Of a stretch of DNA of 35,063 nucleotides, positions 1-35,063 are shown piece by piece. The position numbers and the translations under genes were made by a program. The notes beneath the pieces were generated by a model. The model saw only the letters and a list, made by a program, of their open reading frames with translations, did not search any database and was not told the origin of the DNA. The stretch's first letter is position 1. The number at the start of each line of letters is the position of its first letter. Source of the DNA: Planctomycetia bacterium (lineage in GTDB: Bacteria > Planctomycetota > Phycisphaerae > Phycisphaerales > SM1A02); contig SYGP01000009.1 in the NCBI GenBank assembly GCA_005799495.1, forward strand, positions 1 to 35,063. The letters run 5' to 3'.

Positions 1-1
1 G

Positions 2-223
2 CCGTTCTTCACGGGCTACAAGCCGCAGTTCTACTTCCGCACGACGGACATCACCGGCAAGCTCTCGCTCGTCGGAGCCGAGATGTGCATGCCCGGCGAC
101 AATGTGAAGCTGCAGGTCGATCTCGAAGGCAAGGGCGTCGCCATGGAAGAAGGCGTTCGCTTCGCCGTGCGTGAAGGCGGCAAGACCGTCGGTTCGGGCG
201 TCGTCAGCAAAATTCTGGAATGA
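2..223 (+). CDS. tuf: Elongation factor Tu, C-terminal 73 residues (5' truncated)
   Basis: This is the C-terminal beta-barrel (domain 3) of EF-Tu, the GTPase that delivers aminoacyl-tRNA to the ribosome. The frame is open from base 2 and stops at TGA 221-223. The visible sequence includes [18 protein letters not shown] and the near-terminal [14 protein letters not shown], both hallmarks of EF-Tu. The start and the GTPase domain lie outside the window. rpmG follows 4 nt after the stop, which is the usual bacterial order tuf-rpmG-tRNA-Trp-secE-nusG. Identification is secure; only the upstream part is unseen. Confidence 0.97.
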
Positions 224-227
224 TCCC

Positions 228-407
228 ATGGCGAAGAAGAGTCTGGACCGCGAGTATGTGTGGCTTCAGTGCACCGAAACCGGTGACATGAACTACCGAA
301 CCGAGATCCGCGTCAAAGGCGGCATCGCGGAGAAGGTGAAGCAGGGCTTTCAGAAGTTCAGCCCTCGGCTTCGAAGGCACACGCTCCACAAGATCAAGCG
401 GAAGTGA
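228..407 (+). CDS. rpmG: 50S ribosomal protein L33
   Basis: This encodes a 59-residue basic protein of the large ribosomal subunit. The N-terminus MAKKSLDREYVWLQCTETG, the NYRT segment and the C-terminal SPRLRRHTLHKIKRK match the L33 pattern (NYxT, then PRLRKHT). The start at ATG 228 gives the family's usual N-terminus; an upstream in-frame start at 171 would lie inside tuf and is not credible. Only one cysteine remains (in LQCTETG) and the C-terminal CxxC is absent, so this is the zinc-independent form of L33. It lies 4 nt after tuf and 22 nt before the tRNA-Trp gene, so cotranscription with tuf is likely. Confidence 0.95.
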   Translation: MAKKSLDREYVWLQCTETGDMNYRTEIRVKGGIAEKVKQGFQKFSPRLRRHTLHKIKRK

Positions 408-429
408 CCGTTGCGTTTCTTCCGCATGG

Positions 430-502
430 ACGCCGATAGCTCAGCTGGTAGAGCAGCGGATTCCAAATCCGCAGGTCGTGGGTTCGATCCCCTCTCGGCG
501 TG
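430..502 (+). tRNA. trnW: tRNA-Trp (anticodon CCA)
   Basis: A complete cloverleaf can be drawn. The acceptor arms 430-436 (ACGCCGA) and 495-501 (TCGGCGT) pair fully, with discriminator G502. The D-arm is GCTC...GAGC. The anticodon stem GCGGA/TCCGC encloses TTCCAAA, giving anticodon CCA for tryptophan. The T-loop is TTCGATC. The T-stem has one apparent T-T mismatch. The 3' CCA is not encoded (TTG follows) and must be added after transcription. A tRNA-Trp between rpmG and secE is a very common bacterial arrangement. Confidence 0.97.
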
Positions 503-557
503 TTGCAGCGCTGCGGTTTGCGTGTGAAGTGGCTTGAGTTTCGGAAGGTTTGACCCC

Positions 558-956
558 ATGTACAAGTCAGGACAGGGCTATTGGACTCGCGTTCTCACGG
601 CAACGGCCGGTGGGCTCGTCGCTGTCCTCGGTGGCTGGTGGCTGCAGTCGATCTTCACGGGCGTCGATTGGGGCATCAACCCGATTTATCTCTCGTGGGG
701 CATTGCTGGCATCTTTGTCGCGGTGTGCTGCCCATTCATCTATCTCGCGACGGCGAAGCATGTCGGAAGCGTGGACTTCCTCTGTGCGACCGAGTCGGAG
801 ATGAAGAAGGTCTCGTGGCCCACACGCCGCGAGGTCACGGGCTCCACCATGGTGGTGATCTTCACGGGTGCGATCATCGCACTCTGCTGTTTCGTCTTCG
901 ATCAGGCGTTCTTTCTGCTGTTCGTTCAGCTGCGAGTTCTCGAGCCTGGCATGTGA
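558..956 (+). CDS. secE: Preprotein translocase subunit SecE
   Basis: SecE is the small membrane subunit of the SecYEG protein-export channel and clamps SecY. The 132-residue product has two hydrophobic segments near residues 10-32 and 42-68, then the conserved cytoplasmic signature SEMKKVSWPTRREVTGST, then a third membrane segment near residues 100-125. This three-helix form is longer than the one-helix SecE of many bacteria. ATG 558 was chosen because GGAAGG lies about 9 nt upstream; an in-frame TTG at 534 lacks such a site. The stop overlaps the possible GTG start of nusG, so the two are probably translationally coupled. Confidence 0.95.
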   Translation: MYKSGQGYWTRVLTATAGGLVAVLGGWWLQSIFTGVDWGINPIYLSWGIAGIFVAVCCPFIYLATAKHVGSVDFLCATESEMKKVSWPTRREVTGSTMVVIFTGAIIALCCFVFDQAFFLLFVQLRVLEPGM

Positions 957-967
957 GCAACACGGAC

Positions 968-1843
968 ATGAACCTCGATCAACATTCGGAACACGAGCAC
1001 GCAGACGCAGCGGACTTCAGCGGCGAGTCGACTGGCGCTCATCAGGCGGCAACAGGTGGCGACGCGGACTCCAAGCCCGTCAAGCCGAAGTCGCGCCGCA
1101 AGCCAAAGGCAGCAGTGGTTGCTGAAGAGCCCGCCGCGCCCCGGAACCTTCGTGCCCTTCGTGGTGGTGAGTCCAATCCCCGCGCGACCGCGCGGAGCCT
1201 CGGCGTCGAGACGACGCGCGTGAGCACGCCGACGCAGGTGCGCCCACAGGAGGAGGTCGCCGAAGGTGAACTTCCGATGTTCCGCGATGGCATGGACTGG
1301 TTCGTGCTGCGCGTGGCGAGCAACAAGGAAGACTCGGTGCGCAGCACGCTGCTTCGAAAGGTGCAGATCGAAGGCATGGAGAATCTCGTCGGGCGCATCA
1401 TGGTGCCGACCGAGAAGGTCAAGGTGCTCGGCAAGCAGGGGAAGCAGACCGTCACCGAATCAAAGCTGTATCCCGGTTATGTGTTCGTCGAAATGCGGCT
1501 CGAGCCGGATGGACGCATCCCTCAGGATGTCTTCTTCCTCATCAAGGAGACGACGGGCGTTGGCGACTTTGTTGGTACGGCAGGTCGACCGACCCCGATG
1601 TCGGTGAGCGAAGTCGAGAAGATGCTGTTCGATTCGAAGCCCGCGGAGGAAGCGCCGCAGCTTCGCATGGATCTCCACAAGGGAGACAATGTCACGATCA
1701 AGGAAGGCGCGTTCCAAGGCTACGAAGGCACCATCGACGAAGTGTTCCCCGACAAGGGCCAGGTTCGCGTGCTGGTCACGATCTTTGGTCGCCAGGCACC
1801 GATCGATATGGAGTATTGGTTCGTTCAGCGGGCTGAGAAGTGA
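968..1843 (+). CDS. nusG: Transcription termination/antitermination protein NusG with N-terminal extension
   Basis: NusG binds RNA polymerase, suppresses pausing and links transcription to Rho or the ribosome. From ATG 968 the product is 291 residues. Residues 1-109 are a low-complexity charged extension: first acidic and His-rich, then basic (KPKSRRKPKAA). The NGN domain starts at DWFVLRVASNKEDSVR (about 110), includes YPGYVFVEM, and the C-terminal KOW domain (KGDNVTIKEGAFQGYEGTI) follows. Typical NusG has about 180 residues, so the extension is real extra sequence. An in-frame GTG at 953 overlapping the secE stop is an alternative start adding five residues. rplK/rplA, which commonly follow nusG, are absent. 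Confidence 0.93.
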   Translation: MNLDQHSEHEHADAADFSGESTGAHQAATGGDADSKPVKPKSRRKPKAAVVAEEPAAPRNLRALRGGESNPRATARSLGVETTRVSTPTQVRPQEEVAEGELPMFRDGMDWFVLRVASNKEDSVRSTLLRKVQIEGMENLVGRIMVPTEKVKVLGKQGKQTVTESKLYPGYVFVEMRLEPDGRIPQDVFFLIKETTGVGDFVGTAGRPTPMSVSEVEKMLFDSKPAEEAPQLRMDLHKGDNVTIKEGAFQGYEGTIDEVFPDKGQVRVLVTIFGRQAPIDMEYWFVQRAEK

Positions 1844-1852
1844 AGTCCGCGC

Positions 1853-1874
1853 GCGGCGGCTGCGCAGCCGTCGT
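1853..1874 (+). other. GC-rich stem-loop after nusG
   Basis: A 9-bp stem with two G-U pairs (1853-1861 with 1866-1874) encloses the loop GCGC, 9 nt after the nusG stop. No U-tract follows, so it is not a canonical intrinsic terminator. It could be a processing or pausing hairpin at the end of the tuf-nusG transcript. Confidence 0.3.
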
Positions 1875-1931
1875 CGCTGGTCTGATGTTCCGCACCCTTC
1901 GAGCGCTTGGATGCGCGACGGAAGGATTCGA

Positions 1932-2528
1932 ATGATGCGATCAACACTCGCTGAGACCCGCAGATGTGAGATGGATGTCACCCGTGATCGGCTCGGGGCG
2001 CCCCGCGCTTGTTCCCGCATTCGCTTCGCAGCGGCACTTCTGTCAGTGCTGTGTGCGTGCGTTTCGCTTCAGATGGTCGGCTGCTCAGCTGCGATGACAT
2101 ATCCGGAGTACCCCGGTGCGCCGAAGGCGGATCCGAGCCTTCCTCCCCTGCCCAACCTGATGGCCGATGCGATCACATTCGTGCACGGCCGAGTGTGTGC
2201 GGGCAGCGAGGTGGTGTTTGATCTGCCGCCCAATACCCCGAAGCAGGTATGGCGCGTGGTGGCAAAGCGGCTTGGCACTGGGCGCGTGATGCGGGAGGGC
2301 GACAAGAGCGTTCTCTATGTCCGGCAGGTGCGTCTGTCGGGCGGTCGCGCCGAAGTCGATGTGGTGTATCCAAGCGACGGCATCTACCAGTTGGCGACGG
2401 TGCACTTCACCGGCGCGACTGGGCAGCCCTTCTACCCGAAGATGCTCCAACTCTGGCTGGTGCCGACGGACACGCCAGTATGCAATACGCCACCCGAAGT
2501 CGTGGCGGATCCGAATCCGCAACCGTAA
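1932..2528 (+). CDS. Putative lipoprotein, unknown function
   Basis: I do not recognise this 198-residue protein. It has an unusually long charged N-terminus, then a hydrophobic stretch (FAAALLSVLCACVSLQMVGC) whose last residues MVGC could be a lipobox, so it is probably an exported lipoprotein. The mature part begins YPEYPGAPKADPSLPPLPNL, contains predicted beta-strands such as EVVFDLPPNT and ends with VVADPNPQP; no catalytic motif is visible. The ATG ATG pair at 1932/1935 is preceded by GGAAGG at a good distance. The CHAD gene follows closely. Confidence 0.7.
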   Translation: MMRSTLAETRRCEMDVTRDRLGAPRACSRIRFAAALLSVLCACVSLQMVGCSAAMTYPEYPGAPKADPSLPPLPNLMADAITFVHGRVCAGSEVVFDLPPNTPKQVWRVVAKRLGTGRVMREGDKSVLYVRQVRLSGGRAEVDVVYPSDGIYQLATVHFTGATGQPFYPKMLQLWLVPTDTPVCNTPPEVVADPNPQP

Positions 2529-2567
2529 GTGACGCGCCCCGATTTGGGAGCGATGTTGGGGCGAAAG

Positions 2568-3554
2568 ATGACGCTGAATACCCAAGCAGAACGGCTGACG
2601 ACGACGCTGAAAGTCGGCGATGCGCTCGAAGCCGTCACGCGGCGAAGGCAGAAGTCGGCGGCCACTGATCTGAAGGTTCCTGCGCCGCGGGGTGGCAGTG
2701 CGCTTCGACTGGATCTTCCCGTGGTGGTTGCTGCGCGGCTCGTCCTCGATCAGGAGTACGCGGTCGTCGAAGAGGGGCTGCGCGATGCGGCGGATGAACG
2801 ACTCGCGATGCTGGACCGGCTCGAAGGCGTACACCAGGCGCGCCGTGCGCTCAAGCGGATTCAGTCGCTGAACGATCTCTTCCGAAGCGCCTGGCGCTTT
2901 GGTCAGATGCGTTCGAAGGCAAGCCTTCGCCGGGCGAAGGCGCATCTCTCGGAGGTTCGTCAGCGCGACGCGCTTGGCTCGCTGCTCGAGGAACTTTGTG
3001 CGCTCAAGGGTCAGCCGTTGACGGCGGTGACCGATGCGACACCAACGCTGTCGACGCTTTCACCATCCGCCTCGCCCCTCCGTGGCGCGCGTGATGCCGC
3101 CGCGATGGCTCGTCGAGCGATGCGTCTCCCGTCGGGAGCACCCCTCGATTGGCATGAGATCGCGCGGAGTTTCCAGCGTTCGTGGGCGCGCGGTCGCCGC
3201 TTCGCGGCGCGATCGTGGATTGGTCTTGGTGAGCGCGATCTGCACGATGCGCGGAAGGCGTTCCAACGCCTTTCCGATCATCTCGTGGTGCTCGGTGATG
3301 CCGCAGGGGAGCGCGCGGCAATCACGCGGCGCCGACTGCGCGATGCGGCTCAGGCACTTGGGCGCGCGCGCGACTTGGCCATCTTGGTCGATGCAATCGA
3401 GGGCACCACTCCCGAGGGTCGCGCGATTGCCGCACGCGCACTGCGACTGCGCACTGCCGCAGTTCGAGAGGCTCGCTCTCTTTCGCGCGCGGCGCTTCGG
3501 CGCAGTGCGGGCTCGGTCGCTCGGCGCATGTGCCGGCGCGTGGCGCGTCAGTGA
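2568..3554 (+). CDS. CHAD domain-containing protein
   Basis: CHAD domains are alpha-helical, rich in conserved histidines and basic residues, and bind polyphosphate or related polyanions. Here the hallmark is duplicated. HQARRALKRIQSLNDLFR (about residue 89) opens the first half and HDARKAFQRLSDHL (about 230), followed by RRLRDAAQALGRARDLAIL, opens the second. The protein is strongly basic (328 residues from ATG 2568, preceded by GGGG at 6 nt). GTG 2529, directly after the upstream stop, is an alternative start. No CYTH triphosphatase domain, a frequent partner of CHAD, is fused or adjacent. It ends 25 nt before proS. Confidence 0.8.
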   Translation: MTLNTQAERLTTTLKVGDALEAVTRRRQKSAATDLKVPAPRGGSALRLDLPVVVAARLVLDQEYAVVEEGLRDAADERLAMLDRLEGVHQARRALKRIQSLNDLFRSAWRFGQMRSKASLRRAKAHLSEVRQRDALGSLLEELCALKGQPLTAVTDATPTLSTLSPSASPLRGARDAAAMARRAMRLPSGAPLDWHEIARSFQRSWARGRRFAARSWIGLGERDLHDARKAFQRLSDHLVVLGDAAGERAAITRRRLRDAAQALGRARDLAILVDAIEGTTPEGRAIAARALRLRTAAVREARSLSRAALRRSAGSVARRMCRRVARQ

Positions 3555-3567
3555 TCTTCACTCGGGA

Positions 3568-3573
3568 TACTCT
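3568..3573 (+). promoter_or_regulatory. Putative -10 element (TACTCT) for leaderless proS
   Basis: TACTCT fits the recurring TAnnCT hexamer and ends 6 nt before the proS ATG, placing transcription start at or next to the A of the start codon. No Shine-Dalgarno sequence is visible. It lies within the short CHAD-proS gap. Confidence 0.5.
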
Positions 3574-3579
3574 CCCGAC

Positions 3580-5109
3580 ATGCCTCCTGCACCGACCGCG
3601 ATCACACCCACCCGCGCCGAGAACTACTCCGAGTGGTACCAACAGGTCGTTCGCGCGGCTGATCTCGCCGAGACATCGCCGGTGCGTGGCTGCATGGTGA
3701 TCAAGCCGTGGGGCTACTCGATCTGGGAGAACATGCAGCGGGTCCTCGACGGCATGTTCAAGGACACGGGGCATGTGAACGCCTACTTCCCGCTGTTCAT
3801 TCCCGTGTCGTTCCTCGAGAAGGAAGCGACACATGTGGACGGGTTTGCCAAGGAGTGCGCAGTCGTGACGCATCATCGGCTGGAAGCGGGACCGGACGGA
3901 AAGTTGCATCCCTCGGGTGAACTCGAGGAGCCGCTGGTGGTTCGGCCCACATCCGAGACGATCATCGGCGCGACCTATGCGAAGTGGGTTCAGAGTTACC
4001 GCGACCTTCCGCTGTTGATCAATCAGTGGGCGAATGTCGTTCGATGGGAAATGCGCACGCGGCTTTTTCTGCGTACCGCGGAGTTCCTCTGGCAGGAGGG
4101 ACACACGGCACATGCCACACGCGAAGAGGCGGTCGAAGAAACCATGCGGATGCTTGGGGTGTATGCAACCTTTGCGGAGGGCTTCATGGCAATGCCCGTG
4201 ATCTGCGGGCGCAAGACCGATGGCGAACGTTTCCCTGGTGCAGTCGATACCTACAGCATCGAAGCGATGATGCAGGATCGCAAGGCGCTGCAAGCCGGAA
4301 CGAGCCACTTCCTCGGACAGAACTTTGCGAAGGCGAGCGAGATTCAATTCCTCGCGGCGAGTGGTGAGAGGCAGTTCGCCTGGACGACATCCTGGGGTGT
4401 CAGCACGCGGCTGGTCGGCGGACTCATCATGACTCATTCGGATGACGATGGGCTGGTCCTTCCGCCGCGGCTTGCTCCTGTGCATGTGGTGATCATTCCC
4501 GTCGTTCATAAGCCCGAAGATGCTGCCACCGTGAAGGCGTGGACTCAGGCGCTCGCCGCGGATCTGCGTGGACGGACATTCGATGGGCGTGCCGTGCAGG
4601 TGTCCGTCGATGAGCGTGACATGCGGGGCGGCGACAAGGCGTGGAGCTGGATCAAGAAGGGCGTGCCTCTTCGCGCGGAGGTCGGTCCTCGCGACATCGC
4701 GGGCGATAGTGTGTTCGTGGCGAGGCGTGATCGTGGACACAAGGAGAAAGTGTCGATGAAGCGTGCGGAGTTCATCGCCAATGTTCCTGCGATGTTGCAG
4801 GAGATTCAGGACGGTCTCTTCGCACGAGCGCGGAGCCTTCGTGAGCAGCACACCAAACGGATCGATTCCAAGGCGGACTTTGAGGCGTTCTTCGAAGCAC
4901 CATCGGTGGCCGAAGGTCATCCCACGCCGATCCACGCAGGCTTCGCGCTCTCGCACTTCTGTGGCGATGCAAAGGTCGAAGCGGAGATCAAGGAACGGCT
5001 CGGTGTGACGATTCGCTGTGTGCCGCTCGAGCATGATGGCGAGCAGGGGGCATGTGTCATCACGGGAGCCCCAAGTGCCCAGCGGGTGGTGTGGGCGAAG
5101 GCTTATTGA
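3580..5109 (+). CDS. proS: Prolyl-tRNA synthetase (archaeal/eukaryal type)
   Basis: This class II synthetase charges tRNA-Pro with proline. The 509-residue product shows motif 2 context RPTSETIIGATYAKWV and motif-2-like NVVRWEMRTRLFLRTAEFLWQEGHTAHAT, then TSWGVSTRLVGGLIMTHSDDDGLVLPP, an anticodon-binding domain (VHVVIIPV onward), and a C-terminal zinc-type extension region ending VVWAKAY. This is the shorter archaeal/eukaryal architecture without the editing insertion of the E. coli type. The terminal Tyr is typical of this class. Start ATG 3580 gives a normal N-terminus. No Shine-Dalgarno sequence is present; a TACTCT hexamer lies 6 nt upstream. Confidence 0.96.
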   Translation: MPPAPTAITPTRAENYSEWYQQVVRAADLAETSPVRGCMVIKPWGYSIWENMQRVLDGMFKDTGHVNAYFPLFIPVSFLEKEATHVDGFAKECAVVTHHRLEAGPDGKLHPSGELEEPLVVRPTSETIIGATYAKWVQSYRDLPLLINQWANVVRWEMRTRLFLRTAEFLWQEGHTAHATREEAVEETMRMLGVYATFAEGFMAMPVICGRKTDGERFPGAVDTYSIEAMMQDRKALQAGTSHFLGQNFAKASEIQFLAASGERQFAWTTSWGVSTRLVGGLIMTHSDDDGLVLPPRLAPVHVVIIPVVHKPEDAATVKAWTQALAADLRGRTFDGRAVQVSVDERDMRGGDKAWSWIKKGVPLRAEVGPRDIAGDSVFVARRDRGHKEKVSMKRAEFIANVPAMLQEIQDGLFARARSLREQHTKRIDSKADFEAFFEAPSVAEGHPTPIHAGFALSHFCGDAKVEAEIKERLGVTIRCVPLEHDGEQGACVITGAPSAQRVVWAKAY

Positions 5110-5149
5110 CACACCCAGGGATTTCTTCGCAAAAGATCTGCGAATCGCC

Positions 5150-5155
5150 TTGACA
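5150..5155 (+). promoter_or_regulatory. Possible -35 element (TTGACA) upstream of the PEP-CTERM gene
   Basis: TTGACA is a perfect sigma70 -35 consensus in the 127-bp gap after proS, but the sequence 16-18 nt downstream (CATGTT region, 5172-5177) is a poor -10. TAGTCT directly follows it at 5156-5161. The transcript would carry a leader of several tens of nucleotides, unlike the leaderless genes of this window. Confidence 0.35.
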
Positions 5156-5186
5156 TAGTCTCGTTCGCCCCCATGTTGTGAAGGGT

Positions 5187-5207
5187 GAGGGCAAGCCGTT
5201 TGCCCTC
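5187..5207 (+). other. 5'-leader hairpin before the PEP-CTERM gene
   Basis: GAGGGCAA (5187-5194) and TTGCCCTC (5200-5207) form an 8-bp perfect stem with a 5-nt loop. It lies about 17 nt upstream of the AAAGGG ribosome binding site of the gene at 5237 and may stabilise the leader or affect translation. Confidence 0.4.
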
Positions 5208-5236
5208 GACATGAGGAGTTGGAGAAAGGGTGTTTT

Positions 5237-5908
5237 ATGTTGTTGCAAGGGCGAAAGGGACCGTGTGCTGTTGTTGGTCTCGCCTTGACGGTCCTTGGAT
5301 CGCAGGCTGCAGCAGACTTCGTCAACCCGATGGTTCCTGCCTGGCGCGGCGCTGCAAACGCAGACTTCTATGGTTGGGAGATATTCAACAGCGCGTTTGG
5401 CGGCCCAAACATTCCAAACTACGCAGGCACTGAATCTGGGGCTGCGCTCTTCAACTTTGGCTTCGGAGCATCGATCAACTCGCAAGGCAACCTGCAGGCG
5501 AGCGGCGGACCGCTGTCGTTGACCGTGTACGCGGGTGCCTCGGAGCAGGTTGTCGAAGTGATTGTCAATGTGGCCACGATTGGCACGATTATCAATGACA
5601 ACAGCGCCATTCTTGGGCTCTACAACAACTCGGGGGGTGGACTGACCGTCTCACCCTCATCGGTCGAGATTCGCTCCAACGAGACTGCCCCGGATGGTCA
5701 AGGTCAGATTCAGACGCGGACCTACAGGTGGATCGTGCCTCCGACGGGCAGCGTCCTGCCGCGCTTCGAACTGAACCTCGGCAGCGCTTCAGGCAACATC
5801 ACACTCGACACTCTCAGCGTCGACATTCGCTACATCCCAGCTCCGGGCGCGATGGCACTGCTCGCCTTCGCCGGCACGCTGGCGCTCGGCCACCGCCGTC
5901 GCGGTTGA
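5237..5908 (+). CDS. PEP-CTERM-like exported surface protein
   Basis: This 223-residue secreted protein has an N-terminal signal peptide (hydrophobic VVGLALTVLGSQAAA) and a C-terminal sorting tail of the exosortase type: IPAPGA, a hydrophobic helix (MALLAFAGTLALG), then HRRRG. The consensus Pro-Glu-Pro is replaced by Pro-Ala-Pro, a variant I associate with planctomycetes. The middle is Gly/Asn/Ser-rich and beta-strand-like, with no catalytic motif. ATG 5237 is chosen because AAAGGG lies 6 nt upstream; TTG 5219 is less likely. Exosortase and EpsH-like genes are not in this window. The gene stands alone and ends with a strong intrinsic terminator. Confidence 0.82.
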   Translation: MLLQGRKGPCAVVGLALTVLGSQAAADFVNPMVPAWRGAANADFYGWEIFNSAFGGPNIPNYAGTESGAALFNFGFGASINSQGNLQASGGPLSLTVYAGASEQVVEVIVNVATIGTIINDNSAILGLYNNSGGGLTVSPSSVEIRSNETAPDGQGQIQTRTYRWIVPPTGSVLPRFELNLGSASGNITLDTLSVDIRYIPAPGAMALLAFAGTLALGHRRRG

Positions 5909-5946
5909 TTGCTCGAACAAGTCATTTCCCATCCTGGGACCCACTT

Positions 5947-5979
5947 CCAAGCCCGCACGCGCGGGCTTGGTTGTTTTTT
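5947..5979 (+). terminator. Intrinsic (Rho-independent) terminator
   Basis: A perfect 10-bp stem, CCAAGCCCGC (5947-5956) with GCGGGCTTGG (5961-5970), has a 4-nt loop and is followed by TTGTTTTTT. It lies 39 nt after the PEP-CTERM gene and is the only textbook intrinsic terminator I see in the window. Confidence 0.9.
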
Positions 5980-6035
5980 GGCGCTTCAGGAATTCGTGTG
6001 GGCTGCGATGGGCCCCGAGGAAAGGTGCAGTCCGC

Positions 6036-6080
6036 CGAGGTGGACGCAGTCGAGGTGGACGCAGCCGAGGTGGACCCCTC
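6036..6080. repeat. Three-copy 15-bp tandem repeat
   Basis: CGAGGTGGACGCAGT at 6036-6050 is repeated with one change at 6051-6065, and the first ten bases recur in a diverged third copy at 6066-6080. The unit is a multiple of three, but no supported gene spans it. It sits in the 424-bp gene-free stretch 5909-6332, which otherwise holds the terminator and the inverted repeat. Confidence 0.8.
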
Positions 6081-6151
6081 CCATTCGAGGGCACTTCTCA
6101 GTCGATTCGGCTGCGGAGTCCGGCTGAAACCGCGCGATTCGCCTTGCTCGC

Positions 6152-6186
6152 GGTAAGAATTGTCCCAAGTCGGGACAGTTTTTACC
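6152..6186. repeat. Strong inverted repeat (15-bp arms), possible REP-like element or terminator
   Basis: Left arm GGTAAGAATTGTCCC (6152-6166) and right arm GGGACAGTTTTTACC (6172-6186) pair over 15 positions with two G-U wobbles around the loop AAGTC. On the plus strand the inner stem is followed by GTTTTT, on the minus strand by ATTCTT, so it could terminate transcription either way, including metG, whose stop is about 150 bp away. The compact palindrome also resembles REP-type elements mobilised by RAYT transposases; no such transposase is seen here. Confidence 0.65.
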
Positions 6187-6332
6187 CGGAGCAGCGTTTC
6201 GATCGGTCATCGAGCGAAACGGCCAGGCCTCGAAGGGCGCGGATCAGCCTGCGGCAGCAGAGCGACCCACATGGATTCCCGAAGACCCCTTTCTCGATGG
6301 GGGCGTTTCGCACAGCCTCCTCCAGCGGTCCA

Positions 6333-7904
6333 TCAACCGACGGGCAACTTGCCGATCGGTTCAAGCCGAGGGAAGAGCGCGAGCTTGGTGACCGCGCATC
6401 CTGCCGGCATGTGACCGTAGGCGCTTCTGACCTCCCACGGGGAGGCCCGACATGCGTCTCCACCAAATCCATCGGCGAGTGCGCTCATCTTGGAAGGCAT
6501 GAATGGTTCGAGCAGAACCCCTGCGATGCGCACCGTCTGCGCGCACTGGTTGAGGATCGAAGCCAACCGAGGCAAGTTCGCTGGATCCTTCGCGAGCTTG
6601 AAGGGTTCGGTCTCGTTGATCATGGCGTCGATCTGGCGCAGGAGATCGATGCCGCACCGCGCGGCAGCGGCGAGCTCAAACGCATCCATGTGCTCGATCC
6701 ACTGGCGTGTCGCGCTCGTGCATCGCTCAGGCCAAGGACCGCCGCGCTCGGCATCTTCGGGGAGCATTCCCCCGAAGTACTTGCCGATCATCGCACCAAC
6801 GCGACTCGCACAATTGCCGACGGTGTTGACGAGGTCGTTCGTGTATGTCTCATGGAAGTGACGCGCGCTGAAGTCTGCGTCCGTCGTCGTGAGCGGTCCC
6901 TGTGTCGCCATGTACCAGCGCCAGGCATCCAGCCCGTAATGCGCGAAGTATCCCTCAATCGTCGGAAGATCGATGAAGTTGTTCAGCGACTTCGACATCT
7001 TCTGACCATCCGCGATCCAGAAACTGTGTGCATGAATCCGCTTGGGCAGCGGCATCTCGAGCGCCATCAGGAGGGCGGGCCAGATGACCGCATGGAACCA
7101 CAGGATTTCCTTGCCGATCACATGGAAGTCGGCGGGCCAATGACACGCGCGATCGCGTGCGGCGTCGCCATCGGGTTCGCCGAGCCCAAGCGCGGTGATG
7201 TAGTTGAACAGTGCATCGATCCAGACATAGATCACATGCTGTGGGTTGTCTGGGAACGGAATGCCCCAGGTGAAGTTGGTGCGCGTGATCGGTACATCCT
7301 GCAGCCCCTCGCGCAGGCGCCCGAGTACTTCATTCTGCCGCGCGGATGGCTGTACGAATTTCGGGTGGTCGGCGAAGTGCTGCTGCAGACGATCTTGGAA
7401 GGCACTCAGGCGGAAGTAGTAGTTCTGCTCGGTGGCTCGCACGAGCGGGCGCCCGGTCATCGGGCTTTGGTAGTTCAGTTCCTTCGCCTTGGTCTCGGTG
7501 TAGTACTCCTCTTGTCCCTCGTCGTACCAGCCCTCAAAGGTGCCGAGATAGACGCTCCCACCCTCGTGCAGCCGCTTCACCAATGCCTGCACCTGACGCT
7601 CATGTCGCGGTTCGGTGGTGCGGATGAAGTCGTCGTTCGAAAGTCCGAAGAGACTCATGACGCGCTTGAACTCGGCTGCATTCTCGTCCGCAAGCGCACG
7701 CGGAGTGATTCCCCGTGCAGCGGCGCTCTTCTCGACCTTCACGCCATGTTCATCCGTGCCTGTCAGGAAGAACACGCATTGCCCGCGCAAGCGCATGGCG
7801 CGCGCCCAGACATCGCACAGCGTTGTTGTGTAGGCGTGCCCGATGTGCGGGCGATCGTTCACGTAGTAAATCGGCGTCGTGATGGTTGCATGCTTCGCGG
7901 ACAT
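6333..7904 (-). CDS. metG: Methionyl-tRNA synthetase
   Basis: This class I synthetase charges tRNA-Met. The 523-residue product has the HIGH motif in DRPHIGHAYTT (residues 20-23), GTDEHG, and KMSKS in IADGQKMSKSLNN, followed by the helical anticodon-binding domain. The connective region GWYDEGQEEYYTETKAKE lacks the four cysteines of zinc-binding MetRS, so it is the zinc-free subtype. No C-terminal EMAP-like tRNA-binding domain is present, which fits the length. The minus-strand start is ATG 7904 without a Shine-Dalgarno sequence; TACCAT (7921-7916) 11 nt upstream is a possible -10. The upstream neighbour is 45 nt away on the same strand. Confidence 0.96.
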   Translation of the reverse strand: MSAKHATITTPIYYVNDRPHIGHAYTTTLCDVWARAMRLRGQCVFFLTGTDEHGVKVEKSAAARGITPRALADENAAEFKRVMSLFGLSNDDFIRTTEPRHERQVQALVKRLHEGGSVYLGTFEGWYDEGQEEYYTETKAKELNYQSPMTGRPLVRATEQNYYFRLSAFQDRLQQHFADHPKFVQPSARQNEVLGRLREGLQDVPITRTNFTWGIPFPDNPQHVIYVWIDALFNYITALGLGEPDGDAARDRACHWPADFHVIGKEILWFHAVIWPALLMALEMPLPKRIHAHSFWIADGQKMSKSLNNFIDLPTIEGYFAHYGLDAWRWYMATQGPLTTTDADFSARHFHETYTNDLVNTVGNCASRVGAMIGKYFGGMLPEDAERGGPWPERCTSATRQWIEHMDAFELAAAARCGIDLLRQIDAMINETEPFKLAKDPANLPRLASILNQCAQTVRIAGVLLEPFMPSKMSALADGFGGDACRASPWEVRSAYGHMPAGCAVTKLALFPRLEPIGKLPVG

Positions 7905-7949
7905 GGGCGGGCGCGATGGTAGGAAGAGCGCGCGTTCCGCGCGGCTGAA

Positions 7950-8576
7950 TCAGGGTGCACCAAGCGTGTTGCGAAGCTGCTCAAGCACTTCGGCGCTCGC
8001 CGCACGGTAGATGACCAGCATCTCGCCATTCGAGTAGGCCAGCGTCGCGGCGGACGCAGGATCGGTTTCATCATCCACTTCCGCGAAGGTCTGCGATGAC
8101 ATCAATGATTCGGCGCGACCGTAGGTATCGAATGTCACAAAGCGCCCATGATCTGGCGTGAAAAACAGCAGCAGGAACCGATCCGCCTGATCGCCGTCGC
8201 GCTCGTAGAGCAACCCGCCTCCGCCCGCGCATCCAGGCAGATCAATCGGCCCTCCGATGACGGGGACGAACCCGCTCGGAGCGAGATCGGGAGGTCGCCA
8301 CGAACCGCCCGTCGTCGACCGCACGAGTTCCGCGATGTCCGACGATGTTGGGCCTGCCGCATCCGGTGAGCGGTGGATCGCATCGAGCTGCATGGCGACT
8401 TGCATCTGCCGAAGGGCATCGAGCACCTCGCCGAGCGGGACCAGATTGCCCGAGGGGCGTTCATCGAGACGCCGTCCATAAATACCCACAAGAATCGCCG
8501 CGCAGACAAGCAGGATCGCCACGGAAAGCGCCACGGGATGGAACGACTTTCGTTCATCACCGATGCGGACTCGCAT
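7950..8576 (-). CDS. Membrane-anchored protein, unknown function
   Basis: From ATG 8576 this is a 208-residue protein with a short basic N-terminus (MRVRIGDERKSFHPVA), one transmembrane helix (LSVAILLVCAAILVGIYG) and a soluble domain outside. The topology resembles membrane-tethered anti-sigma factors, but no zinc-binding N-terminal module or sigma gene is nearby, so this is only a resemblance. The domain contains FLLLFFTPDHGRFVTFDTYG and ends VLEQLRNTLGAP. The start at 8642 would extend over the divergent gene and is less likely. It is 24 bp from, and divergent to, the gene at 8601. It probably shares a transcript with metG. Confidence 0.65.
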   Translation of the reverse strand: MRVRIGDERKSFHPVALSVAILLVCAAILVGIYGRRLDERPSGNLVPLGEVLDALRQMQVAMQLDAIHRSPDAAGPTSSDIAELVRSTTGGSWRPPDLAPSGFVPVIGGPIDLPGCAGGGGLLYERDGDQADRFLLLFFTPDHGRFVTFDTYGRAESLMSSQTFAEVDDETDPASAATLAYSNGEMLVIYRAASAEVLEQLRNTLGAP

Positions 8577-8583
8577 GCATGCA

Positions 8584-8593
8584 GTTGTACACT
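8584..8593. promoter_or_regulatory. Overlapping divergent -10 elements for the 8576 (-) and 8601 (+) genes
   Basis: On the plus strand TACACT (8588-8593) ends 7 nt before ATG 8601. On the minus strand TACAAC (8589-8584) ends 7 nt before ATG 8576. The two hexamers overlap in ten base pairs of a 24-bp intergenic region, so polymerase binding in one direction should exclude the other. Neither gene has a Shine-Dalgarno sequence. Confidence 0.5.
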
Positions 8594-8600
8594 TTGTGGC

Positions 8601-10526
8601 ATGTTTGTTCTTGTTCTGCTTTCTGCGGTCGTTGCACAGCAAGCGCTCGATGGGAATCTCCAGCGCGGCGGTGGTTCCGTGCTCGACTCTCGGGTCAACC
8701 CTGGTGGCAATCAGCGTGTGGCACAGCAGGACTACCGTTCGCGCAATCTCATCGTCACGGGCGATGTCACCGCTGGAAGGGGCTTCCGAGGTTCGGTGGG
8801 CTATGTCGCCGAGGATGATTTTCGCGGGGCGACATCGGGCGTCGCCACGCGGGATTTTCGCGCCTATACCGCGAATACGAGCGCGTCAGCCCTCGCATCG
8901 ATCCCGGTGAACGATCGCTACAGTCTCGCGACGGCCATCAGCGCTCAGCCATACCTGCGGGACTACTGGAGTACCAATCCCACGGGCGTGACGGGGCGCG
9001 TGGGTGATGCCCGCGCAAACACAGTGGGACCCCAGACGCAGCTGGTCACCTTTGACCGCAACTTTGCATCGACCATCTCGCGTGCCGAGGCGGCAGATCA
9101 ACGCATTGATCGCGACATGAAGACGCGTCGCGGTTCGATTGTTGCCGACATCGGGTCGATCTACAGTCCCGCCACCATCTCGATGACGCGTGATGCGCAG
9201 CAACGGCCTGTGCGTCTCGTGTCGAGCCCGTTTACGGGTGTCCTTGGTGTTCCCGATGGAGACCTGATCGAGTCGCTTCAGTACGGCGTCTACGGCAGTG
9301 CTCTGCTGCGTGATGATCTGCGGTCGGGTCGGACGGATGGGCGCAAGATGGTTCGGTCGTATCTCTCTGGAATCGTTCCTGAGCAAACACGCGTGCCATC
9401 GCAGGCGCCAGACACTCGCCTCGACACGCGCACTCAGCCGAGCGGAGCATCCGCAATCCGCGCTGCGGAGCAGCAGCCATCGTCTGGCGTGCAGCAGCAA
9501 TCGACGCTGACGACATCCGCTGGAGCAGGGCGGCAGCGACTCATCCTCGAGCAACGCACCCCATATGACCGCGTGCTCGCGAGCAGCACGCGACGCACGC
9601 TCCGTGCGCAGGGGAAACAGGTCGCGGACAGCGGCGACATTTCCCTGGAAGAGTTGCAACAACTCGGGACGGTGAGTGTGGCGGTACGGCAGGGGCTTGA
9701 TCTCAAGCCGCCGATGCCCGTGGATGCAACGGAACAACTGCTTGGCAAGACCGGTGCGACCAAGGATGCGACGACGCTCCTGCCGAGCAATGCCACAAGC
9801 GGAGGCGCGGCGGGCGAATCGACTCCAGACGGTGCCGCCACGGGGCTTGGGGATGGGACGGGCAAGAAGAGCAAGGGCGATGCGGCACAATCGGATCGGC
9901 CGTTGACACCTGAGGAGGCGTACTTGATTCTTGCGCACGGCGAGACCATCAGCCAACTGGATGGCGGTTCAAAGGAGGCGCTCGATTGCTTGCTTCGCCT
10001 GGGCGATGATTCGATGCGGAAAGGTCGCTTCTTCTCGGCGGAAAAGGAGTTCATTGCCGCATCGCAGATCGCGCCCGCGAATGTGTTGCCGCTCGCGGGC
10101 GTGGTGAATGCGCAGGTCGCAGCTGGACTGCAGATGTCCGCGTCCGTCACGATGCGACGCCTGTTCATCAACTGGCCCGAGATGATTGATACGCGGTACG
10201 CGCTGGATCTTCTGGGCGGTGAAGCTCGACTCCGCACCATCGCTTCGGAGTGCGTCACGCGCAGCGAGGGGTCGCGTAGTGCGGGCGATTACGGTTTGGT
10301 CGCCGCATGGATCGGTCACCAGTTGTCAGACCGAGAGCTTGTGAAGAATGGGCTTGAGATTCTTGCGCGGAGCCCCAATGACGCTGAGCTCTTGCGCGCA
10401 CTTCGCACCATCTGGCTTCGAACCACGAACGATGTGCCGATCTTGCCGCAACCGGCGCCGCCCGCGCCAGTCGCGCCGCCCGCGCCGGAAGTAACGCCAG
10501 CCGCTGCACCTCCAGCGGCGCCCTGA
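8601..10526 (+). CDS. Large secreted protein with TPR-like C-terminal region, unknown function
   Basis: This 641-residue protein has a signal peptide (MFVLVLLSAVVAQQALD). The first 300 residues are Arg/Ser/Thr/Asn-rich with no recognised fold. A low-complexity Gln/Ser/Thr/Ala linker follows. A helical part of roughly 150 residues (PLTPEEAYLILAHGE, then GDDSMRKGRFFSAEKEFIAASQIAPANVLPLAG) resembles tetratricopeptide repeats. The C-terminus is a Pro/Ala-rich tail (PAPPAPVAPPAPEVTPAAAP). It may be a cell-envelope scaffold, but no function can be assigned. Longer in-frame starts from 8373 run antisense to the neighbour and are rejected. The stop is 9 bp from the convergent metF stop. Confidence 0.78.
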   Translation: MFVLVLLSAVVAQQALDGNLQRGGGSVLDSRVNPGGNQRVAQQDYRSRNLIVTGDVTAGRGFRGSVGYVAEDDFRGATSGVATRDFRAYTANTSASALASIPVNDRYSLATAISAQPYLRDYWSTNPTGVTGRVGDARANTVGPQTQLVTFDRNFASTISRAEAADQRIDRDMKTRRGSIVADIGSIYSPATISMTRDAQQRPVRLVSSPFTGVLGVPDGDLIESLQYGVYGSALLRDDLRSGRTDGRKMVRSYLSGIVPEQTRVPSQAPDTRLDTRTQPSGASAIRAAEQQPSSGVQQQSTLTTSAGAGRQRLILEQRTPYDRVLASSTRRTLRAQGKQVADSGDISLEELQQLGTVSVAVRQGLDLKPPMPVDATEQLLGKTGATKDATTLLPSNATSGGAAGESTPDGAATGLGDGTGKKSKGDAAQSDRPLTPEEAYLILAHGETISQLDGGSKEALDCLLRLGDDSMRKGRFFSAEKEFIAASQIAPANVLPLAGVVNAQVAAGLQMSASVTMRRLFINWPEMIDTRYALDLLGGEARLRTIASECVTRSEGSRSAGDYGLVAAWIGHQLSDRELVKNGLEILARSPNDAELLRALRTIWLRTTNDVPILPQPAPPAPVAPPAPEVTPAAAPPAAP

Positions 10527-10535
10527 ATCCGCGCT

Positions 10536-11441
10536 TTATTTCCGCAGCGCGTCGGTCGTCGAGACCCCAAGATTCTCGTAGATACGCCGCGTCGCGTCGC
10601 TTTTGTTGAGCGTGTAGAAGTGGATGCCGCGCACACCGCTGTCGAGCAGTTGCCTGCACTGCTCCGTTGCCCAGTGAATGCCAACACGCGCGACCGCTTC
10701 TTCATCACCCTCCGCGCGGCGGATCGCCCGCAGAAGCGGCGCAGGAAAACGAGTCCCCGCCGCCAAGTCGGCCATGCGCCGCAAACCTGTCACGGAAGTG
10801 ATCGGCATGATGCCCGCAAGCAGCGGGACTTTGATGCCTGCAATCTCGCAACGCTCCCGCCAGTCCATGAACGCATGGTTGTCAAAGAAGAGCTGTGAGA
10901 TCACCAGGTCTGCACCGGCCTCGCACTTTGCCTTCAGGTGATCCATCTGCGTCAATGTGTTGGGTGTCTGTGGGTGTCCCTCGGGATATCCGGCAACGGC
11001 AATTCCGAAGCCCTTGCCGCCCTGGACGCGAGAAGCTGGGAACTCCTTCACGCGCCTCACAAGATCCGACGCATATCGAAAGTCCCCGCCAAAATCGCTG
11101 GTGCCAGCGGGCGGATCGCCGCGCAGCGCAAGGATGTTTGCGACACCCGACACCGCATATCGCTCCAAGATGCTTTGGATGTCGTGGGCGGTGTGATTGA
11201 CGCAGGTCAGGTGGGGCATCGCCTCAAGCCCTGTCTCATGCTTGATTCGCACGACCAGATCATGCGTGAACTGCCGAGTCGAACCCCCTGCGCCATAGGT
11301 GACGGACACGAAGGATGGCTTCAGCTTGCCGAAGTCGGCGATCGTGCCGAAGAGGGCGTTCCAACCGCCTTCAGATTTGGGTGGGAAAAACTCGAAACTC
11401 GCGGTGAAAGAGTCGCGCGCGAGCACATCGCTCAGGTGCAT
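10536..11441 (-). CDS. metF: 5,10-methylenetetrahydrofolate reductase
   Basis: MetF reduces methylene-THF to methyl-THF with FAD, supplying methyl groups for methionine synthesis. The 301-residue product has the expected TIM-barrel landmarks: SFEFFPPKSEGG (N-terminal Glu), VSVTYGAGGSTR, LRGDPP, VAGYPEGHP, KCEAGADLVISQLFFD and GIMPITS. Length is normal for bacterial MetF. The ATG at 11441 (minus) lacks a Shine-Dalgarno sequence, but TAGCCT lies 6 nt upstream. It is divergent from rex with a 50-bp gap, so the two promoters sit side by side; no palindromic Rex operator is visible there. Confidence 0.96.
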   Translation of the reverse strand: MHLSDVLARDSFTASFEFFPPKSEGGWNALFGTIADFGKLKPSFVSVTYGAGGSTRQFTHDLVVRIKHETGLEAMPHLTCVNHTAHDIQSILERYAVSGVANILALRGDPPAGTSDFGGDFRYASDLVRRVKEFPASRVQGGKGFGIAVAGYPEGHPQTPNTLTQMDHLKAKCEAGADLVISQLFFDNHAFMDWRERCEIAGIKVPLLAGIMPITSVTGLRRMADLAAGTRFPAPLLRAIRRAEGDEEAVARVGIHWATEQCRQLLDSGVRGIHFYTLNKSDATRRIYENLGVSTTDALRK

Positions 11442-11447
11442 GGCGAG

Positions 11448-11453
11448 AGGCTA
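11448..11453 (-). promoter_or_regulatory. Putative -10 element (TAGCCT) for leaderless metF
   Basis: Read on the minus strand, TAGCCT ends 6 nt before the metF ATG, so the transcript is predicted to begin at or beside the start codon. Confidence 0.5.
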
Positions 11454-11471
11454 TCAGCGCGCTGTCTGACC

Positions 11472-11477
11472 TAGACT
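11472..11477 (+). promoter_or_regulatory. Putative -10 element (TAGACT) for rex
   Basis: TAGACT ends 14 nt before the rex ATG, predicting a very short leader of about 8 nt. Its neighbour on the other strand, the metF hexamer, is 18 bp away. Confidence 0.45.
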
Positions 11478-11491
11478 TTCACGGGGTAGCC

Positions 11492-12178
11492 ATGGACCGC
11501 GTGATTCCCAAGCCGACCGCCAAGCGTCTGAACATCTATGCACGCGAAGTGCAGTTGATGATCGATCAGGGCAAGCAGAAGGTCAGTTCGACCGATCTGG
11601 GAAATCGTGTCGGCGTCAAGAGCAATCAAGTCCGCAAGGATCTCGCGTATCTCGCCCGTGACGAGGTTGCGGGCGACCATGGGCGAGCGGGCATCGGGTA
11701 TGACTGCGAGAGGCTGCTGGGAGGGCTCGAGAAGCTTGTCGGTGCGCAGAAACGCTGGTCGCTGGCGCTCGTTGGCGTTGGCAACATTGGACGCGCACTC
11801 CTGTCCTACGCATCCTTCGATGAAGAGGGCTATCCCATCGCGGCGGTCTTCGATGCCAACGAGAAGATGGTCGGCAAGCGGATAGGGCGCTGGGAAGTTC
11901 AGCCGATTGCGCAGCTCACTCGAACCGTGAAGTCCCGCAGGATTCCCATTGGGATCCTCGCGGTGCCTCGGGAAGCGGCGCAAGGATTGGCGGATCAACT
12001 GTGTGCCGTCGGGGTCGTCGGTCTTCTAAACTTTGCGCCCATGCAGCTCACCGTCCCGTCGCATGTTGTCGTTGCGAACATTGATCTCACCATCACCCTG
12101 AAGCAACTGTCGATGGACATCGCAGCAAGGGATGGCAGCGATCGCACGAACCCTCGCCGCCGCAGGGAGCGCCCTTGA
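11492..12178 (+). CDS. rex: Redox-sensing transcriptional repressor Rex
   Basis: Rex is a dimeric repressor that senses the NADH/NAD+ ratio and releases DNA when NADH rises. The 228-residue product has an N-terminal winged helix (IPKPTAKRLNIYAREVQLM, then VSSTDLGNRVGVKSNQVRKDLAYL) and a C-terminal Rossmann domain (LALVGVGNIGRALLSY). The late motif LLNFAPMQLTVP and the final VVVANIDLTITLKQL are typical. It ends in a basic tail (RRRRERP). Two lipoprotein genes are coupled downstream, an unusual pairing. No intact TTGTGA-N-TCACAA site was found in the window, so its targets are elsewhere. Confidence 0.95.
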   Translation: MDRVIPKPTAKRLNIYAREVQLMIDQGKQKVSSTDLGNRVGVKSNQVRKDLAYLARDEVAGDHGRAGIGYDCERLLGGLEKLVGAQKRWSLALVGVGNIGRALLSYASFDEEGYPIAAVFDANEKMVGKRIGRWEVQPIAQLTRTVKSRRIPIGILAVPREAAQGLADQLCAVGVVGLLNFAPMQLTVPSHVVVANIDLTITLKQLSMDIAARDGSDRTNPRRRRERP

Positions 12179-12822
12179 AAGTCGCGCGTCCAATCGGGCT
12201 CGGGGCTGCGGTGGGTGCTGCGGTGTGGGCTGCGATCACGATCGGCTGTTCATCGGCGCGCGTGATGATGCCGACGGACAATGATGGACTTCGCCGCGAG
12301 GTGCAGGGGCTCCGTGAACAGGTGTCGGCGCTCGAAGCGCAGCGAATGGAGTTGCAGCAGCAGTTGGCGGCTGCGACGAAACCCGTGGCCGAAGCCGGGT
12401 CGATCGATGCGCAAGTGGCCGAGGCAACGCCACAACTCGTCTCTCTCACCGTGGAGGCGGGAAGCCACTTTCTGTCGAAGCCCTCGGCGAATGGGGGGCC
12501 AACTTGTGAGGCGGTGATCTATCTGAAGCCGACGGATGGACGCGGTCGATTCATGCAGATTGTTGGACGCGCGCGCGCGAGTGCGTTCCAGTTGCATGCA
12601 GACGGGCGGGTGGTGAATCTGGGAACGGCACAGTGGGATCCGATTGAGGTACGCGACGCATGGCGCGACGGGATCTTTGGCGCCCACTACACCCTTCGGC
12701 TGCCCCTGACGGCGGAGGGGTGGAGTTGCGGCGGGGCGCCCGTGACCGTTCGGGTCGAGTTCACCAGCCAGCCGGATGGTCGTACCTTCTCGGCGCAGCG
12801 TGAAATGCCCTTCCAGCAATGA
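12175..12822 (+). CDS. Putative lipoprotein with coiled coil, unknown function
   Basis: From TTG 12175, which overlaps the rex stop (TTGA), this is a 215-residue product. GGGAG lies about 6 nt upstream and supports the start. The N-terminus is basic, then a hydrophobic segment (GAAVGAAVWAAITIGC) ends in a lipobox-like IGC. Residues around 40-65 form a predicted coiled coil (LRREVQGLREQVSALEAQRMEL). The C-terminal domain appears beta-rich and contains AEGWSCGGAPVTVRVEF. No family recognised. The overlap implies translational coupling with rex, so its level should follow Rex. Confidence 0.72.
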   Translation: MKVARPIGLGAAVGAAVWAAITIGCSSARVMMPTDNDGLRREVQGLREQVSALEAQRMELQQQLAAATKPVAEAGSIDAQVAEATPQLVSLTVEAGSHFLSKPSANGGPTCEAVIYLKPTDGRGRFMQIVGRARASAFQLHADGRVVNLGTAQWDPIEVRDAWRDGIFGAHYTLRLPLTAEGWSCGGAPVTVRVEFTSQPDGRTFSAQREMPFQQ

Positions 12823-13103
12823 CATCGAACCCGTCCCAACTGAACGAAAGCGCGGCCCGTGAAGCGTGGCGGGTGACCACAAGCAGTAGTGGTCGCCGCG
12901 TGTGCCTACCGCGATTGGTCGTGGCCATTGGACTCACGGCGACACTCGCAGGTTGTCAGCGACCACTCTTCAATGACAAGGATCCGCGCTCACAGTTCGA
13001 CACCTACGACAAACTTCGACAGCAGAATCAATCGCTGCTCGTGCCGGATGAGTTCGGCAATCCGCAGCCAGCGCTCCGCGCGCGACTCTCTCCGCAGTCC
13101 TGA
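12819..13103 (+). CDS. Small putative lipoprotein
   Basis: This 94-residue protein has a 30-residue polar N-terminus, then a hydrophobic segment with a good lipobox (LTATLAGC), then a short mature part (QRPLFNDKDPRSQFDTYDKL) ending in an Arg/Pro-rich tail. The ATG overlaps the upstream stop by 4 nt (ATGA), so it is the third gene of a rex operon. The long polar stretch before the hydrophobic core is unusual for a signal peptide and could mean a later start. No family recognised. Confidence 0.65.
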   Translation: MTSNPSQLNESAAREAWRVTTSSSGRRVCLPRLVVAIGLTATLAGCQRPLFNDKDPRSQFDTYDKLRQQNQSLLVPDEFGNPQPALRARLSPQS

Positions 13104-13148
13104 ATTCTGCGCGGTTTCCTTCACATCTTGAGTGCGGTCATCCGATAG

Positions 13149-13169
13149 AGAGAGTCGAAAGGACTCTCT
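13149..13169 (+). promoter_or_regulatory. Hairpin sequestering the ribosome binding site of the amidase gene
   Basis: AGAGAGTC (13149-13156) and GACTCTCT (13162-13169) form a perfect 8-bp stem with loop GAAAG. The purine-rich ribosome-binding sequence AAAGGA spans the loop and the 3' arm, and the GTG start at 13170 is the next base. Folding should reduce ribosome access. Confidence 0.45.
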
Positions 13170-13904
13170 GTGCCGAACGCATCCACGATGTCATCGATCA
13201 AGTCGCCGCGCAACACGAAGTCATCCAAGAGGGGCGTGCAGCGCCGTCTCACCGTGTGGGCGAGTTTCGCCGCAGCGATGACAGCCGTGGCAGGGATCCT
13301 GGTGATCGCTGACGCCGGTGCGCCGAACATCGAGGCGGCGGTCAGCCCGACCCTCGTCGGTCATGGGGCGAACTCTCAGGCGATGCCGCTGATCGTTCCG
13401 CGCGAGGCGAGCGAGGTTGCGGGTCGTTGGCAAGCGATTGTGATTCACCACTCGGGTACTCCAGCGGGCGATGCGGTGACGCTTGGGCGCCAGCATGTGT
13501 CGGCTGGTCTGAGCGGACTCGGCTATCACTTTGTTATCGGAAACGGGCAGGGTTTGGGCGATGGGCTCGTCGATGTTGGCTATCGCTGGTCTCAGCAGTT
13601 GCCGGGCGCCCATGTGGCATCGGCGCCTGCAAGCACAAGCGGGGACCCTACGCGTGTCGGGCTCTCGAAGTCCGATGCGGAGCGTTACAACCGCCATGCC
13701 ATCGGTATCTGTTTGATCGGCAACGGAAACCGCCGCGAGTTCACCGACCGACAGCTGAACGAGCTGGTGAACCTCGTCCGCGCGCTTCAGGAGCGGCACG
13801 GCATCCCCGCTTCGGCCATCCACCTTCACTCGGATCTCGCGAGTGTTCCAAGTCCAGGAACGCACTTCCCAACGGCGCGATTCGAGTCGCAGATTCGGCG
13901 CTGA
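13170..13904 (+). CDS. N-acetylmuramoyl-L-alanine amidase / PGRP-like protein
   Basis: The 244-residue product matches the Amidase_2 fold, a zinc amidase that cuts the lactyl-peptide bond in peptidoglycan. An N-terminal basic stretch and one transmembrane or signal segment (VWASFAAAMTAVAGILVIADAG) place the domain outside the cytoplasm. The domain shows WQAIVIHHSGTP, LGYHFVIGNGQGLGDG, VGYRWSQQLPGAH, IGICLIGNGNRREFT and HSDLASVPSPGTHFP, covering the usual zinc-ligand positions. The GTG start has AAAGGA about 7 nt upstream, inside a hairpin; ATG 13188 is the alternative. Planctomycetes have thin peptidoglycan, so an amidase is expected. Confidence 0.85.
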   Translation: MPNASTMSSIKSPRNTKSSKRGVQRRLTVWASFAAAMTAVAGILVIADAGAPNIEAAVSPTLVGHGANSQAMPLIVPREASEVAGRWQAIVIHHSGTPAGDAVTLGRQHVSAGLSGLGYHFVIGNGQGLGDGLVDVGYRWSQQLPGAHVASAPASTSGDPTRVGLSKSDAERYNRHAIGICLIGNGNRREFTDRQLNELVNLVRALQERHGIPASAIHLHSDLASVPSPGTHFPTARFESQIRR

Positions 13905-14000
13905 GGGGTTTCTGCGAGCGAGTGGGGGGGCGATGAAAATCGCGGAGAATCTTCGAATCCTTCGGCTCGACTTTGCTTTCTTCCGGCTGCGGCAAGTTTG

Positions 14001-14006
14001 TACACT
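14001..14006 (+). promoter_or_regulatory. Putative -10 element (TACACT) upstream of the kinase
   Basis: TACACT lies 78 nt before the kinase ATG and 10 nt before a GTG that opens an 18-codon ORF (14017-14073). The kinase transcript would thus have a leader of about 70 nt. Confidence 0.35.
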
Positions 14007-14084
14007 CCTTTTTGGCGTGACCTCGGGGTTGAGGCTTTCCGCGCAGGACTCGGTTCGATCCACTACTTGTTGACTGTTTTCTTC

Positions 14085-14945
14085 ATGAGCTCGAAAACCG
14101 CTTCAGAGGAGTTGTTTGGCTACAAGGTGATCGCGCTGCTCGGTGAAGGAGCGCGAAGCAAGTTGTATGCGGTCAAGGACAGGCAGTCTGGTGCCACCTA
14201 CGCGCTGAAGCATGTCATTTTCGAGGAGGGTCGAGATAAGGACGACCGGTTCATTCGGCAGGTGGAGACCGAGTGGACCGCACTCAAGGAACTGAATCAC
14301 CCCGCGATCCGCCGCGGCATCACCCTGAAGCGTGAACGCCCAATCGTCAAGACAACCGAGATTGGCCTCGTCCTCGAACTCATCGACTCATCGACGCTCG
14401 AGGAAGCGCCGCCTCGGCATCTGCGCGACTATGTGCGCATCTTCGCCGAAGTGGCGGAGGGCATGGCGCACATGCACGAAAAGGGCTTCGTGCACGCTGA
14501 CATGAAGACGGGCAACATCATGATGCCGGAGGGGCGCGCGCGGTCGGCGCACGCGAAGATCATCGACCTCGGACAGTCATGCAAGACCAACACCGTGAAG
14601 CCTCGCACGCAGGGCTCGCCTGGATACATGGCGCCCGAGCAGGCTGCGAAGGAAGCGATCGTGGAGGCAACGGATGTCTACAACTTTGGTTGCACCATGT
14701 ACCGCGCATTGACGCGCGATTATGCCGAGACCGTGCTCGTGCCAGGGGAAAACAAGGCGCGTGCGGTTGAAGAAGTACCGGCAACGGTTCCCGTGGCGCA
14801 GCGCATCCCGTCCGTCGGTGCGCCTCTCTCCGACCTCGTATCGGAGTGCATTCGCTTGCCCATTGGCAAGCGAGTCTCGTCGATGCAGAAGGTCGCGCAG
14901 CGACTGCGCACCATCGAGTCACAAGTCGGCGACGCGACCCTCTGA
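14085..14945 (+). CDS. Serine/threonine protein kinase, non-RD type
   Basis: This 286-residue protein is essentially a bare Hanks-type kinase domain. It has a glycine loop (LLGEGARSKLYAV), the ATP-binding lysine K42 (YALKHV), a catalytic loop HADMKTGNIMM (137-147), DLG in place of DFG (161-163), and the activation-segment end YMAPEQ. Catalytic Asp139, Lys141 and Asn144 are kept, so it should be active. The Arg of HRD is Ala, making it a non-RD kinase not controlled by classic activation-loop phosphorylation. There is no transmembrane or sensor domain. ATG 14085 gives the domain a normal beginning. dCMP deaminase follows 5 nt after the stop. Confidence 0.9.
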   Translation: MSSKTASEELFGYKVIALLGEGARSKLYAVKDRQSGATYALKHVIFEEGRDKDDRFIRQVETEWTALKELNHPAIRRGITLKRERPIVKTTEIGLVLELIDSSTLEEAPPRHLRDYVRIFAEVAEGMAHMHEKGFVHADMKTGNIMMPEGRARSAHAKIIDLGQSCKTNTVKPRTQGSPGYMAPEQAAKEAIVEATDVYNFGCTMYRALTRDYAETVLVPGENKARAVEEVPATVPVAQRIPSVGAPLSDLVSECIRLPIGKRVSSMQKVAQRLRTIESQVGDATL

Positions 14946-14950
14946 AGACC

Positions 14951-15430
14951 GTGGGATCGCCCCCGACATTTCCTGATCATTGGCATCAGCGTTTCCTCGC
15001 ACTCGCAGCACAGATCGCATCCTGGAGCAAGGACCCGTCGCGCGGTGTGGGCGCCGTGATCGTCTCGCCACGCAAGCAGATTCTCAGCACGGGGTTCAAT
15101 GGCCTACCCGTCGGCATCGAGGATCGACCTGACCGCCTCGTGCGCCCCGTGAAGTACGACCTCATCTGCCACGCGGAACTCAACGCGATCGTCCAGTGCG
15201 CGCGCAACGGTGTCAGTCCGCTTGGGTGCACGATCTACACCACATTCAGCCCTTGTGTGCAGTGCTCGCTCGCAATCATTCAGGCGGGGCTTGCGGAGGT
15301 GATCACGTTCGAGCACGCCGTCTCCGGTGATGAGCATTGGCAGCGTTCCACGGACTTGGCGCGGTCGCTTCTGGATGAGGCGGGGGTTCGGTACCGCATG
15401 ATGGTTGGATCGGTACGCTCATCGACATGA
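14951..15430 (+). CDS. Deoxycytidylate (dCMP) deaminase-like protein
   Basis: The 159-residue product belongs to the zinc-dependent cytidine/dCMP deaminase superfamily, which converts dCMP to dUMP for dTMP synthesis. It shows the zinc-binding HAE in LICHAELNAIVQCA and the paired cysteines in SPCVQCSLAIIQAG. The segment SKDPSRGVGAVIVSPRKQILSTGFNGLPVG is typical of dCMP deaminases. GTG 14951 is 5 nt after the kinase stop; no ATG fits. An allosteric dCTP site cannot be judged from sequence. It overlaps the next gene by 4 nt (ATGA). Its pairing with a kinase is unusual. Confidence 0.87.
   Translation: MGSPPTFPDHWHQRFLALAAQIASWSKDPSRGVGAVIVSPRKQILSTGFNGLPVGIEDRPDRLVRPVKYDLICHAELNAIVQCARNGVSPLGCTIYTTFSPCVQCSLAIIQAGLAEVITFEHAVSGDEHWQRSTDLARSLLDEAGVRYRMMVGSVRSST
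15414..15419 (+). promoter_or_regulatory. Putative -10 element (TACGCT) for the DUF1579-like gene
   Basis: TACGCT ends 7 nt before ATG 15427 and lies inside the end of the dCMP deaminase gene. It would allow leaderless expression of the downstream gene independent of the kinase operon. Confidence 0.45.
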
Positions 15431-16341
15431 CATCACACTGGAGATCTTGTGCGCTCTGCTGCGCGCTTGGCGCGCTGCTCGGTGGCGCGGCGTTGCCGAC
15501 CTTCGGATGGGCGCAAGCGCCCCAGGCATCAGCGCCCACGCAGGCGCCACCAGCCGCTTCCGCACCCGAACCCGCGGTGATCAGCGATGCGAAGGCGCGT
15601 GCGCTGCTCAGCCTGTTCGTCGGCAGTTGGGAAGTGCGCGGTACGACCGTTCAAGCCGGCGGTGCCAGCACAGGGCCGTTTCAGGGTCAGTGCCACTTCA
15701 ACTGGACTCTCGGCGGAACTTTCCTCGCTGGGGATCATGTGCTCTACAACCAAGAGGGCGCTGCACTGCAAGTGATGGATGTGATGGGGTTCACGCCTGG
15801 GGTCGGATTCACTCGAAGCGAGATCACCAACGGAGATCGCAGCATGTTCCTGTCGACCGGCATGTACGACGACGCTCCGAATGCGCTGGTGTTCGCATCA
15901 TCCAATCCGATGATCACGACCGATGGCAAGCGACGATCGCTGGATACATCGTTCCTGTTTCGCCCCGATGGGACGATCGTCTGGAATACCACCTTCGAGG
16001 AGGACGACACACCTGCAGGCACCGTGAAGTTGGTCCTGACGCGGATGGAAACGCCTCCTTCGATGCAGCCGCCAGCAACGCCATTCGGTGCCCCGATGAT
16101 CGCGCAGGGGGGAGCCGGCCAAGCAACATCCCAGCAGCCAAGCGCCGCGGGCGGCGGGAACTTCATCGTGCAGACACAGCAGGGACTGGCCGTGACCCGC
16201 GCGCCACAGAACATGGAGGAAAACAAGCAACTCCTGTCGGCGATGCTCCAGCAGCGACAGCAGTTGCAGGCGCAGATGAACGCGATGCAGGGACAGGTTC
16301 AGGACATGTCGCGGATGATGACAGCCGCGACGGGGCCCTGA
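15427..16341 (+). CDS. Secreted DUF1579-like protein
   Basis: This 304-residue protein has a Cys-rich hydrophobic signal peptide ending near GWAQA, then a Pro/Ala-rich linker. The core resembles DUF1579: LLSLFVGSWEVRGTT, then FNWTLGGTFLAGDHVLYN and MDVMGFTPGVGFTRSEI, patterns of a lipocalin-like barrel of unknown function. After residue 210 the sequence is Gln/Met/Ala-rich and ends in a coiled coil (LQQRQQLQAQMNAMQGQVQDM). The ATG overlaps the dCMP deaminase stop by 4 nt and has its own TACGCT hexamer. The exact ligand is unknown. Confidence 0.75.
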   Translation: MTSHWRSCALCCALGALLGGAALPTFGWAQAPQASAPTQAPPAASAPEPAVISDAKARALLSLFVGSWEVRGTTVQAGGASTGPFQGQCHFNWTLGGTFLAGDHVLYNQEGAALQVMDVMGFTPGVGFTRSEITNGDRSMFLSTGMYDDAPNALVFASSNPMITTDGKRRSLDTSFLFRPDGTIVWNTTFEEDDTPAGTVKLVLTRMETPPSMQPPATPFGAPMIAQGGAGQATSQQPSAAGGGNFIVQTQQGLAVTRAPQNMEENKQLLSAMLQQRQQLQAQMNAMQGQVQDMSRMMTAATGP

Positions 16342-16354
16342 ACGCACACTATTC

Positions 16355-16972
16355 ATGAGCATGACGGCACCACGTACCGCGCGCGTTGGCGCAGCACGAG
16401 TCGCCTGCTTTGCATGGATCGGCGGAGCGTGGGTGATGGCACTCGTCTGCGCGGGTGTCTCGGCAGGATGGGTGTTTGTCGCATTGCGTGCCGCAGGTCT
16501 CGTACGCGTCGCCGATGCATCGCTTGCCGCCATTCCGCCTGAACGCCTGTCTGTCTTCGTTGGCGGACAGATCACCCGCGCCATGTTCGATGTCGTACTG
16601 TGGATCAGCGTGCTGATGCCCGCTGTGCTCGCGTCCATTCTCGGCGGTTGGTCCGGGAGGCGATTGGGGTGGCTTCCCGCACGAAACGCGATCTGGCTGC
16701 AGCGCGTTGCAGTCATTGCTCTCGCCGCATCGCTTTGTGCCGCGATCATCTCGCTGCAGTTGTCGCACACGCTGGCGGCCGAGTCGCAGTTGCACTGGGA
16801 AGCCGCAGCGAGTGGGGATGCGGCCAAGACTGCAACGACTCGCGCGGTACTCGATGCCACACATCGATCTGCGGAACGCACATTTGGGGCGCTGACGCTG
16901 CTCGCGTGCATCGGAACGGCCTGCGGTTGCGCGGCTCTTGTTCGGCGAAGCGCGCTACCCTCCACCGCATGA
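16355..16972 (+). CDS. Multi-pass membrane protein, unknown function
   Basis: The 205-residue product has four likely transmembrane helices, near residues 20-45, 72-95, 112-135 and 175-195. The spacing faintly resembles DUF4149/TMEM205-like proteins, but conserved motifs are not clear, so I leave it unassigned. Its end overlaps the SDR start by 4 nt (ATGAGC at 16969 within its last codons). It follows the DUF1579-like gene by 13 nt and may be cotranscribed with it. No Shine-Dalgarno sequence; CACACT lies 4 nt upstream of the ATG. Confidence 0.65.
   Translation: MSMTAPRTARVGAARVACFAWIGGAWVMALVCAGVSAGWVFVALRAAGLVRVADASLAAIPPERLSVFVGGQITRAMFDVVLWISVLMPAVLASILGGWSGRRLGWLPARNAIWLQRVAVIALAASLCAAIISLQLSHTLAAESQLHWEAAASGDAAKTATTRAVLDATHRSAERTFGALTLLACIGTACGCAALVRRSALPSTA
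16956..16961 (+). promoter_or_regulatory. Putative -10 element (TACCCT) for the SDR-kynB operon
   Basis: TACCCT ends 7 nt before ATG 16969, inside the end of the preceding membrane protein gene, and gives the plus-strand kynurenine genes a promoter of their own. Confidence 0.5.
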
Positions 16973-17775
16973 GCGATCACGATGATCTCTTCTCCCTGCG
17001 CGGTCGCCGAGCGCTGGTCGGTGGCTCGACGCAGGGAATCGGACGCGCGTGCGCGTTGGCGTTCGCGGGCGCAGGCGCGTCGGTGGTCCTGCTTGGAAGG
17101 AATGGCGCGGGGCTTCAGAAGGTTCTTGCAGAGTTGCCCACCGCTGCGGGCGCGAGCCACTCGACCGTCGAAGCGGATTTCGCAGACTGGAAGCGAGTGC
17201 AGGCCGCGGTTTCAGGCGAGGTAGAACGAGGTGGGCCCCTCCACATCGTTCTCCACAACACCGGCGGCCCGCCCGCGGGCAGCGCGATCGAGGCTGCACC
17301 CGAGGACTTTGCGCGTGCGTTCGAGATGCACCTCCTGACGGGACAGGCAATCGTGCAGGCGTGCGCGCCCGGGATGCGCGGAGCGAACTATGGTCGCATC
17401 ATCAATGTCACCAGCACATCGGTGCTGACGCCGATTCGGGGACTCGGGGTTTCGAACAGCGTGCGTGCCGCGGTCGCGAACTGGGCGAAGACGCTCGCGG
17501 GCGAACTGGCTCCGTACGGCATCACCGTCAACACGATTCTGCCGGGATCGATCCAGACAACGCGGCTTGATGCGATCTTCCAAGGGCGTGCCACCCGCGG
17601 AGGACTGACGGTGGATGAAGTGCGTGCCGCCGCGATTGCGCAGATCCCTGCGGGCAGACTTGGTCACGCATCGGAGATCGCCGCGGCTGCACTGTTCCTC
17701 GCATCGCCCGCCGCGTCGTATGTCACGGGAGTCAACCTCGCCGTCGACGGTGGGCGGACTGCCGTTCAATCCTGA
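16969..17775 (+). CDS. Short-chain dehydrogenase/reductase with altered catalytic motif
   Basis: The 268-residue SDR has the cofactor loop GGSTQGIG (residues 19-26), an NxGG-type segment (HNTGGPPAG), GRIINVTSTSV with the catalytic Ser region, and the C-terminal YVTGVNLAVDGG. The YxxxK dyad is replaced: the aligned stretch is SNSVR (Tyr to Ser, Lys to Arg), so classical proton transfer is not possible as drawn. A group of SDRs carries such SN-xx-R sequences, with unclear chemistry. It is 3 nt upstream of kynB, which suggests a role in tryptophan-derived metabolism, but the substrate is unknown. The start lacks a Shine-Dalgarno sequence and has TACCCT 7 nt upstream. Confidence 0.85.
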   Translation: MSDHDDLFSLRGRRALVGGSTQGIGRACALAFAGAGASVVLLGRNGAGLQKVLAELPTAAGASHSTVEADFADWKRVQAAVSGEVERGGPLHIVLHNTGGPPAGSAIEAAPEDFARAFEMHLLTGQAIVQACAPGMRGANYGRIINVTSTSVLTPIRGLGVSNSVRAAVANWAKTLAGELAPYGITVNTILPGSIQTTRLDAIFQGRATRGGLTVDEVRAAAIAQIPAGRLGHASEIAAAALFLASPAASYVTGVNLAVDGGRTAVQS

Positions 17776-17778
17776 TCG

Positions 17779-18468
17779 ATGCAACGCATGCCACCTGATG
17801 GATCGTCGGACATCATCGATATCTCGCCGCTTCTTTCGCCGCGGCTCGCGGTGTTTCCGGGTGACTCGCCGATCGTGCGCGAAGTCAAGCTCGACATGAA
17901 GCGCGGTGACAACATCACACTCAGTGCCCTGCACACGACGGTGCATCTTGGGTCACACGCTGACGCGCCGAGCCACTACGGGCGGGAAGGACGCGCGATG
18001 CACGAGCAGCCGATCGCGCTGTATTGGGGTCCATGCGAAGTGGTGGAGGTGCGCGCAGGAACGCGACCGGCGACGGGACGGGTGGGGCGCGAGGATCTCC
18101 ATGTGGCCGCGGACTGGCACCCGCGCTTCGAGCGTCTCCTGATTGCCACGCGGTCCTACGCGAACCCAGAGCAGTGGGATGGATCCTTTCTTGGTCTGGA
18201 GCCGGCGCTCGTGGATGCGCTTGCCGATCAGGGGGTACGGCTGATCGGCATCGATACGCCGAGCGTCGACACCGCAGACTCGAAGGATCTGCCGACGCAT
18301 GGGCGGTTCCTTGCGCGCGATGTCGCCATCGTCGAAGGGCTTGTGCTTCGTTCGGTGGCGCGGGGTGATTACGAATTCTGCGGTCTTCCGCTGCGGCTCG
18401 AGGGGTTCGATGGCAGTCCGATTCGCGCTGCGCTGCGACCGATCACGGCGCGAAGCACACAGCCTTGA
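17779..18468 (+). CDS. kynB: Kynurenine formamidase, cyclase family
   Basis: KynB hydrolyses N-formylkynurenine to kynurenine and formate, the second step of tryptophan breakdown. The 229-residue product has DISPLLSPRLAVFPGDSP at the N-terminus and the metal-binding HxGxHxDxPxH pattern in VHLGSHADAPSHY, both characteristic of bacterial KynB. GIDTPSVD and the late HGRFLARDVAIVEGL segment also fit. ATG 17779 follows the SDR stop by 3 nt; ATG 17788 is an alternative. Its last 26 bp overlap the 3' end of the convergent ridA-like gene. The cyclase family includes other hydrolases; the surrounding kynurenine genes make KynB the strong choice. Confidence 0.93.
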   Translation: MQRMPPDGSSDIIDISPLLSPRLAVFPGDSPIVREVKLDMKRGDNITLSALHTTVHLGSHADAPSHYGREGRAMHEQPIALYWGPCEVVEVRAGTRPATGRVGREDLHVAADWHPRFERLLIATRSYANPEQWDGSFLGLEPALVDALADQGVRLIGIDTPSVDTADSKDLPTHGRFLARDVAIVEGLVLRSVARGDYEFCGLPLRLEGFDGSPIRAALRPITARSTQP

Positions 18469-18856
18469 CTTCGACGGCAATCGGCGTCGGGAGCGCAACG
18501 ATCTGCAGTGTGGTCCGTGCTGGATTTGGATTCCCGTTCCCGCCGAAGAACTCTGCGTAGATCCGGTTGTAGGTGGGGAAGTCGCGCTTCATGTCGACCA
18601 GATACACGGTCACATCCACCACGCTCGTCCAGGGCAGTCCTGCATCGGCCACGACCGCTTGCACATTTCGGAAGCAGCTCCGACACTGCGCGTCGAAGTC
18701 GAATGGATCGACGCCGGGAATCTCGCGCGATCCGCGCACGCGGGGACCGATTCCGCTGAGGAACACGAAGGGACCTGCGCGGCGCGCGTGCGGGTACGCG
18801 CCGAGCGGTTCGGGTGCGCTGCCTGAATGAATCTCTCCAGTCTTCGAGTCGTTCAT
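18443..18856 (-). CDS. RidA-family 2-aminomuconate deaminase
   Basis: This 137-residue protein belongs to the YjgF/YER057c/UK114 (RidA) family of trimeric imine/enamine deaminases. Landmarks are FVFLSGIGPR, the CFRNVQAVVADAG segment and NPARTTLQIVALP with the functional Arg. In meta-cleavage tryptophan pathways a RidA-family member (AmnD/NbaF type) converts 2-aminomuconate to 4-oxalocrotonate and ammonia. Position as the last gene after the semialdehyde dehydrogenase, with stop and start abutting, supports that role over generic RidA function. It is convergent with kynB and overlaps its 3' end. Confidence 0.88.
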   Translation of the reverse strand: MNDSKTGEIHSGSAPEPLGAYPHARRAGPFVFLSGIGPRVRGSREIPGVDPFDFDAQCRSCFRNVQAVVADAGLPWTSVVDVTVYLVDMKRDFPTYNRIYAEFFGGNGNPNPARTTLQIVALPTPIAVEVKAVCFAP

Positions 18857-20386
18857 TCAGCCTCCTGTGCGTCGGACGACCACCATGGGTTCAGCGAAGA
18901 AGTGCAATGCATCCATTCCCCCCTCGCGCCCGATACCACTGCAGCGGAATCCGCCGATCGGGACGCGCAAATCGCGCATCATCCAGCCATTGATCCACAC
19001 GGTGCCGACGGTCAGCGCACGCGAGAGTCGCATGGCTCGCTCGTCGTCGCGTGTCCAGACGGTCGCCGACAGTCCGTACTTCGTTCCATTGGCGATGCGG
19101 ATGGCTTCGGCATCTGTCGAGAAGGGGATGAGCGTCGCGACGGGACCGAAGATTTCCTCCTGATTCGCGTTGGAATCGACCGACACATCCTGCAGGAGCG
19201 TGGGCGCATAGAACGCGCCGCTTCGAACGCGTTCTGGAAGCGCATCCGCCGGGATGCGTTCACCACCACAGAGCACCCGCGCACCGTCACCGACGGCAGC
19301 GTTCACCATGGAAGCCACTCGCAGCAGGTGGGCCGCCGAGATGAGCGATCCGAAATCCGTCGTGGCATCGAGCGGATCGCCGATGCGCAGCGCTCGTGTG
19401 CGTTCGACGAGCGCAGGCACGAGGCGATCCCAGCAGGAGCGCTCGATGAGAATGCGGGATGCACAGTGGCAGACCTGTCCCTGGTTGGTGAACATGGCTC
19501 GCACGAGAGCATCCACCGTTGCCGGCAGATGCGCGTCATTCGCTGCATCGGCGCAGACGATTGCTGCATTGCTGCCACCGAGTTCGAGTGCGGTGCGCTT
19601 GAACGATCCAGCGGCAGAGCGCGCAATCGATTCGCCGGTCAGCGTTCCGCCAGTGAAGGTGATGCAGGCGACATCGGGCTGTGCAACGAGCGCAGCGCCT
19701 GCAAGCGGTCCGCGACCATGCACCACATTGCACACGCCTGCAGGAAAGCCAGCATCCACCATCCGCTGCGAAAGCATCCACGCGGTCACGGGCGTCACTT
19801 CACTCGGCTTGCCGACGACGGTGCAACCCGCTGCAAGCGCAGGCGCAATTTTCCATGTGAAGAGGTACAGCGGGAGATTCCACGGCGAGATGCATGCGGC
19901 AACGCCGAGGGGTTTGCGCAGGACGGTGGACTGCATGGAGCCTTGGGGCAGCTCTTGTTCGAACAGCCTCGTCCGATCCTCCATCACCGCATGGGCGAAG
20001 TGTCGGAGGTTTGCGATCGAACGCGGCACATCGAGTGAGCGCGCGAGTGCCAACGGCTTGCCGGTGTTCTCACTCTCTGCGAGCGCAAAGGCATCGAGAT
20101 CGCGCTCCACCAGATCTGCCAGACGCATCAGCAGTGCGGCGCGCTCGTCGGCGGGGCGGGCCGACCATTCGGGGAATGCTCGACTCGCGGCGGCAACAGC
20201 CTCGTTGACATCATGCGCCGTGCTGTCCGGGACGGTCGCAATCATCTGATTCGTCGCTGGATTCTGCGCGACGGTGGTTGCACCGCCGCGCGCAGGACGG
20301 AAGCACCCATCAATCAGGTTGCAGATCACCGCGGGCTGCACGCGCGCAGGATAGGACGCAGGCAATGGCGGCGCGGCCGATGACAT
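18857..20386 (-). CDS. 2-aminomuconate 6-semialdehyde dehydrogenase
   Basis: The 509-residue aldehyde dehydrogenase oxidises 2-aminomuconate semialdehyde to 2-aminomuconate with NAD+. It shows SPWNLPLYLFTWKIAPALAAGC, GKPSEVTP, FTGGTLTG, the general-base Glu in ALELGGSNAAIV and the nucleophile Cys in NQGQVCHCASR. NQEEIFGPV and the late GFRCSGIGREGG are typical of the hydroxymuconic/aminomuconic semialdehyde branch (AmnC/NbaE, human ALDH8A1). ATG 20386 overlaps the stop of the EamA gene by one base; upstream in-frame codons lie inside that gene. The stop directly abuts the ridA-like start. Confidence 0.92.
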   Translation of the reverse strand: MSSAAPPLPASYPARVQPAVICNLIDGCFRPARGGATTVAQNPATNQMIATVPDSTAHDVNEAVAAASRAFPEWSARPADERAALLMRLADLVERDLDAFALAESENTGKPLALARSLDVPRSIANLRHFAHAVMEDRTRLFEQELPQGSMQSTVLRKPLGVAACISPWNLPLYLFTWKIAPALAAGCTVVGKPSEVTPVTAWMLSQRMVDAGFPAGVCNVVHGRGPLAGAALVAQPDVACITFTGGTLTGESIARSAAGSFKRTALELGGSNAAIVCADAANDAHLPATVDALVRAMFTNQGQVCHCASRILIERSCWDRLVPALVERTRALRIGDPLDATTDFGSLISAAHLLRVASMVNAAVGDGARVLCGGERIPADALPERVRSGAFYAPTLLQDVSVDSNANQEEIFGPVATLIPFSTDAEAIRIANGTKYGLSATVWTRDDERAMRLSRALTVGTVWINGWMMRDLRVPIGGFRCSGIGREGGMDALHFFAEPMVVVRRTGG

Positions 20387-21402
20387 CAGTCCGCTCCCTC
20401 CGAGCTCGCAATGCCGACTTGACGCGCGCCGGGACCGGTGCAGGTCAGCATCAGGAATGCTCCGAGGACGGCGATCAACCCAGATGCCCACTGCCACCAT
20501 GCGAATCGTTCGCCGTAGATGAACGCGCTTGCGATGCCGACAAAGAACGGCTGCAATTGCAGCACACCGCTCGTGATGACGATGCCGATGCGTGCGATGC
20601 TGATGTAGTACAGGATGTGACCAAGTGCAATGCCGATGATCGCACTGACGAACAACTGCAGCAGGACCAAGCCCGGAAGGTCGGGAACGCCGCTGCCGCC
20701 CGCATCACCGAAGAGCAGCATGAGAGCGATCAAGCCGATCGCCGTCATCTGGCAGATCGCTGCGAACGCGGTGATGGGGTGGTACGAGCCCATGCACCGC
20801 CGCACGCCGAGTCCGTACATCCCGTAGCTGAACGCACAGAAGATGCTGAGCGCGGTACCCCACGCATTGAATCCGCCGAGCGATGCGTCCCCTCCGAGCA
20901 GCACGGGGAAGAGTCCGCCAAGCAGGATTGCGGCACCGATGAGATAGCGAGGGCTGCGGATGATGGATCGCTCGCTCGGGACGAACATGTACGCGCCGAT
21001 CGCAACCCAGATCAGTTGCGTTCGGAGGCCGAAGGTCACGAGACCCGGGTTCATCTCGTGAAATGCCGCAGTGAATGCAGCCTGTCCGGCGATGTTGAAC
21101 AGCGATGGGATGAGCGCGTCACGCCAGATGCGCATGGGCAGTCGCCCACGCCGCCACGCAAGCACGAGAGCCGGCAGCCAGATCACCGCGCTGACGCCAT
21201 ATCGCCACCCGTTGTTGCTCCAGTGATCGACCTCCGAAGCAAGATCGCGCAGAAAGAGTGGAACGGTCGACCAACATGCGAGCGTCAACAGCATGCACGT
21301 GATGCCGAGCGTGGCCTTCGAGGGCGGTGCAGCGGGTTTGTCTTCCGCCATGCTCACCGGTGTCGTCACCGAAAGGTCGCGTGGTTGCCTCGTGTGATTC
21401 AT
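20386..21402 (-). CDS. EamA/DMT-family permease
   Basis: This 338-residue protein has about ten hydrophobic helices in two repeats, the architecture of drug/metabolite transporters (EamA). The first repeat starts at LGITCMLLTLACWSTVPLFL. The second includes GTALSIFCAFSYGMYGLG and ISIARIGIVITSGVLQLQPFF. The start overlaps the kmo stop by 4 nt (ATGA) and the stop overlaps the dehydrogenase start by 1 nt, so it is embedded in the kynurenine operon. I infer transport of tryptophan, kynurenine or an aromatic intermediate; direction and substrate are not visible. ATG 21351 is a possible later start. Confidence 0.85.
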   Translation of the reverse strand: MNHTRQPRDLSVTTPVSMAEDKPAAPPSKATLGITCMLLTLACWSTVPLFLRDLASEVDHWSNNGWRYGVSAVIWLPALVLAWRRGRLPMRIWRDALIPSLFNIAGQAAFTAAFHEMNPGLVTFGLRTQLIWVAIGAYMFVPSERSIIRSPRYLIGAAILLGGLFPVLLGGDASLGGFNAWGTALSIFCAFSYGMYGLGVRRCMGSYHPITAFAAICQMTAIGLIALMLLFGDAGGSGVPDLPGLVLLQLFVSAIIGIALGHILYYISIARIGIVITSGVLQLQPFFVGIASAFIYGERFAWWQWASGLIAVLGAFLMLTCTGPGARQVGIASSEGAD

Positions 21403-22811
21403 GCACTGCCTGACATCAAAGCGCGCACAAGCAGAACGCCTCCCACGACGATAACGCCGAGCGCGGCAACGGCGACTGCCGTCAGCACCGCATCCTGTCG
21501 CTGTGACTTCGCAAGGGCATCGGCGTAGGGGATCGTGTCGAAACTCACCATGTCGTAGCGGGGCGTGAAGAGCGCAGGCACAAAGCGGTGCAGCAGGTGT
21601 TCGATGGACTTGCGGGTGAGGAAGAGCCGCGATGCGGTGCGGTCGCGCATCTCGATGAAGTTCTGCAGTGCCATCTCGGCGATCGCATCCGCGTTGGGCT
21701 TGCGTGTGCGTTCGTAGTCGTGGATCGCCCTCGCGACATTCGTTGGATGGCGTTCGAGCGAATCCACCAACGCTTCGCAGTCCTCGAAACTGGCGTTCGC
21801 TCCCTGACCGAAGAACGGAACGATCGCATGCGCCGCATCGCCCACGAGCACTGCGCGTCCACCCGAGGACCAGGGGCGGCAACGGATCGTGAGCATCCAA
21901 CCAACGGGATTCGCCGCGAAGTCGGCATCGAATGTCGGCATCATCGAGAGCGCATCGGCGTAGTTGCGTTCGAAGTGGCGGCGCCCAAGGACTGGATCAG
22001 CAATCACGTCGAAGCCATCCGCGGCTCCATCGACACTTCGATGCGGCCAGAAGAGCGTGCAAGTGAACGAGCCGTCTGGATTTGGGAGTGCAATCATCAT
22101 CGAGCTCCCGCGCGGCCAGATGTGCAGCGCATTCGGTTCCATGGCAAAGGGCGCATGAGGCCCCGAGGGAACTGGCGCGATCGTCATCTCCTTGTAGCCA
22201 TGCCCAAGCCAGGACTGCTCAAAGTCGAATCCTTCGCGCCGCTGCATGGCGCTGCGCACGGCGCTGTATGCCCCATCCGCTCCGACGATGAGATCGGCCT
22301 CCACGCGCTCTTCGCCCCCGCCCGTGCCATTCACAAATGTGGCACGCCCCCGTTCTCCATCGAGATCGCTGCAGCGCTGATCGAACGAGATGCGGACATT
22401 CGGCTCCGCGGCGGCAGCGTTCAGGAGAACCAGATTGAGCGCACTTCGGGAGATGCTCAGGATCGCGTGGTCCGGATTGCTGCTGTACTGCTGAAAGGTG
22501 AGCGCGCCCGACCGCGCATGCATCATGCGGCCAGGCATGCGTATTGCATCGCGCAAGATGTGCGTTTCCAGCCCGGCGCGCCGCAGCGCCTTGATGCCGC
22601 GCGCACTGATCGCCAGATTGATGGAGCGGCCTTGCACAAAGTTGCGGCTGCGAGGATCGCCGCGCCGTTCGCGCAGATCAACCTGCCATCCCGCGCGCGC
22701 GAGATAGATCGCGAGCAGCGAACCTGCGAGCCCTGCTCCAGCAATGACAACTCGCTTCGGCACCACGAAAGTGTACGACTGAGCGATCCTTGCGGCGCGG
22801 CGGAACGCCAT
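21399..22811 (-). CDS. kmo: Kynurenine 3-monooxygenase
   Basis: KMO is an FAD- and NADPH-dependent hydroxylase making 3-hydroxykynurenine. The 470-residue product has the dinucleotide-binding GAGLAG (residues 25-30), RSINLAISARG, GADGAYSAVR and the FAD motif GDAAHAIVPFFGQG. NxFxE is seen as QNFIEMRD. A C-terminal hydrophobic helix (VAVAALGVIVVGGVLL) suggests membrane anchoring, as in eukaryotic KMO. ATG 22811 lies 6 nt after the kynU stop. A GTG at 22763, directly before PKRVVIAGAG and 6 nt after TACACT, may be an alternative start that omits a 16-residue extension. Confidence 0.95.
   Translation of the reverse strand: MAFRRAARIAQSYTFVVPKRVVIAGAGLAGSLLAIYLARAGWQVDLRERRGDPRSRNFVQGRSINLAISARGIKALRRAGLETHILRDAIRMPGRMMHARSGALTFQQYSSNPDHAILSISRSALNLVLLNAAAAEPNVRISFDQRCSDLDGERGRATFVNGTGGGEERVEADLIVGADGAYSAVRSAMQRREGFDFEQSWLGHGYKEMTIAPVPSGPHAPFAMEPNALHIWPRGSSMMIALPNPDGSFTCTLFWPHRSVDGAADGFDVIADPVLGRRHFERNYADALSMMPTFDADFAANPVGWMLTIRCRPWSSGGRAVLVGDAAHAIVPFFGQGANASFEDCEALVDSLERHPTNVARAIHDYERTRKPNADAIAEMALQNFIEMRDRTASRLFLTRKSIEHLLHRFVPALFTPRYDMVSFDTIPYADALAKSQRQDAVLTAVAVAALGVIVVGGVLLVRALMSGSA
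22770..22775 (-). promoter_or_regulatory. Possible internal -10 element (TACACT) for kmo
   Basis: On the minus strand TACACT ends 6 nt before a GTG (22763) that opens the conserved KMO core. If active it would give a leaderless shorter KMO and an internal promoter for the distal genes. Confidence 0.35.
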
Positions 22812-22817
22812 CCGCGT

Positions 22818-24122
22818 TCATGGGTGCAGCGCTTCGATCAGTCGCCAGCAATCGCTGAAAGAACAGTAGAGCGGGGCGGGTGCCGCGCGGATGACACGCG
22901 GGTGACGGAAATCGCAGACCACGCCTTGCGGAAGGAGCCGATCAAACCGTGCTCGTGCCTGCGCCGTGGATCCTTGCACTTCGATCGACAGCTGACAGCC
23001 GCGCTGCCCCGTGGCACTTGGCGTGATGACGCGGAGATCGCTCTCGCGCACGCGAAGCGCCATCTCCAGGAATGCAGTCATCACGCGCGCCTTCGCCGCG
23101 AGTCGTTCCATCCCTGCCTCGGCAAACAGCTCGAAACTCGCGAGCAGTGGCGCCAACGAAAGCACGGGTGGATTCGACAACTGCCACGCATCCGCACCCG
23201 GACCGGCGGCAAAGTCTGGTCCCATCGCAAAGCGTGTTGCGGGGTCCGTACCCCACCACCCTTCCAGTCGCGGCGGAGGATTCGCATGGTGCCGCTCATG
23301 CACGAATGCTCCGGCAACGGCCCCTGGGCCACCGTTGAGATACTTGTAGGAGCACCAGCATGCGAAATCGACACCCCAGTCGTGAAGTGCCAGCGGCACA
23401 TTGCCAACCGCGTGCGCAAGATCCCAGCCGCAGAGCGCACCCACCGCATGTGCAGCGCGCGTGATGCGCGGCATGTCAAGCACCTGCCCCGTGTAGTACT
23501 GAACGCCACCGAGGATCACCAGCGCAAGCGAATCTCCTGCATCGGCGATCGCGCGCTCGATGTCCTGCGTCTGGAGGCACGACTCGCCGCCGCGCGGGCC
23601 GACCTCGATCACATCCTTGTCCGCATCGCCACCAGTCGCCGCCACGAATGACCGAACGGCGAAGCGGTCGCTCGGAAATGCGCCCTGTTCGATGAGCACC
23701 TTGCGCCGCAAGCCTTGCATGCGCGAAGTGGGCAGAAAACTCATCAGCAGCAGATGCAGATTCACCGTCAGCGTGTTCATCGCGATGACTTCCGACGGCA
23801 GACCGCCTGTGAGCAGCGACAATCCACTGCGAAAGTGTTGGTGGTAGTCGATCCACGGACGACGCCCGTGGACATGCCCCTCTGCCCCGAGTCGCGCCCA
23901 GTCGTCCAGCTCCTCCTGCACGCGCGTCCTTGCAGCCTTCGGCATCAGCCCGAGCGAGTTGCCCACGAGGTACGCCATCTCGCGTCCCGATGCATCCTTC
24001 GGAATCTCGAAGCGACTGCGCAGCGCAGCGAGCGGATCACATGCATCCGCCCATGCGGCGAACGCGGTGGTGGGCTCGATGTCGCTTGCCGAGATATCCA
24101 AGATGCTCCGTGCAACTGTCAT
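22818..24122 (-). CDS. kynU: Kynureninase
   Basis: KynU is a PLP enzyme of fold type I that splits (3-hydroxy)kynurenine into (3-hydroxy)anthranilate and alanine. The 434-residue product shows YLVGNSLGLMPKA, the substrate-binding SEVIAMNTLTVNLHLLLMSF, GWDLAHAVGNVPL and the PLP lysine in WCSYKYLNGGPGA. HERH and WWGT segments follow as in the family. The start ATG 24122 overlaps the decarboxylase stop by 4 nt (ATGA). A longer upstream reading frame runs through the decarboxylase gene and is not real. With KMO present, the substrate is likely 3-hydroxykynurenine. Confidence 0.96.
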   Translation of the reverse strand: MTVARSILDISASDIEPTTAFAAWADACDPLAALRSRFEIPKDASGREMAYLVGNSLGLMPKAARTRVQEELDDWARLGAEGHVHGRRPWIDYHQHFRSGLSLLTGGLPSEVIAMNTLTVNLHLLLMSFLPTSRMQGLRRKVLIEQGAFPSDRFAVRSFVAATGGDADKDVIEVGPRGGESCLQTQDIERAIADAGDSLALVILGGVQYYTGQVLDMPRITRAAHAVGALCGWDLAHAVGNVPLALHDWGVDFACWCSYKYLNGGPGAVAGAFVHERHHANPPPRLEGWWGTDPATRFAMGPDFAAGPGADAWQLSNPPVLSLAPLLASFELFAEAGMERLAAKARVMTAFLEMALRVRESDLRVITPSATGQRGCQLSIEVQGSTAQARARFDRLLPQGVVCDFRHPRVIRAAPAPLYCSFSDCWRLIEALHP

Positions 24123-25138
24123 GCGTTCACCTCGACAAGACCGAGAAACTCGAGCGCGGTGCCGCGAAGCATGCGCGTGCGCTGCGCATCGGTCAGCCAC
24201 TCCGCGGCGCGCACGAGTCGACCCGGCGGGATTTCCCCGAGCGGAAATGGATAGTCCGATCCCAATGCGATGCGTGATGCACCCACCGTGTCCACGAGGT
24301 ACCGCAGCGCACCCATGTCGTGCACGATGCTGTCGAAGTAGAGCCGCTGCAGATGTGCACGAGGCGGCGTGGTCGAATGGGTCGCACAGAGATCGGGGCG
24401 TGCCGCAAAACCATGCTCGATGCGACCAAGCGTGTAGGGAAACGCACCGCCGCCGTGCGCGAAGCAGATCCGAAGTCTTGGGTGCCGATCGAGGACTCCA
24501 CCGAACGCGAGCGCACAGAATGCGCGCGCGCTCTCCGCGGGCATTCCCACGAGCCACGGCATCCAAAAGCGAGGGATTTCGGCGCGGCCGAACATCTCCC
24601 AAGGATGCACAAACACCGCCGCACCGAGTTCCTCCGCAGCGGCGAAAAAGGGCGCGGTCGCAGGGTCGTCGAGATCGCGCCCCGCCACATTCGTGCCGAT
24701 CTGCACGCCGGCGAGACCCAGATCCCGAATGCAGCGCTCCAGCTCGCGCGTGGCACGCGAAGCGTCCTGCAGCGGCACGCTCCCAAGCCCCACAAAGCGC
24801 GACGGATTGCCGCGCACGACGCCCGCCAGATGGTCGTTCAAGAGTTGCGCAAGGTCATGTGCGTGGTCCGCTCGCGCTCCATAGGAAAACATCACGGGTA
24901 CGGTGGAGAGCACCTGAACGCCGATGCCATCCCGGTCGCAGTCGCTCATCCGCCGCTGCGCATCCCAGAGATCTGACTCGACTTCACGAAACAGCGTGCC
25001 ATCGATCATCATGCGAGCGCGGCATGCCCCGCAGTGCTCGAGCGCAACCCAACCACCGCACCCGAAACGCTCGCGCAGGTCCGGCCAGCGTTCGGGGAGG
25101 ATGTGCGTGTGCAGATCGATCGCACCAGGCGCAAGCAT
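24119..25138 (-). CDS. 2-amino-3-carboxymuconate-6-semialdehyde decarboxylase
   Basis: ACMSD is a zinc amidohydrolase-fold decarboxylase that diverts the ring-opened intermediate from quinolinate/NAD synthesis to complete oxidation. From ATG 25138 it has 339 residues, close to the roughly 335 of the human enzyme. The sequence is strikingly like animal ACMSD: IDLHTHILPERWPDLRERFG, LSTVPVMFSYGA, RFVGLGSVPLQ, GVQIGTNV, VHPWEMFGR, WMPWLVGMPAE, CFAHGGGAFPYTLGRIEHGF, RPDLCA, GSDYPFPLGE. Zinc residues H10, H12, the HP and AHGG histidines and the Asp of GSDYP are present. It overlaps the dioxygenase stop by 1 nt. A start at 25195 would run into the upstream gene. Confidence 0.96.
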   Translation of the reverse strand: MLAPGAIDLHTHILPERWPDLRERFGCGGWVALEHCGACRARMMIDGTLFREVESDLWDAQRRMSDCDRDGIGVQVLSTVPVMFSYGARADHAHDLAQLLNDHLAGVVRGNPSRFVGLGSVPLQDASRATRELERCIRDLGLAGVQIGTNVAGRDLDDPATAPFFAAAEELGAAVFVHPWEMFGRAEIPRFWMPWLVGMPAESARAFCALAFGGVLDRHPRLRICFAHGGGAFPYTLGRIEHGFAARPDLCATHSTTPPRAHLQRLYFDSIVHDMGALRYLVDTVGASRIALGSDYPFPLGEIPPGRLVRAAEWLTDAQRTRMLRGTALEFLGLVEVNA

Positions 25139-25752
25139 CAGGAAGTCCGCGGGGCGGGCTTGGAAACGCGCGTGCCGCACTTGGGGCAGGTGCATGCCGC
25201 GGGATCAGCCCAGAACTCCTCCATCCGCTCGCGGAAGTGTTTCACGATATCGATGCAGTCGAACTCGATGTCGCGGACAAGCGTGTCGCATGCATCGCAG
25301 AAGAACATGATGTGCTCGGTTTCCGTTGGAGGTCGGCGTCGTTCCACGACAAGCCCAAGCGTGTTCGGTCCACGCTGCGGTCGGTGCGGAACGCCACCAG
25401 GCACAAACAGGACCTCTCCCTCGCGCAGCGGAATGTCGCGTAAACCGTGCGCATCCCGCACACGAATGCTGACATCGCCTTGCAACTGCATGAAGAACTC
25501 CTCGGAGTTCGTCATGTGAAAGTCATTGCGCGCATTGGGTCCCGCAATCAGCATGACGAAGAAATCCTGTCCGCTGTAGAGGTACTTGTTGGAGACGGGA
25601 GGCACCATCAGATGCCTGTTCTGCTTCGCCCATTCAGCCAAGTGCACGGTGTTTGCGACGCCACCGATGCCATCCCATCCTGTGGGATCGCCGAGCGCGT
25701 CGTGCGCTGGCTTCGGAGCGGCAACGACTGCAGTGGTCTTGAAGGTGCTCAT
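25138..25752 (-). CDS. 3-hydroxyanthranilate 3,4-dioxygenase
   Basis: This cupin-fold Fe(II) enzyme opens 3-hydroxyanthranilate to ACMS. In the 204-residue product the iron ligands are visible as H79 and E85 (NDFHMTNSEEFF) and H123 (VPHRPQRG). A C-terminal rubredoxin-like metal site is formed by C152/C155 (FCDAC) and C189/C192 (CPKC), the two-metal bacterial form. About 25 extra residues precede the usual N-terminus. It is the first gene of the minus-strand kynurenine operon. ATG 25752 has no Shine-Dalgarno sequence, but TAGACT lies 6 nt upstream. Confidence 0.95.
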   Translation of the reverse strand: MSTFKTTAVVAAPKPAHDALGDPTGWDGIGGVANTVHLAEWAKQNRHLMVPPVSNKYLYSGQDFFVMLIAGPNARNDFHMTNSEEFFMQLQGDVSIRVRDAHGLRDIPLREGEVLFVPGGVPHRPQRGPNTLGLVVERRRPPTETEHIMFFCDACDTLVRDIEFDCIDIVKHFRERMEEFWADPAACTCPKCGTRVSKPAPRTS

Positions 25753-25758
25753 GCCGAC

Positions 25759-25764
25759 AGTCTA
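25759..25764 (-). promoter_or_regulatory. Putative -10 element (TAGACT) of the minus-strand kynurenine operon
   Basis: On the minus strand TAGACT ends 6 nt before the dioxygenase ATG, so the seven-gene operon would begin with a leaderless start. No -35 hexamer at 16-18 nt is evident. Confidence 0.5.
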
Positions 25765-25803
25765 TGGCGTGCACAGGCACTTCCGACGGCACGCCGACCT
25801 CCC

Positions 25804-25809
25804 TACGCT
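25804..25809 (+). promoter_or_regulatory. Putative -10 element (TACGCT) for the 25816 gene
   Basis: TACGCT ends 6 nt before GTG 25816 and 9 nt before ATG 25819 of the same frame. It is divergent from the kynurenine operon promoter 40 bp away. Confidence 0.45.
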
Positions 25810-25815
25810 GCGCGG

Positions 25816-26280
25816 GTGATGGCAGCGACCACTGGACGCACATGGTCCTCGCACCCCGCACGGGAGCGACCGCTCGCCGCATGCGTCGCCATCGCAGTCG
25901 TTGGGGCGATGGCAGTTCTGGTTTGGCGCATTGCAGGGGATTGGATGTGGGGTGCGCTTGCGGCAATCGGACTCCTGATCGCGATTCTGCGATTCCTGTT
26001 GCCCACACGCTGTGGCATCGATGCACGCGGAGTCGTGATTCACCGACCGTTGTCATCCCAGCGTGTCGCGTGGGCCGAGATTGCAGCCGCCGAGGTCAGC
26101 GCCGATGCGATGGCGATCACACTTCAGCACTTCAATGCTCGCGTGCATTCGATCACCATTCCGCTCAGCGGACTCACGGCCGAACAGCGCAGAGGCGTAC
26201 GCGATGAGATCGCCGCCGCAGTCGGATACCCCATCACGGAATCGCGTACCGGCAATGCGGGGAGGAGCGAAAGGCGATGA
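25816..26280 (+). CDS. Membrane protein with PH-like domain, unknown function
   Basis: The 154-residue product (153 from ATG 25819) has two adjacent transmembrane segments (LAACVAIAVVGAMAVLVW and MWGALAAIGLLIAILRFLLP). A small soluble domain follows with GIDARGVVIHRPLSSQRVAWAEIAAAEV. That pattern of strand, turn, then W-x-E/D-I is like bacterial PH-type domains after membrane hairpins. No enzyme motif is seen. The start GTG/ATG pair was chosen by the TACGCT spacing. Its stop overlaps the next gene by 4 nt (ATGA), so both form a small operon. Reading frames starting further upstream would run through the dioxygenase. Confidence 0.7.
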   Translation: MMAATTGRTWSSHPARERPLAACVAIAVVGAMAVLVWRIAGDWMWGALAAIGLLIAILRFLLPTRCGIDARGVVIHRPLSSQRVAWAEIAAAEVSADAMAITLQHFNARVHSITIPLSGLTAEQRRGVRDEIAAAVGYPITESRTGNAGRSERR

Positions 26281-26702
26281 AGGGATCGAACTCGCCTTGG
26301 CAGCGCATCACATCCGCGTTGCGATACGCGTTCCATGTGCAGCCGCCAGGGCCCGCGAAACCGTCGGCGGAAGAGGCGGCGGTGGTGGAACGTATCGCTG
26401 AAGAGATCGTGCGCCGGCGGATGGCGGTCGCTGCGCTCGTCTTCCTGGAATCCAGTCGCCCGCTCTCTGGCGTGGGTGCGGCTGCGATGCACTTCCTGGC
26501 GCCATTCGCGACGACGGTCATCAAGCCTGATCTCTGGTCGCTGCTCACGCGCTTTCTCGAGCGCGCGGGCTCGGTCGAGTACCTCTGCCTGCGCATCGAG
26601 GATCTCGAACGCCATTCCGCGGGAAAGGCTTCCGCCTCTGCGGCCTCAGCCGATCCAGCCGGCGACGACGGGCCAGAGCACCGCAGTCCAGACCGCGGCT
26701 GA
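26277..26702 (+). CDS. Conserved-looking hypothetical protein
   Basis: I do not recognise this 141-residue protein. It has a basic N-terminus, an amphipathic helix (EEAAVVERIAEEIVRRRM), then a moderately hydrophobic stretch (AVAALVFLESSRPLSGVGAAAMHFLAPFATTV) that might sit in or at the membrane. A polar, probably disordered tail (SASAASADPAGDDGPEH) follows. It is coupled to the upstream PH-like membrane protein by ATGA. Its last 57 bp overlap the 3' end of the convergent dgkA gene, in the tail region, which could mean the real protein is shorter or that the overlap is tolerated. Confidence 0.6.
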   Translation: MKGSNSPWQRITSALRYAFHVQPPGPAKPSAEEAAVVERIAEEIVRRRMAVAALVFLESSRPLSGVGAAAMHFLAPFATTVIKPDLWSLLTRFLERAGSVEYLCLRIEDLERHSAGKASASAASADPAGDDGPEHRSPDRG

Positions 26703-27050
26703 AATCACGAGCGAAAGCAGCACGGCTGCGCTTCCCATGTCCTTCGCGCGCTGCGCGAGAGGATGCTCATCCATCGTGATGTGATCGGTGTTCGCCTCGA
26801 TCGCGGAGTTGATCAACTCGACGATGAGTATCACTTGCAGGACGGCGAACAGCAGCGCGCGTTCCAGCAGCGGCACTGGAACGAACCACGCCACGATCGA
26901 CAGAGGAAGAACGAGCGCCAGCTCTTGGCGGAACGCAGCCTCGTGCTGTGCCGCTGCGCGAAATCCATACCAGCTGTACTGAAGCGCCCGCAGCAGGCGC
27001 GTCAGCCCTGGTTTCGACTTCATTGACTTTCCGAAGGAATCGCCTCCCAT
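26646..27050 (-). CDS. dgkA: Diacylglycerol kinase (DgkA family)
   Basis: DgkA is a small trimeric inner-membrane kinase that phosphorylates diacylglycerol or undecaprenol using ATP. The 134-residue product has three transmembrane helices and the family's catalytic signatures HEAAFRQE, ELINSAIEANTD and RAKDMGSAAVLLSL. ATG 27050 gives a 15-residue lead before GLTRLLRALQYSWYGF; ATG 27023 is a later option. TAAACT (27066-27061 on the minus strand) ends 10 nt upstream. The gene is divergent from the GlmL-type gene. Whether it acts on diacylglycerol or undecaprenol cannot be told from sequence. Confidence 0.92.
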   Translation of the reverse strand: MGGDSFGKSMKSKPGLTRLLRALQYSWYGFRAAAQHEAAFRQELALVLPLSIVAWFVPVPLLERALLFAVLQVILIVELINSAIEANTDHITMDEHPLAQRAKDMGSAAVLLSLVISAAVWTAVLWPVVAGWIG

Positions 27051-27060
27051 GGAGCGCAGG

Positions 27061-27066
27061 AGTTTA
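27061..27066 (-). promoter_or_regulatory. Putative -10 element (TAAACT) for dgkA
   Basis: On the minus strand TAAACT ends 10 nt before ATG 27050, predicting a leader of about 4 nt. Confidence 0.4.
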
Positions 27067-27131
27067 GGGGGCGCAGGTTGGTGTTGGGTTCGTGCGGGGC
27101 GCCGAGGGCACGCGCACCATTGCACTTGGCG

Positions 27132-27137
27132 TAGGCT
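27132..27137 (+). promoter_or_regulatory. Putative -10 element (TAGGCT) for the GlmL-type operon
   Basis: TAGGCT ends 11 nt before ATG 27149, predicting a leader of about 5 nt for the two-gene GlmL operon. Confidence 0.4.
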
Positions 27138-27148
27138 TTCCGACCTCC

Positions 27149-28942
27149 ATGCGGATCGTGGCCACCGACTGCGGCAGCACGACCACCAAAGCGATCCTCA
27201 TCGAAGAGATCGACGGTGTGTTCCGCCAGACATTCCGCGCGGAGGCGCCGACCACGGTGGAGGAGCCACTCGCCGACGTCACCATCGGCGTGACGAACTC
27301 GATCACGGAACTGCAGGAACTTTCGGGCTACCGATTGGTCGCGGATGATGGCACGATCATCCGCCGAGCAGCAGGTTCGAAAGGCGACGGCTGTGATGTG
27401 TACATCTCCACATCCAGTGCGGGCGGTGGACTGCAGATGATGGTCGCGGGAGTCGTGCGGGAGATGACGGCAGAGAGCGCCAAGCGTGCGGCGCTCGGAG
27501 CAGGTGCGATCGTCATGGACACGATCGCGAGCAATGACCGTCGTCGACCGCATGAACAGATCCAGCGCATCCGCGAACTGCGACCCGACATGGTGCTCAT
27601 CTCCGGCGGTACCGATGGCGGCGATGGGAAGAAGGTCGTGGAACTCGCAGAATTGATCGCGCCCGCGCGCCCCCGGCCGCGCTTCGGCGGCGAGTATCGG
27701 CTGCCGCTGATCTTTGCGGGGAACAAGGCAGTGCGCGGCGACATCGAGCGCATCTTTTCTTCGGAAGGATTCGCACTGTCCGTCGTCGACAATCTCCGTC
27801 CCACGCTTGAACAGGAGAACCTCGGGCCAGCACGCGAGCGGATCCATGATGTGTTTCTCGAACATGTCATGGCGCATGCGCCGGGCTATGACAAGCTGAT
27901 CGAGTGGACGAATGCACCGATCATGCCGACCCCAGGAGCGGTTGGCGACATCCTGCAGGCCATCGCGCGTGAACGCAAGATCAATGTCGTCGGCGTTGAC
28001 ATCGGTGGGGCAACCACGGATCTCTTCAGCGTATTCGGCGGGATCTTCAATCGCACGGTGAGCGCCAATCTCGGCATGAGTTACTCCGTCTCGAATGTCT
28101 GCGCCGAAGCGGGCATGGAACAGGTCCTGCGGTGGGTTCACCTGGACATGGATGAACGCGAACTCCGAAATCGCGTGAAGAACAAGATGATTCGTCCAAC
28201 GACGATCCCACAGACGCACGACGCGCTGGTGTTCGAGCAGGCAGTCGCGCGCGAAGCCCTGCGGTTGGCCTACGCGCAGCACCGTGCGTTCGCGACCAAG
28301 CTGAAAGGCGTCCAACAGCAGCGCACAGTCGGAGACACATTCCGTCAGGATGAGGGGGCGGGGTCGATCGTCGATCCGATGCTGCTCGACCTGCTCGTTG
28401 CATCGGGCGGTGTGCTCAGCCATGCGCCGCGCTTCGAGCAGACATTCCTGCTGATGATCGACTCCTTCGAGCCGACGGGATTCACGGCGATCGCGAAGGA
28501 TTCGATCTTCATGATGCCGCACCTCGGCGTGCTTGCATCGATCAACACTCGCGCGGCGATGGAAGTATTCGAACGCGACTGCCTCGTGCCGCTCGGTTGG
28601 TGTGCAGCGCCCAAGGGCGAAGTGCGCATCGGAAAGCCTGCGCTCTCCTTCGAATTGCGCGGCGAACGCGGCGTGATCGCCAAGGGCGCGTTGAATGGCG
28701 GGGAGTTTCGCCTCGTTCGGCTTGCCATGGGTGAACGCGCCACGCTCGAAGTGCGACCGGAGCGCGGACTCGACATGGGCGCAGGGGCTGGAAAACCCGC
28801 GAGCCGAGCCATCGAGGGCGGAGCGGTCGGCGTACTCATCGATGCGCGCGGCCGTCCGCTGCAGTTCCCGAAGGATCACGCGGAGCGACGCAAAGCCGTG
28901 GCGTCATGGGTCGAGGCGGCGGAGGTGTACGAACACGCATGA
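27149..28942 (+). CDS. GlmL/MutL-type ASKHA ATPase
   Basis: The 597-residue product belongs to the glutamate-mutase-L family (unrelated to mismatch-repair MutL). These are actin/hexokinase-fold ATPases encoded beside B12-dependent mutases in clostridia and presumed to reactivate them. Phosphate-binding signatures are VATDCGSTTTKAIL (residues 4-17) and VVGVDIGGATTDLFSVF (about 280). SAGGGLQMMVAGVVREMTAESAKRAALGAGA and LISGGTDGGDG are typical of the family. No glutamate mutase S or E subunit is nearby. ATG 27149 places the first signature at the N-terminus, as expected. It overlaps the next gene by 4 nt. Confidence 0.88.
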   Translation: MRIVATDCGSTTTKAILIEEIDGVFRQTFRAEAPTTVEEPLADVTIGVTNSITELQELSGYRLVADDGTIIRRAAGSKGDGCDVYISTSSAGGGLQMMVAGVVREMTAESAKRAALGAGAIVMDTIASNDRRRPHEQIQRIRELRPDMVLISGGTDGGDGKKVVELAELIAPARPRPRFGGEYRLPLIFAGNKAVRGDIERIFSSEGFALSVVDNLRPTLEQENLGPARERIHDVFLEHVMAHAPGYDKLIEWTNAPIMPTPGAVGDILQAIARERKINVVGVDIGGATTDLFSVFGGIFNRTVSANLGMSYSVSNVCAEAGMEQVLRWVHLDMDERELRNRVKNKMIRPTTIPQTHDALVFEQAVAREALRLAYAQHRAFATKLKGVQQQRTVGDTFRQDEGAGSIVDPMLLDLLVASGGVLSHAPRFEQTFLLMIDSFEPTGFTAIAKDSIFMMPHLGVLASINTRAAMEVFERDCLVPLGWCAAPKGEVRIGKPALSFELRGERGVIAKGALNGGEFRLVRLAMGERATLEVRPERGLDMGAGAGKPASRAIEGGAVGVLIDARGRPLQFPKDHAERRKAVASWVEAAEVYEHA

Positions 28943-30066
28943 CGAAGGCGTACACGCCAGGCCTGAAGGTTGCTGCGTCGACCATCTACCGCGTTCGGCG
29001 GCTGCTGCCCGTACCGGGTGATGTACGCGTTCAGGTTGGCGCGCGCGTGCAGGCAGACGCCGTGATCGCCGAGACATTCCTCGATGGAGATGTGTTTCCA
29101 GTCAAGGCAGCATCCCTGCTTGGGGTGCAGCCTGGCGAGCTGCCACCGCTCATGCTGAAGAAGGTGGGCGATCCCGTGCAGACTGGCGAAGTGATCGCAC
29201 AATCCAAAGGCATCTTCGGCATGATGCGAACGCAGGCGAAGTCAACCGCAGCGGGCACGATCGAGAGCATCAGTGGCACGACGGGCATGGTGCTGCTGCG
29301 CGGACCGCAGACCCCCGTTCAGGTTCGTGCGTTCGTGTGCGGCGAGGTGGTCGAGGTCATGCCGCGGGAAGGTGCGGTGATTGAAACGCCTGCAGCATTC
29401 ATCCAAGGAATCTTCGGAGTCGGCGGCGAATCGTGGGGTCCACTCGTTGCGGCATCGCCGCAGCCGACCGAGGATCTGACTGCGCTGCAGATTTCGTCCG
29501 CGATGCAGGGCGCGGTGGTCTTTGCGGGTGGACGGATGACGGCGGAAGCGATCGCAGCGGCGCGGGCTGCGGGCGTGGCGGCGCTCGTGTGTGGCGGCAT
29601 CGATGATGCAGATCTGAAGGATGTGCTTGGGCACGATCTTGGCGTGGCGGTGACGGGAAACGAGCGCATCGGCATCACGCTCATCGTGACGGAGGGATTC
29701 GGCAGCATCGCCATGGCACGGCGGACATTCGATCTTCTGATGTCGCTCGTCGGCAAGCAGGCGAGCGTGAATGGCGCCACGCAGATTCGCGCGGGTGTCA
29801 TTCGGCCCGAAATCACCGTGCCACTCGCGGAGTGTTCGAGCGCATCGCTCGCGTCACGAGGCGGCACGGCAGGACTTCTGCTGATTGGAACTCCCGTCCG
29901 CATCATTCGCGATCCGTACTTCGGCCTGCTCGGTTCGGTGTCTCGTTTGCCGGAGAAGCCCGAAGCGTTGGCGTCGGGTTCGATCGCTCGCGTACTCGAG
30001 GTGCAACTCGATGATGGGTCGCGCGTCACAGTGCCTCGTGCCAATGTCGAACTGATCGAAAGTTGA
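28939..30066 (+). CDS. GlmL-partner protein, uncharacterised, with hybrid-barrel and KOW-like ends
   Basis: The 375-residue protein is not a family I can name. The N-terminal 130 residues look like a barrel-sandwich hybrid: VPGDVRVQVGARVQADAVIAE, VGDPVQTGEVIAQSKGIFG and STAAGTIESISGTTGMVLL recall lipoyl/biotinyl-type turns (GDxVxxGxxI). No biotinylation lysine in the usual MKM context is seen. The middle (SSAMQGAVVFAGGRMTAEAIAAARAAGVAALVCGGIDDADL) looks like an alpha/beta domain. The C-terminus (GSIARVLEVQLDDGSRVTVPRANVELIE) is KOW/SH3-like. ATG 28939 overlaps the ATPase stop (ATGA), so the two are made together and probably act together. Confidence 0.8.
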   Translation: MTKAYTPGLKVAASTIYRVRRLLPVPGDVRVQVGARVQADAVIAETFLDGDVFPVKAASLLGVQPGELPPLMLKKVGDPVQTGEVIAQSKGIFGMMRTQAKSTAAGTIESISGTTGMVLLRGPQTPVQVRAFVCGEVVEVMPREGAVIETPAAFIQGIFGVGGESWGPLVAASPQPTEDLTALQISSAMQGAVVFAGGRMTAEAIAAARAAGVAALVCGGIDDADLKDVLGHDLGVAVTGNERIGITLIVTEGFGSIAMARRTFDLLMSLVGKQASVNGATQIRAGVIRPEITVPLAECSSASLASRGGTAGLLLIGTPVRIIRDPYFGLLGSVSRLPEKPEALASGSIARVLEVQLDDGSRVTVPRANVELIES

Positions 30067-30102
30067 TCGAAGGGGTCGACGGCAGGGGTGGGGCAATGGG
30101 GG

Positions 30103-30108
30103 TAGCCT
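30103..30108 (+). promoter_or_regulatory. Putative -10 element (TAGCCT) for the 30116 gene
   Basis: TAGCCT ends 7 nt before ATG 30116, predicting a leaderless transcript. No Shine-Dalgarno sequence is visible. Confidence 0.5.
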
Positions 30109-30115
30109 TCCCCGC

Positions 30116-30712
30116 ATGACGAGTCACCACTACCCCCGTCCAATCTTCGCGGTGAAGGCGATTGCAGTTCTCGCCGGATGTGCTCTTGTGTCCGCATCCA
30201 ACGGCTGTGCGGCACGCGTCATTGCGATGCAGGCTGCCCGAAAGCACGCAGCCCAGGAAACCCCGGCGCATGTCACGACATTCGCAACGATGGCGGATGC
30301 CAACAAGGGCTTCTATGCAGCGCTGAACGAGATGTGCAAGGGCAACGAAGTGCCGATGGAAAGTGTCTGGGCGCACACCACGGATGTGTCGGACTTCGGT
30401 CCCGATGGAAAGATGCACATCGGTTGGGATGCCGTTCGGGCACAGTTCCAGAAGGAAGCTGCGATGAAGCTCAGTGGCACCGTGACTTGCGAGAATGTTC
30501 ACACCATCATGGGCGACACCTTTGGTGTGGTGACATGCACCGAGGTGGGCAAGGGAATGATGGTCGATGGCAAGCCAGCCGACCTGCGTTTCCGTGCCAC
30601 CAATGTGTATCGCAAGGATTCGCACGGTTGGAAGATGGTGCACCATCACACCGATCAGTCCGCGCCGATGGAGGCGTCGGCGGCGGTGACCTCGACCGCT
30701 GCACCGAAGTAA
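30116..30712 (+). CDS. Exported SnoaL/DUF4440-like protein
   Basis: The 198-residue product has an N-terminal export signal (VKAIAVLAGCALVSASNGC) with two possible lipobox cysteines. The mature domain resembles the NTF2-like SnoaL/DUF4440 fold: FYAALNEMCKGNEVPMESVWAHTTDVSDFGPDGKMHIGWDAV, then FGVVTCTEVGKGM, and the ending ATNVYRKDSHGWKMVHHHTD, a very typical last strand of that fold. Such domains bind small molecules or are enzymes of many kinds, so the function stays open. It stands alone between the GlmL operon and the E1-like gene. Confidence 0.75.
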   Translation: MTSHHYPRPIFAVKAIAVLAGCALVSASNGCAARVIAMQAARKHAAQETPAHVTTFATMADANKGFYAALNEMCKGNEVPMESVWAHTTDVSDFGPDGKMHIGWDAVRAQFQKEAAMKLSGTVTCENVHTIMGDTFGVVTCTEVGKGMMVDGKPADLRFRATNVYRKDSHGWKMVHHHTDQSAPMEASAAVTSTAAPK

Positions 30713-30741
30713 TCGCGCGTTCAGACTGCGCCCACCACGCG

Positions 30742-30747
30742 TACAGT
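30742..30747 (+). promoter_or_regulatory. Putative -10 element (TACAGT) for the E1-like gene
   Basis: TACAGT, a one-base variant of TAnnCT, ends 7 nt before ATG 30755. TTCAGA lies 17 nt further upstream and could be a weak -35. Confidence 0.45.
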
Positions 30748-30754
30748 TTGGCGA

Positions 30755-31837
30755 ATGAGTGACGACGCTGCGGCGCAGAGCGATGGGCGTTACCACCGGC
30801 AGCAGTTGATCCCTTGGATCGGCACGGGCGGGCAGCGCTCCATCGGTCAGGCGCATGTGGTCGTCGTGGGATGCGGTGCGCTCGGTTGTGCGGCTGCCGA
30901 CATCCTTGCGCGCTCGGGTGTCGGTCGTCTCACACTCATCGACCGCGATGTCGTCGAGCCATCCAACTTGCAGCGGCAAACGCTCTTCACCGAGCGTGAC
31001 GCGCGAGAGCGGCGACCGAAAGCCGAGGCGGCGCGGGCGCGAATCGGCGAGATCAACTCGACGATCGAGTGCCGCGCATGGGTCGATCACCTCTGTGCCG
31101 AGAACGCGCTCGATTACCTCGGGGGTGCGACACTGCTGATCGATGGGCTGGACAACCTGCGCACGCGTTTTCTGCTGAACGATGTCGCGGTGCAACAGGG
31201 GTTGCCCTACATCTATGGCGGCGCTGTTGGAACCGAGGGGCGCGTGATGCCCGTGCTTCCTGGCGAAGCGTGCCTGCGCTGCATCTTTCCAGAGCCGTTC
31301 TTGGGTGCGCCGCAGCCGACCTGCGATACAGCGGGTGTCTTGATGAGTACGGTGCTCGCAGTCGCTGCGCGGCAAGCGATGCTGACGCTGCAGTGGATCA
31401 GCGGAAACTCGCAGCAGGTCAGCAGGACGCTCTGGTCCTTCGATGCAGCGAGCGGGCGAACCGCGATGGCATCGATCGCACATTCACGCGACGCGCATTG
31501 TGCCTGTTGCGGTCGGCGCACCTTCGAGTTTCTCGGCGCTTCGTGCGAGGAGCAAGCGACGGTTCTGTGCGGGCGCAACGCAGTGCAGATCGTTCCCGCG
31601 AAGGGAGCCGCTGCGACGATTCGGTGTGATCCGCAGTTGCTCCAAGCAACGCTCGCGCCACATGGCAACTTTGAAGTGCATGGGTCGCGCCTCGTCGGCA
31701 CGATGCGCGAAGTCACGGCGGTCGGCGGCGGGAGGATCGACTTGACGATCTTCTCAGATGGTCGTGCGATTGTCGGTGGCACCACCGACCCGATCTTCGC
31801 GCGCACCCTCTATGACCGATTCATCGGTGGGTGCTGA
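30755..31837 (+). CDS. ThiF/MoeB-family E1-like adenylyltransferase
   Basis: This 360-residue protein adenylates the C-terminal glycine of a ubiquitin-fold sulfur carrier (ThiS/MoaD type) or a related substrate. Landmarks are the opening YHRQQLIPWIGTGGQ, the nucleotide loop VVGCGALGCAAADILARSGVGRLTLIDRD, EPSNLQRQTLF, IDGLDNLRTRFLLND, and the zinc pairs CLRC and CACC. The candidate catalytic Cys is in PTCDTAGVL, matching MoeB. No rhodanese domain follows; instead about 90 residues end in DGRAIVGGTTDPIFARTLYDRFIG, a tail often seen with MoeB/ThiF proteins. No carrier gene is adjacent. The target pathway, thiamine or molybdopterin, cannot be decided here. Confidence 0.88.
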   Translation: MSDDAAAQSDGRYHRQQLIPWIGTGGQRSIGQAHVVVVGCGALGCAAADILARSGVGRLTLIDRDVVEPSNLQRQTLFTERDARERRPKAEAARARIGEINSTIECRAWVDHLCAENALDYLGGATLLIDGLDNLRTRFLLNDVAVQQGLPYIYGGAVGTEGRVMPVLPGEACLRCIFPEPFLGAPQPTCDTAGVLMSTVLAVAARQAMLTLQWISGNSQQVSRTLWSFDAASGRTAMASIAHSRDAHCACCGRRTFEFLGASCEEQATVLCGRNAVQIVPAKGAAATIRCDPQLLQATLAPHGNFEVHGSRLVGTMREVTAVGGGRIDLTIFSDGRAIVGGTTDPIFARTLYDRFIGGC

Positions 31838-31890
31838 GGGACAAGGGCTTTCCACGGGTGGGTCACGCATGGCCATGCGATGGCACCCAC

Positions 31891-31896
31891 TAGACT
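31891..31896 (+). promoter_or_regulatory. Putative -10 element (TAGACT) for leader ORF and lipoprotein
   Basis: TAGACT ends 8 nt before ATG 31905, which starts an 18-codon ORF that overlaps the lipoprotein start at 31958. Confidence 0.45.
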
Positions 31897-31904
31897 TGTT
31901 CGCC

Positions 31905-31961
31905 ATGCGTCGACGCGGAGGCATGCCTCGATTCACCCTCGGCTTCGGTGCGGGTGCATGA
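31905..31961 (+). CDS. 18-residue leader ORF
   Basis: An ATG 8 nt after TAGACT opens a frame of 18 codons (MRRRGGMPRFTLGFGAGA). Its TGA overlaps the ATG of the downstream lipoprotein (ATGATGA at 31958-31964). The position at the predicted transcript start and the overlap suggest that it is translated and couples ribosomes to the lipoprotein. The peptide is basic and shows no stalling motif. It may instead be a chance reading frame. Confidence 0.4.
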   Translation: MRRRGGMPRFTLGFGAGA

Positions 31962-32569
31962 TGAAGCAGATGGTGAAGATGCGCGAAGCCGTTCGAGCGA
32001 TCCAAGCGTTTGCGCTTCCACTCTTGATCTTCGGATTGATTGCCGGATGCGCAAGCAGTATTGCGCGGCGTGATCCCACGGGTGAACGCTTCCCCGTCGT
32101 GAACGGCAAGTCACTCGATGGCACTGAAGTGCAGTTTCCAACGGTGGGCAGTGGCAAGCCGCTGCTGCTGCTGATCGGTTACGAACAGAGCACGCAGTTC
32201 GACCTCGACCGATGGATCATGGGCATCAGCGACAGTGGACTCGCAGTCAGGGCGTATGAAGTGCCGACGATTCCTGGCATGGTGCCCGGCATGTTTTCTG
32301 GTTGGATTGATGGCGGCATGCGTCGTGGCATTCCGCGTGAGGATTGGGGAGGCGTTGTCACGCTGTATGCAGACGGTGCGCGCGTGGCGGCGTTCACGGG
32401 CAATCAGGACGGACTGCCAGGGCGCATCGTGCTGCTCGACGGCAACGGTGTTGTCGTGTTCTTCCACGACCGCGGCTACTCGTTGCAGTCGCTGCAGAAG
32501 TTGCGTGACGCGCTCACGAAGTTGGCAGGCACCGTGCCAGTGGCGGCGCCAGAGTCCCCGCCGAAGTAG
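31958..32569 (+). CDS. Exported lipoprotein, ATP10/thioredoxin-like resemblance
   Basis: From ATG 31958 the product has 203 residues. The signal sequence ends in a good lipobox (LLIFGLIAGC). The mature part has a hydrophobic strand (KPLLLLIGYEQST), the segment VPTIPGMVPGMFSGWIDGGMRRGIP, and GRIVLLDGNGVVVFFHDRGYS near the end. That final strand-turn-strand, and the length, recall thioredoxin-like ATP10-type proteins, but there is no CxxC. ATG 31961 is nearly as good a start. The alternative start at 31880 would run through the -10 hexamer. It is convergent with the PGPGW gene, 10 bp away. Confidence 0.7.
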   Translation: MMKQMVKMREAVRAIQAFALPLLIFGLIAGCASSIARRDPTGERFPVVNGKSLDGTEVQFPTVGSGKPLLLLIGYEQSTQFDLDRWIMGISDSGLAVRAYEVPTIPGMVPGMFSGWIDGGMRRGIPREDWGGVVTLYADGARVAAFTGNQDGLPGRIVLLDGNGVVVFFHDRGYSLQSLQKLRDALTKLAGTVPVAAPESPPK

Positions 32570-32579
32570 TTGCGTGGAA

Positions 32580-32849
32580 TCAAGCAGGGTCGCTGCGTTT
32601 GGCGGCCTTCCGCCGCGCCTTCTCCTTTACTGTCTCCGCAACGCGTGCGGCCCACTCCTTCGCCTTCGAAAGCCAGCGGCGCGCCCAAGCGAACTCCAGC
32701 GCCAGGATCGCCAAACCTGCGGGAATCACGATGAATGCCGGGCCCGGCAGCACCAGCAGCGCAATGCCAATCAGCAGCACAGTGCCGCCCACGACGAACA
32801 CCGCCACCTTTCGCGCCTTGCGTTTGAGTGAACGATCATCACCGGTCAT
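32580..32849 (-). CDS. PGPGW-type small transmembrane protein
   Basis: The 89-residue protein has a basic N-terminus, a membrane hairpin ([20 protein letters not shown], then [19 protein letters not shown]) and a long basic tail ([20 protein letters not shown]). The [15 protein letters not shown] core matches the putative transmembrane PGPGW family, of unknown function. It is read on the minus strand from ATG 32849, with TAGCCT 8 nt upstream, and is divergent from the nitroreductase gene. Confidence 0.85.
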
Positions 32850-32857
32850 GTGCGTTC

Positions 32858-32863
32858 AGGCTA
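32858..32863 (-). promoter_or_regulatory. Putative -10 element (TAGCCT) for the PGPGW gene
   Basis: On the minus strand TAGCCT ends 8 nt before ATG 32849, predicting a leaderless or almost leaderless transcript. Confidence 0.5.
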
Positions 32864-32929
32864 GCGGCGTGGCACGATAAAGCCTCCTACCATGGCGGCT
32901 TTCACCGCACCCCTCCCGAGAGATTCCCC

Positions 32930-33517
32930 ATGGCTGTCCTTCCAAAGCATGTTCTTGACACGCTCTTCTTTGCCGCGCGAACACACAACGCCTGGCAGCC
33001 GAAGCCAGTCACGGATGAAACGCTCCACGAACTCTACGAGATCATGCGCTGGGCACCGACAAGTGCGAACTGTTCGCCGCTGCGCATCGTGTTCGTGCGT
33101 TCGCAAGCCGCGCGCGATCGGCTCTTGCCTTGCGTCAGTGCGGGCAATGCCGAGAAGACGCGGACCGCACCCGTCACTGCGATCCTCGCGTTCGACCGCG
33201 CATTCCACGACAGCCTGCCGAAGCTCTTTCCCCATGCGGATGCGCGGTCGTGGTTCGCAGGAAATGACACGCTCATCGCCGACACGGCGTTTCGGAACAG
33301 CAGCATGCAGATCGGCTACTTCATCATCGCTGCGCGCGCGGTCGGGCTCGACTGCGGGCCGATGTCAGGCTTCGATCAGGCGGCCGTCGATGCGGCGTTC
33401 CTCGCGGGAACCAACTGGAAGTCGAACATCCTCTGCAACCTCGGCTACGGCGATGCAAGCGTCTTGCACCCGCGGCTGCCGCGGCTGAGTTTCGCGGATG
33501 CGTGCCAGATCGCCTGA
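32930..33517 (+). CDS. RutE/HadB-like nitroreductase family protein
   Basis: The 195-residue protein belongs to the nitroreductase fold. It matches the malonic-semialdehyde reductase (RutE/HadB) group closely: [93 protein letters not shown] and [17 protein letters not shown]. RutE reduces malonic semialdehyde to 3-hydroxypropionate in uracil breakdown; no other rut genes are near, so here it may reduce other semialdehydes. ATG 32930 is the start that aligns; an ATG at 32892 is in another frame. prfC follows after 8 nt. Confidence 0.9.
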
Positions 33518-33525
33518 ACGCCCGC

Positions 33526-35063
33526 ATGCCGCTTCCGCGCCGCACATTCGCGATCATCTCGCATCCCGACGCGGGAAAGACCACGCTCACGGAGAAGTTG
33601 CTGCTCTACGGCGGCGCTCTTGACCTCGCTGGATCGGTCACGGCGCGCAAGCATCAGCGCGCAACGGCGAGCGACTGGATGGAACTCGAGAAGCAGCGCG
33701 GTATCAGCATCAGTTCCACTGTGCTGCAGTTCGATTACAGCGGGTTCCGAATCAACCTCCTCGATACACCAGGGCACAACGATTTCTCCGAGGACACTTA
33801 CCGAGTCCTGACTGCGGTCGATGCCGTCGTGATGGTGATCGATGCGGCCAAGGGCATCGAAACGCAGACGCGCAAACTGTTCGAGGTCTGCCGAAGGCGC
33901 GGCGTGCCCATCTTCACCTTCATGAACAAGTGCGATCGCCCGATGCGCAGTCCGCTCGAGCTGATCGACGAACTCGAGCGGGTACTCGGACTGACGGCGT
34001 TCCCAGTGAACTGGCCGCTCGGGTCGGGCCCGACATTCCGCGGCGTGTACGACCGACTCGATCATGCCGTGCATCTCTTTGAACGCACGAAGGCGGGCGC
34101 GTTCGTTGCCCCAGTGCAGGTCACGGGATTCGACGACCCAGCCGTCGCAGGCAAACTCGATCCACTCGACGAGGCGCGCGCGCGCGAGGAAATCGAACTG
34201 CTGCAGGCGGCGGGCGAGTCCTACGACGAAGCGCGCATCCTCGGCGGCAGCGTCACACCCGTCTATTTCGGAAGCGCGATGAACAACTTCGGCGTGCAAC
34301 TGCTGCTCGATGGGTTCCTCGGGCACGCGCCAGGGCCAGGTCCGCGGCGGTCCGGTGAACGCACCGTGGGACCCGAGGACCCGTTCTTCAGCGGATTCGT
34401 CTTCAAGATCCAGGCGAACATGGATCCGCGTCACCGCGATCGCATCGCGTTCATCCGCGTTGTGTCGGGCATGTTCACGCGCGAGATGACCGTCGTGCAT
34501 GCGCAGTCGGGGCGGAAGATTCGCTTGTCGAACGCGCAGAAACTCTTCGGGCAGCAGCGCGAGACCGTCGAAGAGGGACACGCGGGCGATGTCGTCGGCA
34601 TCGTCGGACAGGATGCGCTGCGGATCGGCGACACGCTGACCGAAGAGCGCACCGTGCAGTTCAACGAGATCCCGCGCTTCCCGCCCGAGTGCTTCACCTA
34701 TCTCACGAACCCGCAGCCCGGCAACGCAAAGAAGTTCCAGCTTGGGCTCGATCAGTTGCTGCAGGAGGGCGTCGTGCAGACGATCACCGTCGGGTCGGGG
34801 CAGACGCAGCGGCAACTGCTCTCGGCAGTCGGTCCGCTCCAATTCGAAGTGGTGCAGTACAGACTCAAGGCGGAGTACGGCGCGGAATCGCGCCTCGAGC
34901 AGTCGCGCTGGCGCATCGTGCGTTGGTGGCGCAAGGCGGATTCGCGCACCGACTGGGCGCCCGAACTGCTCTCCGATGCAACGACGGGCGCCGACCGCGA
35001 TGGCAACCCGGTCGTGCTGTTCACCGATGACTGGGCGATGAAGCAGTTCACGCAGCGCAATCC
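33526..35063 (+). CDS. prfC: Peptide chain release factor 3 (3' truncated by window end)
   Basis: RF3 is a GTPase that removes RF1/RF2 from the ribosome after termination. From ATG 33526 the frame is open to the window end (512 codons), which covers nearly all of the roughly 530 residues usual for RF3. GTPase motifs are clear: SHPDAGKTT (G1), EKQRGISISSTV (G2/G3 lead), LLDTPGHNDFSEDTYR (G3) and MNKCDRP (G4). The SHPDAGKTTLTEKLLLYGGA and DWMELEKQRGIS signatures distinguish RF3 from EF-G. The C-terminal domain shows GPLQFEVVQYRLKAEYG. It is 8 nt downstream of the nitroreductase gene and likely cotranscribed. Confidence 0.95.
   Translation, partial: MPLPRRTFAIISHPDAGKTTLTEKLLLYGGALDLAGSVTARKHQRATASDWMELEKQRGISISSTVLQFDYSGFRINLLDTPGHNDFSEDTYRVLTAVDAVVMVIDAAKGIETQTRKLFEVCRRRGVPIFTFMNKCDRPMRSPLELIDELERVLGLTAFPVNWPLGSGPTFRGVYDRLDHAVHLFERTKAGAFVAPVQVTGFDDPAVAGKLDPLDEARAREEIELLQAAGESYDEARILGGSVTPVYFGSAMNNFGVQLLLDGFLGHAPGPGPRRSGERTVGPEDPFFSGFVFKIQANMDPRHRDRIAFIRVVSGMFTREMTVVHAQSGRKIRLSNAQKLFGQQRETVEEGHAGDVVGIVGQDALRIGDTLTEERTVQFNEIPRFPPECFTYLTNPQPGNAKKFQLGLDQLLQEGVVQTITVGSGQTQRQLLSAVGPLQFEVVQYRLKAEYGAESRLEQSRWRIVRWWRKADSRTDWAPELLSDATTGADRDGNPVVLFTDDWAMKQFTQRN

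Follow-up and report, generated by a model that had tools for sequence, protein, structure and literature searches.

FtsA and PilM are cytoplasmic ASKHA ATPases of membrane machines. The DUF6754 proteins (PF20539), to which protein C of the locus described here belongs, form an uncharacterised family. MutL is described in PMC4682846 as a chaperone which reactivates glutamate mutase. In glycerol dehydratase reactivase alpha, according to PMC7674605, an ATPase and a swiveling domain are joined in one protein.

Genes A and B and the predicted folds of their products

The window (the whole stretch of 35,063 nucleotides that was analysed) contains gene A (27149..28942, + strand; ATG 27149 to TGA 28942), which encodes a GlmL/MutL-type ASKHA ATPase of 597 residues, and gene B (28939..30066, + strand; starting with ATG 28939), which encodes its partner of 375 residues. 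As a sequence-only reading of this DNA had noted, the stop of the ATPase gene overlaps the start of the partner gene, in the form of ATGA at 28939–28942. Like the GlmL/MutL proteins of glutamate mutase (PF13941, NF040745), A matches the Pfam MutL profile PF13941 from end to end of the profile (426 bits, cut-off 27) and retains the same ATP-binding motifs: DCGSTTTK (27167..27190, + strand), identical in all 33 aligned sequences with letters there, and DIGGATTD (27998..28021, + strand) and SGGVLSHAP (28403..28429, + strand), each identical in all 34 aligned sequences. We take these to be the phosphate-1, phosphate-2 and adenosine motifs, respectively. The scores of A are below all three NCBIfam GlmL-type cut-offs (GlmL, 228.6 versus 475; Or-4, 212.2 versus 600; GlmL-family, 164.1 versus 204.05), a weak test because a GlmL adjoining GlmE in another genome (G087) also fails the same cut-offs (90.4, 49.4, 57.1). 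Unlike GlmL/MutL of glutamate mutase, A has a C-terminal extension of about 120 residues past the Pfam MutL domain (28583..28939, + strand), the Pfam match stopping at residue 478. The GlmE-adjacent GlmL of G087 is only 416 residues long.

Proteins of the B family are conserved, being present in 35 of 61 genomes (own genome counted) and, with 65–94% identity, in 12 of 18 genomes of the same genus; there was no match in the remaining six. Nothing over cut-off was obtained for B with Pfam or NCBIfam. Searches of PDB sequences with P0001, with P0002 and with a profile of B gave no significant match. At E-values up to 1, weak biotin/lipoyl matches were found in 24 and KOW matches in 10 of 25 aligned members (including P0002).

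Predicted structures support a description of B as a three-domain protein. A confident model of the N-terminal part (about residues 10–150; 28966..29388, + strand), which also has weak Pfam biotin/lipoyl and RnfC_N matches, suggests a barrel-sandwich hybrid domain; residues 49–123 match 6twm_C with Z 7.9 (rmsd 2.2, 68 aligned), a value which may reflect a mere common arrangement. The middle part (about residues 153–296; 29395..29826, + strand) is modelled as a beta/beta/alpha domain of the fold class which we take to be called swivelling, with matches to 2hi6 (Z 9.1, rmsd 2.7, 110 aligned), RraA (1q5x_C; Z 8.9, rmsd 3.2, 127 aligned) and 5hv2 (Z 8.5, rmsd 2.8, 101 aligned), a modest margin over the 7–8 reached by unmatched models. 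The C-terminal part (about residues 313–375; 29875..30063, + strand) is KOW/SH3-like as judged from matches to 8ram_Z (Z 8.2, rmsd 1.1, 51 aligned), NusG (1m1g_C; Z 8.1, rmsd 1.7, 55 aligned) and, by Foldseek, the SPT5 KOW structure 8p4e_Z (probability 1.00, rmsd 1.4). The lipoyl-like N-terminus and KOW-like C-terminus proposed from the sequence are both upheld by the predicted folds; the swivelling domain between them had not been named. A lipoyl or biotin carrier function of B was rejected, as no invariant lysine was found among the scanned residues 84–103 (K90 in 38 of 48).

For the ATPase part we used the model of L111, a homologue in which A and B are fused (pTM 0.75, pLDDT 76.9); of the contact between A and B this model gives only a hint. 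The stretch corresponding to the C-terminal extension of A is strand-rich and confidently predicted. Structural matches are led by FtsA (1e4g; Z 14.5, rmsd 4.7, 262 aligned), and PilM is close (5eox_B; Z 11.8, rmsd 9.1, 268 aligned), although A has no Pfam match to either at E-values up to 1. The ASKHA ATPase fold is likewise shared with diol/glycerol dehydratase reactivase alpha (2d0o_C, Z 10.3, rmsd 4.8, 268 aligned; 1NBW), in which a swivelling domain is also found alongside. Here the swivelling domain that was found would be contributed by the separate protein B, which adds the barrel-sandwich hybrid and KOW domains and is fused to A in five of 80 loci.

The gene neighbourhood of A and B

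The neighbourhood was analysed in the 80 B loci closest to the query from a genome collection, thus not a random sample; by record title they come from several phyla. A and B are separate genes in one locus in 64 of the 80, with a gap of at most 200 nt in 54 of 61 measured cases, and form a single open reading frame in the five fusions (L058, L092, L099, L108, L111). The 11 B loci which lack A all belong to genomes with A elsewhere, represented in G213 by a fragment at a contig end only. Fusion, adjacency and co-occurrence support the conclusion that A and B form a conserved unit.

The sequence-only reading had regarded this unit as an orphan pair and possibly a two-component system. Neither description is supported, as A and B usually sit in a larger set rich in membrane proteins with the commonest order (Y)-(Z)-A-B-C-D-E-F. 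In 64 of the 73 loci having at least 600 nt of room, no more than 300 nt separate B from the start of C. Among the 54 loci with B to F, the order (Y uncounted) is ZABCDEF in 38, ABCDEF in 10, BCDEF in four and ABCEDF in one; A-B and C-F are on opposite strands in one of the 54. When the B proteins of the 80 loci and the window are grouped at 80% identity, the locus includes A in 49 and C in 50 of 60 clusters. The order varies: L122 has Y-Z-C-D-E-F-A-B, and in L125 the usual Y-Z-A-B-C-D-E-F precedes another copy of C-D-E-F. Seven loci (L036, L054, L086, L094, L097, L102, L110) have no C. Diverged second A-B pairs, separate in L118 and L119 and fused in L120 and L121, have no C-F within the 13–19 kb examined, and this type of pair may therefore also act alone. 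The own genome has all eight genes, split over two contigs, that of the window and C40, which carries C to F.

Y (25816..26280, start approximate, + strand) is a small protein for which one or more membrane segments are predicted, possibly with a PH-like tail, a bPH_6 match having been found in one scanned member, below cut-off only. Its HMM family is present in 40 of 81 loci (window counted), mostly directly upstream of Z. The stop codon of Y and the start codon of Z overlap in an ATGA. Z (26277..26702, + strand) is a small protein for which no membrane segment is predicted, with no hydrophobic segment in the two members examined and no Pfam match at E 0.01. The Z HMM family occurs in 54 of 80 related loci, and Z adjoins A in some genomes having A apart from B.

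C, the DUF6754 protein (405.8 bits in L099), and also D, E and F have predicted membrane segments. The topology, judged only from windowed hydropathy and from positive charges, shows two segments each in C and E (one C has a third, signal-like one) and several in D and F. Pfam analysis of ten C-F proteins (L040, L095, L099, L112) gave DUF6754 over cut-off and otherwise only sub-cut-off matches, with none to pilus or division proteins in this sample. PDB searches with profiles of D, E and F revealed no significant match, while that of C hit fn3 domains, with titin at the top. An apparent relationship between C and E was discarded because hhalign found nothing but a membrane segment to align (probability 2%).

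Co-occurrence was analysed in 156 genomes of the phylum of the window (90% completeness requested). A, B and C are found together in 39 genomes and are all absent from 111. A and B are both present in 40, A only in three, B only in none and neither in 113; for B and C the counts are 39 with both, one with B only (G164, with A but no C match), four with C only and 112 with neither. The four genomes having C without B (G085, G096, G129, G159) consist of 240–660 contigs each. In G095 and G111, B and C are unlinked yet co-present, on separate contigs. Fisher values for these data overstate independence because the genomes are related to one another.

A candidate envelope machine

We consider it probable that C, D, E and F, and likely also Y, assemble into a conserved complex in the inner membrane, which A serves on the cytoplasmic side as ATPase and B as adaptor; Z would be a small protein with an accessory role. 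A would bind and hydrolyse ATP, and B would use its swivelling domain to transmit the resulting movement to C, at its DUF6754 domain, or to another of the membrane components. The domains of C and E are predicted to lie on opposite sides of the membrane; the machine would therefore link ATP consumption in the cytoplasm to a process in the envelope, which could be assembly, gating, transport or remodelling. For the set as a whole we lean, on balance, towards an envelope machine of diderm bacteria that runs on ATP and has not been described before, the GlmL-type ATPase and the adaptor with its swivelling domain driving an inner-membrane complex of several subunits whose domains face both sides.

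Comparison with other explanations

According to one alternative, A is an ATP-dependent enzyme of the hydantoinase, acetone carboxylase or CoA-dehydratase-activator type which acts on a small molecule or a redox partner, with B as a domain carrier and C-F as the membrane-bound partner. The best Foldseek matches of L111 are indeed N-methylhydantoinase (9h03_A, E = 3.6e-8) and acetone carboxylase (5svc_B, E = 4.7e-8), the benzoyl-CoA reductase type structure 9gai_O (Z 12.0) and the activator 4eht_B (Z 11.8) are also matched, and A itself has a weak match to PF01968 (E = 0.0018, below the Pfam cut-off). However, these are matches of a shared fold with low whole-model TM-scores (0.17–0.19, Foldseek), no known enzyme regularly accompanies the whole set in the neighbour clusters as judged by eye, and no lysine is invariant in the scanned part of the barrel of B (residues 84–103). 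We regard this alternative as unlikely.

A reactivase or chaperone for an enzyme dependent on coenzyme B12, be it glutamate mutase, methylmalonyl-CoA mutase or a further one, with the swivelling domain of B in the part of that of dehydratase reactivases, is suggested by the MutL/GlmL superfamily membership of A, the described chaperone function of MutL and the domain composition of reactivase alpha. Further, the own genome encodes one methylmalonyl-CoA mutase large subunit (Pfam) and three B12-binding proteins, by eye MetH-like, B12-binding/MeaB fusion-like and B12-binding sensor-like. The genome surveys speak against it. The lack of a mutase gene beside the pair, stressed in the sequence-only reading, extends to the own assembly (2.36 Mb, 97.81% complete), which has no GlmE gene (PF06368); GlmS was sought only via the B12-binding family PF02310. 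That reading had named glmS/glmE elsewhere in the genome together with an unconserved pairing as evidence against itself; the genome is without glmE, and the A-B pairing is conserved. GlmE is over cut-off in one of the 156 genomes (G087), which has neither B nor C, and in none of the 40 with A and B, so that the proposed survey reveals no tie of the pair to glutamate mutase. Methylmalonyl-CoA mutase is present in 18 of 40 B-positive versus 88 of 116 B-negative genomes. The absence of GlmE from B-positive genomes and of methylmalonyl-CoA mutase from 22 of the 40 is evidence against a reactivase of these two enzymes, and both are disfavoured as clients. Inspection by eye of 25 listed clusters of recurrent neighbours revealed nothing resembling a B12 enzyme, and likewise no recognisable dehydratase gene. 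B12 reactivation is improbable, while the chaperone-like action which had been proposed along with it may hold, with the membrane partners as likelier targets than a soluble enzyme.

There is similarly little likelihood that A and B work on their own as a two-component chaperone of a soluble client and are linked to C-F only by shared regulation. The ASKHA fold is common to A and Hsp70, the second A-B pairs are distant from C-F, and in L136 (candidate division WOR-3 by title) A is followed by genes which by eye are MerR/HspR-like and sigma-factor-like. The joint presence (39) or absence (112) of B and C in the 156 genomes, also when unlinked, counts against this reading.

A defence system was dismissed (PADLOC, no matches at E up to 0.1 for eight proteins, one per gene), as was plasmid cargo (no PLSDB match of B). 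The likeness of A to FtsA had prompted the idea of a replacement for FtsZ-based division, which was dropped because Planctomycetota are said in PMC12283558 to divide without FtsZ while 113 of 156 genomes have neither A nor B.

No description of the set was found in the literature searched on DUF6754, PF13941, PF20539, GlmL/MutL and planctomycete glutamate mutase L, including PMC4682846, PMC5167688 and PMC3443676, in line with the earlier proposal of an undescribed system; DUF6754 is named in none of the papers searched. Apparently, it is a conserved membrane system without name or assigned function in these sources. Labels such as ‘glutamate mutase L’ are in use for A-type proteins, and would be wrong if the envelope-machine reading is true. 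Because the family of A takes its name from vitamin B12 metabolism, annotations based on that name may attribute to these bacteria a B12 pathway which they lack. The eight genes provide a ready list for genetics and purification in cultured relatives; records titled Gimesia, Schlesneria and Planctomicrobium contain at least part of the set. The fold likeness of A to FtsA and PilM was counted in favour of the membrane-machine reading. By record titles, the set is seen in Planctomycetota, Neomarinimicrobiota, Zixibacteria and others.

A coupled gene pair and its conservation

The overlap of a stop with a start codon that the sequence-only reading had claimed was borne out: both genes are real and share an ATGA. 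Gene A (27149–28942, forward strand) encodes a GlmL/MutL-type ATPase of 597 residues, and gene B (28939–30066, forward strand) its 375-residue partner. Protein A belongs to the MutL/GlmL superfamily (PF13941, 426–427 bits) and extends about 120 residues past the Pfam domain, but scores below the curated GlmL, Or-4 and GlmL-family cut-offs of NCBIfam. Its nucleotide-binding motifs are invariant in the aligned relatives with letters at those positions (33 of 33 or 34 of 34). For B, no Pfam or NCBIfam family exceeded the cut-off.

The A–B pair is conserved. B was present in 35 of 61 genomes, its own counted, and gave no match in six of 18 genomes of the same genus. Scanning a species-level genome collection yielded at least 552 confirmed relatives among at least 590 pattern matches; the best 80 loci retained are those closest to the query among the matches listed and not a random sample. 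By record title these are mainly Planctomycetota, followed by Neomarinimicrobiota (five), Zixibacteriota (three), WOR-3 (two), Hydrothermus (one) and Fermentibacteria (one), some others having a different phylum label or none. One locus titled ‘Bacteroidia bacterium’ (L067) has neighbours in common with L048, L050 and other loci of planctomycetes and is possibly a mislabelled MAG.

A and B are separate genes at one locus in 64 of the best 80 loci and a single ORF in five, all titled Neomarinimicrobiota. The gap between them, measurable in 61 cases with estimated B starts, was at most 0 nt in seven, at most 50 nt in 42 and at most 200 nt in 54. A lies away from B in the other 11 and was found elsewhere in each of those genomes, once as a fragment at a contig end. 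Clustering B from these loci and the window at 80% identity gave 60 clusters, so the loci are not mutual copies; A is present at the locus in 49 clusters, and C, the first membrane-protein gene usual downstream of B, in 50.

Partner genes and their order

C, located 3' of B, codes for a signal-like amino terminus, an fn3-like stretch, a membrane segment and DUF6754 (PF20539); in the window's own genome it is shorter (325 residues). D and F each have several predicted membrane segments, while in E two such segments flank a domain with a DFDPxxxxELxPM motif. Of the best 80 of at least 552 relatives, 73 loci leave room of 600 nt or more, and in 64 of these the start of C lies no further than 300 nt from B. 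The exceptions are L036, L040, L054, L086, L094, L097, L102, L110 and L112, absence being scored for the neighbourhood of B; in L040 and L112, C is more distant or on the opposite strand. The series from B to F is complete in 54 of the best 80 loci, with the orders ZABCDEF (38), ABCDEF (10), BCDEF (four) and ABCEDF (one); the last, L112, has C–F on the other strand.

The small-protein gene Z lies upstream in 54 of the best 80 loci and its companion Y in 40 of 81, the window included. In the window, Y (25816–26280) and Z (26277–26702), both on the forward strand, overlap by ATGA. A diacylglycerol kinase gene (PF01219; 26646–27125, reverse strand) separates Z from A and overlaps the end of Z; clustering shows relatives of it 5' of the pair in L039, L040 and L041. 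C, D, E and F of this genome are all on another contig (C40), and at 30116–31837 (forward strand), 3' of B, genes for SnoaL-like and ThiF-family proteins stand where most relatives have C. L122 has the order Y-Z-C-D-E-F-A-B, L125 carries an additional second C-D-E-F, and in L058 (5561–11908) four unrelated ORFs separate C from D, one of which, by eye, starts like an SMC/AAA-type ATPase.

Co-occurrence and the B12 enzymes

In a survey of 156 genomes of the phylum, for which 90% completeness was asked, A was above cut-off in 43, B in 40 and C in 43; 39 contained all three and 111 none, including G148, whose match fell below cut-off. Each pairwise association is significant (Fisher P < 1e-30, relatedness ignored). 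B without A occurred in none of the 156 genomes, and B without C in G164. C without B was found in G085, G096, G129 and G159, assemblies of 240–660 contigs each, and A without an above-cut-off B in G087, G129 and G159.

Neither glutamate mutase nor methylmalonyl-CoA mutase is required as a client, as their distributions show. The glutamate mutase subunit GlmE was above cut-off in one of the 156 genomes, G087, which lacks B and C; weaker GlmE matches occurred in three further genomes, none B-positive. Methylmalonyl-CoA mutase was found in 106 of the 156 genomes, i.e. in 18 of 40 B-positive versus 88 of 116 B-negative ones, genomes missing from the list of 106 being taken as negative.

In G087, GlmE adjoins GlmS and a 416-residue GlmL-like protein with 26% identity to A over 252 columns. 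This protein likewise fails the curated GlmL cut-offs, which alone are thus weak evidence. The GlmL of a GlmS–GlmE–GlmL cluster seen in a genome of the phylum (L124, 9221–12300) scores 102 bits on PF13941 compared with about 427 for A, so A-type proteins may make up much of the basis of this Pfam model.

Predicted structures and a possible function

The AlphaFold2 model of B (pLDDT 85.4, pTM 0.69) agrees with the earlier view of the two ends of the protein and adds a middle domain. In it, a barrel-sandwich hybrid matches 6twm_C (Z 7.9, rmsd 2.2, 68 aligned), a swivelling beta/beta/alpha domain matches 2hi6 (Z 9.1, rmsd 2.7, 110 aligned) and a KOW/SH3-like domain matches 8ram_Z (Z 8.2, rmsd 1.1, 51 aligned), with Z values equal to or modestly above those of models without a clear match. 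L111, a fused A–B homologue folded from 36 sequences (pLDDT 76.9, pTM 0.75), matched FtsA best in VIA-align (1e4g, Z 14.5), followed by activators of the benzoyl-CoA-reductase and CoA-dehydratase types (Z about 12) and PilM (Z 11.8); diol dehydratase-reactivating factor ranked lower (2d0o_C, Z 10.3). Foldseek placed N-methylhydantoinase, acetone carboxylase and Hsp70 first. Such matches to a predicted model indicate common folds, not functions.

As described in PMC7674605, glycerol dehydratase reactivase has its ATPase and swivelling domain united in the alpha subunit, whereas here the predicted swivelling domain is supplied by B. We infer that B would relay ATP-driven motion of A to the membrane proteins; judged from hydropathy and positive charges, these would have domains on either side of the membrane. 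On balance, we favour the view that the pair serves a membrane complex. Against this, diverged second A–B pairs have no C–F in the stretch fetched (L118, 2001–5017; L119, 8391–11332; and, fused, L120, 9275–11749, and L121, 9310–11817), and C is missing near B at some loci.

The superfamily of A is already known. Among the members scanned, Pfam recognized above cut-off A's MutL domain, DUF6754 and fn3 and nothing more; NCBIfam and PADLOC gave nothing above cut-off, and fn3 was the sole match in PDB profile searches. A description of the gene set was not found in the openly licensed papers searched and may exist elsewhere.

Upstream of the pair, the window carries a likely kynurenine-pathway cluster (21399–25752, reverse strand). 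Pfam identifies in it an Amidohydro_2 protein and, through PF06052, 3-hydroxyanthranilate dioxygenase, and a monooxygenase-like ORF was seen by eye (21399–22811, reverse strand); clustering places genes resembling these near the pair in several relatives too. Glycine-cleavage-like genes were seen by eye 5' of the pair in L102 (2482–11122) and L115 (3089–11108), GcvT- and GcvH-like in both and GcvP-like in L102. In two genomes with WOR-3 in their record titles (L130 and L136), A stands, by eye, beside a sigma-factor-like gene, with a MerR/HspR-like gene between the two in L136.
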